A stretch of DNA of 64,000 bases from Planctomycetota bacterium (GTDB taxonomy: Bacteria > Planctomycetota > UBA1135 > GCA-002686595), in assembly GCA_016872755.1 (NCBI GenBank), contig VGZE01000001.1, forward strand, positions 1-64,000. The letters run 5' to 3'. Every line of letters begins with the position of its first letter. The stretch's first letter is position 1. The notes beneath the pieces were generated by a model. It was not told where the DNA came from, ran no database searches, and was given only the letters and a program-made list of their open reading frames with translations. The position numbers and the translations under genes are program-made. Of this stretch, positions 1-64,000 are shown piece after piece.

Positions 1-1832
1 TGGAGCGCGTCGGACCGACGCTTGGCGCCGACAACATCCAGCGCAACATTTGGGCCGGCATCTCCGCCTTCGTCGTCGTGTGCGGATTCATCATCGCGTA
101 CTACCGACTGCTCGGCGTGTTCGCGTCGATCTCGCTCCTGTGCAACGGGGTCCTGCTCCTGGGCGGCATGGCCTTCATGGACGCCACGCTGACGCTGCCC
201 GGCATCGGCGGGATCATCCTGACGATCGGCATGGCGATCGACGCCAACATCCTGATCTTCGACCGCATTCGCGAGGAATCCGAATCGGGCAAGGCGGTCA
301 AGCAGGCGGCCAAGGACGGTTTCGACAAGGCATTCAGCGCGATCTTCGACGGCAACGTGACGACGCTGATCGCCGGCTTCATCCTCTACAACGTCGGCTC
401 GGGCCCGGTGCGCGGCTTCGCCGTCACGCTGTGCATCGGCATCTTCACGACGCTGTTCGCGCAGCTCGTGATCACGCGCGTGCTCGTGCACTACGCGCTC
501 GAGCGCGGCCTCAAGCGCTTCCAGATGGGGCGCTGGATGGCCGACGCGAACTACCAGTTCATGTCGCGCGCGAAGGTCTGCGTGATCGGGTCGACGCTCG
601 TGATCCTGACCGGACTGGGCCTGTTCTTCGCACTGCCGAACAAGGAGCGCTTGGGCATCGAGTTCCTCGGCGGCGGGACGGTCATGCTGCGCACCGAGGA
701 GCCGATGAGCCGGGACGCCGTGCAGGCCGTCGTCTCCAAGATCGATGGCGACATCGGCAGCTCCGAGGTCAAGGCCGTCTCCGAGTCCGCGGTCGGTGAT
801 CGCGGCTACACCGCGTTCCGCATCACGTTCAAGACCGATTCGGATGCCGACGAGTCGGCCCAGGTCGCCGGATTCGAGGCCACCGTGCGCCAGTCGCTGG
901 CCGGCATCCTGCAGCGCGGGCCGGTCGAGATCGAGAAGCTCGACACCGCGGCGACGCCGCCCGCGACGGAGGTGCGCCTGTCCTTCGAGGGACCGCACCT
1001 GGAGGCGGACGTGCAGGCGCGCCTGTCCGCGGTCGCGTTGCTCAAGGACGTCGCGGTCACGCGCGATGCCGATCGTCCGAATCTCCACCACGTCAAGGCG
1101 GTGTTGACCAGCATCCCCGATCAAGCCGACCTGCGCCTGGCGATCGAGAAGGCCTTCCAGTCCGAATCGACGGCGGCCCCGGTCAAGGACTCGTCCGGGA
1201 ACCTGTTCGTGCTGGCCTCGCCGATCGCCGAGTCCGCCACGGTCAGCAAGCAGGTCGTCGGCGAGCTGACGAACAAGGCCATCCTGGCCGTGCTGCTGTC
1301 GCTCTTCGCGATCCTGATCTACGTGCGCGTCCGCTTCGCCGAATACTCGTACGGCTGGGGCGCGATCGTCGCGGTCTTCCACGACGTGCTGATCGCGTTG
1401 GGAGCCTGCGCGGTCGCGTTGCACCTCGACCTCGTGCCCGCCGAGATCAACATCACGATGATCTCGGTCTTCCTGACGATCATCGGCTACTCGATCAACG
1501 ACACGATCGTGATCTTCGACCGCGTGCGCGAGAACCTGCCGCGACTCAAGAAGCCGCTCAGCGAGGTGCTCGACATCTCGATCAACGAGACGCTCTCGCG
1601 CACGATCCTGACCTCGGCGACGGTGTTCCTGTCGGTCGGGATCATGCTGGTGTTCAATTGGGGCACGGGCAACGCGCTCGAAGGCTTCTGCTACGCGATG
1701 CTGGCCGGCATGATCTCGGGCGTCTACTCGACCGTGTACATCGCCAGCCCCGTCGTGCTGTGGCTGGAACGGCGCAGCGAGGCGCGGAAGGCCGCCGAAC
1801 CGCCCAGCGCCACTCCCAGCACGGCGAGCTGA
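1..1832 (+). CDS. secDF: SecD/SecF fusion, protein-export membrane subunit (5' end outside window)
   Basis: Sec translocon accessory subunit that uses the proton-motive force to help pull exported proteins across the inner membrane. The frame is open to the first base and already reads VGPTLGADNIQRN, a SecD signature just before its membrane helices, so the GTG at 78 is internal and the start lies upstream of the window. The SecD half has the helix loop with DANILIFDRIREE. The chain then continues into a SecF half (SKQVVGELTNKAILAVLLSL..., with the second copy INDTIVIFDRVREN and a final helix cluster). SecD and SecF are therefore one polypeptide, as in Bacillus and several other phyla. It ends with a short Ala/Pro/Ser tail. 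The LysM gene follows 10 bases later. Confidence 0.95.
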   Translation, partial: ERVGPTLGADNIQRNIWAGISAFVVVCGFIIAYYRLLGVFASISLLCNGVLLLGGMAFMDATLTLPGIGGIILTIGMAIDANILIFDRIREESESGKAVKQAAKDGFDKAFSAIFDGNVTTLIAGFILYNVGSGPVRGFAVTLCIGIFTTLFAQLVITRVLVHYALERGLKRFQMGRWMADANYQFMSRAKVCVIGSTLVILTGLGLFFALPNKERLGIEFLGGGTVMLRTEEPMSRDAVQAVVSKIDGDIGSSEVKAVSESAVGDRGYTAFRITFKTDSDADESAQVAGFEATVRQSLAGILQRGPVEIEKLDTAATPPATEVRLSFEGPHLEADVQARLSAVALLKDVAVTRDADRPNLHHVKAVLTSIPDQADLRLAIEKAFQSESTAAPVKDSSGNLFVLASPIAESATVSKQVVGELTNKAILAVLLSLFAILIYVRVRFAEYSYGWGAIVAVFHDVLIALGACAVALHLDLVPAEINITMISVFLTIIGYSINDTIVIFDRVRENLPRLKKPLSEVLDISINETLSRTILTSATVFLSVGIMLVFNWGTGNALEGFCYAMLAGMISGVYSTVYIASPVVLWLERRSEARKAAEPPSATPSTAS

Positions 1833-1842
1833 GCGCAGCGGG

Positions 1843-2478
1843 ATGTGCGCCCCTTTCGGGGCGCGGTTCGCGGGCCGCCTCCGCGCGCGAAACTGGCCGC
1901 TGGCCGCCGCGGCCGCTACGATCGCCGGCGTGAGCGGCTGGCCGCTGCGCGTCTCGATCGGTTTGGGCATCCTCGGCTGCCTGTTCGCGCTCGTGTGGCT
2001 GTGGGACGCACGCCTGGACGATGAGCTGCTGCAAGCCCGCGAACGCGAGCGCGCCGCGCTCGGGTTGCAGCGACAGCAAGCCGCGAATGCGGCGGTCGGC
2101 ACGTCCAGCGCGGTGCTGATCGGCCGGCCCGCCGGCGGCGCGCTGCGGCCGCCGAAGCCGGCGCACGAGCCCGGCTCGCCCTCCCCGGCAGCGCCTCCCG
2201 CGCCCGTGCTGCCGCAGCAGCAGCAACAACCGCAGCCGCAGGGAGAGGTGCAGCCGCAGTCCTCCGCGTCGACCCCAACGGTCGCGCCGACACCGCCGAC
2301 CGCTCCCCTCGATGCGCGCTGGACCGTCGAGGCGGGGCAGACGCTGTACTCGATCGTGCGCCGCCACTACGGCCGAGCCGACCGGCAGTTGCTCGATCTC
2401 GTCGCGCGCCACAACAAGCTCGCCGATCCGTCGCAACTGAGCGCCGGACAGCTGCTCGCGCTGCCGCCGGCGCCGTAG
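1843..2478 (+). CDS. LysM-domain membrane-anchored protein
   Basis: Probably an envelope protein that binds peptidoglycan-like glycans. One hydrophobic segment (VSIGLGILGCLFALVWLW) is followed by a Pro/Gln-rich linker with a QQQQQ run. A single C-terminal LysM domain (WTVEAGQTLYSIVRRHYG through LSAGQLLALPP) ends the protein. The ATG at 1843 gives 211 residues. An in-frame GTG at 1930 would put the hydrophobic segment directly at the N terminus as a signal anchor and is a credible alternative; neither has a clear Shine-Dalgarno. It lies just downstream of secDF in the same direction. No catalytic domain is visible. Confidence 0.75.
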   Translation: MCAPFGARFAGRLRARNWPLAAAAATIAGVSGWPLRVSIGLGILGCLFALVWLWDARLDDELLQARERERAALGLQRQQAANAAVGTSSAVLIGRPAGGALRPPKPAHEPGSPSPAAPPAPVLPQQQQQPQPQGEVQPQSSASTPTVAPTPPTAPLDARWTVEAGQTLYSIVRRHYGRADRQLLDLVARHNKLADPSQLSAGQLLALPPAP

Positions 2479-2508
2479 CCTGCGCGCGCCGCCGGCTTGC
2501 CCGCTGCG

Positions 2509-3873
2509 TCAGGCCTCGGCCGGCGCGCACCACCAGCGCTCGCCGTCGACGAACTCCGGCCCGTGCTCGCGCGGCGCCCGCAGCGAGCGCACCTCGCCCC
2601 CGCTCGCTTCTATGTCGCGCAGCAACTGGCCCGAGGACGGGTGCAGCTTCAATTCCAGGCACAGGCCCTGCTCGGCGACCTTCTCGGCCAGCACGACCGC
2701 CTCGGCGCGCAGCCGCGCCAGCTCGCGCCCGGCACGGAACGGGACGACCACCTCGACGATCGCCGAGCGCGCATCGAGCCGCGCCATCACGACCTTGGCC
2801 AGCGTGTCGAGCCCGCGGCCGCTGCGCGCGGACACGCGCACGACCTCCTGTTCGGTGCCGAGCAGGCGCTCACCCACCGGATGGGATGGGTCGAGCCGAT
2901 CCACCTTGTTCAGCACGAGCACGTCGGCGGGTCGCAGCCGACCGGCCTCGCGCAGCACCGACTCGACCGCTTCCACCTGCGCGACCACGTCGGGGTGCGA
3001 GGCGTCGGCGACGTGCAGCAGCAGATCGACCGAAAGCGCCTCCTCCAAGGTCGCGTGGAAGGACGCGACCAGGTGGTGCGGCAGGCGCTGCAGGAAACCG
3101 ACCGTATCGGAGAGCAGCACCTTGCGCCCATCCGGCAGTTGCCACGCGCGCGTGCGTGTGTCGAGCGTCGCGAACAACATGTCGGCGGCGAGCTCGCTCG
3201 CCCCGGTCAGGCGATTCAGCAAGGTCGACTTGCCCGCATTCGTGTAACCGACCAATCCGACGGTGAATTGCCCGGCGCGCAGGCGCACCTGCCGGCGCGT
3301 GCGCTGCTCGATCTCCGACAGCTCCTCGCGCAGTGCCTGGATGCGCTTGCGGATCAGGCGCTTGTCGGTCTCGAGCTGGGTCTCGCCCGGGCCGCGCATG
3401 CCGATGCCGCCTTCGAAGCGCTCGAGGTGCGTCCACATGCGCTTCAGCCGCGGCAACTGGTACTCGGTCTGCGCGAGCTCGACCTGCAGGCGCGCCTGCT
3501 TGGTGGCCGCGCGGCGAGCGAAGATGTCGAGGATCAGCTCGGAGCGATCGACGACGCGCAGGCTCCAGGCCTTCTCCAGATTGCGCGCCTGTCCCGGCGT
3601 GAGGTCGTTGTCGACGACGATCGCGTCCGGATGGAACTCGCGTGCCGCCTCGAGCACCTCCTGCACCTTGCCCTTGCCGAGCAGCGTGGCCGAATCCGCG
3701 CGCTCGCGCCGCTGCAGCACGGCGGGACCCACGACCTCGCAGCCGGCCGCGGCCGCCAACCCGCGCGCCTCCGACAGGGCGCCGTCGTGCTCTTCGGTCT
3801 GCCCCGGCAGCAGCACACCGCAGACCAGCACGCGTTCGCGCTCGCGCTGCGTCGGATGTCCTGAGCGTTTCAT
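2509..3873 (-). CDS. hflX: HflX-family ribosome-associated GTPase
   Basis: GTPase that binds the 50S subunit; in characterised bacteria it splits stalled or heat-damaged ribosomes. The N-terminal HflX domain is followed by a helical linker (MRGPGETQLETDKR is a family hallmark) and a G domain with G1 GYTNAGKSTLLN, G3 DTVGFLQRLPHHL and G4 NKVD. 454 residues, normal length. The frame stays open for about 650 bases further upstream, but that part overlaps nadB. The start chosen is the ATG at 3873 (MKRSGHPTQRERER), where family similarity begins. It lies 104 bases downstream of nadB on the same strand and may be co-transcribed with it. Confidence 0.93.
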   Translation of the reverse strand: MKRSGHPTQRERERVLVCGVLLPGQTEEHDGALSEARGLAAAAGCEVVGPAVLQRRERADSATLLGKGKVQEVLEAAREFHPDAIVVDNDLTPGQARNLEKAWSLRVVDRSELILDIFARRAATKQARLQVELAQTEYQLPRLKRMWTHLERFEGGIGMRGPGETQLETDKRLIRKRIQALREELSEIEQRTRRQVRLRAGQFTVGLVGYTNAGKSTLLNRLTGASELAADMLFATLDTRTRAWQLPDGRKVLLSDTVGFLQRLPHHLVASFHATLEEALSVDLLLHVADASHPDVVAQVEAVESVLREAGRLRPADVLVLNKVDRLDPSHPVGERLLGTEQEVVRVSARSGRGLDTLAKVVMARLDARSAIVEVVVPFRAGRELARLRAEAVVLAEKVAEQGLCLELKLHPSSGQLLRDIEASGGEVRSLRAPREHGPEFVDGERWWCAPAEA

Positions 3874-3977
3874 CGCTCGCGCCGGCCGTAAAGGGCGGCG
3901 GCGGACGGCGGCGGAAGGCGATGCATGCGCGGATTCGATCGTACCAGCAGCAGCGGAGTCGTGCGCGGCGGGCGAGC

Positions 3978-5663
3978 TCAGGCCACCGGCAGGGGCGCGC
4001 CCACCGGCGTGCGCTGGATCCGAGTGCCGACGATCGAGGCTCCCTCGATGTTGGCGATCTGCTGCGTGTGCACGCGCCAGGCGGGGTCGCGCTCGGGGAA
4101 GTCCGTGCGCTGGTGGACGCCGCGCGATTCCTGGCGCGCGATCGCGCCCTGGGTCGCCAGGCGCGCCACGCACAGCATGTTGAGCAGCTCGCAGGTCTCG
4201 ATGGTCACCGGAGCCAGCTCCTCGACCGCGCGCGACCACAGCTCGATCTTCTGCAGCGCGTCCGCCATCGCCTGAGCGTCGCGCGTGACGCCCATCTGGC
4301 GCCACATCAGCGATTTGAGCGAATAGGTCACGTCGACCAGGTTGACGTGGAAACCGGCGGACTCGCGCGCGCTGCGCCCCTTCGCGATGCTCGGCAGCAC
4401 CGGCGCGCGCGCGCCGTCGGCCGCGCGGGCGATGCGCTCGCCGAGGGCGCGCCCGAGCACCAGCCCTTCGAGCAGCGAATTCGACCCCATGCGATTGGCG
4501 CCGTGCAGTCCGCTGCTGGCGCATTCGCCGACGGCCGACAGTCCGGGAATGCTCGTGCGCGCCTCGCGGTCCACGGCCAGTCCGCCGACCATGTAGTGCG
4601 CGCCCGGCCGCACCGGAATCGCGTCGCGCGCGATGTCGATGCCGAAGAAGCGGCAGATCGTGCTGATGCCGGGGAAGAGCGTATGCGGATCGGTCGAGAG
4701 CTCGCGCAGGTCCAGGTACACGCTCGTGTCACCGGTCGCAACCATGCGATCGAACACCGCGCGGCTGACGACATCGCGCGGCGCCAGCTCGGCGTCGCGG
4801 TGGTAGTCGGGCATGAAGCGCTTGCCGTGGCGGTCGCGCAGCACGCCGCCGGCGCCGCGCACGACCTCGCTGATCAACACGCGCGCGGCCCCCGCGATGT
4901 ACAGGCAGGTCGGGTGGAATTGGAAGAACTCGAGGTCGCGCACGGCCGCGCCGGCCCGGAAGCCGAGCGCGACGCCGTCTCCGGTCGCGATGACCGGATT
5001 GGTGGTCTCGCGATAGAGCTGTCCGGCACCGCCGGTCGCGAGCACGACCTCGCGCGCGAGGAAACCGACCGCGCGGCGGTCCTGGTCGAGCACGACCGCT
5101 CCGCAAGCACGCCCGGCCTCGCAGGACAGGATGTCGGCGACGAAGCTGCGCAGGAACACGTGGATGCCCGGTTGGCGCTGCACCGCCTCGGCGAGCGCCC
5201 GCTGGATCTCGGCGCCCGTCGAGTCCCCGCCGGCATGCAGGATGCGCGCGTGGGCATGCCCGCCCTCGCGGGACAATTCGAGCTCGCCGGCGCGGCCGCG
5301 ATCGAACTTCGCGCCGAGCTCGATCAGGAATTCGACGCCGCTCGGGCCGCCGGCGACCACGGCCTCGACGACGTCTTCCTCGCACAGCTCGCAACCGACC
5401 TCGAGGGTGTCGCGCACGTGCGAGGCGAAGGAGTCGGACGGCCCCAGGACCGTGGCCAGGCCGCCCTTGGCATGCCACGTGTTGCTGACATCAAGATCGC
5501 TCTTGGCGAGCAGCGCGACCCGCGCGCCCCGCCGAGCCGCCTCGATCGCCGTCGCGCAGCCCGCGATCCCGGCCCCCACGACCAGAACGTCGAAGTGGTA
5601 GAGCGGGACGGTCCGGGGGTCGAATCCCGCGAGCCAGCGCTGCATGGGGTGCTGTTGCGCCAA
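3978..5663 (-). CDS. nadB: L-aspartate oxidase
   Basis: First step of de novo NAD synthesis: FAD-dependent oxidation of L-aspartate to iminoaspartate, which quinolinate synthase NadA uses (not in this window). The N-terminal dinucleotide fold VVGAGIAGCATAIEAARRG (about residues 28-46), the substrate-loop motif HAKGGLATVL and the capping-domain stretch HRDAELAPRDVVSRAVF place it in the NadB/SdhA flavoprotein family. The ending lacks the long C-terminal domain of SdhA, which argues for NadB. 561 residues from a TTG at 5663; an ATG at 5645 six codons later is equally possible. A copy of the palindromic repeat (5687) begins 23 bases upstream of the start. Confidence 0.9.
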   Translation of the reverse strand: MAQQHPMQRWLAGFDPRTVPLYHFDVLVVGAGIAGCATAIEAARRGARVALLAKSDLDVSNTWHAKGGLATVLGPSDSFASHVRDTLEVGCELCEEDVVEAVVAGGPSGVEFLIELGAKFDRGRAGELELSREGGHAHARILHAGGDSTGAEIQRALAEAVQRQPGIHVFLRSFVADILSCEAGRACGAVVLDQDRRAVGFLAREVVLATGGAGQLYRETTNPVIATGDGVALGFRAGAAVRDLEFFQFHPTCLYIAGAARVLISEVVRGAGGVLRDRHGKRFMPDYHRDAELAPRDVVSRAVFDRMVATGDTSVYLDLRELSTDPHTLFPGISTICRFFGIDIARDAIPVRPGAHYMVGGLAVDREARTSIPGLSAVGECASSGLHGANRMGSNSLLEGLVLGRALGERIARAADGARAPVLPSIAKGRSARESAGFHVNLVDVTYSLKSLMWRQMGVTRDAQAMADALQKIELWSRAVEELAPVTIETCELLNMLCVARLATQGAIARQESRGVHQRTDFPERDPAWRVHTQQIANIEGASIVGTRIQRTPVGAPLPVA

Positions 5664-5686
5664 GGAGAAACGCCAATGCTATCAAC

Positions 5687-5795
5687 GGATCTTGGCCGGG
5701 TTGGCTCCGCGAACCCGAGGGAGGGCGGGATCGAGGGTCCGCCTGTATGGGTTCGTGTGTGGGTTCGTGCGAGCCAGCCGCCGGCGTGAGTGGGC
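5687..5795. repeat. Dispersed palindromic repeat, degenerate copy C
   Basis: The left arm at 5687-5711 matches the arms of the copies at 5858 and 27957 at about 21 of 25 positions (core TTGGCCGGGTTGGCTCCGCG). The expected right arm, about 80 bases further on, is eroded: only GCGAGCCAGCC near 5769 resembles it. The overall span of roughly 109 bp equals that of the two good copies. It sits in the 5' region of nadB. The right boundary is uncertain. Confidence 0.5.
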
Positions 5796-5857
5796 TGACG
5801 GCGCCTGAGCCGGCGCGGCCTGGCTCGTAGCACACCCACGGCACTTTCGCAGCCCAA

Positions 5858-5969
5858 GGACCCTGGCTTGGTTGACTGCGCGCCGACGCGAAAGACCCCA
5901 CCGCTGGGGGCCGTCGTGGTCGAACTACCCCCGTCGGTCGTGGACGCGCAGTCAACCGGGCCAAGGTCC
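5858..5969. repeat. Dispersed palindromic repeat, copy A
   Basis: Two 25-base inverted arms, 5858-5882 and 5945-5969, pair at 22 of 25 positions; the arm core is GGTTGACTGCGCG. The 62-base interior is not shared with the other copies apart from being rich in GACCCC/GGGG runs. It lies between nadB and the lexA operon, about 70 bases upstream of the putative promoter at 6040. As RNA it would form a long hairpin. No open reading frame or transposase is associated. Confidence 0.8.
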
Positions 5970-6000
5970 GCCGAGCGCCATCAGGGAGCCACACAGGGGC

Positions 6001-6015
6001 GTCACGAAGGGTGAC
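6001..6015. promoter_or_regulatory. Short inverted repeat upstream of lexA operon
   Basis: GTCAC-GAAGG-GTGAC, a dyad with 5-base arms, lies 25 bases upstream of the putative -35 box at 6040. It could be an operator for the small gene/lexA pair. LexA sites are not conserved across phyla, so assigning it to LexA is only a guess. Confidence 0.25.
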
Positions 6016-6039
6016 CCTAACATTTCCCTGATTTTGCTC

Positions 6040-6068
6040 TTGTTCTGGTCGGCCACAGCCGGTAGATT
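6040..6068 (+). promoter_or_regulatory. Putative sigma70-type promoter of the 6192-lexA pair
   Basis: TTGTTC (6040-6045) and TAGATT (6063-6068) with exactly 17 bases between them, each 4/6 to consensus. They fall in a locally AT-richer stretch, about 120 bases before the first start codon. Predicted by eye only. Confidence 0.35.
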
Positions 6069-6191
6069 CGCCTTCTGTTCGGAGCCAGGGGCCCTTTCCT
6101 CCTCCCCCAGGACCCCTGGCTTCCGAGCATCCCAACACAGGCACCGGACACCAGGCACCGGGCCTTCGGCACTGGAAGTGAGGCACCGGAC

Positions 6192-6605
6192 ATGAAACCC
6201 ACCATCCTGATCGAACGCGCCACTCATCCGATCGGCACCTCGCCTCGGCGAGCGGCGGCCACCGCCTTCCGCCCCCTCACGGATTCCGGCGCGTCAACGC
6301 ACCGTACGCCTGAAGATGGCCCTGGACTCGGGAACCTGTCCGCCCAACGCGAACGGAACCTTGCCTTCCGCGCCGACCTGGGAAGCCAACTCTCGCGCCA
6401 GCGGCGCCTGACTCCCTCCGTTCGCCGGACTGCTCAACCAGCGCCGGCCCGGCGTGCGCCCTCGACCGATTGCGAACCGCGCGGCGGACTCGCAGGGCAG
6501 CCTGAAAGAGCCCGCTTTCACCGACGGCTCCAGCAGGTGGTGGACAATCCGCTGCTCTCCCTGCTCTTCTTTTCCTCGCTGATCGCCATGACCTTCCTCG
6601 TTTGA
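6192..6605 (+). CDS. Hypothetical protein with C-terminal membrane tail, upstream of lexA
   Basis: 137 residues, no recognised family. The first 115 residues are Arg/Pro/Ala-rich and look disordered. The last about 18 residues are strongly hydrophobic (NPLLSLLFFSSLIAMTFLV) and end almost at the stop codon, the layout of a tail-anchored membrane protein. lexA starts 25 bases after its stop, with only one plausible promoter upstream of both, so an operon is likely. In other phyla, genes next to lexA (sulA, yneA, divS types) encode small membrane or soluble inhibitors of division, so an SOS role is possible but not shown. The shadow frames on the other strand are also open, which lowers certainty that it is a gene. 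Confidence 0.5.
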   Translation: MKPTILIERATHPIGTSPRRAAATAFRPLTDSGASTHRTPEDGPGLGNLSAQRERNLAFRADLGSQLSRQRRLTPSVRRTAQPAPARRAPSTDCEPRGGLAGQPERARFHRRLQQVVDNPLLSLLFFSSLIAMTFLV

Positions 6606-6630
6606 AGGAACCCAAGGCCGCAAGCACCCC

Positions 6631-7269
6631 ATGTCCGCCCCCCCACTGACCAAGCGTCAACGGCAGATCCTGGATTTCTACATCGGCTACTGCCGCGAGC
6701 AGCGCATGTCGCCGACACTCGACGAAGTCGCACAGCACTTCGGGGTGAACAGGGTCACGATCTTCGGGCATGTCGCCGAGCTCGAGAAGAAGGGCCTTCT
6801 CAATCGATCCGGGCGCAACATCAGCCGAGGACTATCACCAGTCCCAGCTCCCCTGGATTCGACGCCACCCGAGACCAGTTCCGGTCCGGATCTCTCCACG
6901 CTCCGCATCGTGGGCACGATCGCGGCAGGAGCACCGATCGAGGCGCTCGAAACCCCTCAGGACGTCAATTGGACGGAGCTCTTCCCGAGCAACCGCGACA
7001 TCTACCTATTGCGTGTCCGTGGGGACTCGATGATCGAAGACCACATCCAGGACGGCGACCTGGTCGTCATCGACCGCCGGCAGAACGCGCGTGATGGGGA
7101 GACCGTGGTTGCGGTCCTTCCAGGCGAAGAAGCAACCTTGAAACGGCTCTACCGCGAAGGCGGTCGATATCGCCTGCAGCCGGCGAACAGCAACCTCGAA
7201 CCGCGCATTGTCGACGAGCTCGAGATCCGCGGGGTTCTGATCGGTGTCCTGCGCTCGGTGAGTCACTAG
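6631..7269 (+). CDS. lexA: LexA repressor (SOS response regulator, self-cleaving)
   Basis: Represses SOS genes until RecA-ssDNA triggers autoproteolysis. The N-terminal winged helix (about residues 1-70) includes LTKRQRQILDFYIGYC and SPTLDEVAQHFGVNRVTIFG. The C-terminal S24 peptidase domain has the cleavage bond Ala99-Gly100 in TIAAGAPIE, the nucleophile Ser133 (GDSMIED) and the general base Lys171 (EATLKRLYRE). All key residues are present, so it should be cleavable. 212 residues, standard length. Its recognition helix differs from E. coli LexA, so the target operator cannot be predicted from that model. Cotranscription with the upstream small membrane-tailed protein is likely. Confidence 0.93.
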   Translation: MSAPPLTKRQRQILDFYIGYCREQRMSPTLDEVAQHFGVNRVTIFGHVAELEKKGLLNRSGRNISRGLSPVPAPLDSTPPETSSGPDLSTLRIVGTIAAGAPIEALETPQDVNWTELFPSNRDIYLLRVRGDSMIEDHIQDGDLVVIDRRQNARDGETVVAVLPGEEATLKRLYREGGRYRLQPANSNLEPRIVDELEIRGVLIGVLRSVSH

Positions 7270-7405
7270 TTGGCCCAATGAGCCAAGAGTTGGCTCGGCA
7301 TACCGTTTGTTAGCCGCGGACGTCAGGGCAAACCGGTCCTGCGGCCGCTGCTAGTTCCCCGCGCAGCGAGCGAGCACCCGCCGGACGGAGTTCCCGACCA
7401 CTGGG

Positions 7406-7521
7406 CTCCACCACTGGCCCCGATCCAAGGCTCCACCTCGCGGCTCCACATCGGGGCCTCACCTCCGGGCCCCATCCCCGACCTCCACCTCGCGTCTCCA
7501 CCTCGCGTCTCCACCTCGATG
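7406..7521. repeat. 13-bp degenerate tandem repeat (about 9 units)
   Basis: Nine consecutive units of period 13 (one is 12 long), best consensus CTCCACCTCGCGT. The last three units are nearly identical; units in the middle have drifted. It lies between lexA and the terminator of the rRNA operon, in a 350-base stretch where no gene is supported. Confidence 0.75.
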
Positions 7522-7620
7522 AAACGCACTCGCAGCCAAGCGACGCCGCAGCTCGCCGACCGAGACGATCACAGGGACGCTCACAGGCTCGAGTCGTGAG
7601 CGGATGCCAGGCCCGTGGCC

Positions 7621-7649
7621 AAAAAAAAAGCCCACCCCGAAGGGTGGGC
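7621..7649 (-). terminator. Intrinsic terminator of the rRNA operon
   Basis: On the minus strand an 8-bp perfect stem GCCCACCC/GGGTGGGC with a TTCG loop (7630-7649) is followed by nine consecutive T residues (7629-7621). It lies just after the 5S gene. Textbook rho-independent terminator. Confidence 0.93.
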
Positions 7650-7657
7650 CTGAGAGA

Positions 7658-7763
7658 CCCCGGCAATACCTACTTTCTCGCAATGCAATATCATCGGCGG
7701 CTTCTGCTTGACGACCGTGTTCGGGATGGGAACGGGTATTGCCAGAAGCCTATAGTCACCGGG
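7658..7763 (-). rRNA. rrf: 5S ribosomal RNA
   Basis: The minus strand begins CCCGGTGACTATAGG and ends GGTATTGCCGGG, which pair as helix I. The internal CCCATCCCGAACACGG is the conserved 5S loop B/C region. The length of about 106 nt is shorter than the usual 115-120 and matches the reduced 5S described for planctomycetes. Last gene of the operon before the terminator. Confidence 0.88.
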
Positions 7764-7921
7764 AGTACGGGACTCCGGAGCCGCACGAGGTGCGAGCTCC
7801 GGAGTTGAATGAAGGTGGATCGAGTCACAATCAGAAAGAACGCAGACGCAATCTGTCTTTCCGATGGTTGCAGCGGGCTCGTCGGCAAAGCCGATGAGCG
7901 GGATCTGCAAGCATGGAAAAG

Positions 7922-10890
<2,969 letters not shown>

Positions 10891-10943
10891 CTTGTGCTCG
10901 ATTGCGAGATTGCATTCGTTGTGATTGCTTTCCCGATCCACCT

Positions 10944-10958
10944 TGTTTTCAAAGAACG
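10944..10958 (-). promoter_or_regulatory. boxA-like antitermination element before 23S
   Basis: The minus strand reads GTTCTTTGAAAACAAG, close to the boxA consensus (TGCTCTTTAACA type), between tRNA-Ala and 23S. A similar element precedes 16S at 13311. Such boxA copies recruit NusB/NusE in rRNA antitermination. Confidence 0.5.
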
Positions 10959-11093
10959 TTGGCCTCCAAAAGGAGGCGAGACCTTGTTCAGCCGAGCTGT
11001 GCGCGAAGGCTTTGACCGCATCGTTTGGCGGCAACGCGGTGATGTGCGCAGGAGGATGCGTCGCGCCAGGCGACGGGATGAGATCCTCGCAAG

Positions 11094-11169
11094 TGGTGGA
11101 GGCGAAGGGACTCGAACCCTCGACCCCATGGTTGCAAACCATGTGCTCTACCAACTGAGCTACGCCCCC
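11094..11169 (-). tRNA. alaT: tRNA-Ala (TGC)
   Basis: 76 nt including an encoded CCA. The acceptor stem is GGGGGCG/CGCCTCC and the D-arm AGCTCAGTTGGTAGAGC. The anticodon loop has TGC (ATGGTTTGCAACCAT) and the T-loop is GTTCGAGTC. Standard spacer tRNA between 16S and 23S. Confidence 0.97.
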
Positions 11170-11268
11170 GCGTGGATGACCCCTCTTAGGAGGGAGCAAC
11201 CTTGGAAAAGGATGGCAGTAGCTCGAGAGCAGACAGGCGACGAGTTCGCGACCGTTGCACCTGGAAGA

Positions 11269-11345
11269 TGGTGGGCCTGGTTGGACTTGAACCAATGACC
11301 TCCCGCTTATCAGGCGGACGCTCTAACCAACTGAGCTACAGGCCC
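11269..11345 (-). tRNA. ileT: tRNA-Ile (GAT)
   Basis: 77 nt including an encoded CCA. It starts GGGCCTGTAGCTCAG, has the anticodon loop CTGATAA (GAT) and the T-arm GGTTCAAGTCC. It lies between 16S and tRNA-Ala, the common bacterial order. Confidence 0.97.
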
Positions 11346-11644
11346 GGGATCCTAGCCAGGGCTTGCGCGCTTCGCGCGACACCGCAAGCCAGTCACGGAC
11401 GCAGACGCGGCCGCGCTGGAGGATGCACTCAGCTCGAGGCTGAACTGGATAAGTAAGGATGGCCCCATTCATTTCGGCGTGCGTCCTATGCTCGCACCCT
11501 GAATCGAGCCCGAGAGTAGCAAGCTACCACTCGGGGCACCCCTCGCCACCAACCGCGCCTTGCGGCACGATCGAGGCTCGAGATGCTCGGCGAATCGCGC
11601 GAGCGATTCGCCACGCCCTGAATTCAAGGTCTCTAACTAATCCG

Positions 11645-13197
<1,553 letters not shown>

Positions 13198-13310
13198 ACT
13201 TTGTTTGTCTTGGTTCTTGGATTTTGTAGCAGAGCCTACCCGCGGGGAGCCTCGTGAGAGGCTCCGTGCGCGGCGGCTCATCGCTCGCACGAAATTTCAA
13301 GGGCCATCCT

Positions 13311-13325
13311 TGTTCTCAAAGAGCG
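13311..13325 (-). promoter_or_regulatory. boxA-like element in the rRNA leader
   Basis: The minus strand reads GCTCTTTGAGAACAAG between the promoter at 13445 and 16S. It closely resembles boxA and parallels the copy before 23S. Confidence 0.5.
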
Positions 13326-13444
13326 GCCTCCGGGCTCGACGGCGCGGCCTGAGCCGCGCGCCTGCCTCAGAGGCTTGTTTCGATCGTCTTGACAGCCCTT
13401 CGCGCCACTTGGTCGGCGCGTCAGTTCTTCAAGGCGGGCCGCAG

Positions 13445-13472
13445 ATGATAGGGCCCGCGAAAGTCGAGTCAA
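13445..13472 (-). promoter_or_regulatory. rRNA operon promoter
   Basis: On the minus strand TTGACT (13472-13467), a 16-base spacer, then TATCAT (13450-13445). Each box is 5/6 to consensus. The GC-rich discriminator that follows (CTGCGGCCCG) is typical of stringently controlled rRNA promoters. It lies about 250 bases upstream of 16S, leaving a leader with a boxA. The 13198-13711 stretch holds only this promoter, the leader and the 29-bp repeats. Confidence 0.8.
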
Positions 13473-13615
13473 GCGTCGGTGCGACTTTCCTGTCGAGCCC
13501 TGGATCCGGATGCGTAACGTTAGCTGTGTAAGGCAGTTACGTCACCGGTTCGAGGGGCGTCCAAGACCATTCCTGGAGTTTCGGCTGGTGGCCCCGCCGG
13601 CGGCGGTCCCTGAAG

Positions 13616-13729
13616 CCTGCGCGGTCAGCGCAGCAGGATCGCAGCCTCCGCGGGCGGCGCACCAGGATCGCAGCCTGCGCGATCCGCGCACCAGGCTCGC
13701 AGCCTGCGCCGTCAGCGCACCAGGATCGG
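13616..13729. repeat. 29-bp tandem repeat continuing from the L,D-transpeptidase stop codon
   Basis: Units at 13628-13656, 13657-13685 and 13686-13714, with a partial unit on each side, period exactly 29. Each unit contains GCGCACCAGGATCGCAGCCT or a 1-3 base variant. The right-hand partial unit is the last codons of the transpeptidase gene (ILVR-stop read on the minus strand), so the array appears to be a duplication of the gene's own 3' end. Confidence 0.8.
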
Positions 13730-14926
13730 CGTTCCGCGCGGAACGATGCGGTAGAGCTCCTCGACCTCGGCGTTGTGCAGGCGCACGCAGCCATCGCTGG
13801 CCGCGCTGCCAACCGTGTCGGGCTCGTTCGTGCCATGGAACCCCAGCCCCTGCTTGCCACCCTCGAGCGGCACCCAGCCGATCCAGCGCGTTCCCAGCGG
13901 ATTGCGAGGGTCACCGTAGGGCACAGGCTCTCGGCCCTCGGGGAACCACATCGGCATCTCCTCGAGCTTGCCGACCTCGTAGCGCCCGGGCGTGGTGTCG
14001 AACCCCGGCCTTCCGATGGCCACCTCGTAGGCGGCCGCCACCTCGTCCCCGAACAGGAACAGCAACCAGCGCGCGTCGAGATCGACGACGAGCGAGACCG
14101 GATCGGTCGGGATGCGCAGCTTCTGGCCAACGCGCACGACCTTGTCGATGCCGTTGCAGCGCTCGATCAGGCCGGTGCACAGCTTCAGCCCCGTGCGTGC
14201 GTCCACGGCGCGCTTGCGCACCTGCTGCAGCCCCTCGCCGGCGCGCACCTCGACCTCGAAGCTCGGCCAATCGCCGCGCGGATTCCAGCGCTGCGCGGCC
14301 TGCGCGCGCGCGAGGTCGGCCGACCAGCGCCGCAGACTGCCTGCATCGTTGGGCCAGGCCGCCTGCAAGTCAGCCTGGATCAAATCGGACAGAGCGAGCG
14401 CGGCGCGCTTGAACTGCCCGGCCGCGAGCGCGGCTCGGGCGTCGCCGGCTTGCAGCGCGAGTTGCATCGCCAGCGCGACCGGCGCGGCCTCGCGTGTCGC
14501 GGACGCCTCGGCGATTCGCACCCGCTCCGGCGGCGTGCCCAGGGCTCCGTTCGGCGCCGCGGCATGGAGAGCCGCAGCGAGCCAGCGCAACTCGGCCGCA
14601 TCCAGGTTTTCGGCCTTTTCCAGGCCCTTTCCGAGTTCGGCGGCCTTGGCTCGTTCGCCGGAGACTCCCCATGCGAAGGACGCAAGCAGCCGGCCGCGCG
14701 CCGACCCGGCGCCGCCGGGAAGTCGCGCGAGCAGGAGCTCGAGCCCCTCGGGTCCGCGATGCAGCAGCGCGGCGGCCAGTTCCAGCTCACCGACGGATGC
14801 CGTGGGCGCGGCGCCGGAAGGCGGCTGCTGCGCGGGCACGGACGCAAGTGCGCCAGCGACGGGCGACGCGACGAGGCTGCTGCCCATCAGGGCCAACACG
14901 AGAAGCGGGGTGCGGGGCAACGTCAT
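13712..14926 (-). CDS. L,D-transpeptidase (YkuD domain) with LysM-like region
   Basis: Probable periplasmic enzyme making 3-3 peptidoglycan crosslinks or attaching proteins to the wall. It has an N-terminal signal peptide (MTLPRTPLLVLALMGSSLVA) and a long Ala/Leu-rich helical middle. A LysM-like stretch ends VVRVGQKLRIPTDP. The C-terminal YkuD domain carries the catalytic set HGTNEPDTVGSAASDGCVRL, with the active-site Cys in SDGCVR. The start chosen is the ATG at 14926 because it puts the signal peptide at the N terminus; the frame stays open to 15052. 404 residues. Its last codons lie in the 29-bp tandem repeat. Evidence for a peptidoglycan wall. Confidence 0.85.
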   Translation of the reverse strand: MTLPRTPLLVLALMGSSLVASPVAGALASVPAQQPPSGAAPTASVGELELAAALLHRGPEGLELLLARLPGGAGSARGRLLASFAWGVSGERAKAAELGKGLEKAENLDAAELRWLAAALHAAAPNGALGTPPERVRIAEASATREAAPVALAMQLALQAGDARAALAAGQFKRAALALSDLIQADLQAAWPNDAGSLRRWSADLARAQAAQRWNPRGDWPSFEVEVRAGEGLQQVRKRAVDARTGLKLCTGLIERCNGIDKVVRVGQKLRIPTDPVSLVVDLDARWLLFLFGDEVAAAYEVAIGRPGFDTTPGRYEVGKLEEMPMWFPEGREPVPYGDPRNPLGTRWIGWVPLEGGKQGLGFHGTNEPDTVGSAASDGCVRLHNAEVEELYRIVPRGTPILVR

Positions 14927-15035
14927 GGTGAATCTCGAACGACGAGCGAAGCGCGGCATCGGGCTCAGCGCGCGGTCGTCGGGCCGACGACCAGCCGCCA
15001 TGAATAGGAAGCTCCCGGCGATGCCGTGCCTCGCG

Positions 15036-15067
15036 GGACCCTGAACCAGCATGGTTCAGGTGGGTCC
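15036..15067. other. Hairpin in the gap between lpx operon and L,D-transpeptidase
   Basis: CCTGAACC (15040-15047), loop AGCAT, GGTTCAGG (15053-15060). The stem is extended by GGAC/GTCC (15036-15039 with 15064-15067) after a 3-base bulge. There is no T-run on either strand. It may be a terminator-like or regulatory structure; the gap 14927-15289 holds no supported gene. Confidence 0.4.
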
Positions 15068-15192
15068 AGCGTGCCCGCAGTACTGCTGAGGCGAAGGAAT
15101 GGACCCAATCGGATGCTTGTTAGGCTCGAGGGTGCGGCGAGGTTCACCTGCACCGCCAGGTGGGCTTCCGCCGCACTCTAGCCGATGCCGAT

Positions 15193-15256
15193 GCGCCTGC
15201 AAGCGTGCGGCGGCGGAACGCCGATGTCCAGGCGCCTGCGAGCGTGCGGTGGCGGA
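15193..15256. repeat. 25-bp direct repeat, two copies 39 bp apart
   Basis: 15193-15217 and 15232-15256 share GCGCCTGC(A/G)AGCGTGCGG with 23 of 25 bases identical. They lie just past the 3' end of the Gfo/Idh gene in non-coding DNA. Confidence 0.6.
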
Positions 15257-15289
15257 GCCACGCCGCCCTCCCGCGCGCCGGCGCGAGCC

Positions 15290-16297
15290 TCAGAAGCGCT
15301 GGGTTTCGAGCGCGCGCCGGATGCGCTCGGCGAGTTCGAGCGCCGCCAGGCCGTCGGCCCCGCTCACCTCGGGTTCGCGCTGCTCCGCGACGGCGACCAG
15401 GAAATTGTCGAGCTCGGCCTGCAGCGGGCGCGGTTCGGCATCGAGCTGCAACTCGCCGATCTCGAGCATGCCGCCCTGCACGAGGTCCTTCTGCGCGGCG
15501 AGCTGGGTCGGGTCGAGCGTGGCAAGCAGGTGCCGGCCCTCCTCCCAGCGCGGCCCCTTGCGCACGTACATGCCGTAATTCTTCGTGAAGTCGAGGCTGA
15601 CGTAGCTCTCCGCGGAGAACAGGCGCAGGCGCCGCATCGGCGACAGCGACACGCGGCTGGCGGTGACGTTGGCGCGCGCTCCGTTCTCGAACACGAGACG
15701 CACCGAGGCCATGTCCTCGCGCTCGGTGAGGATCGCCCCGCCGGCCGCGTCGAGGCTCGCCACGGGGGAGCCGACCAGGTGCAGCACGAGATCGAGGTCG
15801 TGGATCATCAGGTCGTGCACGACGCCGATGTCCATGCTGCGGAAACTGAAAGCAGTCAAGCGGTGGCACTCGATGAAGCGCGGCACGAGGCCGAGCTCGC
15901 GCACGCGCCGCACGCCGGGCTGGAAGCGCTCGACGTGACCGACCGAAACGCGCGCACCAGCGCGCCGCGCGGCGGCCAGGATGCGCGCGCCCGCGGCCGG
16001 GTCGGGAGCGATGGGCTTCTCGATCAGGCAGGCGACGCCGCGCTCGAGCAACGGGACGGCCACGGCCTCGTGCTGCGCGGTCGGCACGACCACGCTGGCG
16101 AGATCGAGCCCCGCGGGTGGGGCCGCGCGCGGATCCAGGGCCGCGCAGCCGAGTTCCGCGGCCAGTGCACGCGCGCGCTCCGCGTCGACGTCCAGCACGG
16201 CCACCAGTTCGGCGCGCGGGTGCTCGCGCCAGATGCGCGCGTGGAACTTGCCGAGGTGGCCGACGCCGTAGACGGCGACACGCAGCTTGCGTTCCAT
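15290..16297 (-). CDS. Gfo/Idh/MocA-family NAD(P)-dependent oxidoreductase
   Basis: Oxidises or reduces a sugar or sugar-nucleotide hydroxyl. The N-terminal Rossmann fold has VYGVGHLGKFHARIW; the family motif EKP is present (CLIEKPIAP). A C-terminal alpha/beta substrate domain completes 335 residues, standard size. It is the last gene of lpxD-lpxC/fabZ-lpxA, starting 20 bases after lpxA. Oxidoreductases of this family often lie beside lpxA; one characterised example, GnnA, oxidises UDP-GlcNAc at C3 so that GnnB can aminate it for amide-linked lipid A. No GnnB-like aminotransferase is seen here, so that function is only a suggestion. Confidence 0.82.
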   Translation of the reverse strand: MERKLRVAVYGVGHLGKFHARIWREHPRAELVAVLDVDAERARALAAELGCAALDPRAAPPAGLDLASVVVPTAQHEAVAVPLLERGVACLIEKPIAPDPAAGARILAAARRAGARVSVGHVERFQPGVRRVRELGLVPRFIECHRLTAFSFRSMDIGVVHDLMIHDLDLVLHLVGSPVASLDAAGGAILTEREDMASVRLVFENGARANVTASRVSLSPMRRLRLFSAESYVSLDFTKNYGMYVRKGPRWEEGRHLLATLDPTQLAAQKDLVQGGMLEIGELQLDAEPRPLQAELDNFLVAVAEQREPEVSGADGLAALELAERIRRALETQRF

Positions 16298-16316
16298 CGC
16301 TGGGCCGATCCGCGGC

Positions 16317-17162
16317 TCAGGCGTCCTCGCCGAGGACCAGCTTGCGGCCGGCGCGCATGAACTCCTCGCGCAGGCTCTCGCGATAGCGGCCCTTCGCGCC
16401 CTGCTCGGTGTTCTCGAGGTGCTGCACGAGTTCGGCGACGCAGCCGTTGGCGCCGCTCTCGCGCAGCCGCTGCAGCACGCCGCGGCGCGGCTCTCCCGAG
16501 CGGAACAAGGCGCGGAACGCGCCGAGCAGATCCTCGATCTGCTGGTCGGGGATGCCCGCGCGCTGCAGGCCGATCTGGTTCACGCCGCGCACGCGGCTGG
16601 GGTGCCCCTCGAGGATCATGAACGGCGGCACGTCCTGGACCATGCGCGTGAGCCCGCCGACATAGGCCATGCGCCCGATCGACACGAAGTGGTGCGCGGC
16701 GGCGGCCCCGCTGATGTTGGCGCGATCGCCGACCTCGACGTGGCCCGCGAGCAGCACGTTGTTGCCCATGATCACGCGGTCACCGACGTGACAATCGTGC
16801 GCGACGTGGCAGCAGGCCATCAGCAGGCAGTCGCTGCCGATGCGCGTGATGCCGCCGCCCTTGACCGTGCCGCGGTTGATCGTGACGAATTCGCGGATCG
16901 TGTTGCGATCGCCGATCGTGAGCCGCGTCGGCTCCCCCTTGTAGGAGAGATCCTGCGGAGCCCCGCCGAGCGAGGCCTGACCGAGGATGTGGTTGTCCTC
17001 GCCGATCACCGTGACGCCGTCGATCACGACCTGAGCGCCGATGCGCGTGCGATCGCCGATGCGCACGTGCGGGCCGATCACGGTGTAAGGCCCGATCTCG
17101 ACGTCGTCGCCGATCTCGGCGCCGGCGGCGATCACCGTCGTGGGGTGGATCTTGCGTGTCAT
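16317..17162 (-). CDS. lpxA: UDP-N-acetylglucosamine acyltransferase
   Basis: First step of lipid A synthesis: transfers a hydroxyacyl chain from ACP to O-3 of UDP-GlcNAc (or N-3 of the amino variant). The left-handed beta helix is built from hexapeptide repeats (IGDDVEIGPYTVIGPHVRIG onward). The catalytic His is His122 in HVAHDCHVGD. The C-terminal helical domain includes NQIGLQRAGI. 281 residues from the ATG at 17162; the much longer open frame upstream is a shadow of lpxC/fabZ and lpxD. It lies 26 bases after lpxC/fabZ. Confidence 0.95.
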   Translation of the reverse strand: MTRKIHPTTVIAAGAEIGDDVEIGPYTVIGPHVRIGDRTRIGAQVVIDGVTVIGEDNHILGQASLGGAPQDLSYKGEPTRLTIGDRNTIREFVTINRGTVKGGGITRIGSDCLLMACCHVAHDCHVGDRVIMGNNVLLAGHVEVGDRANISGAAAAHHFVSIGRMAYVGGLTRMVQDVPPFMILEGHPSRVRGVNQIGLQRAGIPDQQIEDLLGAFRALFRSGEPRRGVLQRLRESGANGCVAELVQHLENTEQGAKGRYRESLREEFMRAGRKLVLGEDA

Positions 17163-17188
17163 GTGATTCGCGTCGGAAGGTTCCGTGT

Positions 17189-18478
17189 TCAGCTCTCGAC
17201 CATCGTGAACGTCAGCGTCGCCTCGCAGACGACCTTGCCGGCCACCGTGCCGACCCCGCGCACCTGGCCCATCTCGCCCTTGCTGCGCAGCGTCTCGACT
17301 TCGATGCGCAGCTGATCGCCCGGCACGACCGCTGCGCGCAGCTTGACCTTGTCGATCGACCACAGCACGGCCAGCTTGCCGGTGTTCTCGAGCTTGCGCA
17401 GCAGCAGCACGCCGGCCAGTTGTGCCATCGCCTCCAACTGCAGCACGCCGGGCATGATCGGCGTGCCGGGGAAGTGACCGTTGAAGAACGGCTCGTTGAT
17501 GCTGACGTTCTTGATCGCGACCGCGCGTTGGTAGCCCTCGACCTCGATCACGCGGTCGATCAGCAGGAACGGATAGCGGTGCGGCAGGAGCTTCATCACC
17601 TCCTGCACGTCCATGCCCGAGGCGCGCTTGACCAGCCCGCCGGTCTCCTGGCGCTGCATCAGGTCGAGCAACTGCCGGACCAGCTGCGCGTTGGTGGAGT
17701 GCCCCGAGCGCGTCGCGATCACGTGCGCCTGCAGATCGGCGCCGAGCAGGTGCAGGTCGCCCAGCAGGTCGAGCAGCTTGTGCCGCACCGGCTCGTGCGT
17801 CATCCGCAAATGAGCCTCCGGGTCGCCCAGCACGACGGTGTTCTCGCGCGTGGCGCCCTTGCCCAGGCCGGCCTTGCGCAGCATCTCGACCTCGGAGGCC
17901 ATGCAGAAGGTGCGCGCGGGCGCGATCTCCTTCTCGAAGACCTCCGGCGTGATGTCGAAGGACAGCGAGCCGCCGGCCTCGGCGCCGTCGGCGAAGGACG
18001 CGACGTACTGCACGCTCAGGCCCGGCTTGTCGGCCGGCAGCGCGACCAGCGTCGCGGCGCCGTCGCGCACGAAGAGCGGCTGGTCGAGCTTGAAGTGGCG
18101 CGCCTCGATGCGCTGGTCGACGGTGCCCGCGCGCTGGAACATCTCGACCAGCGGCAAGGCGCTGCCGTCGAGACCGGGCAGTTCGGATCCCGACAGTTCG
18201 ACGGTCAGGTTGTCGACGCCCAGGCCGGTGCAGACCGCGAGCAGGTGCTCGACCGTGTCGACCTCGGCCCCGCCGCGCACCAGGCGCGTGCGGCGGTCCT
18301 TGGCCGAGTGATACGAGATGTGCGCGGGAATCGGCGGCGAATCGGGCACGTCGGAGCGCACGAACTCGACCCCCGTGCCCTGCGGGGCCGGCAGGATGCG
18401 CGCGTGCACGGTGTTCCCGGAGTGCAGTCCCACGCCCGAGAACTCGATCGCGCTGCGCAGCGTGCGCTGGTTCCTCAT
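17189..18478 (-). CDS. lpxC/fabZ: Bifunctional UDP-3-O-acyl-GlcNAc deacetylase / 3-hydroxyacyl-ACP dehydratase
   Basis: Fusion of the committed lipid A enzyme LpxC (zinc deacetylase) with the fatty-acid dehydratase FabZ. LpxC part, residues 1 to about 280: SGVGLHSG, zinc ligands His78 (VEHLLA), His233 and Asp237 (RHKLLDLLGD), and acid/base His260 (RSGH). FabZ part, about 288-429: LPHRYPFLLIDRV, catalytic His335 (NGHFPG) and Glu349. All key residues are intact in both halves. The same fusion is known in Bacteroidota and some other phyla. The ATG overlaps the lpxD stop (ATGA). One polypeptide would fix the ratio of lipid A commitment to hydroxyacyl-ACP consumption. Confidence 0.95.
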   Translation of the reverse strand: MRNQRTLRSAIEFSGVGLHSGNTVHARILPAPQGTGVEFVRSDVPDSPPIPAHISYHSAKDRRTRLVRGGAEVDTVEHLLAVCTGLGVDNLTVELSGSELPGLDGSALPLVEMFQRAGTVDQRIEARHFKLDQPLFVRDGAATLVALPADKPGLSVQYVASFADGAEAGGSLSFDITPEVFEKEIAPARTFCMASEVEMLRKAGLGKGATRENTVVLGDPEAHLRMTHEPVRHKLLDLLGDLHLLGADLQAHVIATRSGHSTNAQLVRQLLDLMQRQETGGLVKRASGMDVQEVMKLLPHRYPFLLIDRVIEVEGYQRAVAIKNVSINEPFFNGHFPGTPIMPGVLQLEAMAQLAGVLLLRKLENTGKLAVLWSIDKVKLRAAVVPGDQLRIEVETLRSKGEMGQVRGVGTVAGKVVCEATLTFTMVES

Positions 18479-19521
18479 GCGTCCTCGCTCCCGAGTCCGC
18501 GCGCGCGCGCCGGCGGCTCCGCTTGGCGCGCACTCTGCGCGGAGCGTGCGCCGCGCGACATGTACGCGAGCATGCGCAGCCATTCGGCGCGCGGACGCGC
18601 GGGCGTGCCCTGGTAGTCGCGGCCCCCATCGATGTCGCCGTACACGCCGCTCTGGCCGGAGACGCGCGCGCCATCGCCGATCTCGACGTGGCCGGCCACG
18701 CCGACCTGACCGCCGAGCACGACGCCCTTGCCCAAGCGCGCGGAGCCGGCCAGGCCGGCCTGCGCAACGAGCAGCGAACCGGGGCCGAGCACGCAGTTGT
18801 GCGCGATGTGCACGAGGTTGTCGAGCTTGCAGCCGCGTCCGATGCGCGTCGCGCCGAAGCGCGCGCGGTCGATGCATGCGTTCGCGCCGATATCGACGTC
18901 GTCCTCGACGACGACCGTGCCGCACTGCGGGATCTTGATCCAGCCGCGCGCCGTCGGCTCGAAGCCGAAGCCATCGGACCCGATCACGGCACCCGGGTGC
19001 ACGATGCAACGCGCGCCGAGCACGACGCGCTCGTGGATCACGGCGCGCGGGTGCACGTCGCAGTCCTCGCCGAGCCGCACGTCGGGGCCGATCCAGACCT
19101 GTCCGCGCAGCACGCTGCGCGCTCCGATCACGGCGCCTGCGCCGACATGGCACTGCGGACCGATGCTGGCGCTCGGATCGATGCGCGCGCCGGCCTCGAC
19201 CACGCTGCTCGGATGCACGCCCGGCGCGGCGGCGCGCGGAGCGGGCGTGAACAGGCGGATCACGTCGGTCCAGCTGCGATTGGGGTCCTTGCAGCGCAGC
19301 AGCGCGACATCGCGACGTTCGGTGCGCAGCTCGCTCGCGACGAGCACGCCGGCCGCGCGCGTCGTCTCCAACTGCGCGCGGTAGCGCGGATTGGCCAGGA
19401 AGCTGACGTCCTGCGGTCCGGCCTCGGCCAAGCCCGCCAGCCCCGAGACGGAACGCGCACCGTCACCGTCGAGGACGGCGCCGATCGCTGCTGCAAGTTC
19501 CGAAAGCGTGCGTGTGGACAT
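18475..19521 (-). CDS. lpxD: UDP-3-O-acylglucosamine N-acyltransferase
   Basis: Third step of lipid A synthesis: N-acylates the glucosamine freed by LpxC. The N-terminal uridine-binding domain (LSELAAAIGAVLDGDG onward) is followed by a hexapeptide beta helix. The catalytic His lies in HIAHNC and the signature GSDGFGFEP precedes it. A C-terminal helix follows, then a short Ala/Arg-rich tail. 348 residues from the ATG at 19521, where homology begins; the frame is open to 19590. First gene of the lpxD-lpxC/fabZ-lpxA-Gfo/Idh operon. Confidence 0.94.
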   Translation of the reverse strand: MSTRTLSELAAAIGAVLDGDGARSVSGLAGLAEAGPQDVSFLANPRYRAQLETTRAAGVLVASELRTERRDVALLRCKDPNRSWTDVIRLFTPAPRAAAPGVHPSSVVEAGARIDPSASIGPQCHVGAGAVIGARSVLRGQVWIGPDVRLGEDCDVHPRAVIHERVVLGARCIVHPGAVIGSDGFGFEPTARGWIKIPQCGTVVVEDDVDIGANACIDRARFGATRIGRGCKLDNLVHIAHNCVLGPGSLLVAQAGLAGSARLGKGVVLGGQVGVAGHVEIGDGARVSGQSGVYGDIDGGRDYQGTPARPRAEWLRMLAYMSRGARSAQSARQAEPPARARGLGSEDA

Positions 19522-19730
19522 CGAAGCGGCCCCGAAAAGGAGGGCTCTGGCGCGCGTCCGACAGGGGTGGGCGCGGGCCGAAAACGGCAAGCATGGTCAT
19601 TTTTAGCGTGCCGAGTGTCAACAGCTTCGGCAGGACCGGCCCGGGAGTGGAATTCGGCTAACGCCACGCCGCGCCGAGCCTCTGGATGAGCCGTCGTTTC
19701 CCACTCCAAGCACCTGTCACGGAACCGCCC

Positions 19731-20675
19731 ATGCTCGAACACGTCGCGCTGTGCCTCCTCTCGGCCCTCCCCGCTGCTCCGCTATCGGCCTCGGCTACGC
19801 CCGTCGGGCCGCTCGTGCCCGTGCTCGCCACGGCCGTGCTGGGGCCGCCCTGCCTATGCTTCCCGCTGCAATATCGCGGCGGGCCGATGATCCCTGAGCA
19901 GGCGCTGGGCCATGCAGGGTGGGACGCCGCGCGCCTGTCCAAGGAGACGCTGGCCGTTGCGCTCAGCTCGGACGACGCGTTCGCCCGCGCCGAGGCGTTG
20001 CGCCGCGCGCTGCTGTCGGTGCGGGCGCTCGACGTGTCGGAGACGAGGACCCGCCAGGACTGGTGCAAGGCCCTGATCGCGGAGCTCGAAACGAACCTGC
20101 AGCGCGAGGCGCAGCTTGCTCCGCTCTCGCGCACCGAGCTCGCGCCGGCGGCGGACGTGACCGCCGCGCAGGTCGCGTCCGGTCGCGGGCTGGTGGCGGC
20201 GCTGGCGGGAGTCGCGCGCGTCGAAGTGCACGCCTCGCACGGCGGGTTGGTCGTCTGGCACGACACCGCGCAGGCCGGTCCCGCGGCGGTCGCCGCGACC
20301 GCGGCCTACGCGAGCGAGGCGCGCACCAGCGCGCCGAGCGCGCGCGGCCACGCGCTGGCCGCGCTGAGCCTCGGCTACGCGCGAGAGGCGATCGGGCAAC
20401 TCGGCATCGAGCGACGCGGCGACGAGGGCGCGGGCATGGCGGCCAAGGCCGCGGCCTTGGAACCGCGCGATGCCGCCATCCAACTCGTGGCCGGCATGAT
20501 CGTCTTCGACGGCGATTCGCTCGCCTGCGCGCGCTACGGCCGCAAGGCGCTCGAGCTGGGGCGCGCGCACGAGCTCGTCGCGAAAAACCTCGTGCAAGTG
20601 CTCGGGCACTTCTACGGCTCCGATACGCTGGCGGAACTGGAGGCCGCCTTCGAGAAGCGCATCGCGCGAGGATGA
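19731..20675 (+). CDS. Exported hypothetical protein coupled to an ECF sigma factor
   Basis: No family recognised. A signal peptide (MLEHVALCLLSALPAAPLSA) is followed by about 290 residues, mostly Ala/Leu/Glu-rich helix. The C-terminal third (AAALEPRDAAIQLVAG, KALELGRAHELVAKNLVQ) resembles TPR-type helical pairs but is not clear-cut. The start at 19731 was chosen for the signal peptide; an upstream ATG at 19686 is in frame. Its stop overlaps the sigma factor start (ATGA), so the two are translationally coupled. It could be an envelope component whose state is reported by the sigma/FecR pair that follows; this is inference. Confidence 0.7.
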   Translation: MLEHVALCLLSALPAAPLSASATPVGPLVPVLATAVLGPPCLCFPLQYRGGPMIPEQALGHAGWDAARLSKETLAVALSSDDAFARAEALRRALLSVRALDVSETRTRQDWCKALIAELETNLQREAQLAPLSRTELAPAADVTAAQVASGRGLVAALAGVARVEVHASHGGLVVWHDTAQAGPAAVAATAAYASEARTSAPSARGHALAALSLGYAREAIGQLGIERRGDEGAGMAAKAAALEPRDAAIQLVAGMIVFDGDSLACARYGRKALELGRAHELVAKNLVQVLGHFYGSDTLAELEAAFEKRIARG

Positions 20676-21223
20676 ACCCGCTGCCGCAAACGGATTCGAT
20701 CGCCCCGCCCGGCGACGAGCTCGCCGCGCGGGCCCGCTTGGGGGATACGAGCGCGTTCCAACTGCTGTATCGGCGTCTTGCGCGCAGCGTGCATGCGCTG
20801 CTGGCAGCGCGGCTGTCGGCGCACGAAGCCGAGGACCGCGTGCAGGAGGTGTTCCTCAAGGCCTGGCGCGCGCGCGGCGAGTTGCGCGAGCCGGCCCGCG
20901 TGGGCTCCTGGCTGCTCGCGATCGCACGGCGCGAGGCGGTCGCCGCGCTGCGTTCGCGGACGCAGGCCGCCGAACTCCCCGAGACGCTCGCCGATGCGCG
21001 CGGCGCCGATCAAGACCGCGGCGAGCTCGGCGCGCTCGTGCTCGCGGAGCTGCGCACGCTGCCGGAGGCCTACCGCGAAACGCTCGCGCTGCGCCTGCTC
21101 GGCGAGCACAGCGGCGACGAGATCTCCGCGCTGACCGGAATGACGCCGGGCTCCGTGCGCGTGAACCTGTCGAAGGGCATGCAGATGTTGCGCGAGCGCT
21201 TGCAGCGCCGAGGACTCCCATGA
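20672..21223 (+). CDS. ECF-type RNA polymerase sigma factor
   Basis: 183 residues. Region 2 includes FQLLYRRLARSVHALL and EDRVQEVFLKAWR; region 4 includes LPEAYRETLALRLLGEHSGDEISALTGMTPGSVRVNLSKG. The two are separated by a short linker, with no other domains. It should direct transcription of a small envelope-stress or substrate regulon. It overlaps both neighbours by 4 bases (ATGA at each end). The downstream FecR-like membrane protein is the likely regulator. Confidence 0.88.
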   Translation: MNPLPQTDSIAPPGDELAARARLGDTSAFQLLYRRLARSVHALLAARLSAHEAEDRVQEVFLKAWRARGELREPARVGSWLLAIARREAVAALRSRTQAAELPETLADARGADQDRGELGALVLAELRTLPEAYRETLALRLLGEHSGDEISALTGMTPGSVRVNLSKGMQMLRERLQRRGLP

Positions 21224-22215
21224 ACGAAACTCCCGAACCCACGCCCTGGCTGACCGATCCGCGCGCGCGACCGAGTGCGCAGGAAGCGCGCCTCGAGCAG
21301 GCGCTGGCACCGCTGCGCTTCGACGCGGAGCGCCATCCGCTCGCCCTCGATGAGGCGCCCGCGCCTGCGGCGAAGAGCCGCCGCCTCGCCTGGGCGACGG
21401 CGCTCGCGGCCCTCTTCGCCGCCGCCGGCTGGTGGGTGCTGCGCGAGCGAGCGGATCAACCCGCCGAACAGGCGCCGCTGCCGCGCGCGTTCGAGGTCAT
21501 CGCCTTGCAGGGCGACGCCAGCCTCAGCTCTGGAGTCGGCGGCGCGGCCGCGCACGAGCGCATCGTGTGCGGCGACGGCGCGCTCGCGCACGTGCGCGTC
21601 GGCGCGATCGGCAGCCTTACGCTCGAGGAGAACTCACGCCTGCGCCTGGAGCGCGGCGGGCCCGACGGCTATCAGGTGTTCCTCGAGCAAGGCGCGCTCA
21701 GCGCGTCGATCTTCGCCGCGCCGCGGGTCTTCACGGTCGGCACGCCGGCCGGCCTGGCGGTCGACCTCGGTTGCATCTATCGAACCGAGGTCGAGGCGGA
21801 CGGCTCGACGCGCCTGAAAGTGACCTCGGGCCGCGTTTCATTCGAAGCCGACGGGCGGCGCTCGCTGGTGCCGGCGGGAGCCGAGTGCCACGCCTTGCCG
21901 GGCCGCGGGCCGAGTGCGCCGGTGTGGAGCGATGCGCCGCCGGAGCTGCAACAGCTCGCGCTCGAGTTCGACGCGCTGGCGCCGGGAGCCGCGCGCCTGG
22001 AACGAATGCAGCCCGCGCTCGCGGTGGCGCGGCCGCGCGACACGCTGACGCTGTTCCACCTGCTCGAGCGCGCGGCTCCGACCGATCGCGCGCTGCTCGT
22101 CGCCGGCCTGGAGGCCGCGCTCGGAGCGTCAGAGGCCTTCGAGACCGAGCGGCTGCTCGCGGGCGACCCGGGCGCGTTCGCCGCGCTGCGCGAGCTGCTC
22201 GAACGCGAGTGGTAG
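21220..22215 (+). CDS. FecR-domain membrane protein, putative anti-sigma factor
   Basis: 331 residues. A short cytoplasmic N terminus (about 1-55) is followed by one membrane helix (LAWATALAALFAAAGWWVL) and an outer FecR-like domain (FEVIALQGDASLSSG, FTVGTPAGLAVDLGC, VTSGRVSFEADG). FecR-type proteins sit across the inner membrane and control an ECF sigma factor. Direct coupling to the sigma gene supports that role. The N-terminal segment lacks a zinc-binding HxxxCxxC motif, so any sigma binding is not of the ZAS type. Confidence 0.8.
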   Translation: MNETPEPTPWLTDPRARPSAQEARLEQALAPLRFDAERHPLALDEAPAPAAKSRRLAWATALAALFAAAGWWVLRERADQPAEQAPLPRAFEVIALQGDASLSSGVGGAAAHERIVCGDGALAHVRVGAIGSLTLEENSRLRLERGGPDGYQVFLEQGALSASIFAAPRVFTVGTPAGLAVDLGCIYRTEVEADGSTRLKVTSGRVSFEADGRRSLVPAGAECHALPGRGPSAPVWSDAPPELQQLALEFDALAPGAARLERMQPALAVARPRDTLTLFHLLERAAPTDRALLVAGLEAALGASEAFETERLLAGDPGAFAALRELLEREW

Positions 22216-22216
22216 C

Positions 22217-24823
22217 TCAGAACGCGCCGATACCGAGCGAGAACACCTGCGTCGAGTCGTCCTCGCCCTGGATCAGCGGGAAGCCGAACGTGAAGCCGAT
22301 CGGCAGCGGCACGGTCAGGTACAGGCCGAAGCCGGCCGACACGCGCGTGTTGGACAGGTCGAGCTCGAAGCTGTCGATGTCGAGGATGCCGGCATCGACG
22401 AACAGGCGGCCCTGCACGAATTCGCGCTGGCGCTCGCCGTCGGCCGGATTGTCCTTCAACAGCGGGAAGCGGTACTCGGCGCTGCCGTAGAGCTTGGTCT
22501 GCCCCCCCATCGCCTCGCCGTTCTCGTTCGGACCCACACCCTGGAAATCGAAGCCGCGCAGCGTGCGCGAGCCGCCGAAGTAGAAGCGCTCGGAGTACGG
22601 CACGTCGTCGGTGTCGCCATAGGGCACGGCGACGCCCGCTTCGAAGGCCAAGCGCCAGCCCGGACGCGAGCCCTGTTCCGGGTCGCCGAAGAGTCCGTAG
22701 CGCTCGTACGAGAACTCCAGCGATGAGAAGTCGTAGTCACTGCCCCAAGCGCCGTCGTAACCCGAGAGCACGCCGCGAATCGAATGCCCCTCGGTCGGGT
22801 TGATCAACGCATTGAGCGTGCGGTAGCGCATGCCGAAGCGCACGCGCGACAGGTTGCTCTCTCCTTCCTGTTCCTTCAGCAGGACCGGCACGGCCAACGG
22901 CTGGCCGAGCGAAGGCTCGCTGCCGGCCTCGATGTCGCTGATGTCGACGAGCGCGTGAGAGTAGCCGGCGAAGATCGTCGCGTCGGGCGAGATCTGGCGG
23001 CCCAGGTCGAAGCCGAACTCGTTGCGTTCCTCGTCGTAGAGCTTGCGGAAGCGCTGCGTGCGCTCGGCCTCGAGCTCGAGCGAGACGCGATCGATGTGGC
23101 TGCGCAGGATGTCGGGCTCGCGAAATCGCACCTGGTAGCGCGTGAACTTCGTGCCGGGCTGCACGAGCAGGGTCAGCTCCTGGCCCGCGCCGTGGAAGGC
23201 CTCGCGATCGACCATTTCCTGCACGAGGTCCCAAGGCACCCACGAATCGGGCGTGTCGGTGATGTCGAAGTTGCGCAGCGTCAGGCTGACCGTGCCGAAC
23301 ACGCCGAAACTGCCGCCGGCGCCGATGCTGAACGACGTGCCCAGCACGTCACCCTCCTCCAGCAGGAACTCGAGGTCCTTCCAGCCGCTCTTGTCGGTGT
23401 CCTTGAAGCGAAAGCGCGGCTCGACCGGCCGCGACGGATCGCGCGTGTCGGTGAAGTAGCCGGTGCCGCGCAGCCGGTTGAGGCTCTTGTAGATCTCCTT
23501 CAGATCGGCCTGCTCACCTGGATTGAGCGTAACCAGCCGCCGCATCACGCGATCCTGCGTGTTTTCGGCTCCGCTGAACAGGATCTCGCGCAGGAACTGC
23601 TTCTCGCCCTGAGCGATCCGGTAGGTGACCCGCACGCGTTTCGACTGCGTGTCGATCTCGAGTTCGGGCTCCTCGAACTCCCAACCCTCACCCGCGGCCA
23701 GCGAGTCGTGCGCGGGATGCCCGCGTTCGCCGTAATAGTCGCGCAGCGCGATGCGATCGGCATCGATCACGCGGCGGCGCAGCGGATCGCCGGGAGCGAG
23801 GCGCAGGAGGCCGCGCAGTTCGGCTTCGGGGAAGACCAGCGGCGCGAGAACGAGCTCGCCGTTCGCCGTGCCCGGCACGACCGCGACCAGCTCGACGCTC
23901 TCGACCGTGTAGAGCGGCCCCTCGTCGATCTGCACGTGGATCGTGACCAGATCGCGCTCGTCGTTGAACTCCAGCCGCTCGAGCTCGACCACCGCATCGA
24001 GGTAGCCGCGGTCGCGGTAGACCTGACGCATCGCGACCAGGTCCGCGTCGAGGTCCTCCTGCACGAACTCGTCGCGAAAGAACCCGAAGAAGCGGCTCTC
24101 GTCGAGGTGCACGTCGGCGAGATCCTTCAGTCCGCCCGTGGTGAACAGGCTGCCACCCTCGGCCAGCGCGCGGTTGCCGTGCAGCACGACGTCGGCGACC
24201 TTGACGCGCGGCCCCTCCTGGATCTCGAAGATCACGTCCGCCGCGAGGTCCGGGCCCGCCGCGCGCTCGACGATCCGCACGTCCGCCCAGTGGAACCCTT
24301 CCTGGCGATAGCCGGCGAGCAGGCGGTCGCGCACGCGCACGGCGTCGGACACGAACAGCTCGGAGGTCTCCGACAACTGCGCCCATTCCAGGATCCGCTC
24401 GGTCTCGATCTCGACGTTTCCGACGAAACGCGGCTCGAGATCGATCGGGATCTCGACCACTTGGACCAGCAGTTCGACGCCGCCGGCGCGGTCCGCCCGC
24501 AGCACGGTCGCGCGCGCGCGGAACGAGTTCCACAGCTCGAGGATGCCCGCGTCGAGCGCCGCGAGATCGAGCGGAGCATCCACGCTCAGGCCGAGCACGC
24601 CCAGCACCTGCTCCGTGCTGGCGCGGGAGTTGCCCTCGACGCGCAGCGCGACGATCCGCGGCCCCTGCGTGTTGGCGGGGACCTGCTCACCGGCCGGCGC
24701 CGCGGGCTCCTGCGCGGCGCCGAGCGCGCCGAGCGAGCAGGCCCAGATCAGGGCCGGGGTGAGAGCGCGGAACGTCTGTGCCAATGGCGGAGCGACGGTT
24801 GCGGAACGACGACTACGGGGCAA
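22217..24823 (-). CDS. bamA: Outer-membrane assembly factor BamA (Omp85 family)
   Basis: Core of the machine that folds beta-barrel proteins into the outer membrane. It has a signal peptide (ALIWACSLGALGA, then AQE), several periplasmic POTRA domains from about residue 55 to 460, and a C-terminal 16-strand barrel (RFGMRYRTLNALINPTEGHS, FYFGGSRTLRGFD). It ends in Phe (LGIGAF), as expected for an outer-membrane barrel. 868 residues, slightly above E. coli BamA. The TTG at 24823 overlaps the dnaB stop; a second TTG at 24783 would give a tidier signal peptide. Unusually, it sits at the end of the rpsF-rpsR-rplI-dnaB run. Confidence 0.92.
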   Translation of the reverse strand: MPRSRRSATVAPPLAQTFRALTPALIWACSLGALGAAQEPAAPAGEQVPANTQGPRIVALRVEGNSRASTEQVLGVLGLSVDAPLDLAALDAGILELWNSFRARATVLRADRAGGVELLVQVVEIPIDLEPRFVGNVEIETERILEWAQLSETSELFVSDAVRVRDRLLAGYRQEGFHWADVRIVERAAGPDLAADVIFEIQEGPRVKVADVVLHGNRALAEGGSLFTTGGLKDLADVHLDESRFFGFFRDEFVQEDLDADLVAMRQVYRDRGYLDAVVELERLEFNDERDLVTIHVQIDEGPLYTVESVELVAVVPGTANGELVLAPLVFPEAELRGLLRLAPGDPLRRRVIDADRIALRDYYGERGHPAHDSLAAGEGWEFEEPELEIDTQSKRVRVTYRIAQGEKQFLREILFSGAENTQDRVMRRLVTLNPGEQADLKEIYKSLNRLRGTGYFTDTRDPSRPVEPRFRFKDTDKSGWKDLEFLLEEGDVLGTSFSIGAGGSFGVFGTVSLTLRNFDITDTPDSWVPWDLVQEMVDREAFHGAGQELTLLVQPGTKFTRYQVRFREPDILRSHIDRVSLELEAERTQRFRKLYDEERNEFGFDLGRQISPDATIFAGYSHALVDISDIEAGSEPSLGQPLAVPVLLKEQEGESNLSRVRFGMRYRTLNALINPTEGHSIRGVLSGYDGAWGSDYDFSSLEFSYERYGLFGDPEQGSRPGWRLAFEAGVAVPYGDTDDVPYSERFYFGGSRTLRGFDFQGVGPNENGEAMGGQTKLYGSAEYRFPLLKDNPADGERQREFVQGRLFVDAGILDIDSFELDLSNTRVSAGFGLYLTVPLPIGFTFGFPLIQGEDDSTQVFSLGIGAF

Positions 24824-26198
24824 CCGGCTCGACGACCGGACTGCGGTTCTCGAAACGCATCGTACTGTCGAAGAATTGCAGTTTCACGATACCGGTCGGA
24901 CCGTTGCGGTGCTTGGCGATGTGCAATTCGGCCAGGCCGCGCACCTCGTCGGTGACCTCCTCGGGTCGCAAGTACTTCTCCGGCCGGTGCAGCAGCACCA
25001 CCACGTCGGCGTCCTGCTCGATCGAGCCGGATTCGCGCAGGTCGGCCAGCCGCGGCGTCTTGTCGCCGCCTGCGCGCACTTCCAGTCCGCGGTTGAGCTG
25101 TGCGAGCGCGACGACCGGCACCTCGAGCTCGCGCGCCAGGCCCTTGAGCGAGCGCGAGATGTAGCTGATCTCCATCTGACGGCTCTCGGCCTTCGGATGC
25201 GACATCAATTGCAGGTAGTCGACCAGGATCAGGTCGAGGCCGTGCTTGTGCATGTGTCGGCGCGCGCGCGAACGCAGTGCCAGCATGGTCAGGCCGGGCG
25301 AGTCGTCGATCCAGACCTGCGCCCGATTCAGCTCGTCGGCCGCCGACACCAACGCATCGCGCTCTTCCATCGACAAGCGCTTCTCGCGCATGCGCATCGA
25401 CTCGACGCCCGCGCGCGAGCCGAGCATGCGCTGGACGAGGTCGATCTGGCCCATCTCGAGGCTGAACATCAACACCTTGGCCGGATGCCCCAGTGCCGGC
25501 TGCTCGTGCAAGGCCGCGCGCTCGACGAGATTCAGCGCAATGGCGGTCTTGCCCATGCCGGGCCGGGCCGCGATCACGATCATGTCGCCCTTGTTGAGCC
25601 CGCACATCTTCGCGTCGAGGTCGTAGTAGCCGGTCACGATGCCGCTCGGGCCGCCGCGCGAAAGGTCGATGCGCTTCATCGCCTCGACCAGGATCTCCTC
25701 CATCGAGCGCGCCTCGCTCCTGTCGCGGCTCTGGTTGAGCGAGAAGATCCGGTGCTCGCTCTCGTCGAGCAGGTTCGCCACCGTGTCGGCGTCCGGCCGC
25801 GCCTCCAGCGCGGCGCCGGCGATCTCCTGCGCCTCGCGCGCCAACCGGCGCAGCAGCGCGGTCTCGTTGATGACGCGAGCATGGTAGGCCGCGTGCGCGG
25901 TCGAGGTCACGCTGCCGAGCAACTCGAGCAGGTATTCGTTGCCGCCAACTTCCTGGAACTGGCCGCGCGCGCGCAGCGCCTCGCCCAGCGAAACCGGATC
26001 GATGGGCGTGCTGCGCTCGGCCAGGCCCAGCATCGCGTCGAAGACGAGGCCGTTGCGACGCTCATAGAAATCCTCGGCGCGCACGATGTCGCTGACCTCG
26101 ACCATGCGGTCGGATTCGAGCAACAAGGCTCCGAGTAGGCCGCGCTCGGCGTCGGAGTTGTGCGGCGGCGTCTTGCCGTGGAAAGGGTCGGCGGTCAT
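24813..26198 (-). CDS. dnaB: Replicative DNA helicase DnaB
   Basis: Hexameric 5'-3' helicase of the replication fork. The N-terminal domain (PPHNSDAERGLLGALLLES) and linker are followed by a RecA-like motor. Walker A is ARPGMGKTAIA, Walker B LDLILVDYLQLM, then QLNRGLEVR and the arginine-finger region ESGSIEQDADVV. 461 residues, standard, with no intein. It follows rplI after a 258-base gap in which no gene is visible, and its end overlaps the bamA start by 11 bases. The order rpsF-rpsR-rplI-dnaB is conserved in many bacteria. Confidence 0.96.
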   Translation of the reverse strand: MTADPFHGKTPPHNSDAERGLLGALLLESDRMVEVSDIVRAEDFYERRNGLVFDAMLGLAERSTPIDPVSLGEALRARGQFQEVGGNEYLLELLGSVTSTAHAAYHARVINETALLRRLAREAQEIAGAALEARPDADTVANLLDESEHRIFSLNQSRDRSEARSMEEILVEAMKRIDLSRGGPSGIVTGYYDLDAKMCGLNKGDMIVIAARPGMGKTAIALNLVERAALHEQPALGHPAKVLMFSLEMGQIDLVQRMLGSRAGVESMRMREKRLSMEERDALVSAADELNRAQVWIDDSPGLTMLALRSRARRHMHKHGLDLILVDYLQLMSHPKAESRQMEISYISRSLKGLARELEVPVVALAQLNRGLEVRAGGDKTPRLADLRESGSIEQDADVVVLLHRPEKYLRPEEVTDEVRGLAELHIAKHRNGPTGIVKLQFFDSTMRFENRSPVVEPVAP

Positions 26199-26456
26199 CG
26201 GTACCTAGGCGCGAGATCGCGGAGGATAGCGCGGAACCAGGGCGCGGCTACGCGCCGCATGCCCAACGCTCGAGCGCGGTGCACAAGCCGGCGTCCCAGC
26301 ATGGGATAGCGCCGCAGGAGACAGCCCCGCACGGGATCTCGCCGAATCGGACAGTGCCACACCGGGCAGCCCGGCACGGAACCGCGACGCACGAGCGCAC
26401 CGATCGGCCGGCGCCGATCCGCATGCTCGCGCTCGCCGCAGAGGCGGAAGTGCCGC

Positions 26457-26918
26457 CTATTCCTTGGCGGCTTCGACGACGACCGTGATCTCGGCGTGCT
26501 TGTCGCCGTAGACGTGGATCTTCACCTTGTGGGTGCCCAGCGTCTTCAGCGGGTGCTCGAGCCGCACGGCCTTCTCCTCGACCGGGTGTCCGACGCCCGC
26601 CAGCAGCTTGACGATGCCCGCGGCGCCGACCGAACCGAACAGGCTGCCCTTCTCGTCGGCGCGCTCGCGCGTGACGAGCGACAGCGACGAGAGCAGCACG
26701 ACGCGCTTCTCGATCTCCGCGTTGCGCGCCGCCTCTTCGGCGTCGAGCTTGGCGCGGCGCTTGGCCATCGACTTCTTGTTCTCCGCGGTCGCCTCGATCG
26801 CGAGCTTGCGCGGCAGCAGGAAGTTGCGCGCGAAGCCGGGCGCGACGCGCACGACGTCGCCGGTCTTGCCGATCGGCGGCAGGGACTCGCGCAGCAGGAG
26901 TTCGATCTTCTTCGCCAT
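26457..26918 (-). CDS. rplI: 50S ribosomal protein L9
   Basis: 153 residues: the N-terminal domain ELLLRESLPPIGKTGDVVRV...GFARNFLLPRKLA, a long connecting helix, and a C-terminal rRNA-binding domain. Standard L9 size. It lies between rpsR and dnaB in the ribosomal/replication operon. Confidence 0.96.
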   Translation of the reverse strand: MAKKIELLLRESLPPIGKTGDVVRVAPGFARNFLLPRKLAIEATAENKKSMAKRRAKLDAEEAARNAEIEKRVVLLSSLSLVTRERADEKGSLFGSVGAAGIVKLLAGVGHPVEEKAVRLEHPLKTLGTHKVKIHVYGDKHAEITVVVEAAKE

Positions 26919-26957
26919 GGTCGGTGTTCCTTCGTGATGGGCTCTGGGAGTCCTGGC

Positions 26958-27197
26958 TCAGCCGACGAACGGCAGCAAGGCCATGTGTCGCGCGCGCTTG
27001 ATCGCGAGCTTGAGCGCCTTCTGGCGCTGCGTGTTGAAGTTCGTGCGCTTGCGGCCCTGGATGTTGCCCTGGCTGTTCATGAAGCGCGCCAGGGTCTCCA
27101 GGTCCTTGTAATCGAGGTGGTCCGGGTACTTCTCGAGCTTGGGCGCGGCCGAGGACTCGGCGGCGGCGACTTCGGCGGTGACGGGTTGTTCGGTCAT
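26958..27197 (-). CDS. rpsR: 30S ribosomal protein S18
   Basis: 79 residues. The S18 core is present (DYKDLETLARFMNSQGNI, KRTNFNTQRQKALKLAIKRA, RHMALLPFVG). A short acidic/Ala-rich N-terminal lead precedes it. S18 pairs with S6 on the small-subunit platform; rpsF is 51 bases upstream. Confidence 0.96.
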   Translation of the reverse strand: MTEQPVTAEVAAAESSAAPKLEKYPDHLDYKDLETLARFMNSQGNIQGRKRTNFNTQRQKALKLAIKRARHMALLPFVG

Positions 27198-27248
27198 GGG
27201 AGCGCGGTTGTGCGTGGTGTGGGGCGGTTGTGGATCGATGCTTGCGCG

Positions 27249-27740
27249 CTAGTCGCGCCCAGCCGGCGACGAATGGACGCCCGCGCCTTCCAACTCGGGG
27301 ATGATCTCGGGCTCGATGGCACGATCCGACGGCGCCTCGACGATGCCGTTCTGCACGACCGCGTAGATGCCGGCCTCGTCCGACGGCGGCACCGGCGCGC
27401 TGTAGTCCGCCGCTGATTCCTGCGCGGCCAACGCGGCTTCACCTTCGGGCAACGCCTCGCAGCGCAACAGCAGGTAGCGCAGCAGCGACTCCGACAGGTC
27501 GAGGTCGCGCACGAACGGCGGGATGCCGGTGCGCGGGAGCTCGTAGTACATCAGCAGGAACGTGCCGCGGCGGCGACCGCGCACCGGGTAGGCGAGCTTG
27601 CGCTCGCTCCAGCGACGCGCCGACACGACCTTCCCGCCGTGCTTGGTGACGAGGTCGGTGACGTGGTGCTTGGCGGCATTCCAGCCGGCGCGCACGACGT
27701 CGTTGTCGAGCAGGAACATGCCTTCGTAGAGCTGACTCAT
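27249..27740 (-). CDS. rpsF: 30S ribosomal protein S6 with acidic C-terminal extension
   Basis: S6 core in residues 1 to about 100 (MSQLYEGMFLLDND, GGKVVSARRWSERKLAYPV, RGTFLLMYYEL, LLRYLLLRCE). The next about 60 residues are Ala/Glu/Pro-rich and acidic. At 163 residues it is longer than the usual 95-140. The start is at 27740, where homology begins, despite an open frame to 28097. The promoter at 27920 precedes it. The ssb gene often found between rpsF and rpsR is absent. Confidence 0.93.
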   Translation of the reverse strand: MSQLYEGMFLLDNDVVRAGWNAAKHHVTDLVTKHGGKVVSARRWSERKLAYPVRGRRRGTFLLMYYELPRTGIPPFVRDLDLSESLLRYLLLRCEALPEGEAALAAQESAADYSAPVPPSDEAGIYAVVQNGIVEAPSDRAIEPEIIPELEGAGVHSSPAGRD

Positions 27741-27919
27741 CGCGTGGGGCTGCAGATCGTGGCGCGCGTGCGCCGGGTGGTGAGCGGCTGTGGAGCCGTG
27801 GCGGAGGCTCGCAGGGAGCCGCTGCCACGCCGCGGTCGGCTCCGCGGCCGTCCTCGGAGAACGGCGACGCGGACGGGGGTCCTGGTCTCGGATGGGTGAT
27901 CCGCGACAAGGGGCCGAAC

Positions 27920-27947
27920 AGTATAGGGATGGCGGCACGCGGGGCAA
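27920..27947 (-). promoter_or_regulatory. Promoter of the rpsF operon
   Basis: On the minus strand TTGCCC (27947-27942), a 16-base spacer and TATACT (27925-27920), about 180 bases upstream of rpsF. The palindromic repeat copy B begins only 10 bases upstream of the -35 box. Confidence 0.55.
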
Positions 27948-27956
27948 GCCTCGCAC

Positions 27957-28067
27957 GGACCCTGGCCTGGTTGACTGCGCGTCGCGCCCCGCGGGGTCTC
28001 CAACGGGGGGGCCACCCCCCATGGCGGGTCCTGGCGGGCATGCGCGCAGCCAACCAGGCCAGGGTCC
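27957..28067. repeat. Dispersed palindromic repeat, copy B
   Basis: Arms 27957-27981 and 28043-28067 pair at 24 of 25 positions and are nearly identical to those of copy A (5858); the arm core is GGCCTGGTTGACTGCGCG. Total 111 bp; the 61-base interior differs from copy A. It lies between the rpsF promoter and the terminator of the next gene. Confidence 0.82.
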
Positions 28068-28097
28068 AGGTTCGGACGGTGGGACGGCGCAACGCAC

Positions 28098-28133
28098 GCG
28101 CGCCCCGGCCGAGATCCCTCGGCCGGGGCGCGC
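28098..28133 (-). terminator. Strong GC hairpin after the Cys-rich exported protein gene
   Basis: Perfect 16-bp stem: GCGCGCCCCGGCCGAG (28098-28113), loop ATCC, then its exact complement (28118-28133). It starts about 40 bases past the stop of the gene at 28174. No T-run follows, so it may end transcription with Rho or protect the 3' end. Confidence 0.65.
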
Positions 28134-28173
28134 CTACGAGAACCGGGCCACCCGCCCGGCTCCAGCCGCCGGA

Positions 28174-29442
28174 TCACGGCGTATTCACGTAGATCAGATA
28201 GTGCGTCGGCATGACCTTGCCGACCAGCACGAGCGGCGACGGGAACGGCAGGCCGACGCCGATCGAGAAGTTGCTGGCGAGGTCCTTGAAGTTCTGGCTG
28301 ACCGGGAAGACCGGGTTCGGCGAGACCGTGTAGCCCTTCGAGGTCGAGCCGCCGTACATCACGTTGTACGAGTCACCGTTGAGCCCGCCGCCAAATCCAC
28401 ACGGGTCGTGGTACAGGAACGCGCCCTCGTCGACCCACGCGACCTCGTTGCCCGGATAGGAGTTCATCGTGGTCCAGTTGCCGATGCTGGTCGTGACCAG
28501 GTGGAACCACGGGAAGGCCGGCCAGAGGTTCAGCGACTGGAAGCTGCCCGGCTGGCCGGTCGGTGCGGGGCACAGGCCCTGGCCGTTCAGCACGCCGACC
28601 GACTGCTGTTGCGGGAACAGCGCGATCGGGCACAGGCACAGCTGGAAGATCGGATTGAGGAACCCGAACGTGATCGGATCCTCGGTGTTGCACAGGACCG
28701 TGCCGGGAACGGTCTTCAGGCGCATGCCTTCGCCCTGCAACGGGCCGCCCGGGAACAGGTTGTTGGACGGCACGAACGGATTGGCGGCCGTGTCGGGCGC
28801 GACGAACGCGTAGGACTTGTTCGGATCGAGACCGCCGACGGGGGCGGGCGTGGCCGAGATGCCGGGCTTGTTGATGAACAAGTCGCAGGCGTGATACATG
28901 ACGATCGCCGTGTCCCAGTTGCCGGTCGTGCAGTCGAACGCGTAGTCGACGTAGCCGTAGTAGAACGCGGCCGGGTACATCCCGAGCGACTTGGGCACCG
29001 GGCAGGTGCCGGGCAGGCTCGGAGAGCTGGTCTTGAGATCCCCCTTGGCCGTGAAGCGCCAAACCTGGATCGGCGCGGCGCCGGCGATCGGCGGCTGTTC
29101 TTCCCAGGTGCGCGTGTAGTCGAGCGTCAGTTGGCCGAACAGGTAGACCGTGCCGTTGTTGAGGTCGTTGACCTCGATGTTGGCTTGGTAGCCGGTGCAG
29201 TCGGTCTGGATTGGCGGCGTGATGATGGTCTTCGTCTTCACCTGGCCGCTCAGGTTGCAATTCGTCCAGCAGATGGCCTGACCCGGGCTCTGGTAGGCAG
29301 GGAAGGACGGCAGGTTCGAGATCGTCGGCGCGCAGCAGGGCCCGTTCAGATTGTCGAACTGGTGGCAGGGCGAGATCTGCGCCGAGGCGAGGCCGGTCAG
29401 GGCCCCGAGGGTGAGGGTTCCGAGCAGAGTGATGAACTTCAT
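28174..29442 (-). CDS. Exported Cys-rich hypothetical protein
   Basis: 422 residues, no family recognised. It has a clean signal peptide (MKFITLLGTLTLGALTGLASA, then QIS). About fifteen cysteines follow, several in close pairs (GPCCAP, ICWTNCNLSG, LCLCPIA), suggesting disulfides outside the cytoplasm. The rest is rich in Gly, Pro, Asn and aromatic residues, with little predicted helix, so probably a beta-rich extracellular or surface protein. The start at 29442 was chosen for the signal peptide. Isolated gene: hairpins lie on both sides (28098 and 29588). Confidence 0.8.
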   Translation of the reverse strand: MKFITLLGTLTLGALTGLASAQISPCHQFDNLNGPCCAPTISNLPSFPAYQSPGQAICWTNCNLSGQVKTKTIITPPIQTDCTGYQANIEVNDLNNGTVYLFGQLTLDYTRTWEEQPPIAGAAPIQVWRFTAKGDLKTSSPSLPGTCPVPKSLGMYPAAFYYGYVDYAFDCTTGNWDTAIVMYHACDLFINKPGISATPAPVGGLDPNKSYAFVAPDTAANPFVPSNNLFPGGPLQGEGMRLKTVPGTVLCNTEDPITFGFLNPIFQLCLCPIALFPQQQSVGVLNGQGLCPAPTGQPGSFQSLNLWPAFPWFHLVTTSIGNWTTMNSYPGNEVAWVDEGAFLYHDPCGFGGGLNGDSYNVMYGGSTSKGYTVSPNPVFPVSQNFKDLASNFSIGVGLPFPSPLVLVGKVMPTHYLIYVNTP

Positions 29443-29587
29443 GGGAGCAATCCTGGGAATGTGTGGGGTCGTGGGCCTGGAGGGGCCTGGGTTGAGCACC
29501 GCGATACGCCTGTCCCGCTGGACAGAGATGGGCGCGTCCGGACTGCTGAAAATCCGCCGGCCGCCGTTGGCGACCCGGGCCCCAAGC

Positions 29588-29637
29588 GCCGCGGCCCCCG
29601 CCGCGCGTGGAGGACCACGCGCGGCGGGGGCCGCGGC
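29588..29637 (-). terminator. Perfect 23-bp hairpin after rplY
   Basis: The left arm 29588-29610 and right arm 29615-29637 are exactly complementary over 23 bp, nearly all G/C, with loop AGGA. It begins 28 bases past the rplY stop. No T-run follows. Likely end of the glmU-prs-rplY transcript. Confidence 0.7.
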
Positions 29638-29664
29638 GAACGAGCGCGGAGCCGGGTACTCGCG

Positions 29665-30354
29665 CTACTTCTTCTTCTCGTCCTTGGCCGGGGCCTTCTT
29701 CTCTTCCTTGGCCGGAGCCGCGCCCGCGGCTGCGCCAGCCGGCGCGCCCGCGGCAGGGGCGGCACCTGCGACCGGAGTCGCGGCGGCAGCGGCCTCGACC
29801 GGCGCCGGAGCAATCTCTTCCTTGGCCACGACGATGACGGCGATCGGGGTCTCGGGCGGAATGCCGAGCTTGACGCCCTTGGGCATCACGAGGTCACGCG
29901 CGAACAGCGGCTGACCGACCTCGAGGCCGTCGATCTTGACCGGGATCGAGTCGGGGATGTTCTGCGGCTCGGCCTTGATCTTGATGTGCGTGACGAGGTG
30001 GTTGAGCACACCGCCCTTGGGCATGCCGGTGAACTCGAGTTCGACCTCAGCGGTGGTCTCTTGACCGCGCACGACGCGCCGGAACTCGATGTGATCGAGC
30101 CCGCGCCCCAGCACTTCCCACTGCAGCTCGTTGACCAGCGCGGTTTCGACCTTGCCGTTGGGCAGCGTGATGTCGAACAGGTGCTGGTGGTGGCGGCGCG
30201 CTTCGAAGAAGGCTTCGGAGGAGATCGCGATCGGCGTCACCGGTCCTTGACCGCCCTGGATGCAGGCGGGGATCTTTCCGGAATCGCGGAGCTTGCGGGA
30301 ATGTCGACTGCCGACGCGCTCGCGCAGGTCGGCCTTGAGGTTGGCGCTGTCCAT
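29665..30354 (-). CDS. rplY: 50S ribosomal protein L25 (CTC form)
   Basis: 5S rRNA-binding protein. The N-terminal L25 domain (LKADLRERVGSRHSRKLRDS, GKIPACIQGG) is followed by the TL5/CTC beta domain. The last about 55 residues are an Ala/Pro/Gly run ending in Lys/Glu-rich repeats (KEEKKAPAKDEKKK). 229 residues. It partners the unusually short 5S RNA of this genome. Third gene after glmU and prs, 175 bases downstream of prs. L25 beside prs is a common arrangement. Confidence 0.94.
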   Translation of the reverse strand: MDSANLKADLRERVGSRHSRKLRDSGKIPACIQGGQGPVTPIAISSEAFFEARRHHQHLFDITLPNGKVETALVNELQWEVLGRGLDHIEFRRVVRGQETTAEVELEFTGMPKGGVLNHLVTHIKIKAEPQNIPDSIPVKIDGLEVGQPLFARDLVMPKGVKLGIPPETPIAVIVVAKEEIAPAPVEAAAAATPVAGAAPAAGAPAGAAAGAAPAKEEKKAPAKDEKKK

Positions 30355-30529
30355 GGTTCCTCCTGGATGGTTCGAACGACAGGAAGGGGGTCAGGGGAAA
30401 TCGGAAGCGGACACCGTGCCCGCTGGATTGGGCGGAACAGGATAGCGGCGGCGGCCTGGAACCGCCAGCACTGGGCTCCGCCAGGTCGCTGGATTCGGGG
30501 CAGTCGCCGGAATCGAGGCGGGCTCGGTA

Positions 30530-31477
30530 CTACTCGTCGAACAGCAAGCTGATCGACTTCGACTCGTGCAGGTTCTTGATCGCCTGGGCCAGCAGGCCGG
30601 CTACCGAGACGATTTCGAGTTGCCGCGGCGCGCGTCCCTTCAGCGGGATCGTGTCCGTCACCAGGATCCGGTCGGCCGGGCACGCGTCGAGGCGGTCGAT
30701 GGCAGGCCCACAGAACACGCCGTGGCTGACGGCGATCACGATCTGCTTCGCGCCGTGCTCGCGCACGATGCGCGCGGCCTCGGTGATCGAGCCGCCGGTC
30801 GAGATCATGTCGTCCACGATGATCACGTTGCGATCGGCGACCTCGCCGATCATGTGCTCGACCGTGATCTGCGAGCCCGACAGGCGGCGCTTGTCGACGA
30901 TCGCGAGGTCGGCGTTCAGTGCGCGCGCGTACGAACGGGCCATCTTGATGCCACCGACATCGGGCGTCACGACGACGGGCGCGTCGATCGAGAGCTCGCG
31001 AATGCGCTTGAGCAGGACCGGCTTGGCGTACAGGTGGTCGACCGGGATGTCGTAGAAGCCCTGGATCTGCGCGGCGTGCATGTCGAGCGTCAGCAGCCGG
31101 TCGGCCCCGCCCTGCGCGATCGTGTTGGCGACCACCTTGGCGCTGATCGGCACGCGGCCCTCGTCCTTGCGGTCCTTGCGCGCATAGCCGTAGTACGGCA
31201 TCACCGCGGTCACGCGCCCGGCCGAAGCGCGCCGCAGGCAATCCAGCAGCAGCAGCAACTCGACCCAATTCTCGTTGACCGGCGGACAGGTCGGCTGCAG
31301 CACGAAGCAGTCGCAGCCGCGCACGTCGTCGTTGATCTTGAGGTCGATCTCGCCGTCGGGGAAGCGGCCGACGTGCGCATCGGCGAGCGGCAGGCTCATC
31401 TGACGCGAGATCGCCTGGGCCAAGTCCTTGTTCGCGTTGCCGGCGATCAGGCGAATCGTGTCGTTGTAGCGGATCAC
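30530..31477 (-). CDS. prs: Ribose-phosphate pyrophosphokinase
   Basis: Makes PRPP from ribose 5-phosphate and ATP for nucleotide, His, Trp and NAD synthesis. Motifs: FPDGEIDLKI, the flexible loop YARKDRKDEGR, VVTPDVGGIKMAR, and the PRPP loop NVIIVDDMISTGGSI. 315 residues, standard for class I. It starts 13 bases after glmU, so the two are surely co-transcribed. Confidence 0.96.
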   Translation of the reverse strand: MIRYNDTIRLIAGNANKDLAQAISRQMSLPLADAHVGRFPDGEIDLKINDDVRGCDCFVLQPTCPPVNENWVELLLLLDCLRRASAGRVTAVMPYYGYARKDRKDEGRVPISAKVVANTIAQGGADRLLTLDMHAAQIQGFYDIPVDHLYAKPVLLKRIRELSIDAPVVVTPDVGGIKMARSYARALNADLAIVDKRRLSGSQITVEHMIGEVADRNVIIVDDMISTGGSITEAARIVREHGAKQIVIAVSHGVFCGPAIDRLDACPADRILVTDTIPLKGRAPRQLEIVSVAGLLAQAIKNLHESKSISLLFDE

Positions 31478-31490
31478 GGAGGTGTGGTTC

Positions 31491-32960
31491 CTACTTCTGC
31501 TTGGAGCGAGCGCGCGGCGCTCGACTGGAACTGGTTTTGTGCTTGGACGGCGTCCCTTTCGAGGATCGGGACGCGGCCGAAGATCGAGACGCGGCCGAGG
31601 ATCGCGACGAGGCCGGGGCTGGCGCGGCCGGGGTCGGCGCGGGAGCCTTGGACTCGGCGGACCGCTTCGCCAGCTTGCGCGCCGGCACGCCGACCCAGGC
31701 CTCGCCGGGAGCGATGACCGTGTTGCGCGTGACCACCGCGCCGCCGCCCGTCAGCGCGCCCGCGCCAACCTCGACGGGCGCGATCAGTACGGTCCCGCTG
31801 CCGATGAACGCGCGCTCGCCGATGGTCGACTTGTGCTTCAGCTTCCCGTCGTAGTTCGCGACGATCGTGCCGGCGCCGATGTTGACGCGCGCGCCGATCG
31901 CCACGTCGCCGAGGTAGGCGAGGTGCTTGGCCTTGGCGTGGGCGCCGACCCGCGCCTGCTTGCACTCGGTGAAATTACCAACCTCGGCGCCATCCTCGAG
32001 CACGGTCCCGGTGCGGAGCTGGGTGAACGGCCCGACCTCGCAGTCGCGGCCGATCGCGACGCCGGCGCGGATCACCGTGCAGGGCAGGATGCGCGTGCCG
32101 GCCCCGATGGTCACGCCGTGATCGATGTAGGTCGAGTCGGGATCCTCGATGTAGACGCCGGCGGAGAGGTGCTCGTCGAGAATGCGGTCCTGCAGCTCGC
32201 GTCGCACTTGCGCGAGCTGGCGCAGCGTATTCACTCCCAGCGCCTCGCGCTCGTCGTCGAGCACGACCGCTTCGACCGTCCGCCCCGCGGCGACCGCGCT
32301 CGCGATGAGGTCGGTCAGGTAGTACTCGCGCTGCGCGTTGTCGTTCGTGAGCCGCGGCAGCGCCTCGGCCAGGAAGCGCGGATCGAACGCGTACACGCCC
32401 AGATTGACCTCGTCGATCGCGCGTTGCTCCGGACTGGCATCGCGCTGCTCGACGATCGCACGCACGCCGCCGCCCGCGGCGCGAATCACGCGTCCCAGCC
32501 CGAACGGATCGCGCGCACGCGCCGTCAGCAGCGCGATGCCCGCGCGTGAGCCGCCGGAGCAGCGCTCGTACCAGTGCGCGACCAGCCGCTGCAGGCTCTG
32601 CGCGCGCAGCAACGGCATGTCGCCGTACAGCACGACCACGGGCGCGCTGCCCTTGCCGACCTCGGGCAGGCAAGTCTGCAGCGCATGACCAGTGCCGTGG
32701 CGCGGCTCCTGCAGCACACAGCGCAGGCGCGGCGCGGATGCGCCGCGCGCCGACAACTCGCGCTCGGCGACCGCTTGAAGCTCAGCGCCTTCCTTGCCGA
32801 TCACGAGATCGAGTTGCTCGGCCTGCAGGCCGGCGCCCGTGTCGAGCACCCAACCGAGCATCGGGCGACCGCATAGCGGAGCCAGGACCTTGGGGCGCGC
32901 GCTCTTCATCCGCGTGCCCAGCCCCGCCGCCAGCACCACTACCCGACCGGCCCGTTGCAT
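31491..32960 (-). CDS. glmU: Bifunctional GlmU: GlcN-1-P acetyltransferase / GlcNAc-1-P uridylyltransferase
   Basis: Makes UDP-GlcNAc, the precursor of peptidoglycan and of lipid A. The N-terminal pyrophosphorylase has VVLAAGLGTRMKSARPKVLA, then YGDMPLL. The C-terminal left-handed beta helix includes IGRDCEVGPFTQLRTGT, NFTECKQARVG and the acetyl-site KHLAYLGDVAIG. After the enzyme comes a low-complexity tail of about 55 residues with SRSSAASRSSAASRSS repeats and a basic end, absent from most GlmU proteins. The start at 32960 is directly before the nucleotide-binding loop. Heads glmU-prs-rplY. Confidence 0.94.
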   Translation of the reverse strand: MQRAGRVVVLAAGLGTRMKSARPKVLAPLCGRPMLGWVLDTGAGLQAEQLDLVIGKEGAELQAVAERELSARGASAPRLRCVLQEPRHGTGHALQTCLPEVGKGSAPVVVLYGDMPLLRAQSLQRLVAHWYERCSGGSRAGIALLTARARDPFGLGRVIRAAGGGVRAIVEQRDASPEQRAIDEVNLGVYAFDPRFLAEALPRLTNDNAQREYYLTDLIASAVAAGRTVEAVVLDDEREALGVNTLRQLAQVRRELQDRILDEHLSAGVYIEDPDSTYIDHGVTIGAGTRILPCTVIRAGVAIGRDCEVGPFTQLRTGTVLEDGAEVGNFTECKQARVGAHAKAKHLAYLGDVAIGARVNIGAGTIVANYDGKLKHKSTIGERAFIGSGTVLIAPVEVGAGALTGGGAVVTRNTVIAPGEAWVGVPARKLAKRSAESKAPAPTPAAPAPASSRSSAASRSSAASRSSKGTPSKHKTSSSRAPRARSKQK

Positions 32961-33216
32961 GTCGTTCGAAATCTTTTATCCTCAGGCACTTAGGAAAGCG
33001 CCCCCGAACTCCATGGCGACTCCGCGCGCCCCCAAGCGAGCGGACGCCGGCGCTTGCGCACCACCGCGGGGACCGCCGCGAGTTGTACGGGCGCGCCGCA
33101 GCGGTGTCAACGAAGGTGCGCGAACCCCGATTGGTGTTTTGTTTTCCCGGGCATTAGCCGACGAATCTGCCAGAATTCAGGCTGATCCCCCACTGCGCCG
33201 GCTTCGCCCCCACGAC

Positions 33217-34809
33217 GTGATCCACTCGCTGCACACCTCCGTCCGACCGCTTGCAGCCCAGCTCGCCCTCGCGGCGACGCTCGCCGCCCAAGGCCAACCG
33301 CTGGACTACAGCCACAATTGGGCGCCCATGCACCAATTGCCGAACGTAGCGTTTTCCGGCCCGGCGCTGTTCGGGCTGTTCACGCAGGGCGTTCACTATC
33401 CGGCCAGCGGGGATTCGATCCGGCTGTGCTACGGCACCGATACGATCCAGGGAGGTCGCAACCAGTCGGCCGGCGTGTTCGAAACGCCCTGGCTCAAGCT
33501 CGTGCAGGGCTACGACGCGGCCAACGCAATCGCGGGCGTCGACATCGGAACGGTCACGCTGATCGCGGCCACTGACTCGGATCCCGAATGGGACCCGCTG
33601 GTCGCCCCGCTGCTCGCCAGCCCCGGCAACACCGGTGCGTCGCAGACCGTCGGTACGCTGAGCCCGGGCCTCGTTCCCGCGACGGCGGGCTTCCCCTTCC
33701 CGAGCGTTTGGGAGGTCGTCTACCAGTGGACCGGCCCCGGCGTCGGCACCCACGGTCTGGCCGGGCCGGTCACACTCGGCACCGACCTCGGTGGCGGCGG
33801 GATCGGCAATCCGCTGCTCGCGAACTTGATCGTGCAGGTCGAGGGCCCGGCGACCGGCGGTCCGGCCAACAACCAGTTCTACCTCGCCTCGACGACCGAG
33901 GCGGCCGGCACCAATCCGCTCGGCAGCGGTGGCGTGACGAACGGGAACAGCAACTGGGCCAAGGACCTCCTCGGCCAGCCGGCGCACACGACCGGGGCGG
34001 TCGGTTTCACGCGCTTCACCGTCAATCATCCGTTCTTCGGGCTCGTCGCGGCCTCTCCGCTGTACATGACCAAGCCCGGTGATACGGAATTCGCCGGCAT
34101 GCTGGCGTTCCAGTCCCCGGTGCTGTGGGCGACGAACAACGGCAAGGATGGAGCGGGTGGCACGGACTGGAAAGTCTCCGCGGCTCCGATTTCCGTGGTC
34201 GACCTGCGTCTGCTCGACCAGCTCTCCGGCGCGCAGACCAACGGCAATGTCGAGTGGAAGTTCGCCGGAAGCGGGCCGCCCGCCGCGGCCTTCGACGCGA
34301 GCCTCGTGTTCAACCAATCCGTCTTCATCTGGAGCGCGAGCGCGGCGACGACGATGCCGCAACGACCGACTTCGTGGGACGATCAGGGCGCGACGACCTT
34401 TCCCGCGCAGCCCGGCAGTATCGCGCTGGGGAACATCGCCACTTCGCGCGAGGGCAATCAGCGCGTTCCGATCGTGTTCGATGCGCTCAGCTCCGCGCTG
34501 CTCGGATTTCCCGGCCTGACCCTGGGCAAGCCCTTCACCGGCTCGGACGATCCGCTGCTCGACGGCCTGATCCCGGACCCGCAAGGCAATTCGCACAGCG
34601 CGCTGTTCGAAGGGGTCTTCGATCCGCTGATCTCGGGCCTGTCCACACTCAGCAGCGGGCCGATTCCGGTCTTCAGCAGCCCGCAACCGCAGTTGGCCGG
34701 CACCAAGTTCGGCGTGGCCGCACTGGGCCTGCAGGTCCACGCGGTGGGCGCCGGCTTCGCAACCTCGATCTCCGAGGTGGCCAGCAGCCTCGAAGTGAAC
34801 CTGCAGTAG
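33217..34809 (+). CDS. Exported hypothetical protein
   Basis: 530 residues, no family recognised. The start is placed at the GTG at 33217, which gives a signal peptide (VRPLAAQLALAATLAAQGQP); the frame is open much further upstream, but that part is the antisense of glmU. The mature part is rich in Gly, Pro, Asn and Thr with few charged residues (DIGTVTLIAATDSDPEWDPL, GNPLLANLIVQVEGPA), resembling large surface or extracellular planctomycete proteins. It ends in VNLQ without a visible anchor. Transcribed divergently from glmU; the gene at 34938 follows 128 bases later. Confidence 0.75.
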   Translation: MIHSLHTSVRPLAAQLALAATLAAQGQPLDYSHNWAPMHQLPNVAFSGPALFGLFTQGVHYPASGDSIRLCYGTDTIQGGRNQSAGVFETPWLKLVQGYDAANAIAGVDIGTVTLIAATDSDPEWDPLVAPLLASPGNTGASQTVGTLSPGLVPATAGFPFPSVWEVVYQWTGPGVGTHGLAGPVTLGTDLGGGGIGNPLLANLIVQVEGPATGGPANNQFYLASTTEAAGTNPLGSGGVTNGNSNWAKDLLGQPAHTTGAVGFTRFTVNHPFFGLVAASPLYMTKPGDTEFAGMLAFQSPVLWATNNGKDGAGGTDWKVSAAPISVVDLRLLDQLSGAQTNGNVEWKFAGSGPPAAAFDASLVFNQSVFIWSASAATTMPQRPTSWDDQGATTFPAQPGSIALGNIATSREGNQRVPIVFDALSSALLGFPGLTLGKPFTGSDDPLLDGLIPDPQGNSHSALFEGVFDPLISGLSTLSSGPIPVFSSPQPQLAGTKFGVAALGLQVHAVGAGFATSISEVASSLEVNLQ

Positions 34810-34937
34810 GGATCTCGCTCAGCGAGCGGGACCTGGACGGCCCTGGGCTGTTCCACGGCTGCCGGCGGACCCCGCGAGTCGCTTTCGGGTAGGCTCAACG
34901 CGTTCCAGAGCGCCCCACGACGCACGATTTCCTGCCC

Positions 34938-35738
34938 ATGAAGCCGATCACCCTCGCCCTTGGTTCCGCCCTGCTTGCCAGTGCCGTCACGACGGGCATT
35001 CATGCCCTGTGGCTCGGCCGCACGAGCGACGTGCCGGTAGCCGAAGTCACCCCGAGCAAGGGTCTGGCCCCGGTCTCGAAGGCCGCGCCCGAGGCGGTCC
35101 AACCCGCCGCGATGACCAGTCGCGAGCAGGAGCTGCTCGCGCGGCTGGACGATCTGGAGCGCTCGATGGCGCGCCTCGACGAGGATCTGCTGTCGCTGAG
35201 CACGTCACGCGCTCCGGCAGGCGCCGCGACCGCGCCGCTCGCCGCCGGCCCGGCGCCCGAACTGATGCGCGAGGTCGCCCACCAGGTGCTGGCGGAGAAG
35301 GAGGCCTCCGACAAGGCGACCCAGCTGAAGGAGCAGATCGATTTCGACCGCGAGCGCGCACTTCGCCGCGCCGAGCAGATCGCGGAGGAACTGGGGCTCT
35401 CGAGCGGTGACCAGGAACAGCTCGCGCTCGTGTACGAAGGCGAAGCGGCCAAGCGTCGCGAGCTGATGGCGCAACTTGGCATCGACGACGCGCGCGCCGG
35501 CCGCGACTTCATGCGGATGAACTCCGAGACGCGCGACCTGGCGCGGGCGGGTTTCAGCTCGATCCGCGAGTGGCGCAATGGCGAGTTGGTAGCGCGGCTG
35601 GGCTCCTCGGTCGCCGATCAGATCCGCAAGCTCGGCTCCGACCGGCGTGGCGGCGGCGGCTTCGGCGGCTTCGGCGGCGGCGGAGGCAACGGGCCGGGCG
35701 GCAACGGTCCGGGCGGCCCCGGCGGCGGCGGCAACTAG
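34938..35738 (+). CDS. Membrane-anchored coiled-coil protein with Gly-rich tail
   Basis: 266 residues. An N-terminal signal anchor (MKPITLALGSALLASAVTTG) is followed by a helix that looks like coiled coil (REQELLARLDDLERSMARLD). A second helical region (RALRRAEQIAEELGLSSGDQ) superficially resembles Spy/LTxxQ periplasmic chaperone folds. The tail is almost pure Gly/Asn/Pro (GGGGFGGFGGGGGNGPGG). No function can be assigned. It precedes psd by 39 bases and may be cotranscribed with it. Confidence 0.75.
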   Translation: MKPITLALGSALLASAVTTGIHALWLGRTSDVPVAEVTPSKGLAPVSKAAPEAVQPAAMTSREQELLARLDDLERSMARLDEDLLSLSTSRAPAGAATAPLAAGPAPELMREVAHQVLAEKEASDKATQLKEQIDFDRERALRRAEQIAEELGLSSGDQEQLALVYEGEAAKRRELMAQLGIDDARAGRDFMRMNSETRDLARAGFSSIREWRNGELVARLGSSVADQIRKLGSDRRGGGGFGGFGGGGGNGPGGNGPGGPGGGGN

Positions 35739-35777
35739 GCTTGTGACCGTGTGAGGCCGCGCCTAGGCTGCGGCCCG

Positions 35778-36569
35778 ATGGCGACCCCGCTGCGACGCGC
35801 GCTCTCGCTGGCCGTGGGCTGGGCGATGGATCGGCGCATTCCGACCGGACTGCGCGCGCGCGCCTACCGCGGCTACGCCCGGGCCTTCGGCGCGAATCTC
35901 GCGGAGGCGCGCGGGCCGCTGGAAATCTACCCGACTCTCGGAGCGTTCTTCGTGCGCCGGCTCGTCGACGGGGCGCGCTCGTTCCCCTCCGATCCGAACG
36001 TGCTGCCCGCGCCCTGCGACGGCGCGGTGCAGTCGGTCTCGCGCATCGAAGGCGGCTCCCTGCTGCACGCGAAGGGGCGCGCCTACTCGGTCGAGCAGAT
36101 GCTGGCCGGTTGCGCGAGCGCCGGCGAGCTCGAAGGCGGCCAGGCCTGGATCGTGTACCTGTCGCCGCGCGACTACCACCGCGTGCACTGTCCGCTCGAC
36201 GCGCGGCTGGTGGAGCTGGCCTGGGCCGCCGGCGCGCGCTACTCGGTCGCGCCGAAGGTGCTCGAGCGACGGCGCGTGCTGGACGTCAACGAACGCGTGG
36301 TGCTGTGCATGGAAACCTGCGGGATGCGTTGGTACCTGGTGATGGTCGGCGCGCTGAACGTGGGCCGCATACGCGTGGTCGGAGCGCACAGCGGACGCTC
36401 GGGCAGGCTGCAACGCCCGCTCGAGTACGCACGCGGCGACGAGCTCGCGCGCTTCGAGATGGGATCGACGGTCGTGCTGGTCTTCCCGCCGCGCAGCTTC
36501 GTCGCGAACAGCGGCCTCGAGCAGCACAGGCCGCTGCGCATGGGCGAGCCGATCGGCACGCGCGCCTGA
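35778..36569 (+). CDS. psd: Phosphatidylserine decarboxylase
   Basis: Converts phosphatidylserine to phosphatidylethanolamine at the inner membrane. The self-cleavage site that makes the pyruvoyl cofactor is Met-Gly-Ser-Thr at residues 228-231 (usual form LGST). The triad partners are seen as Asp81 (PCDG) and His134 (RDYHRVHCP). The early FFVRRL motif is present. 263 residues from the ATG at 35778; an upstream GTG at 35751 is less likely. Convergent with the gene at 36578, 8 bases away. Confidence 0.93.
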   Translation: MATPLRRALSLAVGWAMDRRIPTGLRARAYRGYARAFGANLAEARGPLEIYPTLGAFFVRRLVDGARSFPSDPNVLPAPCDGAVQSVSRIEGGSLLHAKGRAYSVEQMLAGCASAGELEGGQAWIVYLSPRDYHRVHCPLDARLVELAWAAGARYSVAPKVLERRRVLDVNERVVLCMETCGMRWYLVMVGALNVGRIRVVGAHSGRSGRLQRPLEYARGDELARFEMGSTVVLVFPPRSFVANSGLEQHRPLRMGEPIGTRA

Positions 36570-36577
36570 GGCCGGAC

Positions 36578-38089
36578 TCAGCGCAGCCGCGCGATCGCCG
36601 CCAGATCCTGCAGCACGCGCAGCGTCTCCAACTCGGAAGCCCAGGCGATCGGTGCGGCCGGATCGCGGCGCGCGAGCAGCCACTCCGAACCGCAGCGCAC
36701 GATGACCGCCGCGCCACTGCCGGCGAGTTCCGCCTGCGCGCGCCAGGCCGCCGAGGAACCGTTGACCAGGCGGTCGTAGCGCGTCTCGTGGAAGGCGCGC
36801 GTGCCGGTCGCCGCCTGCCGGCCGCGTTCCCACTCCGCGCGAGCCTGCTCGGCCGGCTCCGGCGCATCGAACACGCAGGCCTTCAGCGCGCGCCCGGCGC
36901 TCGCACTGGCCCAGGGCGCGCGCGCCGCGAATTCGCGCACGAGGTCGGTCGGCTCGCCCGTCGGAAAGCGCGCCTGCCAGGTGCCGTCGATGGCCTGTCG
37001 CCAGGCGCGCCAGATCGCCGGAGTCGGGAAACCGTCGTAGCGCAGCGCGACGGCTTCGTCGGACAGCAGCGCGCGCTGGCCGCGCAGTTCCGCCTCGACA
37101 GCGGCGCGCCAACGCGTCGCGTCCTCCGGCGCGGATGCGGCGGCGCGCACGCGACGCAACGCGAGGTACGCGCGCAGCTCGGCGAGCAGTTCCGCCGGCG
37201 AGAGCGCGGGCCGTACTGCCGCCGCGATCGGACCGGCGTCGATGTGCAGCACTCCAACGCGCGACCAAGGCGGGTCCACCGGCGCCTGCGGCGACGGCCA
37301 CGCCGGCGCGATCACGGCCACGCTCGTGTCCCCCAGGTCGTGATCGAGGAAGGTCGCCGTCGTGCGCAGCTTCTCCTCGCTGCGCAGCGTGGCGAGATAC
37401 AGCACGAGCGGCTCCGAGGCGGCGAGCAGCGCCTCGATCCCCGCGGGCGTGCCGGGCGCCGAGCGCCATTGCTCGAGCAGCGCGAGCAGCGGCCGCGCCT
37501 CCTGCCAGCGCCCGGCGCGCGTCAGCAGCGCGCGCGTCGACGGCGGAGGCTCCGCCGAATCTCCACGACCGGCGAAGAAGCCGATGACGGCATCGAGGCT
37601 CGCGCGCCGCGCGGCCAGGGCCGCCGAGCGCGGCAAGCGCAGCGTCTGCGCGACCATTTCCGCGCCGACCTCGGGTTCGAGCCCCTTCGAACGACACCAG
37701 GCCTCGAAGACGGCCGCGTGCCCGGACTCGTCGAGCGCGGCGGCCGGGGCGACCGGCGTCCCCGGCGTCGCCAGCCAGTCGCGCGGTTCGTCGGCGGCCT
37801 GAGCGCCGGCCAGCCGGAGCCACTGCGCTTCCAGCAGCGGCGCGCCGCGCGAGAGCGCGATCCAGCGCGTGAAGTCGCGCTGGGTGACGGCGCTCCCGTC
37901 GACCGTGCAGATCGGATCGGCGGAGAAATCGAACTCGGCCGGCAGCTCCCAGGCCGGAGCGCGCGCCAGTTCGACCCACGGCGCGACCGCGTCCGCGGAG
38001 GGTTCCTGTGCCGGCGCGGGCGCGAGCAGGGCGCAGGCGAGCAGGATGAGCGCGGCGAACGGCGGCATGCAGGGTCGGCCCCGCCTCAT
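36578..38089 (-). CDS. Exported hypothetical protein, possibly SurA-like
   Basis: 503 residues with a signal peptide (MPPFAALILLACALLAPAPA, then QE). Shortly after comes ICTVDGSAVTQRDFTRWIAL, a pattern like the start of SurA/PrsA-type periplasmic foldases (VDGxxVTxxDF). No clear parvulin catalytic domain is visible, so this is tentative. It begins 4 bases after the TonB receptor stop and is surely translated from the same message, suggesting a periplasmic partner or folding helper of that receptor. Confidence 0.65.
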   Translation of the reverse strand: MRRGRPCMPPFAALILLACALLAPAPAQEPSADAVAPWVELARAPAWELPAEFDFSADPICTVDGSAVTQRDFTRWIALSRGAPLLEAQWLRLAGAQAADEPRDWLATPGTPVAPAAALDESGHAAVFEAWCRSKGLEPEVGAEMVAQTLRLPRSAALAARRASLDAVIGFFAGRGDSAEPPPSTRALLTRAGRWQEARPLLALLEQWRSAPGTPAGIEALLAASEPLVLYLATLRSEEKLRTTATFLDHDLGDTSVAVIAPAWPSPQAPVDPPWSRVGVLHIDAGPIAAAVRPALSPAELLAELRAYLALRRVRAAASAPEDATRWRAAVEAELRGQRALLSDEAVALRYDGFPTPAIWRAWRQAIDGTWQARFPTGEPTDLVREFAARAPWASASAGRALKACVFDAPEPAEQARAEWERGRQAATGTRAFHETRYDRLVNGSSAAWRAQAELAGSGAAVIVRCGSEWLLARRDPAAPIAWASELETLRVLQDLAAIARLR

Positions 38090-38093
38090 GCTG

Positions 38094-40124
38094 TCACGAG
38101 CGAGCGCGGACCGAAAGATAGACGTTGGGCTCGATCTCCGAGCCGTAGCTCAGGATCCCACCGCCCGACTCGGTGTGATTGCCCTCGGTCGCGTTCTGCA
38201 CGCCGAAGGACACCTCGACGTTCTCGCTGGCGCGCCAGCCCAGGCGCACGTCGACGCGCAGGTGTTCCGGTTGCCCGAAGTAGTCGAGCGGACTGACCCA
38301 GTAGAGGCCGGCATCGAGGTCCCAATCCTCCGACAGGTCGTAATACGAGCGCAGCGCGACGTGCTGGGTCGGCACGAGCCCGTCCTTGTCGTCCGCGAAC
38401 GGGCCTTCGAAGCTGTTCGCGTCGCCTTCGAAGTTCATCTCGAAGTACGTGTACGAGCCGCGCAGCCGCCAGTCCGCGGCGAGTTGCCAATCCAACGCGA
38501 GCTCCGCGCCGGCGGCGGTCGCGCTCAGGCGATTCCCGTAGGTGAGCGCGCCGGAGACCTGGTCCAGCTCCAGCGACTGCAGCTTCTCGAAATCGTTGTA
38601 GAACAGCGCCAGGTCGGCGAAGACGCTCGGGCTGAGCTCGCTACGGACGCCGAACTCGTGGGCCAGCAACTCCTCGCTCTCGAAGTCCTCGTTGCCGTGG
38701 AAGAACGGCGGATCCGTCGGCGGATCGTACTGCTGGATGTCGACTTCCTCGAAGGAAGGGGTGCGCACCGCGCGCGAGATCGCGGCCCACACCATCGTCG
38801 AATCCGAAAGGCGCGTGCGCCAGCGCACGTTCGGCTGCACCTGGAAACCGCCCAGCGTCGAGTGCTCGACTTGCAGCCCGCCCGTGAGCGCTGAACGAAT
38901 CGACTCGAGACGGTACTCGTCCTGCGCGAACGCCCGCAGCGAGTTCGTGCGCCGGAATTCCGGGCTGAAGTCCACGTAGCCGTTGGGACTGCCCATGTTC
39001 GTCTGCACGAGGCGAGCGCCGGCGCCCAGCGTGAGCGTGTGGTTCGCGGCGAGTTCCCGCACCTGCGACCACTCGAGGTCGAGCACCTGCAGGTCCGACT
39101 CGTAATTGAGCTGCTTCTGGTGGTCGAGCAAGTACCACGCCTGCAAGCGCTGCACGTACGTGGCCTCGTCCTTCTCCCATGCGCAGAACACGCGGCCGCC
39201 GTTCTTGGGAGTATCGTCGAACGGCGGCAGACCGAGAATGGCCGTGTCGACCGGGTCCTCGCCGAACTCGGACGTGTAGAGCGTCAGGTAAGCCCGCAAG
39301 CGCCCGTCCGAACCGAAATCCCAGTCGGCGCGCGCGCCGGCGCTGGCGATCCACCAATCCTCGGGCAACTGGACGTCAGCGGCATTGGGCAGGGCGTCGA
39401 AGCGTGTCCACGACGCCCACGCGCGTATCCAACCGTCGTCACCCAACGGCCGCCCGACCGAGTGGTCGGCGCTCTGGATCTTCGTGCCGACGTCGGCGTG
39501 CAGGTTGACTCCCTGCGTGTCGCGCGCGTGCTTGGTGATCACGTGCACGACACCGTTCATCGCATTCGCCCCCCACAGCGTGCCGGCGGGACCGCGCAAC
39601 ACCTCGATGCGATCGATGTCCTGGAGCGGCACGTCGACCAGCGGCCACCAGATGCCCGACATGATCGGGTTGTAGAGGTCGACGCCGTCGACGATCAGCA
39701 GCAGCTGATTCGCGAACGACTCGTTGATCGCCGACAGCGATCCGGTGAAGCCGCGCGCCGTCACGTCCCAACCGGAGGTCTTCCAATTGTTGACGTGGAA
39801 GCCCGGCACCATCCGCAACGCGTCCTGCAGGCTCTTGTGTCCCGAGCGACGCAGTTCGTCGCCGGTGATCACGTAGACGGCCGCGGCGGTATCGCTGAGC
39901 CGCTCTTCGTGTCGGCCGGCCACGGACACCTCGAGCTCCAGCAAGTCCTCGAGCGAAAGCTCGTCGAGATCCAACGCCATCGACGGCTCCTGGGCCCCCG
40001 CTTCGACGACCGGCTCCTGCGCCTGCAGGCGCAAGGGGCAGACGAACAGCAGCCCGAGCAGGAACGCGCGCCAGCGGCACGTCGCGGTGCAAGAAGGTCG
40101 AGACGAGAGGAGGGCGCTCTCCAT
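38094..40124 (-). CDS. TonB-dependent outer-membrane receptor
   Basis: Outer-membrane importer driven by TonB. Signal peptide up to RLQAQE; the plug domain (about residues 60-190) has the usual sequence SDTAAAVYVITGDELRRSG, LQDALRMVPGFHV, NQLLLIVDGVDLYNP, IDRIEVLRGPAGTLWGANAM. A barrel of about 480 residues follows. The start is at 40124 (MESALL), the signal peptide start; the frame is open to 40454. 676 residues. The plug is of the CirA/BtuB-like type; the substrate cannot be told. It shares a divergent promoter region with the YfiR-like protein and hybrid kinase. Confidence 0.92.
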   Translation of the reverse strand: MESALLSSRPSCTATCRWRAFLLGLLFVCPLRLQAQEPVVEAGAQEPSMALDLDELSLEDLLELEVSVAGRHEERLSDTAAAVYVITGDELRRSGHKSLQDALRMVPGFHVNNWKTSGWDVTARGFTGSLSAINESFANQLLLIVDGVDLYNPIMSGIWWPLVDVPLQDIDRIEVLRGPAGTLWGANAMNGVVHVITKHARDTQGVNLHADVGTKIQSADHSVGRPLGDDGWIRAWASWTRFDALPNAADVQLPEDWWIASAGARADWDFGSDGRLRAYLTLYTSEFGEDPVDTAILGLPPFDDTPKNGGRVFCAWEKDEATYVQRLQAWYLLDHQKQLNYESDLQVLDLEWSQVRELAANHTLTLGAGARLVQTNMGSPNGYVDFSPEFRRTNSLRAFAQDEYRLESIRSALTGGLQVEHSTLGGFQVQPNVRWRTRLSDSTMVWAAISRAVRTPSFEEVDIQQYDPPTDPPFFHGNEDFESEELLAHEFGVRSELSPSVFADLALFYNDFEKLQSLELDQVSGALTYGNRLSATAAGAELALDWQLAADWRLRGSYTYFEMNFEGDANSFEGPFADDKDGLVPTQHVALRSYYDLSEDWDLDAGLYWVSPLDYFGQPEHLRVDVRLGWRASENVEVSFGVQNATEGNHTESGGGILSYGSEIEPNVYLSVRARS

Positions 40125-40302
40125 CGGGGGCTCCGGGACGTGAGTCGGACGAACCCCTATCGACGGGCACCGCCATTGAGTTGAACTGCAGAGGCATCGA
40201 AAGTCGTCCCGATTCTGGCACTCATGGCAGGCGCGAGAATCCCGCTTCGTTTCGGCCCAAGCCGCGCGGCGGACCTGCCGATACTCAGTGGCGCAGTCCC
40301 CG

Positions 40303-40941
40303 ATGCCTGCCCCGCCCACGAGTCGAGGGCGGGTGGTCTCGCGCCTATGCGGGGCCACCTGTTCCGCCGTCCTGCTGCTCGTCCCCGCGAGTTGGGCCTT
40401 CGTTCCCGCGCCGCCGGGATCGCCGGCGCGCGCGAACGCGCTGGCCGGACTCACCTCGGAGTATCAGATCAAGGCAGAGGTGTTGTCGCGCATTGCGAGG
40501 TACACGCGCTGGCCCGACTCGGCCTTCGCTGACAAGAACACTCCGTTCGTCATCGCCGTGCTCGGCAAGGATCCGTTCGGCAACCATCTCGAGAACGCCT
40601 TCGAGGGCCAGCGCATCGCTGACCGCCGCATCGTGTTCGTGCGCACGACCGAAGCGGTCGGCTTGGGCAACGCGCAGCTCGTCTTCGTCGCGGGCCGCGA
40701 CGAGAAGGTGCAGGAGAAGTCCATCGCGCATTTCGCCGGCCAGCCGGTGCTGTTGGTCACGGACACGCTGCGCGGTGCCGAGCTGGGCGCGCAAGTGGGG
40801 TTCTACCTCGAGTCGCAGAGGCTGCGCTTCGCCATCAGCACGGGCAGCGCCAAGAAGGCGGGTCTCGAGATGAGCTCGGAGCTCTTGAAGCTCGCCAAGA
40901 TCGTCGCACTCCCCTCCGCGAGCGGGGAGGTCGCGCAGTGA
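40303..40941 (+). CDS. YfiR/HmsC-family periplasmic protein
   Basis: In Pseudomonas, YfiR is a periplasmic repressor of a membrane signalling enzyme. This protein has a signal peptide ([14 protein letters not shown]). The family pattern follows: [20 protein letters not shown] at the start, VLLVTDT in the middle and [20 protein letters not shown] near the end. About 212 residues. The start could be the GTG at 40288 or the ATG at 40303. Its stop overlaps the kinase start (GTGA), so it is coupled to the kinase. It probably reports a periplasmic signal to it. Confidence 0.85.
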
Positions 40942-43334
40942 ACGCCTTCGTGCGCCGCAGCTCGTTCGGCCGCAAGCTCTCGGCGATCATCGTCGGCACG
41001 AGCAGCGCCGCCCTGCTGTTGGGCGCGTGCGCATTCTTGCTGCTGGGCTGGTCGACCGCTCGCCAGACGCTCGTCGACGACCTGCACCTGATGGCCGACG
41101 TGTTGGGCACGAACATGCGTTCGGCGCTGGATTTCGACGACCAGCGCTTCGTCGAGGAAGAGCTCGCCAAGCTGTCTCGCCACTCGCACCTGCAATATGC
41201 GTGCGTGTTCGACGAGAACGGGAAGCAGTTCGCCGCATGGTCCGCGAGGGCCGACCTGGATGTGGAGCCGCCGACCGCGACGATGGTGAATTCCTCGCCG
41301 TTCGGCGACGGCCTCGTGCGCGTCACGCACCCGATCGAGGTGGGAGACACGGCGGTCGGCGCGCTGTTCCTGCAATGCGACGACTCGCAGGTCCGCGCGC
41401 GCCTGATGCAGATCTTCGAGCTGGTCGGCGCGGGCTGGTTGGTCTGCGTCGGGCTGTCATGGCTGCTCGCGCAGCGGCTGCAGGCGCGCATCTCGGCACC
41501 GCTGGTGGCGCTCTCCTCGACTGCGCGCAGCATCAGCGAACAGCGCGACTACTCGCTGCGCGCACGCCTCAGCTCGGACGACGAGGTCGGCGAGCTGGTC
41601 GACTCGTTCAACACGATGTTGAGCGAGATCCACACGCGCGACGAAGAACTGGCGAGCCACCGCAATCGCCTCGAGGATGAAGTGCGCACGCGAACAGCCG
41701 ACCTGGAGGACCTCAACCGCCAGCTGCGCGTCTCGATGGAAGAAGCCAAGGCCGCCACCGTGGCCAAGTCGCAGTTCCTCGCCAACATGAGCCACGAGAT
41801 CCGCACGCCGATGAACGGGGTCATCGGCATGACGACCGTGCTGCTCGATACCGATCTCGACCAGCACCAGCGCGACATCGCCGGAACGGTCCTGCAGAGC
41901 GCCGAGGCGCTGCTCGGCCTGCTCAACGACATCCTGGACTTCTCCAAGATCGAGGCGGGCCGCCTGGAGCTGGAGTCGATCGAATTCCCGCTGCGGCCGC
42001 TGGTCGAGGACTGCGTGCAGACGCTGTCGAGCCGCTCCACGGAGAAGCGCGTCGAGCTGATCAGCATGATCGCGCGCGACGTGCCCGAGTGCCTGCGCGG
42101 CGATCCTTCGCGCCTGCGACAGATCCTGCTGAACCTCGTCGGCAACGCTCTCAAATTCACACAACAGGGCGAGGTCGTGATCGAGGTCAGCCGTTGCGCG
42201 CGGCCCGAGGGGGCCGAGCCGCGGCTGCGCTTCAACGTGCGCGACACGGGCGTCGGAATCCCGGCCGACCGCCTCTCGCGCCTGTTCCAGTTGTTCTCGC
42301 AGGTCGACGCCTCGACCACGCGGCGGTTCGGCGGCACGGGCCTGGGCCTGGCGATCAGCCGCTCGCTGGTGCACATGATGAAGGGCGACATCGGCGTCGA
42401 GAGCGAGGAAGGCAAGGGTTCGACCTTTTGGTTCGAACTGCCGCTCCTGGAAGTCGCCGCCGACGGCTGGCCGAGCGCGCCGTTGCCGCGGCAAGTCCCG
42501 CGCGCGAGCGTGCTGGTGGTCGATGACAACGCGACCAACCGGCGCGTCGTGCAGGAGTACGCGGCCAATTGGTGCAGCCGCTGTGACCTCGCCGCGGACG
42601 CCGAGGAAGGGCTGGCCAAGCTGCACGCAGCCCGCAATGGCGGCGAGCCGTACGCGCTGGTCTTCGTCGATCACGACATGCCCGGAATCGACGGCGAGGA
42701 ATTCGGAAAGCGCGTCACGCGCGACCCCGAACTGGCGGGCACGCCGATGGTGATGCTGACCTCGCTGGGCGGCGCCGCGGACGTCGAGCGCATGCAGGCG
42801 ATCGGGTTCGCCGCCTATCTGGTGAAGCCGCTGCGCATGGCGCGCTTCGAGGAGTGCCTGAAGGCGCTGTTGAGCGGCCGCAACGCGCCCAAGCGGCTGG
42901 GGACAGGGATCCTGACCGACGCGCGGCTGGAGCAGGCCGGTGCGCGCACCGCGCGCATCCTGGTGGCCGAGGACAATGAAGTGAACCAGAAGGTCGCGCG
43001 CGCGCTGCTCGCCAAGCTCGGCTACTCCTGCGAGGTCGCGCCCGACGGCCTGCGCACGATCGAGGCCCTGTCGAAGTCAGCCTTCGACCTGGTGCTGATG
43101 GACTGCCAGATGCCCGAGTGCGACGGCTACGAGGCCACGCGACGGCTGCGCGCGGCCGGCGTGCGCACGCCGATCGTCGCGATGACCGCCAACTCGATGA
43201 CCGGGGATCGCGAGAGGTGCCTGGAAGCCGGCATGGACGATTTCATCTCGAAACCGGTCTCTCCGGCGGCGCTGGCGGCGATCGTCGAGCGCTGGCTGGG
43301 CGCGACCTCGGCGCACGGGCAGACGGCGGCGTAG
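40938..43334 (+). CDS. Hybrid sensor histidine kinase with two receiver domains
   Basis: 798 residues. TM1 at about 14-37, periplasmic sensor at about 38-158 (CHASE8-like), TM2 at about 160-178, HAMP at about 180-232, coiled coil. HisKA has phospho-His286 ([12 protein letters not shown]). The HATPase has [15 protein letters not shown] and [10 protein letters not shown]. Receiver 1 has VVDDN and Asp578 (FVDHDMPG); receiver 2 has AEDN and Asp722 (LMDCQMPE). No Hpt domain and no output domain, so a separate phosphotransfer protein or regulator is needed. Coupled to the YfiR-like gene. The first receiver has DHDMPG, a usual acceptor site. Confidence 0.93.
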
Positions 43335-43359
43335 CCCGAGCCTGCCGGCCTCTCGCGGG

Positions 43360-43476
43360 TCAGCGCAGCTTGTTGTAGAGCGTGCACAGCGAGATCCCGA
43401 GCGAAGCGGCAGCGGCTCGCTTGTCACCGGCGTGGCGCTCGATGGCTGCCGCGTGGAGTGAATATCGGTCCCGCAT
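43360..43476 (-). pseudogene. Relic of an NtrC-type response regulator (Fis-like HTH only)
   Basis: A 38-codon frame on the minus strand, ATG at 43476, stop at 43360. The C-terminal part reads IERHAGDKRAAAASLGISLC then TLYNKLR, the classic C-terminal helix-turn-helix of NtrC/Fis proteins (AGNKxxAAxxLGISxxTLYxKL). A stop codon lies just upstream of the ATG and no AAA domain remains; the region above is the start of another gene. It is either the surviving tail of a deleted sigma54 regulator or a tiny stand-alone HTH peptide. It sits directly after the hybrid kinase on the opposite strand. Confidence 0.7.
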
Positions 43477-43497
43477 GCCCTACATGCTCCCGGTGAG

Positions 43498-44574
43498 ATG
43501 GCCATGATGATCGCAAGCGTCGCGTCGGCATTGCCCGAGAACGTGTACCCGCAGGCCGTTCTGAGCGAGTACCTGAAGGGCGTCTGGTCGGACCGGCCCG
43601 AGATCCTGCGCAGGATGGACACGCTGCACGAGAACGTGCAGGTCGAGCAGCGCCACATCGCGCTGCCGCTCGAGCGTTATGCCGGGCTGCGCACGTTCAG
43701 CGATTTCAACGCCGCATGGATCGAGCAGGCGTTGCTGCTCGGCGAGCGCGCCCTGGACGAGGCACTGCGGCGCGCGGGCCTCGCGCCGCGCGATGTCGAC
43801 GCGATCTACTTCTCGACCGTGACGGGGCTCGCCAGCCCCTCCATCGACGCCCGCCTGGTCAATCGCATGGGATTGCGTGCCGACGTCAAGCGCAATCCGC
43901 TCTTCGGGCTCGGCTGCGTGGCCGGCGCCGCCGCGGTCTCGCGCGCTGCCGACTACGTGCGCGCGTTCCCCTCCCACGTCGCGGTCGTGCTGACGATCGA
44001 GCTGTGCTCACTGACCCTGCAACGCGAGGATCCGTCGATCGCCAACGTGATCAGTTCGGGCCTGTTCGGCGACGGGGCCTGCGCGGCGGTCGTGGTCGGC
44101 GCGGAACGCGGCCGCGCGCTCGACCCGCGTGCGGAGCCAGGTCCGCGCGTGCGCGCGACGCGCTCGGTGTTCTACCCGGATACCGAGGACGTGATGGGGT
44201 GGAGCATCGGCACGCACGGCTTCCGCATCGTGCTCTCGGCCCAGGTTCCGGAGGTCGCGCGCGAGCGCGTGCGGCCGGACCTCGACCGTTTCCTCGGCGA
44301 ACACGGGCTCACGCGCTCCGACGTTCGTTCGTGGGTCTGCCACCCGGGCGGCCCGAAGGTGCTGCAGGCGCTCGAGCAGGGCTTGGAGCTCGCTCCCGAC
44401 GCGCTCGCGCTGTCCTGGGACAGCCTGCGGCGCGCCGGCAACCTATCCAGCGCGAGCGTGCTGTTGATCCTCGAGCAGACGCTGGAGCGCGCGCGCCCCA
44501 GCGCCGGATCGCCGGGCGTGATGCTCGCGATGGGTCCCGGCTTCTGCTCCGAGTTCCTGCTGCTCGGCTGGTGA
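43498..44574 (+). CDS. Type III polyketide synthase (chalcone-synthase fold)
   Basis: Condenses an acyl-CoA starter with malonyl-CoA units to make an alkylpyrone, resorcinol or phloroglucinol; bacterial examples often make membrane phenolic lipids. 358 residues with the complete catalytic triad: Cys140 (LFGLGCVAGAAA), His282 (CHPGGPKVLQ) and Asn315 (AGNLSSASVL). Also GFGS-like MGPGFCSEF near the end. The start at 43498 is one of several close ATGs. The CMD-like gene follows 42 bases later. The product cannot be told from sequence. Confidence 0.92.
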   Translation: MAMMIASVASALPENVYPQAVLSEYLKGVWSDRPEILRRMDTLHENVQVEQRHIALPLERYAGLRTFSDFNAAWIEQALLLGERALDEALRRAGLAPRDVDAIYFSTVTGLASPSIDARLVNRMGLRADVKRNPLFGLGCVAGAAAVSRAADYVRAFPSHVAVVLTIELCSLTLQREDPSIANVISSGLFGDGACAAVVVGAERGRALDPRAEPGPRVRATRSVFYPDTEDVMGWSIGTHGFRIVLSAQVPEVARERVRPDLDRFLGEHGLTRSDVRSWVCHPGGPKVLQALEQGLELAPDALALSWDSLRRAGNLSSASVLLILEQTLERARPSAGSPGVMLAMGPGFCSEFLLLGW

Positions 44575-44616
44575 GAGCGTGCCGCTGCGCGGCGCTCCTG
44601 CTAGCTTGCACGCCGC

Positions 44617-45219
44617 ATGGCCCTCACGGACCAGGAACGGCGCCTGATCCGCGTCTCGGTCGCGATCGTGCTCGGCCACTGGGACCAGTTGCGCCGGCTG
44701 CGCACCGAAGCGCCGGCCGGCGAACCCGACCGAGCCTGGCGCGAGGCGGTGCTGCAGACGCACCTGTTCGCCGGCTTCCCGAGGCTGGTCGAGGCCTACA
44801 GCCAGCTCGAGGCGGTCGGCGGGCTCGGCGCTCCCGATGCGGACGAGGTGCTGCGCGAGCCGAGCGACCCCGCGCGCGGACGCGAGCTGTTCGAGCGCAT
44901 CTATGCGGGGGCCTCGCCCGCGGTGCTCGCGTTCCTCGAACGCCAGCACCCTGACTACGCGGATTGGATCCTCGGACACGCGTACGGGCGCGTGCTGATG
45001 CGACCGGGACTCGGCGCGGACCGCCGCGAGCTGCTGGCCTGCGCGTGCCTGGCCGCGCTCGGGCAGGACCGTCAGCTCGGCAGCCACGCGCGCGGCGCGC
45101 TGCGCTGTGGAGCCACGTCGACGGAGCTGACCGAAACGCTCGAGACGGCCGCGCCGGACATCGGCACGCGCGCGCTGGCCGCCGCGCGCAACGTGGTGCG
45201 CGAGCTGGCCGCGCGCTGA
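44617..45219 (+). CDS. Carboxymuconolactone decarboxylase-like (AhpD-fold) protein
   Basis: 200 residues, all helix. The first half contains REAVLQTHLFAGFPRLVEAY, the second RRELLACACLAALGQDRQLG and SHARGALRCGATSTELTETL, the two halves of a CMD domain as in PcaC. No CxxC peroxidase pair is seen, so an AhpD-type thiol activity is unlikely. The substrate is unknown. It probably works with the type III polyketide synthase upstream, for example on the ring product; this is inference from position only. Confidence 0.8.
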   Translation: MALTDQERRLIRVSVAIVLGHWDQLRRLRTEAPAGEPDRAWREAVLQTHLFAGFPRLVEAYSQLEAVGGLGAPDADEVLREPSDPARGRELFERIYAGASPAVLAFLERQHPDYADWILGHAYGRVLMRPGLGADRRELLACACLAALGQDRQLGSHARGALRCGATSTELTETLETAAPDIGTRALAAARNVVRELAAR

Positions 45220-45384
45220 GTCCGAAGCGCGCGATCCTCGCGCGGAATTTCCGAGCTCCCCCGCCACCGTCGCGTGCGCGCTGCATCCGGAGCTTTGCGG
45301 GGGCGAGCCGTCGCGCTCATGGCGGGCACGAGGGCAGGTCGCTCCGCGGCACGCGGGAAGGGCCCGCACGAAGGAGACGATGCG

Positions 45385-46251
45385 ATGAAGTGGAACTCGA
45401 GTCCGGAGGTCGTTCCGAACCTGGTGCGCTGGATCAGTGTGGTGGCGCTGTTGGTCTCGGCGCTGGGATGTGGGAGCCCGCCCGGGTCCAAAAGGGAGTT
45501 GCAGCTGAACGAGGGTGGCATTTCCTTCAAGCACGAGCAGGGCGTCGTGCCCGCGCCGACGACGCTCAGCCTGCCCAAGGGAATCTGCGCTTGCGTCGTT
45601 CACTATGACGCCGCCGCGAAGCCGGTCGAGGCACCGAAGGAACTCTCGGGCGCCAGTTCGGTGATCCCATTCGTGAACAACACGCATCAAGCGATCTGGA
45701 TTTATGCGTGCGAGGACACGACCGCACAGAATCCGTGCAAGACGCCCCCGGCCGCGCGCGCATCGAGCCTGTACGACGATGCATCACTTGCAGGCACGCA
45801 AGGACAGGCAGGAGGTCCCTCCGCAGCGCTCCTCGAGCCGAGCGAAGTCTGGCTCTACCGGCCGTTCGTGGCGGGCGGCGAGCCCGGCCAATGGTTGTGC
45901 GCGCGGGTCGGCGGCGCGTGGGAACCGGCCTTGCAGACACTGTCCGGGCTGCTCGACACGGGACCCACTCAGAACTGTCCGCCGCACGTCCAGATCAAGT
46001 ACTGGGTCCGTTTCGACGGCCAGTCCTTCACGCTGATCGACAACGAGCCGATCGCGACGGATACGCTCACCTGGAACGGCAGTCCGGTAGCGCTCGTCGC
46101 GAGCGAGCAGGCCGGCTGGCACATGGCGAGCTGCGCGCTCTCCACCGCGCCGGTCGACTACGCCGTGCCCGGGGAGAACCTCGTGCAGATCGCGTACGAG
46201 CCGCTCGGCGGACCGGTCACGCCGCTCGAAGTGCGCTACACGATCGAGTGA
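45385..46251 (+). CDS. Putative lipoprotein of unknown function
   Basis: 288 residues. The lipobox-type signal VVALLVSALGC (Cys at about residue 33) predicts a lipid anchor. The start is the ATG at 45385, chosen because AAGGAG lies 8 bases before it; the frame is open to 45274. The mature part has eight or so cysteines and aromatic-rich beta stretches (VIPFVNNTHQAIWIYACED, HVQIKYWVRFDGQSFTLIDN). No family recognised. Convergent with the Ser/Thr kinase, 63 bases away. Confidence 0.78.
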   Translation: MKWNSSPEVVPNLVRWISVVALLVSALGCGSPPGSKRELQLNEGGISFKHEQGVVPAPTTLSLPKGICACVVHYDAAAKPVEAPKELSGASSVIPFVNNTHQAIWIYACEDTTAQNPCKTPPAARASSLYDDASLAGTQGQAGGPSAALLEPSEVWLYRPFVAGGEPGQWLCARVGGAWEPALQTLSGLLDTGPTQNCPPHVQIKYWVRFDGQSFTLIDNEPIATDTLTWNGSPVALVASEQAGWHMASCALSTAPVDYAVPGENLVQIAYEPLGGPVTPLEVRYTIE

Positions 46252-46314
46252 GCGCGGTGTGACCGTCGCGCGCGGCGCCGCCCCCCACGGGACCGGCGCG
46301 CTTCGCGCGATGCA

Positions 46315-49300
46315 TCAGGGCCGGTGCGCCGTGATCGAAATTCCGGTCAGGCGCACCGGCTCCCACGACCACAGCCGCACGCGCGTGTCGTCCGAGGCGG
46401 CACCGGACAAGTTGAAACGCCCCAGGCGCGCGCCATCTAGGTCGACCACGACGCGCCCCTGCGCGCGTCGGACCTCGATGCGCAACTGGTGGCGCGCGCC
46501 GCGGATCAAGCCGTTCTCGATCGTGCGCGCATCGGCCGAATCGATCTTCGCCAGCAGCTCTTCGATGCCTCCGCTGACGCCGACCCAGCCGGGAGCGGTC
46601 CGGCTCGGCAGTCCCGCGCCGAGCAGCGCGACGGTCACGCCGCCGATCGAGGCAGCGAACAGGCGCGGGGGACCGTCCTCGAAGCACTGATCGAGTTCGA
46701 GCGTGAGCTCGAGGTTCGCGGCGGTGTCGAGCAAGGGCGCGAGATCCAGGCTCGGTCCCGGCTCGCGCGGCAGGTCGGCCAGCCGCGCCACCGAGGTGCT
46801 GCGCGACCAGCCCAGGCCGTCCGCGCTCCACGTGCCGTGCTCGAACGGCGCGCTCTCGGCCGTCTCGAAGGTGTAGCGCAGTCGGGCGCGGCCCTCGGTC
46901 AGGAACTGCAGCGAATCGGGCCGCATCCGCGCGCGCAGCGCCTCGCGCCACTGCGACTCCGACTGTGGCGCCTGTTGGGTGGTGCTCGCGTCGAGGGCCG
47001 TGCGTTGCGCGCGCAACCAATCCCGCCGCGCCGCCACCTCCTTGACGCCGAGGTAGTGATCGAGCAACTGCTGCACGACCTCGCGCGCGCGTTCGCGCTC
47101 GCGCGGATCCGCGGCCCAGCGCTCGGCCTTGGCGAGCAGCGCGCGCGCCTCGAGCACGCGCCGATCGCTGCGCGCCTGCAGCAAGTCCCGGGCGCGGCGC
47201 ACGCGCTCGCGCAGTTCCTCCAGCAGCGGATCCTCGAGCGAGGGATCGAGCGCGTCGATCGTCGCGCCGGCGGCCTCGACCGCGCCCTCCCGGGTCTGAA
47301 CGACCGCGGCATCGAGCGGATCAACGGCGCCGGCGAGTGCCGCCAGCGCGAGCAGGTCGGCGGTCGTCACGAGCGGGTCCTCCTGGTCGGCGCGCTGAAC
47401 GCCCCTGCGGCAAAGGCGCAGGCCGTACTCGGCCGAGGTGCGCTCGTTGGCGATGCGCAGTCCGTCCGCGAGCGGGTCGACGGTCGCGCGCAACGCGCCG
47501 CGCACCGAGATGGAGTTGACCTGCAACGTGATCCACTGTCCGGCCATGTTGCGCGCGCCTTCGGCCGCGCGCTCCAGGAGCCGCTGGGCACGCTCGAGCT
47601 CGCGCAGGCGCAGCTCGATCCGCTCGGCCACCACGCGGCCGGCCTCTTCGCCCGATTCGTCCGTCCACACCGACAGATCCGCGGCGCGCGCGTCCCAGTA
47701 CGCGCGCACCACGGCATAGTCGCGCCGCCGCCACGCCTCTTCGGTGGCGAGCTCGTCCAGCCAGGTGAACAGTGCATCGACCGACTCGCGCCGCAGTCCC
47801 GGCGCACCCGAACGCAGCCGGTTCTCGCGCTCGCGCAGCTCGAAGCAGCTCTGCTCGAGCTGGCGGCGCCAGGTGTCCGCCGAAGAGAGCGCCTGCGCGC
47901 GGTCGAGCCCGCGCGTTTCCAACTCCTGCGACCATTCGGCGCGCAGCCGCGTTGCGGCGCCGCTGACGCGCCCGCCGGCCAGGTCCCCTTCCAATTCGAG
48001 CGCGCGCCGCGCGATCCAGGTCGCCAAGCCCTGGTCGAGCTCGTGCCAATCGCGCTCGATCCGCGCGCGGCTCGCCGCCAACAGCGCCAGCGCGGGAGCC
48101 GTCGCCTCGTTGCGCGAGGCCTCCGGCAGACCGGACGCGTCCAAACGCGCTCGCGAGCAAAGCGCCGGACCGTCGACCGACGTGAGTTCCTGGGCATCGC
48201 GCCAGCGCTGCAATCCGACCGCGCGATCGATCTCGGGGAGCAGCGCTTCGCGAACGTGCGAACTCAGGCGCGCGGCGGCCTCGCGCTCGCACTCCAGCGT
48301 GCGCGCCTTGATGCGTTCCTCGAGCGGCGCGAACCAGGCGCCGAACTCCGCGGGCAGGTTGGCCGCGGTGAACCCGGTGCGCTGCGGCAGGCGCGTCGAC
48401 AGCTCCGTCTCGAACGCCGCGCGCGCCGCCACGATCGAACCGGCGGCGAGCAGCGGATCGAGGCGGTCCCCGACCTCGGCGTTCAGACGCTCGAGCTCGT
48501 CGCGCAGGAGTCCGCGTGCGCGCGCCTGCACGGCGGTCCAGCGCTCGTACTGCCCCGGCGGCAACGCGGCCTGCAACGCGACCAGGTCGGCCAGCGCTCC
48601 GGCCAGCTTCGCGCCGCCCTCGTCCGCTCGCACGGCCACCGCTTCCAGCGGTTCGTAGCGGCTGTCCGCGTCGGGTCCGAAGGTCTGGACCTGGAGCAGC
48701 CACCAGCCCACCAACACCAGCGCGACTCCGGCGCCGACGACCGCTCGCACGGCCCACGCGGGCCAACCACCCTCGAGCGGCTCGAGCGCGCCCTCACGCA
48801 CCTTGGGCTTGCGGCGCTCGCGCACGCGCTCGAGATCGGCGATCAGCTCGGCGGGCGTCTGGTAGCGCAGATCGAGCGAGCGCGACAGGCACTTGCGCAG
48901 CACCAGTGCGAGACCGGGCGACAACTCGGGCTCCAGCACCAGCGGATCTGGAATTGGCGCGTACAACACGCCGCTCAGAACCTCCGCCAGGCTCGAACCG
49001 CCGAAGGGCGGCCGACCGCAGAGCGCGTGGAAGAAGGTGCCGCCCAGCGACCAGATGTCGGTGCGTATGTCGACGGAGCTCGGATCCTTCGACTGCTCGG
49101 GACTGATGTAGTGCGGCGTGCCGAGCGTGCCCTCCGAGCCGGTCAGCGACGGATCGGTCTCGGCGAAGGCGAGACCGAGGTCCGCCAGGCGCGCGTTGCC
49201 GGTGCGGTCGATCAGGATGTTCGCCGGCTTGATGTCGCGGTGAACGACAGCGTGCTCGTGCATGTGCGCGAGCGCTTCGGCGAGCTGGATGAACAGGCGC

Positions 49301-49707
49301 AGCGCCTCGCGCTCGTTCAGCCGCCCCTCTTGTCTCAGGCGCAGCGCGAGGCTCGGTCCATCGACGAGTTCCATCGCGAACCACCACAGGCCGCCCTGCT
49401 GGCCCATGTCGATGGCGGAGACGATGTGCGGGTGCGCGAGGCGAGCGGTGGTGCGGGCCTCGCGCTGCAAGCGCTGGATCGTGCGCGTCTTGGCCGACAG
49501 CTCGCGGTGGATGACCTTGAGCGCGACCTCGCGATCGACGGCGGTCTGGCGCGCGCGGTAGACGGTGCCGGTCGCGCCGCGACCGATGACCGACTCGATC
49601 TCGTAGCCGGGGATGTCGGGGAAGGGACTGGAGCGGCCGGGCGCGCGGTTGGGATCGGCGGGAACCTGGCCGCCATCGCTCGTGCTATTGGGGAGTTCCG
49701 GGGACAT
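46315..49707 (-). CDS. Membrane-anchored Ser/Thr protein kinase (PknB type), large outer domain
   Basis: 1130 residues. Kinase domain at about 35-295: glycine loop IGRGATGTVYRA, Lys64 (VALKVIH), catalytic Asp158 (HRDIKPAN), Mg-binding DLG at 176-178 instead of DFG, and GTPHYISPEQ. One membrane helix at about 318-340. The outer part of nearly 800 residues is dominated by Arg/Glu/Ala-rich helices that look like long coiled coil. It ends with about 170 residues of a beta-rich, lectin-like fold (RYTFETAESAPFEHGTWSAD, VSGGIEELLAKI). Likely senses envelope state. The FHA-sigma54 activator gene lies 73 bases upstream on the same strand. Confidence 0.9.
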   Translation of the reverse strand: MSPELPNSTSDGGQVPADPNRAPGRSSPFPDIPGYEIESVIGRGATGTVYRARQTAVDREVALKVIHRELSAKTRTIQRLQREARTTARLAHPHIVSAIDMGQQGGLWWFAMELVDGPSLALRLRQEGRLNEREALRLFIQLAEALAHMHEHAVVHRDIKPANILIDRTGNARLADLGLAFAETDPSLTGSEGTLGTPHYISPEQSKDPSSVDIRTDIWSLGGTFFHALCGRPPFGGSSLAEVLSGVLYAPIPDPLVLEPELSPGLALVLRKCLSRSLDLRYQTPAELIADLERVRERRKPKVREGALEPLEGGWPAWAVRAVVGAGVALVLVGWWLLQVQTFGPDADSRYEPLEAVAVRADEGGAKLAGALADLVALQAALPPGQYERWTAVQARARGLLRDELERLNAEVGDRLDPLLAAGSIVAARAAFETELSTRLPQRTGFTAANLPAEFGAWFAPLEERIKARTLECEREAAARLSSHVREALLPEIDRAVGLQRWRDAQELTSVDGPALCSRARLDASGLPEASRNEATAPALALLAASRARIERDWHELDQGLATWIARRALELEGDLAGGRVSGAATRLRAEWSQELETRGLDRAQALSSADTWRRQLEQSCFELRERENRLRSGAPGLRRESVDALFTWLDELATEEAWRRRDYAVVRAYWDARAADLSVWTDESGEEAGRVVAERIELRLRELERAQRLLERAAEGARNMAGQWITLQVNSISVRGALRATVDPLADGLRIANERTSAEYGLRLCRRGVQRADQEDPLVTTADLLALAALAGAVDPLDAAVVQTREGAVEAAGATIDALDPSLEDPLLEELRERVRRARDLLQARSDRRVLEARALLAKAERWAADPRERERAREVVQQLLDHYLGVKEVAARRDWLRAQRTALDASTTQQAPQSESQWREALRARMRPDSLQFLTEGRARLRYTFETAESAPFEHGTWSADGLGWSRSTSVARLADLPREPGPSLDLAPLLDTAANLELTLELDQCFEDGPPRLFAASIGGVTVALLGAGLPSRTAPGWVGVSGGIEELLAKIDSADARTIENGLIRGARHQLRIEVRRAQGRVVVDLDGARLGRFNLSGAASDDTRVRLWSWEPVRLTGISITAHRP

Positions 49708-49780
49708 CGCGGGGCGCCCTCACGATACCGCTGCCGCGTGGCAAGGGTACCGCGCGAAAACCCGGCAAGCGCAGCTGTCC

Positions 49781-51793
49781 CTACTCGTCGGCGTCCCCCA
49801 CCTCGGCCCCGACCGCATCGGCCTCGCCCTCGGCGAGATCCTCCTCCTCCGCCAGCCCGTACTTGATCAGCTTGCGTTGCAGCGCGAAGCGCGAGATCCC
49901 CAGCTCGTGCGCGGCCTTGCTCTTGTTCCCGCCCAATCGCTCGAGCGCGCCCACGATGGCCTCCTTCTCGAAGCGCGCTACCGCCTCGCGCAGATCGTCG
50001 CCCGGCCGCAACAGCGGCCCGCTGACCCCGGCCTTGGCTTCGCCGCCGAGCACGCCCGGCGAGAGGCTGTCCACGTCGGCGACGTCGGCGCCGAGCACGA
50101 CCAGGCGCCGCATCTCGTTCTCGAGCTCGCGCACGTTGCCCGTCCAGCGACAGCGCGACAGCGCCGCGAGCACTTCGGGCGTCAACAGCGGCGCGGGCCG
50201 CTGCGCCTCGCGCGCGGCGCGCGCCAGCAGCGCCTCGGCCAGCAGCGGGATGTCCTCGGCTCGCTCGCGCAGCGGCGGCAGGTCGATCTGCAGCACCTTG
50301 ATCCGGTAGTAGAGGTCCTCGCGGAACTTGCCGGCCTTGACGAGCTCCTCCAGATTGCAGTGGCTCGCGCCGAGCAGCCGCACATCGACCTTGACCGACA
50401 TCGTCGCGCCGACCGGACGCACCTCGCCTTCCTGCAGCACGCGCAGCAACTTCTTCTGCATCTCGGGGCTCATGTCCCCGATCTCGTCGAGGAACAGCGT
50501 GCCGCCGTGCGCCTGTTCGATCAGGCCCTTCTTCGCGCGATCCGCGCCGGTGAACGCGCCGCGCGTGTGGCCGAACAGCTCCGACTCGAGCAGCGAGTCC
50601 GGCAGCGCCGCGCAGTTCTCACTGACGAAGGGCTTGTCCTTGCGTCGGCCGTTGAAGTGGATCGCGCGCGCGATCAGCTCCTTGCCGGTGCCGCTCTCGC
50701 CCTGGATCAGCACCGGCAGATCGCTCTCGACGACGCGATCGAGGTGCTGGAACAGCTTCTGCATCACGCCGGAGGCTCCGACGATCTCGTGGTAGTCGTA
50801 GCGGCCGCGCGCGCGAGAGAGCTCGGCGCGCACGACCGAAAGCTCGGCGTCGCGGTCGCGCACCTTGCGTCCGAGCTGCTCGTTGAGCCGCGCCACGTGC
50901 AGCCGCGACTCCTCGAGCTGCCGATTGCGCTCCTTGAGGCCGGAGAGCTGGCGCGCGTTGCGCAGCGCAATCGAGGCCTGGTCGCCGAACAGCTCGGCGA
51001 GATCGAGATCGTCCTCGGTGAATGCGCCCTGCTGCAGCCGGTTGTCGAGGTACAGCACGCCCTGCACCCGGCCCTCGCCGCGGATCGGCACGCACAAGAC
51101 CGAGCGCAGCCGCAGGTCCTCGACGCTCGGCATGCCGGCGAAGCGCTCGTCGCGTCCCGCATCGACCGACAGCACCGGGCGCCCGCGTTCGTACACGTTG
51201 CGCGCGACCCCCATCGACAGTCGCGAGCCGGGGGCGAGGATGTCGGATTGATCGTGCTGCCGCGCGACGCGCGGCTGCAGGCGCTGGTCCTCGTCCTCGA
51301 GCAGCAGGAAGCCGCGCTCGGCCTTGAGGAGCTGGATCGCCGAATCGACGACCAGGCGCAACAGTGTCGGCAGGTCCGTCTCGCCCGACAGCGAGCGCGC
51401 GATCTGCGCGAAGGCGCGCAGACCGAAGCGCTCGCGCGACTCGCCGCCGGTCAGCGTCGCGAGCCCGCCCGAGGTTCCCGGCGGCGCCTGGGTTGCCGGC
51501 GCCGACTCGATCTGCACGAGCAGGCGCGTCCCCGAGAGCACGAGTTCGTCGCCGCTGGAGAGCAGCGCGCGCGCGACGCGCTCACCGTTGAGCAGCGTCC
51601 CGTTGGCCGACTCGAGATCGACCACGTACCAATCCAGGCCGTCGCGCTCGATCCGGCAGTGCTGGCGCGACACGAGCTTGCCGGCCAGGCGCACCTCGTT
51701 GTCGATCGAGCGACCGATGCGAACGGGGTCCTGTTCGTAGGCAACTTCGGTGCGGGTCCCCTCCTCGAGCACGGTCAGGCGCAGGCGATTCAT
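49781..51793 (-). CDS. FHA-GAF-sigma54 transcriptional activator
   Basis: 670 residues. FHA domain 1-95 with phosphothreonine-binding residues RIGRS (25-29), SRQH (42-45) and SANGT (62-66); GAF at about 125-285; coiled coil at about 285-325. The AAA+ domain has Walker A GESGTGKE (365-372), the sigma54-contact loop GAFTGA (412-417) and Walker B GTLFLDEIGD. The C-terminal Fis HTH has GGNKSKAAHELGISRFALQR, and an acidic tail ends the protein. It has no receiver domain, so input comes through FHA and GAF. The neighbouring Ser/Thr kinase is the natural partner. Start at 51793 (MNRLRL), where the FHA begins. Confidence 0.93.
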   Translation of the reverse strand: MNRLRLTVLEEGTRTEVAYEQDPVRIGRSIDNEVRLAGKLVSRQHCRIERDGLDWYVVDLESANGTLLNGERVARALLSSGDELVLSGTRLLVQIESAPATQAPPGTSGGLATLTGGESRERFGLRAFAQIARSLSGETDLPTLLRLVVDSAIQLLKAERGFLLLEDEDQRLQPRVARQHDQSDILAPGSRLSMGVARNVYERGRPVLSVDAGRDERFAGMPSVEDLRLRSVLCVPIRGEGRVQGVLYLDNRLQQGAFTEDDLDLAELFGDQASIALRNARQLSGLKERNRQLEESRLHVARLNEQLGRKVRDRDAELSVVRAELSRARGRYDYHEIVGASGVMQKLFQHLDRVVESDLPVLIQGESGTGKELIARAIHFNGRRKDKPFVSENCAALPDSLLESELFGHTRGAFTGADRAKKGLIEQAHGGTLFLDEIGDMSPEMQKKLLRVLQEGEVRPVGATMSVKVDVRLLGASHCNLEELVKAGKFREDLYYRIKVLQIDLPPLRERAEDIPLLAEALLARAAREAQRPAPLLTPEVLAALSRCRWTGNVRELENEMRRLVVLGADVADVDSLSPGVLGGEAKAGVSGPLLRPGDDLREAVARFEKEAIVGALERLGGNKSKAAHELGISRFALQRKLIKYGLAEEEDLAEGEADAVGAEVGDADE

Positions 51794-51940
51794 CGGTTCG
51801 GAGGGAGTTGGCAGTGTGAACGGGGGGGACGGCTCGGTTGCAAGGCGGGCGGGCGAAAACGCACGCTTGCCGCACACTAGCGCCGAGCAGGGTGCGGTAA
51901 CCGCACAGTCGGCGCCGCCAACCCATCGTGATTCCACAAA

Positions 51941-51968
51941 TATATATTTCGTAACAGTTTACGATCAA
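51941..51968 (-). promoter_or_regulatory. AT-rich promoter of the FHA-sigma54 activator / kinase pair
   Basis: On the minus strand TTGATC (51968-51963), a 16-base spacer, TATATA (51946-51941). This is the most AT-rich short stretch among the intergenic regions examined, about 150 bases before the activator start. The same 229-base gap must also hold the promoter of the divergent MEMO-like gene at 52023. Confidence 0.5.
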
Positions 51969-52022
51969 CGCTGTCGGGTCGTGGCTGCGTGTGCGTCCGG
52001 CCTTGGCGGTAGGCTCTGTCGG

Positions 52023-53273
52023 ATGCCCCACCGCGCCGCCATTCCTGCGCTGCGGCGCCTGCGCATCCAGGGCCTGCGCCACGACGGCGAGCCGGTGGTC
52101 GCGCTGCACGACCCGCTCGGGCTGGCCGACGCCGGCGCCGAGTGGCCGGTGGTCGTGCCCGCGCGTGTCTTCGAGATCGCGCGGCGCTTCGACGGCGAAT
52201 CGGCGCCGGAGGAGATCGCGTTGGCCCTGCGGGCCTGGCCGTCCCCGCCGACGACCGAGGAGGTCGCGCGCGTCGCCGGGGGTTTCTCGGACAAGCTGCT
52301 GCTCGACGATCCGCGCTTCCGCGCGGCCGCGGCCCTGGCCTTGGAGCGCTGGAATGCGCAGCCGGCGCGGCCGTGGCGCGACCCGCTCGTGCTCGCGGCA
52401 ACCGATGCTGACTCGCGCTTCGGGCTGCGCATGCGCGTGGCCGGCTTGGTAGCCGACGACTGGGACATGCCGGCGCCGCGCGGCGTGCATGCCCTCTTCG
52501 CGCCCGGCGGCTCGCTCGAACGCGCGGGCCGCCTGTACGGCCGCGTATACGCGGCCGCGCGCCAGATCCATCCCGAGCGCCTCGTGCTGCTGTCCAGCGC
52601 CGGCGCGCCGCTCGACCCGCTGCTCGTGCCGCTGACGCGCACGCTGGCCACGCCGCTGGGTGCGCCGCTGTCGGATGCCGAGGGACTGGACCGTCTCCGC
52701 ATCGATGCCGGAGTCCTCGAACTCGCGCACGCGCGCCACCTGGCGCTCGAACGGCACGCGTTGTTCCTGGCGCTGCTCTTGCCGCGCACGCGCGTGCTGC
52801 CCTTGCTGGTCGGCGCATTGCCGGCGCGCCTGCCCGATGCGCAGGATGCGCCGCGCGGCCTGCCCGAGATCGAGCGCGCGCTCGACGCGCTGCGCGCGGC
52901 CGTCGGGGACCCGGCGCGCACGCTGGTGATCGCGAGCTTCGAACTCGCGCACGTCGACGCGCGCACCGAGCAGCCGCTCGCGTTCAACGCGCGCACCGGC
53001 AGCGCGCTGCGCCCGTTCGATCAACAGGCGATGGACCGCGCGCTGGAGGTCGATGCCGATGCCTTCTGGCGGGCCGGAATGGCGCTCGACGATGCGTGGC
53101 GGGCCGGCCAGCTCGTCGCACCGTACCTCGCGCTGCGCCTGCTCGAGGAACGCACGCCGGCCCCCGGATCCACGCTGGTCGGAGAGACACTCGGCTACGT
53201 GCAGAGCCAGGGCAGCGACGACCTTTCGTCCTGGGTCGCCGCAGCCTTCCTCGAGCGCCAGTCCGACGCGTAA
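52023..53273 (+). CDS. MEMO-like protein (AmmeMemoRadiSam B family) with N-terminal extension
   Basis: 416 residues. The first about 130 residues form an unrecognised domain (LRIQGLRHDGEPVVALHDPL, FEIARRFDGESAPEEIALAL). The rest follows the MEMO pattern: RLVLLSSAGAP where the family has a GxxH loop, then LATPLGAPLSDAEGLDRL, HARHLALERHALFLALLLP (family EHSLExQLPFL), RVLPLLVGALP. MEMO proteins are related to metal-dependent dioxygenases. Here the first loop His is missing, so metal binding may be altered. The FKBP gene follows 32 bases later. Confidence 0.72.
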   Translation: MPHRAAIPALRRLRIQGLRHDGEPVVALHDPLGLADAGAEWPVVVPARVFEIARRFDGESAPEEIALALRAWPSPPTTEEVARVAGGFSDKLLLDDPRFRAAAALALERWNAQPARPWRDPLVLAATDADSRFGLRMRVAGLVADDWDMPAPRGVHALFAPGGSLERAGRLYGRVYAAARQIHPERLVLLSSAGAPLDPLLVPLTRTLATPLGAPLSDAEGLDRLRIDAGVLELAHARHLALERHALFLALLLPRTRVLPLLVGALPARLPDAQDAPRGLPEIERALDALRAAVGDPARTLVIASFELAHVDARTEQPLAFNARTGSALRPFDQQAMDRALEVDADAFWRAGMALDDAWRAGQLVAPYLALRLLEERTPAPGSTLVGETLGYVQSQGSDDLSSWVAAAFLERQSDA

Positions 53274-53305
53274 GATCCTGCGCTCCCATCCCTTCCCTCA
53301 CGACC

Positions 53306-53995
53306 ATGCGCACCCTCCCCATCGCTCTCGCCTCCCTCGCCCTGCTCGGAACCGCCGCCGCCGCGACTCTCGCGCTGCAAGGCGTCGACAACACGCGCTT
53401 CCCGGACCTGTTCGGCGCGCGTCAGAAGCAGCTCACCGCGACCCGGGTCGATCTCGCGTCCGCGGTGGCGAACGCCGAGAAGACAAGCGGCGGCAAGGCC
53501 TTCAGCGCGACGCTCGCCGACGGCGGCGAGCGTTGGGAGATCGTCGCCTTCGCCGGTGACGTCGAGCACAAGGTCAGCATCGACGCCGTCAGCGGCGCGG
53601 TCGTGTCGAACACGCCGACCACCGCGGTCGCGCTGCCCGGCGAAACCGCCGCGGGGGATCCGCAGAAGAGCGCCAGCGGGCTGGTGTGGTACGACCTGAA
53701 GGTCGGCGGCGGCGAACAACCGGCCGGGCCCTCGACGAAGGTCAAGGTGCACTACACCGGCTGGCTGCTCGACGGGAAGAAGTTCGACAGCTCGGTCGAC
53801 CGCGGCGAACCGATCGACTTCCCGCTGAACGGCGTGATCAAGGGCTGGACCGAGGGCGTCGGCTCGATGAAGGTCGGCGGCAAGCGCAAGCTCGTGATCC
53901 CGGCCAACCTCGGCTACGGCTCGCGCGCGACCGGCATCATCCCCGCCAACGGCGTGCTGGTCTTCGACGTCGAGCTGATCGCGATCGTCAAGTAG
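53306..53995 (+). CDS. Exported PepSY-FKBP peptidyl-prolyl isomerase
   Basis: 229 residues. Signal peptide (MRTLPIALASLALLGTAAAA). Residues about 45-105 look like a PepSY domain (VDLASAVANAEKTSGGKAFS, VEHKVSIDAVSGAVVS). Residues about 125-229 are a full FKBP domain with the active-site residues in VKVHYTGWLLDGKKFDSS, FPLNGVIKGWTEGVGSMKVGG and LGYGS. It probably folds proteins outside the cytoplasm. The PepSY-FKBP combination is unusual; PepSY domains often bind or inhibit proteases. Confidence 0.88.
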   Translation: MRTLPIALASLALLGTAAAATLALQGVDNTRFPDLFGARQKQLTATRVDLASAVANAEKTSGGKAFSATLADGGERWEIVAFAGDVEHKVSIDAVSGAVVSNTPTTAVALPGETAAGDPQKSASGLVWYDLKVGGGEQPAGPSTKVKVHYTGWLLDGKKFDSSVDRGEPIDFPLNGVIKGWTEGVGSMKVGGKRKLVIPANLGYGSRATGIIPANGVLVFDVELIAIVK

Positions 53996-54004
53996 CGCGC
54001 GGGA

Positions 54005-54826
54005 TCAACCCCCGACGTACTTCGGCTTGCGCTTCTCCGCGAACGCGGCAAGCGCCTCGAGCCGGTCCTTCGTCGGCAGCACGCGCTCGTAGCAACGCGC
54101 CTCGTGTTCGAGCCCTTGCGGCTGCGGCATCTCGCAGCCGCCGTCGATGGCCGCTTTGGCCGCGCGCACCGCGACCGGGCCGTTGTCAGCGATCGCCTGC
54201 GCGACGCCTTCGGCGACCTTGCGCAGTTCGCCCGGCGGCGCGACGCGGTTGACCAGACCGATGCGCTCGGCCTCGGCGGCGTCGAGCTTGCGCGCGGTCA
54301 GGATCAGGTCCTTCGCACGCGCCTTGCCGATCAGCCGCGGCAGCCGCTGCGTGCCGCCGGCGCCGGGGATGATCGCGAGCGAGACCTCCGTGAGCCCGAA
54401 CTGCGCGTGCGCGGCCGCGACGCGCAGGTCGCAGGCGAGCATCAGCTCGGTGCCGCCGCCGAAGGCGAAACCGTTGACAACCGCGATCGTCGGCTGCGGC
54501 AACGCCTCGACGTCGTCCATCACGCGGCGGATGTTCTTCACGAAGTGCGGCACGCGCTCCGCGGGCATCGTCTTGCGCTCCTTGAGGTCCGCGCCGGCGC
54601 AGAAGGCCTTGTCGCCGGCGCCGGTGATCAGCACGCAGCGGATCGACAGGTCCTGCGCGAGCTCGGCGCACAGCTTGCGCAGACGCCGGAGCGTCGGGAA
54701 CGACAGGCAGTTCATCACGTCGGGGCGCTGGATCGTCAGCCAGACGAGGTCGCCCGCGCGCTCGCAGGTCACGAGCTCGGGCTGATCGGGGACGTCGGAC
54801 GGGAAATCGGCGAGGTAGGAGGACAT
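54005..54826 (-). CDS. Enoyl-CoA hydratase/isomerase family protein
   Basis: Crotonase fold, 273 residues from the ATG at 54826. Oxyanion-hole motifs CAGADLKERK and NGFAFGGGTELMLACDLRVA, catalytic Glu candidates in FGLTEVSLAIIPGAGGTQRL. The GGGTEL...IPGAGGTQ pattern resembles enoyl-CoA hydratases of the AUH/methylglutaconyl type (leucine breakdown), but the exact substrate is uncertain. It converges with the FKBP gene. A 6-bp hairpin (54871-54885) lies in the gap to the LPS glycosyltransferase operon upstream. Confidence 0.88.
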   Translation of the reverse strand: MSSYLADFPSDVPDQPELVTCERAGDLVWLTIQRPDVMNCLSFPTLRRLRKLCAELAQDLSIRCVLITGAGDKAFCAGADLKERKTMPAERVPHFVKNIRRVMDDVEALPQPTIAVVNGFAFGGGTELMLACDLRVAAAHAQFGLTEVSLAIIPGAGGTQRLPRLIGKARAKDLILTARKLDAAEAERIGLVNRVAPPGELRKVAEGVAQAIADNGPVAVRAAKAAIDGGCEMPQPQGLEHEARCYERVLPTKDRLEALAAFAEKRKPKYVGG

Positions 54827-54918
54827 ACGGCTAGAAGGCTCCGCGCTCGATCGCGCTCGAAGTGGCGCGGGACGGGATCCCCGTCGTGGGGGCGCGCGGG
54901 ATCTGCATGGGCATGGTT

Positions 54919-56007
54919 CTAGCTCGGTCGCAGCCGTTCCGACAGGCACTGCCCGAGGACTTCGTCGCCGATCCGGCGCCAACACACGAGCGCCTCGTCC
55001 TTCGGGAGCGCGCACTCTTCGAGGTGGCACGGACCGCACGGCACGACGGCGCGCAGCACGCTCGTGCCCGCGGCGTGCTCGCCGCTGTGGCGCGGATCGG
55101 TCGGGCCGCACACGCAGACCAGGCGCGCGCCGACCGCCGCCGCGACGTGGCGCGGGCCGCCGTCCGCGGTCAGCACCAACGCGGCGCGCTCGCACAGTGC
55201 CGCCAGCTCGGGCAGCTCGGCGATCGGCGCGGTGCACGGGTGCGCTTCCACGCCGCCCAGGCGCCCGTGCAGCGTCTCGAGCACGCGCTCCTCGCCGGGG
55301 CCGCAGACCAGCACGAGGGGGACGCGGTCGCGCTCCCAAAGCGCGCGCAGCACCGGCGCGAAGAGCCAGACCGGCGCCGTCTTGGCCGACTGGGGCCGCC
55401 CACCGGCATTGACGAGCACGAAGCGCGCGCGGTCATGCAGGCCGAAGCGCCCCAGGCGCCGCGCGGCATCCGCGCGAGCCGCCGGACTCGGAATCAGCCT
55501 CGGCCGCGGGTCGCGCACGGCAACGCCGACGGATTGCACGAGCTCGCGACAGGCCGCCGCGTAGGGCCGCGGCAACCAGCGCGGCCAGGCGCCCGCGCGC
55601 CCGATCGAGAGCGGCGGCGCGCCGGCCTCGCGCGGCGGCACCATCCAGTCGGTCAAGAGCAGCGCGCGCAGGTCGCGCGACCAACCGACGCGCCGCGGAA
55701 TGCCGGCGCGCAGCGCGGTCCACGCCGAGCGCAGCGTGTTGTTGAACAAGAGCGCGACCTCGTGGCCGCGCCAATCCGCGGGATGCTCGCCGGATCGCCC
55801 GTCGAATGGCGCGCACCGCGCGCCGGGCAACTGCGCGTCGAGCAACGCGAGCAGATGCCGCGGTCCGGCCAGCGTCAGCCGCTCGACGGCGCCGCGCGCA
55901 GCGTAGTACTCGTGCAGCGCGCGCAGCGCCGGCTCGCACATGACCAGATCCCCCAACCAGGAAGGCGTGCGCACGAGCAGCCGCGGCGTCGACTCGGCCA
56001 GCCTCAT
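54919..56007 (-). CDS. Family 9 glycosyltransferase (heptosyltransferase-like)
   Basis: LPS core sugar transferase, 362 residues. GT-B fold with the N-terminal RTPSWLGDLVMCEPALRALH and the C-terminal donor site VLTADGGPRHVAAAVGARLV and CVCGPTDPRHSG. A cysteine cluster near the end (PCGPCHLEECALPKDEALVC) is typical of this subfamily. Its ATG overlaps the stop of the next upstream gene (ATGA). Third gene of the run kinase - glycosyltransferase - glycosyltransferase. Confidence 0.88.
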   Translation of the reverse strand: MRLAESTPRLLVRTPSWLGDLVMCEPALRALHEYYAARGAVERLTLAGPRHLLALLDAQLPGARCAPFDGRSGEHPADWRGHEVALLFNNTLRSAWTALRAGIPRRVGWSRDLRALLLTDWMVPPREAGAPPLSIGRAGAWPRWLPRPYAAACRELVQSVGVAVRDPRPRLIPSPAARADAARRLGRFGLHDRARFVLVNAGGRPQSAKTAPVWLFAPVLRALWERDRVPLVLVCGPGEERVLETLHGRLGGVEAHPCTAPIAELPELAALCERAALVLTADGGPRHVAAAVGARLVCVCGPTDPRHSGEHAAGTSVLRAVVPCGPCHLEECALPKDEALVCWRRIGDEVLGQCLSERLRPS

Positions 56008-57053
56008 CGCGCGTCGCGCTCCAACACGCGCTGAGCCGCCTCGACCACCTGCTCGACGCCGATGTCGCGCATGCAGCGGTGGTGCGCCAGCGGGCAGACG
56101 CGCTCGAGGCACGGCGAGCACTCCAGGCCCTCGACGCGCACGATTTCGCAGTGCTCGAGCGAGCTCGCCGTCAACGCGGGGGAATTCGGTCCCATCAGGC
56201 TCACGCAAGGCGTGTCGAAGGCGGCCGCGTACCAGCGCGGCCCCGAGTCGCCGACCAGGAGCAGCGCGGCGCCCTCGATCCACGCCTTCAGCGCGTCCAG
56301 GTCGCGCTCGCTGCCGATCAGCGAGCGCGCGCCGCTGCGCGAGGCCGCGCAGACCGCCGCCACGAGCTCCTCCTCGCCGGGTCCGCCGGTCACGACGGCC
56401 GCAAGCCCGCGCCGCTCGTGCAGCGCATCGAGCGCGGCCGCGTAGCGCTCGGGCGGCCACAGCTTGGCCGCGCCGAAGGCCGCGCCCGGACAACACACGG
56501 CATAGCCGCGCTCGCGCAGGCCGAAAGCCTCGCGCGCGCGCCGCACGCGCTCGCGCGTCGCCGCGCCGATCCACAACCGCGGGTGCAGGTCGGGCACGGC
56601 GAGACCGAGCAGGCCGGCCGCGTCGCGTAACAGGTGCGCGGTCGGCACCGCGACGCGCCGACCGTGCCGGGTGGGCACGCTGCAGCGATGCGTCAGCAGC
56701 AGGCCGCGCCCCGACAGGCTCGTGCCGGCGCGGATCGCGACGCCTGCACGGAACGCGCGCCAGGCCGCGCCGAACGAGTTGGACAAGAGCAGCGCCGCAT
56801 CGGCGCCGAGCTCGCGATATGCGCGCGCCTCGTCGGCGCCGCTCTCGAGCGGCACGAGCGCGGCTTCGAAGGGCGCGCCGGCCAACACGGGCGCGAGGTG
56901 CGCGCGCACGAGGATCGAGACGCGTTGGAATCGCGCGCCGCTGCAGGCCTCCAGCAGCACCGGCGTCGACATGACGAGGTCGCCGACCCAATTCGGCGCG
57001 CGGATCACGAGGTGCGCCGGTGCGGTGAGCGCGCTGCGAGGTTCCGCCTTCAT
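56004..57053 (-). CDS. Family 9 glycosyltransferase, heptosyltransferase II-like
   Basis: 349 residues. N-terminal IRAPNWVGDLVMSTPVLLEA matches the WaaF signature (PxWxGDxVM). The donor site has GDSGPRWYAAAFDTPCVSLM and MGPNSPALTAS, where the usual heptose-binding pattern is GNDSGPMH; here W replaces the usual M. The C-terminal cysteines (ECSPCLERVCPL, HRCM) match heptosyltransferases. Overlaps both neighbours by 4 bases. Confidence 0.88.
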   Translation of the reverse strand: MKAEPRSALTAPAHLVIRAPNWVGDLVMSTPVLLEACSGARFQRVSILVRAHLAPVLAGAPFEAALVPLESGADEARAYRELGADAALLLSNSFGAAWRAFRAGVAIRAGTSLSGRGLLLTHRCSVPTRHGRRVAVPTAHLLRDAAGLLGLAVPDLHPRLWIGAATRERVRRAREAFGLRERGYAVCCPGAAFGAAKLWPPERYAAALDALHERRGLAAVVTGGPGEEELVAAVCAASRSGARSLIGSERDLDALKAWIEGAALLLVGDSGPRWYAAAFDTPCVSLMGPNSPALTASSLEHCEIVRVEGLECSPCLERVCPLAHHRCMRDIGVEQVVEAAQRVLERDAR

Positions 57054-57892
57054 GCGCGGCTCTCCGGACCGAGAACGCGCTGGCTGGCGCGATCGAAGGC
57101 CTGCTTCGGCGCGTGCTCGCGCAGGCGCCGCGCCTTGCGTTCGATCGCGGCGACGAAACGCGCGAGCGCCGCGCCGCGCAGCCCGAGGCGGCGCGCCTCC
57201 GGCTGCTCGCGCCGCCAGGCCGCCAGCACCCGCAGGCGGCGCCGCCGGCACACGTCGGTCGGGCAGGACATCAGCAGCGCCGCGAGGTCCTTGACGATCC
57301 AGCGCCGCGCGAGCGCGAGTGCGCGCCGCGCACGCCCCAGGTCGATCAGCACGAGCCCGTCGCGCGTGACCAGGAAGTGCTCGAGGTACAGATCGCGGTG
57401 GCACCAGCCTGCCGCGTGCAGCCGGCCGACGAAGGAACCGAGTGCGCGAGCCGCTGCATCCGAACCGCCGTCGGCGAGCGTGCGTTCGTGCTCGACGTAG
57501 CGCTGCACGAGCAGGCTGCGGCCGCTGCCGCGCCACGGGTTGACGCGCGCGGCGAGATCCTCGGCCCAGCCCAGCGGCTCCGGCACGGCGAAGCCGCGCG
57601 CGCGCAGCGCGAGCAGATTCTCGGCCTCGACGCGAGCCGGCGAGCGCAGCGCGAGACCGCGCGCGCGCTCGCTCCACCAATCGCGCGGCTCGCCGCCGTG
57701 GAAGCGCTTGACGATCACGCGCGCCCCGTCGAGCGAGTGCTCGAAGCTCTCGCGGCCGCGGACGCGGCGCAGGAAGCGCGGCGGCACGAGGTCGAGCAGG
57801 CTGTCGGGGAAGTCGCGACCCGCGCAGGCGGGACCGCCGACACGCCAGCGGCGGGCGCGGACGTGCGGTCGGTTTCGAGGAGCGTCGGGCAT
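57050..57892 (-). CDS. Kdo kinase / WaaP-family LPS core kinase
   Basis: 280 residues. A protein-kinase-like fold of the LPS kinase group: the catalytic motif is WCHRDLYLEHFLV, then VLIDLGRARRA, with RYVEHERTLAD before them. It should phosphorylate an inner-core sugar (Kdo or heptose). The start is the ATG at 57892, although the frame is open to 58288 over the gdhA leader. First gene of the LPS core operon; its stop overlaps the following glycosyltransferase start. Its divergent neighbour is gdhA. Confidence 0.85.
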   Translation of the reverse strand: MPDAPRNRPHVRARRWRVGGPACAGRDFPDSLLDLVPPRFLRRVRGRESFEHSLDGARVIVKRFHGGEPRDWWSERARGLALRSPARVEAENLLALRARGFAVPEPLGWAEDLAARVNPWRGSGRSLLVQRYVEHERTLADGGSDAAARALGSFVGRLHAAGWCHRDLYLEHFLVTRDGLVLIDLGRARRALALARRWIVKDLAALLMSCPTDVCRRRRLRVLAAWRREQPEARRLGLRGAALARFVAAIERKARRLREHAPKQAFDRASQRVLGPESRA

Positions 57893-57994
57893 GCCGGGGG
57901 TCGCCAGCGGCGATTTCAACCGATCAGGACCCCCATTCCACCCCCCTGCCGCCGCGCGGCGAGCGAATCGGCAGCCGCCCCCTTGGCCTAGCGC

Positions 57995-58031
57995 GCTCGG
58001 GAAGCTCGAATATTCGGCCCTCTTCCCGAGC
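57995..58031. promoter_or_regulatory. Inverted repeat upstream of gdhA
   Basis: GCTCGGGAAG (57995-58004) and its exact complement CTTCCCGAGC (58022-58031), separated by 17 bases that include the palindrome CGAATATTCG. It ends 54 bases before the gdhA start, in the divergent gap with the LPS kinase. Either a regulator site or a hairpin in the gdhA leader. Confidence 0.45.
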
Positions 58032-58085
58032 TCACCCCATCCGGCCGCAGGCCGCGCGGGCCCGCTCCCCCCTCCGTCCCCCCTC

Positions 58086-59368
<1,283 letters not shown>

Positions 59369-59372
<4 letters not shown>

Positions 59373-60202
59373 ACGGCCGACCGTCGCGCCGCGCGCGCTT
59401 CGAGTGCGAAACGCAGCGCGACGTAGAAGAGGATGAAGCCGAGCGCGATGCGCGAACCGTGCAGCCAGCGCCCGTCCGGCTGGTGCACGGCCAGCACGCC
59501 GAACAGCGCACCCAGCGCCGCTCCGACGCCCAGCCACCAGGCGCTGCGCGTGTGGATCGCGCCTTCGCGCGCGTACAGCCAGGTCGAGCGCGCCGAGCTG
59601 ATCGTGACGACGGCCAGGCTGCACGCGCGCACCGTGTTGTAGTCGATCTCCGGCAGCGACAGGTGCAGTGCGGGCACGAACACGAGACCGCCGCCCAGCC
59701 CGAGCAGCGGCGTCAGCGTCGCTCCCAGCGCGCCGATCACGAAGGCGAGCAGCAGCGTCCCCCACTCGACGACCGTCGTCGCGTCGCCCGTCCCGTAGAC
59801 GCCGCGACCCACCCATTCCTCGTGCAGGATCCTGGATCCCGCGGCGATCGCGACGAGCGCGAAGATCGACTTCAGCCAGAACGGATCGAGCCGCTTGGAG
59901 ACGCGATAGCCGAGCTCGGCGCCCAGCACCGCACCCGTGCCCAACGCGCCGACCAGGCCCCAATGCAGCGCGTTCTCGCTCTGCACCAGCTCCGCGCCGG
60001 TTGCGAACAGCGCGGTCAGCAGCACGTGCACGACCGAAGTCGCGACCGCGCTGCGCATCGGAAACGCGCGCAGGTAGTACAGGAGCGGCACGACGAACAA
60101 TCCGCCGCCGATCCCGCACAGCGCGCCCAGGAAGGAGATCACGGCGCCGGCCGGGACCAGCCAGATCGGTGCGTTCTTCGGCCCGCTCAGGATCTCGTTC
60201 AC
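59369..60202 (-). CDS. TauE/SafE-family membrane permease
   Basis: 277 residues with about eight hydrophobic helices in two repeated halves. GALCGIGGGLFVVPLLYYL in the first half and GALGATLTPLLGLGGGLVFV in the second are the paired Gly-rich signatures of the family, which exports sulfite, sulfoacetate or other organic anions. The substrate is unknown. The GTG start at 60202 overlaps the hldE2 stop (GTGA), so it is coupled to the heptose genes, an odd pairing for a sulfonate exporter. Confidence 0.88.
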
Positions 60203-60693
60203 GCGCGCGGCTCCCGAGCCAGCCGCGCGATGATCTCCGAGGAGGCGTGCGCCTTCGAATCGCCGCAGATCGCGATCTCGATGCCGAGCTCGCGGTCGAT
60301 CGCGGCCTCGGGCACGCTCTCCTTGCTGTAGTCGGTGCCCTTGGCGTGCACGTCCGGCCGCAATTCGCGCAGGGTCGCCTCCAGCGTCGGTTCGTCGAAA
60401 CTGGTCACCGCGCCCACCACGCTCAGGCCGAGCAACAGCTCGGCGCGCTCCATCAGCGGCACGAGCGGACGGCCGGCTCCCTTGAGCATGCGCACGGAGG
60501 CGTCGGTGTTCAGCGCCACGACCAGCAGATCGCCGCGCGAGCGCGCGTCCTCGAGGTAGCGCAGGTGCCCGACGTGCAACAGATCGAAGCAGCCATTGGC
60601 GAGCACGATGCGCGGCGGCCGCGGCTTCGAGCGCAGCCTGGCGAACTCGGCGGCCAGCTCCGAACGGGAGTAGAGTCGGCGCTCGAGCCTCAC
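60199..60693 (-). CDS. D-glycero-beta-D-manno-heptose 1-phosphate adenylyltransferase (HldE domain II)
   Basis: Makes ADP-heptose for the LPS core. 164 residues: the nucleotidyltransferase motif IVLANGCFDLLHVGHLRYLE, then LLVVALNTDASVR and the late DVHAKGTDYSKESVPE. The GTG start at 60693 overlaps the stop of the kinase gene (GTGA). In many bacteria it is fused to the kinase as HldE; here it is separate. Confidence 0.93.
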   Translation of the reverse strand: MRLERRLYSRSELAAEFARLRSKPRPPRIVLANGCFDLLHVGHLRYLEDARSRGDLLVVALNTDASVRMLKGAGRPLVPLMERAELLLGLSVVGAVTSFDEPTLEATLRELRPDVHAKGTDYSKESVPEAAIDRELGIEIAICGDSKAHASSEIIARLAREPRA

Positions 60694-61712
60694 GAGTGGA
60701 CCAGCACCTCCCGCGGCGCCGGCGCGGCGGCCAGGGCGGCCGTGAGCTCCGCTCGATCGCACACCGCGGTGCCCGACTTCATCACGACGACGCCGGCCGC
60801 CGCATTCGCGATGCGCATCGCTTGCGGGGCCGCGCACCGCGCGGTCAGCGCGAGCAAGAAGGCTGCTGCGGCCGTGTCTCCCGCGCCCGACACGTCGACG
60901 ACCGCCTCGGAACCGCAAGGCTCGACATGCAGGCCCAGTGCCGGCTGATCGACGCCGAAGAGCGTCATGCCGCGATTGCCCTGCGTGACGAGCAGGTGGC
61001 GGTGCCCGAGCCGCTCGCGCAGCGCGTTCGCAACGCGCGCGAGCTCGGCGGGATCAGCCAGGCGGCGCGGGTCGCAGTGCGCGGCCCAGGCCAGCTCCTC
61101 CAGGTTCGGCGTCGCCGCCAGCAATCCCGGCATCAACTCGAGCGAATGGCGCGGATCGAGCACGATCGGAATCGGACCGCGACGCAGCACCTGGAGCGTC
61201 TGCGCGCAATCAGCTCCGATCGCGCCGTAGTCGTAGTCGGACAGCAGCACCGCATCGACCTTGCCGAGCAGTTCGCGCAGGCGAATCGCCAAGCGCTCCG
61301 CGCCGGGGCCGGGCAGCGGCCCGACCGGTTCGCGATCGATGCGGAAGACCTGCTGCGGGGTACGACGCGGCTCGGCTGCGAGCACGCGCGTCTTGGTCGG
61401 AGTGGTCCAACCCGGCAGGCTCTCGATGCCGGAAACGTCGAGCTGCTCGCGTTCGAGCACCTCGAGCAGTTCACGGCCGACCGCATCGCGCCCGACGCAA
61501 CCCAGCACGCGCACGCGAGCGCCGAGCGCCCGCAGGTTGCGCGCCGCGTTGGCGGCACCCCCCGGTCGCAACTCCTCGCCGGTCCAGCGCAGCACGAGCA
61601 CGGGTGCCTCGCGCGACACGCGCGCGGGTTCGGCGTGTACGTAGCGATCCGCGACGAGATCGCCGACGACGGCGACTTCGTAGTGGCTGAAATCGGGCAG
61701 CGGCTCGCTCAA
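60690..61712 (-). CDS. D-glycero-beta-D-manno-heptose-7-phosphate kinase (HldE domain I)
   Basis: PfkB-family kinase that phosphorylates heptose 7-phosphate. 340 residues: YEVAVVGDLVADRYVHAEPA, LRPGGAANAARNLRALGA, and the ATP site EAVVDVSGAGDTAAAAFLLA. Starts at TTG 61712 (MSEPLPDF), with no ATG that fits. It supplies the two glycosyltransferases at 54919 and 56004. Confidence 0.93.
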   Translation of the reverse strand: MSEPLPDFSHYEVAVVGDLVADRYVHAEPARVSREAPVLVLRWTGEELRPGGAANAARNLRALGARVRVLGCVGRDAVGRELLEVLEREQLDVSGIESLPGWTTPTKTRVLAAEPRRTPQQVFRIDREPVGPLPGPGAERLAIRLRELLGKVDAVLLSDYDYGAIGADCAQTLQVLRRGPIPIVLDPRHSLELMPGLLAATPNLEELAWAAHCDPRRLADPAELARVANALRERLGHRHLLVTQGNRGMTLFGVDQPALGLHVEPCGSEAVVDVSGAGDTAAAAFLLALTARCAAPQAMRIANAAAGVVVMKSGTAVCDRAELTAALAAAPAPREVLVHS

Positions 61713-61765
61713 GTCCTCAGCCTACCCGGAGGCCGGCCGGCGCGGAAACCAATCGCGGTCGCCGC

Positions 61766-62413
61766 TCAGCGCCGCAAGATCACCTGCTCGGCCGGAAAGC
61801 GCACCTTCTTGTTCGAGGCATAGCCGTCGTCGGCTGCGCGGTAGCCCAGCGCCGCCGCGCACAAGGCGTGGTACCCCAGCGGCGCGAGGCCCAACGACTC
61901 GTCGTAGCGCGCGCCGTCGATGCCCTCCATCGGACAGGCGTCGATGCCGAGCACGGCGGCCGAGGTGAGCAGCGTGCCGAGCGCGATGTAGGCCTGCCGC
62001 GCGGTCCAGGCATCGCCATTGGCGCCGAGCGAGGAAACGGTCCGCGCCAGCATGCCCTGGAAACCGGAGAGCGATTCGAGCAACGCGCCGCGCACCTCGG
62101 CGATGCGCTCGATGTAGCGCTGCACGTCGGCCTGATCGACGCCGACGCGCGAAGCAAAGACGACGAAGTGCGAAGCATCCGTGACCTGCGACTGCTTCCA
62201 CGAGACCTCGCGCAGGCGCGCGCGCAGCGCCGGATCCGACACCACGACGAAGCGCCACGGCTGCAGGCCGTACGAGGATGGCGACAACACCAGCGCCTGT
62301 TCGAGCGCCGCCCACGTGGCGTCGGGAATGCGGCGCGTCGGGTCGAACTTCTTGACGGCATAGCGCCAGTTCAGCGCCGAGAGGAGATGCGTGGGTTGCA
62401 GCGTGGAATCCAT
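61766..62413 (-). CDS. Nitroreductase-family FMN oxidoreductase
   Basis: 215 residues. FMN-binding RYAVKKFDPTRRI at the start, SPSSYGLQPWRFVVV, and GIDACPMEGIDGARYDESLG near the end, as in NfsB/YdgI types that reduce quinones or nitro compounds with NAD(P)H. The ATG at 62413 marks the start of homology. An in-frame TTG at 62566 overlaps the radical SAM gene's stop and would add 51 residues of unclear value. Confidence 0.9.
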   Translation of the reverse strand: MDSTLQPTHLLSALNWRYAVKKFDPTRRIPDATWAALEQALVLSPSSYGLQPWRFVVVSDPALRARLREVSWKQSQVTDASHFVVFASRVGVDQADVQRYIERIAEVRGALLESLSGFQGMLARTVSSLGANGDAWTARQAYIALGTLLTSAAVLGIDACPMEGIDGARYDESLGLAPLGYHALCAAALGYRAADDGYASNKKVRFPAEQVILRR

Positions 62414-62562
62414 GGGTTCGTGCGTCGGAACGGGTGGAGTTGCTGACCGATATAGGTTGCCGGCAGCGTCTCGTCGATACCCAGCTCGCGCGGCCAGTGC
62501 GCCGAACAAGTTCAACAGGCTGCCGCTGATCCTGCCCTCGCCGAATCGGAACTCCGGCGTCT

Positions 62563-64000
62563 TCAACAGACTTCGTTCGCCGCCGCGGCGAGCGCCTCGG
62601 CCAGTCGCTCCGAGGCCGGATCACGGCCGCGGCCGCGCGCGAGTTCGGCCAGCCGCTCGGGCACCGGCTTGGCCGCCGCGGTCAGCCACTCGATGCCCTG
62701 CTCCTCGGCCAGCGCATAGTCGCTGCGCACGCCCATGAACGCGTTGTAGCGGATCGAGTAGTGCAGCTCCCGCGCGTCGATCGCGGCGGCCGAGAGCTCG
62801 GCGTCGAGCGCACGCACGCGCGGCTTGAACGCGCGCCATTCGACCTCGTCCATCGCCAGCACGCGCTCGACCAGCGGTCGGTAGCGCGCGGATGCCGGCG
62901 CCTCGCGATGCGCGTCCATCCGCGCGTTCACGAACCACGGCATGCACGTCGCGAGCTTGTCGAGGAACAGGTTCTCCTCGGGCCCGAAATCCAGGCACGA
63001 ACTCTCGGTGAAGTCTGTCAGCGTGATCGCCTGGTCCGGCCGGATGTAGCCGCCTTCGAGCGACAGCCGGTACGAGTCGGTGCCGGGGAACGGGAAGAAC
63101 ATCGAGGTGCGGAAACGGCCGATGCCGGAGCGCGCGAGCAGATCGACCGTCATCCAGCGCTCGTCGCGCGACTCGCCGGGCAATCCGACCATCACGAAGC
63201 CCGACGTGTGCAGCCCGTGCTCCTCGGCCTGCCGGACCGTCTCCAGGATGTCCTGGTCGCTCATGTTGCGCTTGAGGACCTCCTTGCGCACGCGCACCGA
63301 GCCGGACTCGATGCCGAGCTTGAGGATGCGGCAGCCCGCCGCGGGCAGCGCGCGCGCGACGCGCGGATCGAGCTGCTTGACGTGGCTGTTGACCACGAAA
63401 GGCACGCCGATGCCCGAGGCCTGGTACGCGGCGCAGAACGCGAGCGCGTGCTCGGGATTCTGCGTGAACAGGTCGTCGTCGAGGATGAAGGTGCCGATGC
63501 CGCGGTAGCGCGCGAGGATCGCGCGGATCTCGGCGATCGATTTCTCGGGCGGACGAAAGCGGAAGAAGTTGAGTCGCGCGACCGGTCGCGCGAGCTCGGC
63601 CTTGTAACGGTCGATGATCTTGTGGTTCAGGCAGTACGTGCAGCGGTACGGGCAGCCGCGGCTCGTCATCAGGCTGAACCAGCCGTGCTTCTGGTCGGTG
63701 ATGCGCTGCGTGTCGAACAGCTCGTAGTCGGGATCGGGCAGGTTCGCGAAGTCGGGGAACTCGCCGACCGGATTGTGCACCCACAGCCGCGCATCCGGCC
63801 GCTCGCCGCGCGCGTGCAGCGCGCCGAGCTCCGCGTCCGGGCGCAGGCCGCCCCGCCACGACAGGAAATTCGACAGATCGTCTCGCGTCTCGCCGCGCTC
63901 GAGCGACTCGACCAGCGCGACGAGCGCGTCCTCGCACTCGCCGACGCCGACGTGGTCCCAGGCTCCGTCCGCCATCACGTCGGCAGGCACCATCGACGGA
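62563..64000 (-). CDS. B12-binding-type radical SAM protein (5' end outside window)
   Basis: A cobalamin-dependent radical SAM enzyme of the class often used for methylation or ring chemistry. The frame is open to the last base; the visible start (PSMVPADVMADG...GVGECEDALV) is the end of a B12-binding domain. The core has SRGCPYRCTYCLN (CxxxCxxC, binding the 4Fe-4S cluster) and then AGCRILKLGIESGSVRVRKE and SGFVMVGLPGESRDE. At least 479 residues. The substrate is unknown. The nitroreductase gene follows on the same strand. Confidence 0.9.
   Translation of the reverse strand, partial: PSMVPADVMADGAWDHVGVGECEDALVALVESLERGETRDDLSNFLSWRGGLRPDAELGALHARGERPDARLWVHNPVGEFPDFANLPDPDYELFDTQRITDQKHGWFSLMTSRGCPYRCTYCLNHKIIDRYKAELARPVARLNFFRFRPPEKSIAEIRAILARYRGIGTFILDDDLFTQNPEHALAFCAAYQASGIGVPFVVNSHVKQLDPRVARALPAAGCRILKLGIESGSVRVRKEVLKRNMSDQDILETVRQAEEHGLHTSGFVMVGLPGESRDERWMTVDLLARSGIGRFRTSMFFPFPGTDSYRLSLEGGYIRPDQAITLTDFTESSCLDFGPEENLFLDKLATCMPWFVNARMDAHREAPASARYRPLVERVLAMDEVEWRAFKPRVRALDAELSAAAIDARELHYSIRYNAFMGVRSDYALAEEQGIEWLTAAAKPVPERLAELARGRGRDPASERLAEALAAAANEVC

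Follow-up and report, generated by a model that had tools for sequence, protein, structure and literature searches.

A small putative membrane-anchored protein gene conserved beside lexA in an FtsZ-less class of Planctomycetota: a candidate SOS checkpoint effector

On the plus strand of the window, by which we mean the whole 64,000-nucleotide stretch of planctomycete DNA that we analysed, an open reading frame of 137 codons stops 25 nt before the ATG of lexA, which lies on the same strand (Table 1). An earlier reading of this DNA, hereafter the original prediction, had claimed such a frame ahead of lexA, encoding a disordered basic body and a C-terminal hydrophobic helix, and both parts of the claim held. 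The frame opens at the sole in-frame ATG that precedes the tail, 8 nt after a GAGG at 6180-6183, and its product has a basic, low-complexity body with the hydrophobic helix at the extreme C-terminus. When AlphaFold2 was run on a shallow alignment of relatives, the helix at residues 120-136 was the one very confident element (pLDDT about 95), and confidence was low over most of the remaining chain. The protein is thus small, encoded next to lexA and predicted from its sequence to span the membrane once. The lexA gene is genuine, scoring 142 bits against TIGR00498 (cut-off 111), with its LexA_DNA_bind and Peptidase_S24 domains also above their cut-offs. On the 3′ side of lexA, a strong terminator-like hairpin of the minus strand occupies 7628-7651, and a putative ribosomal RNA operon lies on the opposite strand from 7628 onwards.

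Table 1. Features of the lexA locus (positions in the window)
Feature	Position	Strand	Remarks
Possible third LexA box (ATCAGGGAAATGTTAGGGT)	6014..6032	-	14.5 bits, third best in window
LexA-box-like direct repeat 1 (ATTTTGCTCTTGTTCTGGT)	6031..6049	+	21.4 bits, best in 64-kb window; position conserved in relatives
Likely promoter	6040..6068	+	-35-like TTGTTC 6040-6045, 17 bp, -10-like TAGATT 6063-6068; read from sequence
LexA-box-like direct repeat 2 (ATTCGCCTTCTGTTCGGAG)	6066..6084	+	35 bp after first; 15.7 bits
Tail-anchored protein gene (predicted anchor)	6192..6605	+	137 codons; conserved beside lexA in class
Variable low-complexity basic linker of tail-anchored protein	6231..6530	+	extent uncertain
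C-terminal membrane helix (predicted) LLSLLFFSSLIAMTFLV	6552..6602	+	conserved part; relatives' HMM, alignment, helix pLDDT about 95
lexA	6631..7269	+	TIGR00498 over cut-off; LexA_DNA_bind, Peptidase_S24

The tail of the product is certain and its full extent of 137 residues only probable, since the codon-position G+C signature that is clear in the tail is absent from the linker, and at 69% G+C a frame as long as this one arises by chance too often (P about 0.1) to be significant by itself. Pfam and NCBIfam offered no useful family for the protein, and whole-protein searches (BLAST, HMM) against 61 relatives returned only the query itself, because conservation is confined to the last 17-28 residues or so. 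Conservation of the frame in related genomes had been named beforehand as a point on which the prediction would stand or fall. Whole-protein searches alone would have been misleading on this point and pointed to a frame confined to one genome; reading each relative by position upstream of lexA reversed the outcome, the frame being kept beside lexA throughout the class and under purifying selection.

For this positional reading we used a strict rule: a locus passed if an ORF of 20 aa or more terminated no further than 650 nt from lexA and had a hydrophobic and uncharged C-terminal window. In a first set 47 of 51 loci passed (26/30 from the same family and 21/21 from other families), compared with 0/30 and 2/21, respectively, on the opposite strand and 0.2-0.5% of shuffles. 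The rule had been fixed after this first set was seen, hence 50 loci from further genomes served as an out-of-sample set; here 49 passed, with none of the 50 passing on the opposite strand and 0.2% of shuffles doing so. Four of 71 other lexA loci also passed, at least two of which (L050 and L056) appear to belong to class members; once these and the negative locus L045 are assigned to the class, about 2 of the 68 lexA loci outside it pass. Small tail-anchored ORFs preceded by GTTAGG-type repeats also stand ahead of lexA at two loci from less related Planctomycetota (L044 and L066).

Same-family loci carry a plus-strand ORF with the same kind of terminal helix, most often as a 28-residue peptide (for example MTQIIHHARQEGLSYLFFGLLISSTFLV, MTQLIHGARRDFASIVFFGGVIACTFLV and MAQIFHDARKEGLTFLFFLGLIAFTFLV). 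Other families of the order keep the architecture with a diverged helix, as in the 29-aa MKSTQPEFSRSDLEAALLVTLLLVAFILI, whose gene overlaps the lexA start, and the helix sequence differs strongly between families. An HMM of the 28-aa core, built without G024 and G032, gave significant matches (E<1e-3) in 26 genomes, all of them beside lexA; the window's own tail matched it weakly (E 0.13), yet was the best match in its genome. Most of the lexA-linked proteins have 27-29 aa, within a range from 24 to 284 aa or more, and the distance to lexA goes from overlap (a start-stop overlap in some f5 genomes) to more than 600 nt. In this class a small, fast-evolving gene with a single membrane anchor almost always precedes lexA. 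The closest comparison was impossible, as no lexA was found in the genome of the same genus (G001). There was likewise no lexA match in several fairly complete genomes of the family (G020, G062, G063, G073, G081 and others), through missing contigs or real loss.

A frame-shifted comparison of every pair in the family proved saturated and weakly informative, so close pairs were used to examine selection. Twelve close pairs of short forms differ at 29, 16 and 80 sites in codon positions 1, 2 and 3, respectively, and pN lies well below pS in nearly all pairs that differ; the usual 28-residue form is under strong purifying selection. In one genus, the long forms (L188/L189, 248 aa; L181, 284 aa) are also under purifying selection ahead of the tail, with pN/pS of 0.25 and 0.38, and the ORFs of several long forms begin, by arithmetic, roughly 90-200 nt past the LexA boxes. 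Thus the long N-termini are real in the lineages of these long forms. In place of the 28-residue peptide, lineages other than those with the usual form, probably including that of the window, have a long variable N-terminus.

The three box-like sites of Table 1 were scored with a matrix built with the window left out, and the fourth-best site in the 64 kb reaches 8.8 bits, after 21.4, 15.7 and 14.5. The site at 6014-6032 faces the upstream gene, and similar extra sites occur in only some relatives (L005, L017, L018, L025, L026 and L027). Upstream of the gene, the sequences of relatives are enriched in GTTCGGG-type direct repeats, and most of their loci have paired boxes of the GTTC-N7-GTTC type, 34-37 bp apart, a type which is that of the alpha-Proteobacteria (PMC3323433); in some families of the order, f7 in particular, the motif scores poorly. 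The promoter that the ORF had been proposed to share with lexA stands in so far as its -35-like and -10-like hexamers sit inside the two conserved repeats with a spacing that recurs in relatives; a strict sigma-70 scan called no promoter at 6040-6068.

In each of eight genomes the box pattern has only one to five matches; one of these lies at lexA, save for a copy that the strictness of the pattern excluded. Other matches precede genes for Y-family DNA polymerase IV (in this genome, contig C53, and in G018) and for DnaE2-like polymerases (G008 and G012), and some of the remaining ones, inside unrelated genes, are probably chance. The match in this genome (G000 contig C53, 19480-19495; L129, L168) is the same box, 24 nt before the Pol IV gene, which is probably SOS-controlled. 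Because the repeats over the likely promoter are shared with the Pol IV and DnaE2-like genes, the ORF at 6192-6605 and lexA look like a LexA-regulated operon, and from this sharing we infer that LexA binds the repeats. With its predicted boxes the ORF has what marks a member of an SOS regulon, a LexA box in the promoter that is common to the other SOS genes of the clade, and the SOS control first proposed for the ORF gains support from them.

The earlier remark that planctomycetes often lack FtsZ agrees with our searches, in which no FtsZ/tubulin match was found in 61 genomes and 13 of 14 control genomes were positive. FtsW/RodA proteins are present in all 37 genomes searched, with two genes in 35. 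In this genome one of the two adjoins mraY and scores best as FtsW, while the other scores best as RodA, both below the NCBIfam equivalog cut-off. Given that these searches detected FtsW/RodA but no FtsZ, a checkpoint independent of FtsZ is plausible. The 'Saltatorellus' clade, described as having 70% G+C and no FtsZ (PMC11032199, PMC11481906), may be related to this class.

We propose, by analogy and with a probability of roughly 0.48, that the gene encodes an SOS-induced, tail-anchored checkpoint protein that acts like SidA, likely on FtsW/FtsI. The proposal builds on the gene itself, its class-wide linkage to lexA, the LexA-box-like repeats, the selection on the helix and the presence of FtsW in genomes where we found no FtsZ; to these we add, as inferred steps, induction, topology, a partner and the arrest of division. 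The ORF and lexA would form one LexA-repressed operon, which would be derepressed when RecA triggers the self-cleavage of LexA, so that the small protein is made. Its C-terminal helix would insert into the cytoplasmic membrane, the basic N-terminal part staying in the cytoplasm, and the protein would act much as SidA does, through contact with a complex for wall synthesis or division that is embedded in the membrane. The most likely partner would be FtsW/FtsI, given that FtsW persists in these FtsZ-less cells, and division would be delayed until repair lets LexA re-accumulate.

Several known systems lend themselves to comparison, and it is by analogy with them that the protein may inhibit division. 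SidA of Caulobacter crescentus is a small single-span membrane protein under LexA, with a box of the GTTC-N7-GTTC type (PMC4211646, PMC3323433), and acts on FtsW/FtsI/FtsN rather than on FtsZ (PMC4211646). Here, in contrast, the gene is fixed beside lexA, long N-termini are optional and the cells appear to have no FtsZ; the likeness is one of description, and the action of the planctomycete protein is putative. Small single-span SOS division inhibitors encoded beside lexA are also known from several Gram-positives, where YneA, SosA, DivS and ChiZ are mutually unrelated, with little homology between lineages (PMC6851548). Whereas those proteins carry an extracellular part at the C-terminus (LysM in several), the protein described here ends with its helix, and its gene differs in lying upstream of lexA on the same strand. 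A LysM-type inhibitor such as YneA or ChiZ is unlikely, given this ending and the lack of a Pfam match; a soluble FtsZ inhibitor of the SulA type was rejected, there being no FtsZ in the 61 genomes and no Pfam match.

Against the SidA-like reading it must be said that FtsW may be no useful brake in this phylum, ftsW and ftsI being dispensable in a distant planctomycete, Planctopirus limnophila (PMC6952346), that a helix so different between families makes one common target uncertain, and that clamp-binding-like motifs in the long forms point to replication, either instead or in addition. Indeed, QxxLF or QxxLP[FL] occurs in 20 of the 47 long forms, where shuffles lead one to expect 1.4 (maximum 6 in 500) and reversed sequences give 1, although we tested the motif only after spotting it, and the 47 forms are not phylogenetically independent. 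The motifs (QRPLPF, QRSLPF, QLDLF, QHDLF) all precede the final 30 residues, most of them sitting close to the N-terminus, and occur in L194-L216 of family f6 and in L177, L181, L188 and L189 of family f1. They resemble the beta-clamp consensus QL(S/D)LF, of which variants are tolerated (PMC9690074, PMC4549789), and a comparable WQGTLF occurs in this genome's Pol IV. The protein might therefore serve a replication checkpoint, its N-terminal motif binding the sliding clamp DnaN, tying it to the membrane and competing with polymerases or holding the fork, an activity for which the clamp-binding toxin SocB offers a precedent (PMC9690074). We regard this as distinctly unlikely, if still a serious rival, as the motif is absent from the window's protein and from all 28-29-aa forms, so that motif-less lineages would have to have dropped the N-terminus or found a substitute for its role. 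SocB of Caulobacter damages replication through a clamp-binding motif (PMC9690074), to which that of many long forms is comparable; it differs in belonging to a toxin-antitoxin pair, in having no reported membrane tail, and in that the window's protein has no such motif. Both ideas could be joined in a fast-evolving, FtsZ-free SOS checkpoint in which, where the N-terminus is long, a single protein links the sliding clamp with the wall or division machinery in the membrane and so couples stalled replication with division; we place this on the unlikely side.

The remaining explanations concern what a small lexA-linked membrane peptide might otherwise do, or whether it acts at all. The 27-29 aa of most forms, the single span and the LexA control match DinQ of E. 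coli, whose promoter is overlapped by two LexA operators (PMC3567139) much as SOS-box-like repeats occur here, and an SOS peptide similar in size to DinQ or TisB, depolarising the membrane and slowing growth, would fit these features. It seems quite improbable all the same, because forms of up to 284 aa are under purifying selection, the helix is uncharged with no obvious amphipathic face, and linkage to lexA is fixed, unlike that of tisB or dinQ, which are controlled by antisense RNA and have no long N-terminal forms. Single-span microproteins often regulate other membrane proteins, and as the sequence data identify no partner, the product could have another membrane function within the SOS response, for instance by serving as adaptor to a membrane protease, or by modulating wall synthesis independently of division. 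Such a role is likewise distinctly improbable, since most lexA-adjacent genes of this architecture that have been put to the test turned out to encode division inhibitors (PMC6851548). The position just 5′ of lexA and the start-stop overlap in some f5 genomes might suggest a leader peptide whose translation controls lexA expression and whose product is functionless; the variable distance to lexA, lengths from 24 to 284 aa or more, and a conserved part that is a helix and not a stalling sequence make this very unlikely. Finally, the window's frame, with a linker that lacks a coding signature and a length not rare at this G+C, could be taken for a chance open frame from which no protein is made. 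This is hardly credible given the tail, position and selection conserved in relatives, and a chance ORF is rejected by the opposite-strand and shuffle controls and contradicted at the level of the class.

We thus retain the SidA-like checkpoint as the preferred reading; the sequence evidence for the gene and its setting is solid, and the function is proposed by analogy. An SOS effector beside lexA is of a known kind; the family, its fixation throughout a class, the FtsZ-less setting and the optional extension with a clamp motif appear new. We found no paper in the open-access literature on this lexA-linked family or on SOS division inhibition in planctomycetes. The gene bears on the questions of how Planctomycetota without FtsZ divide and of whether DNA damage makes them stop dividing. 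As far as our limited literature search goes, a LexA-controlled membrane protein fixed beside lexA throughout a class would be the first known candidate checkpoint effector for FtsZ-less cells, and the clamp-binding-like motif provides a second, cheaply testable prediction. The partner of the protein, once found, could reveal what drives division in these cells.
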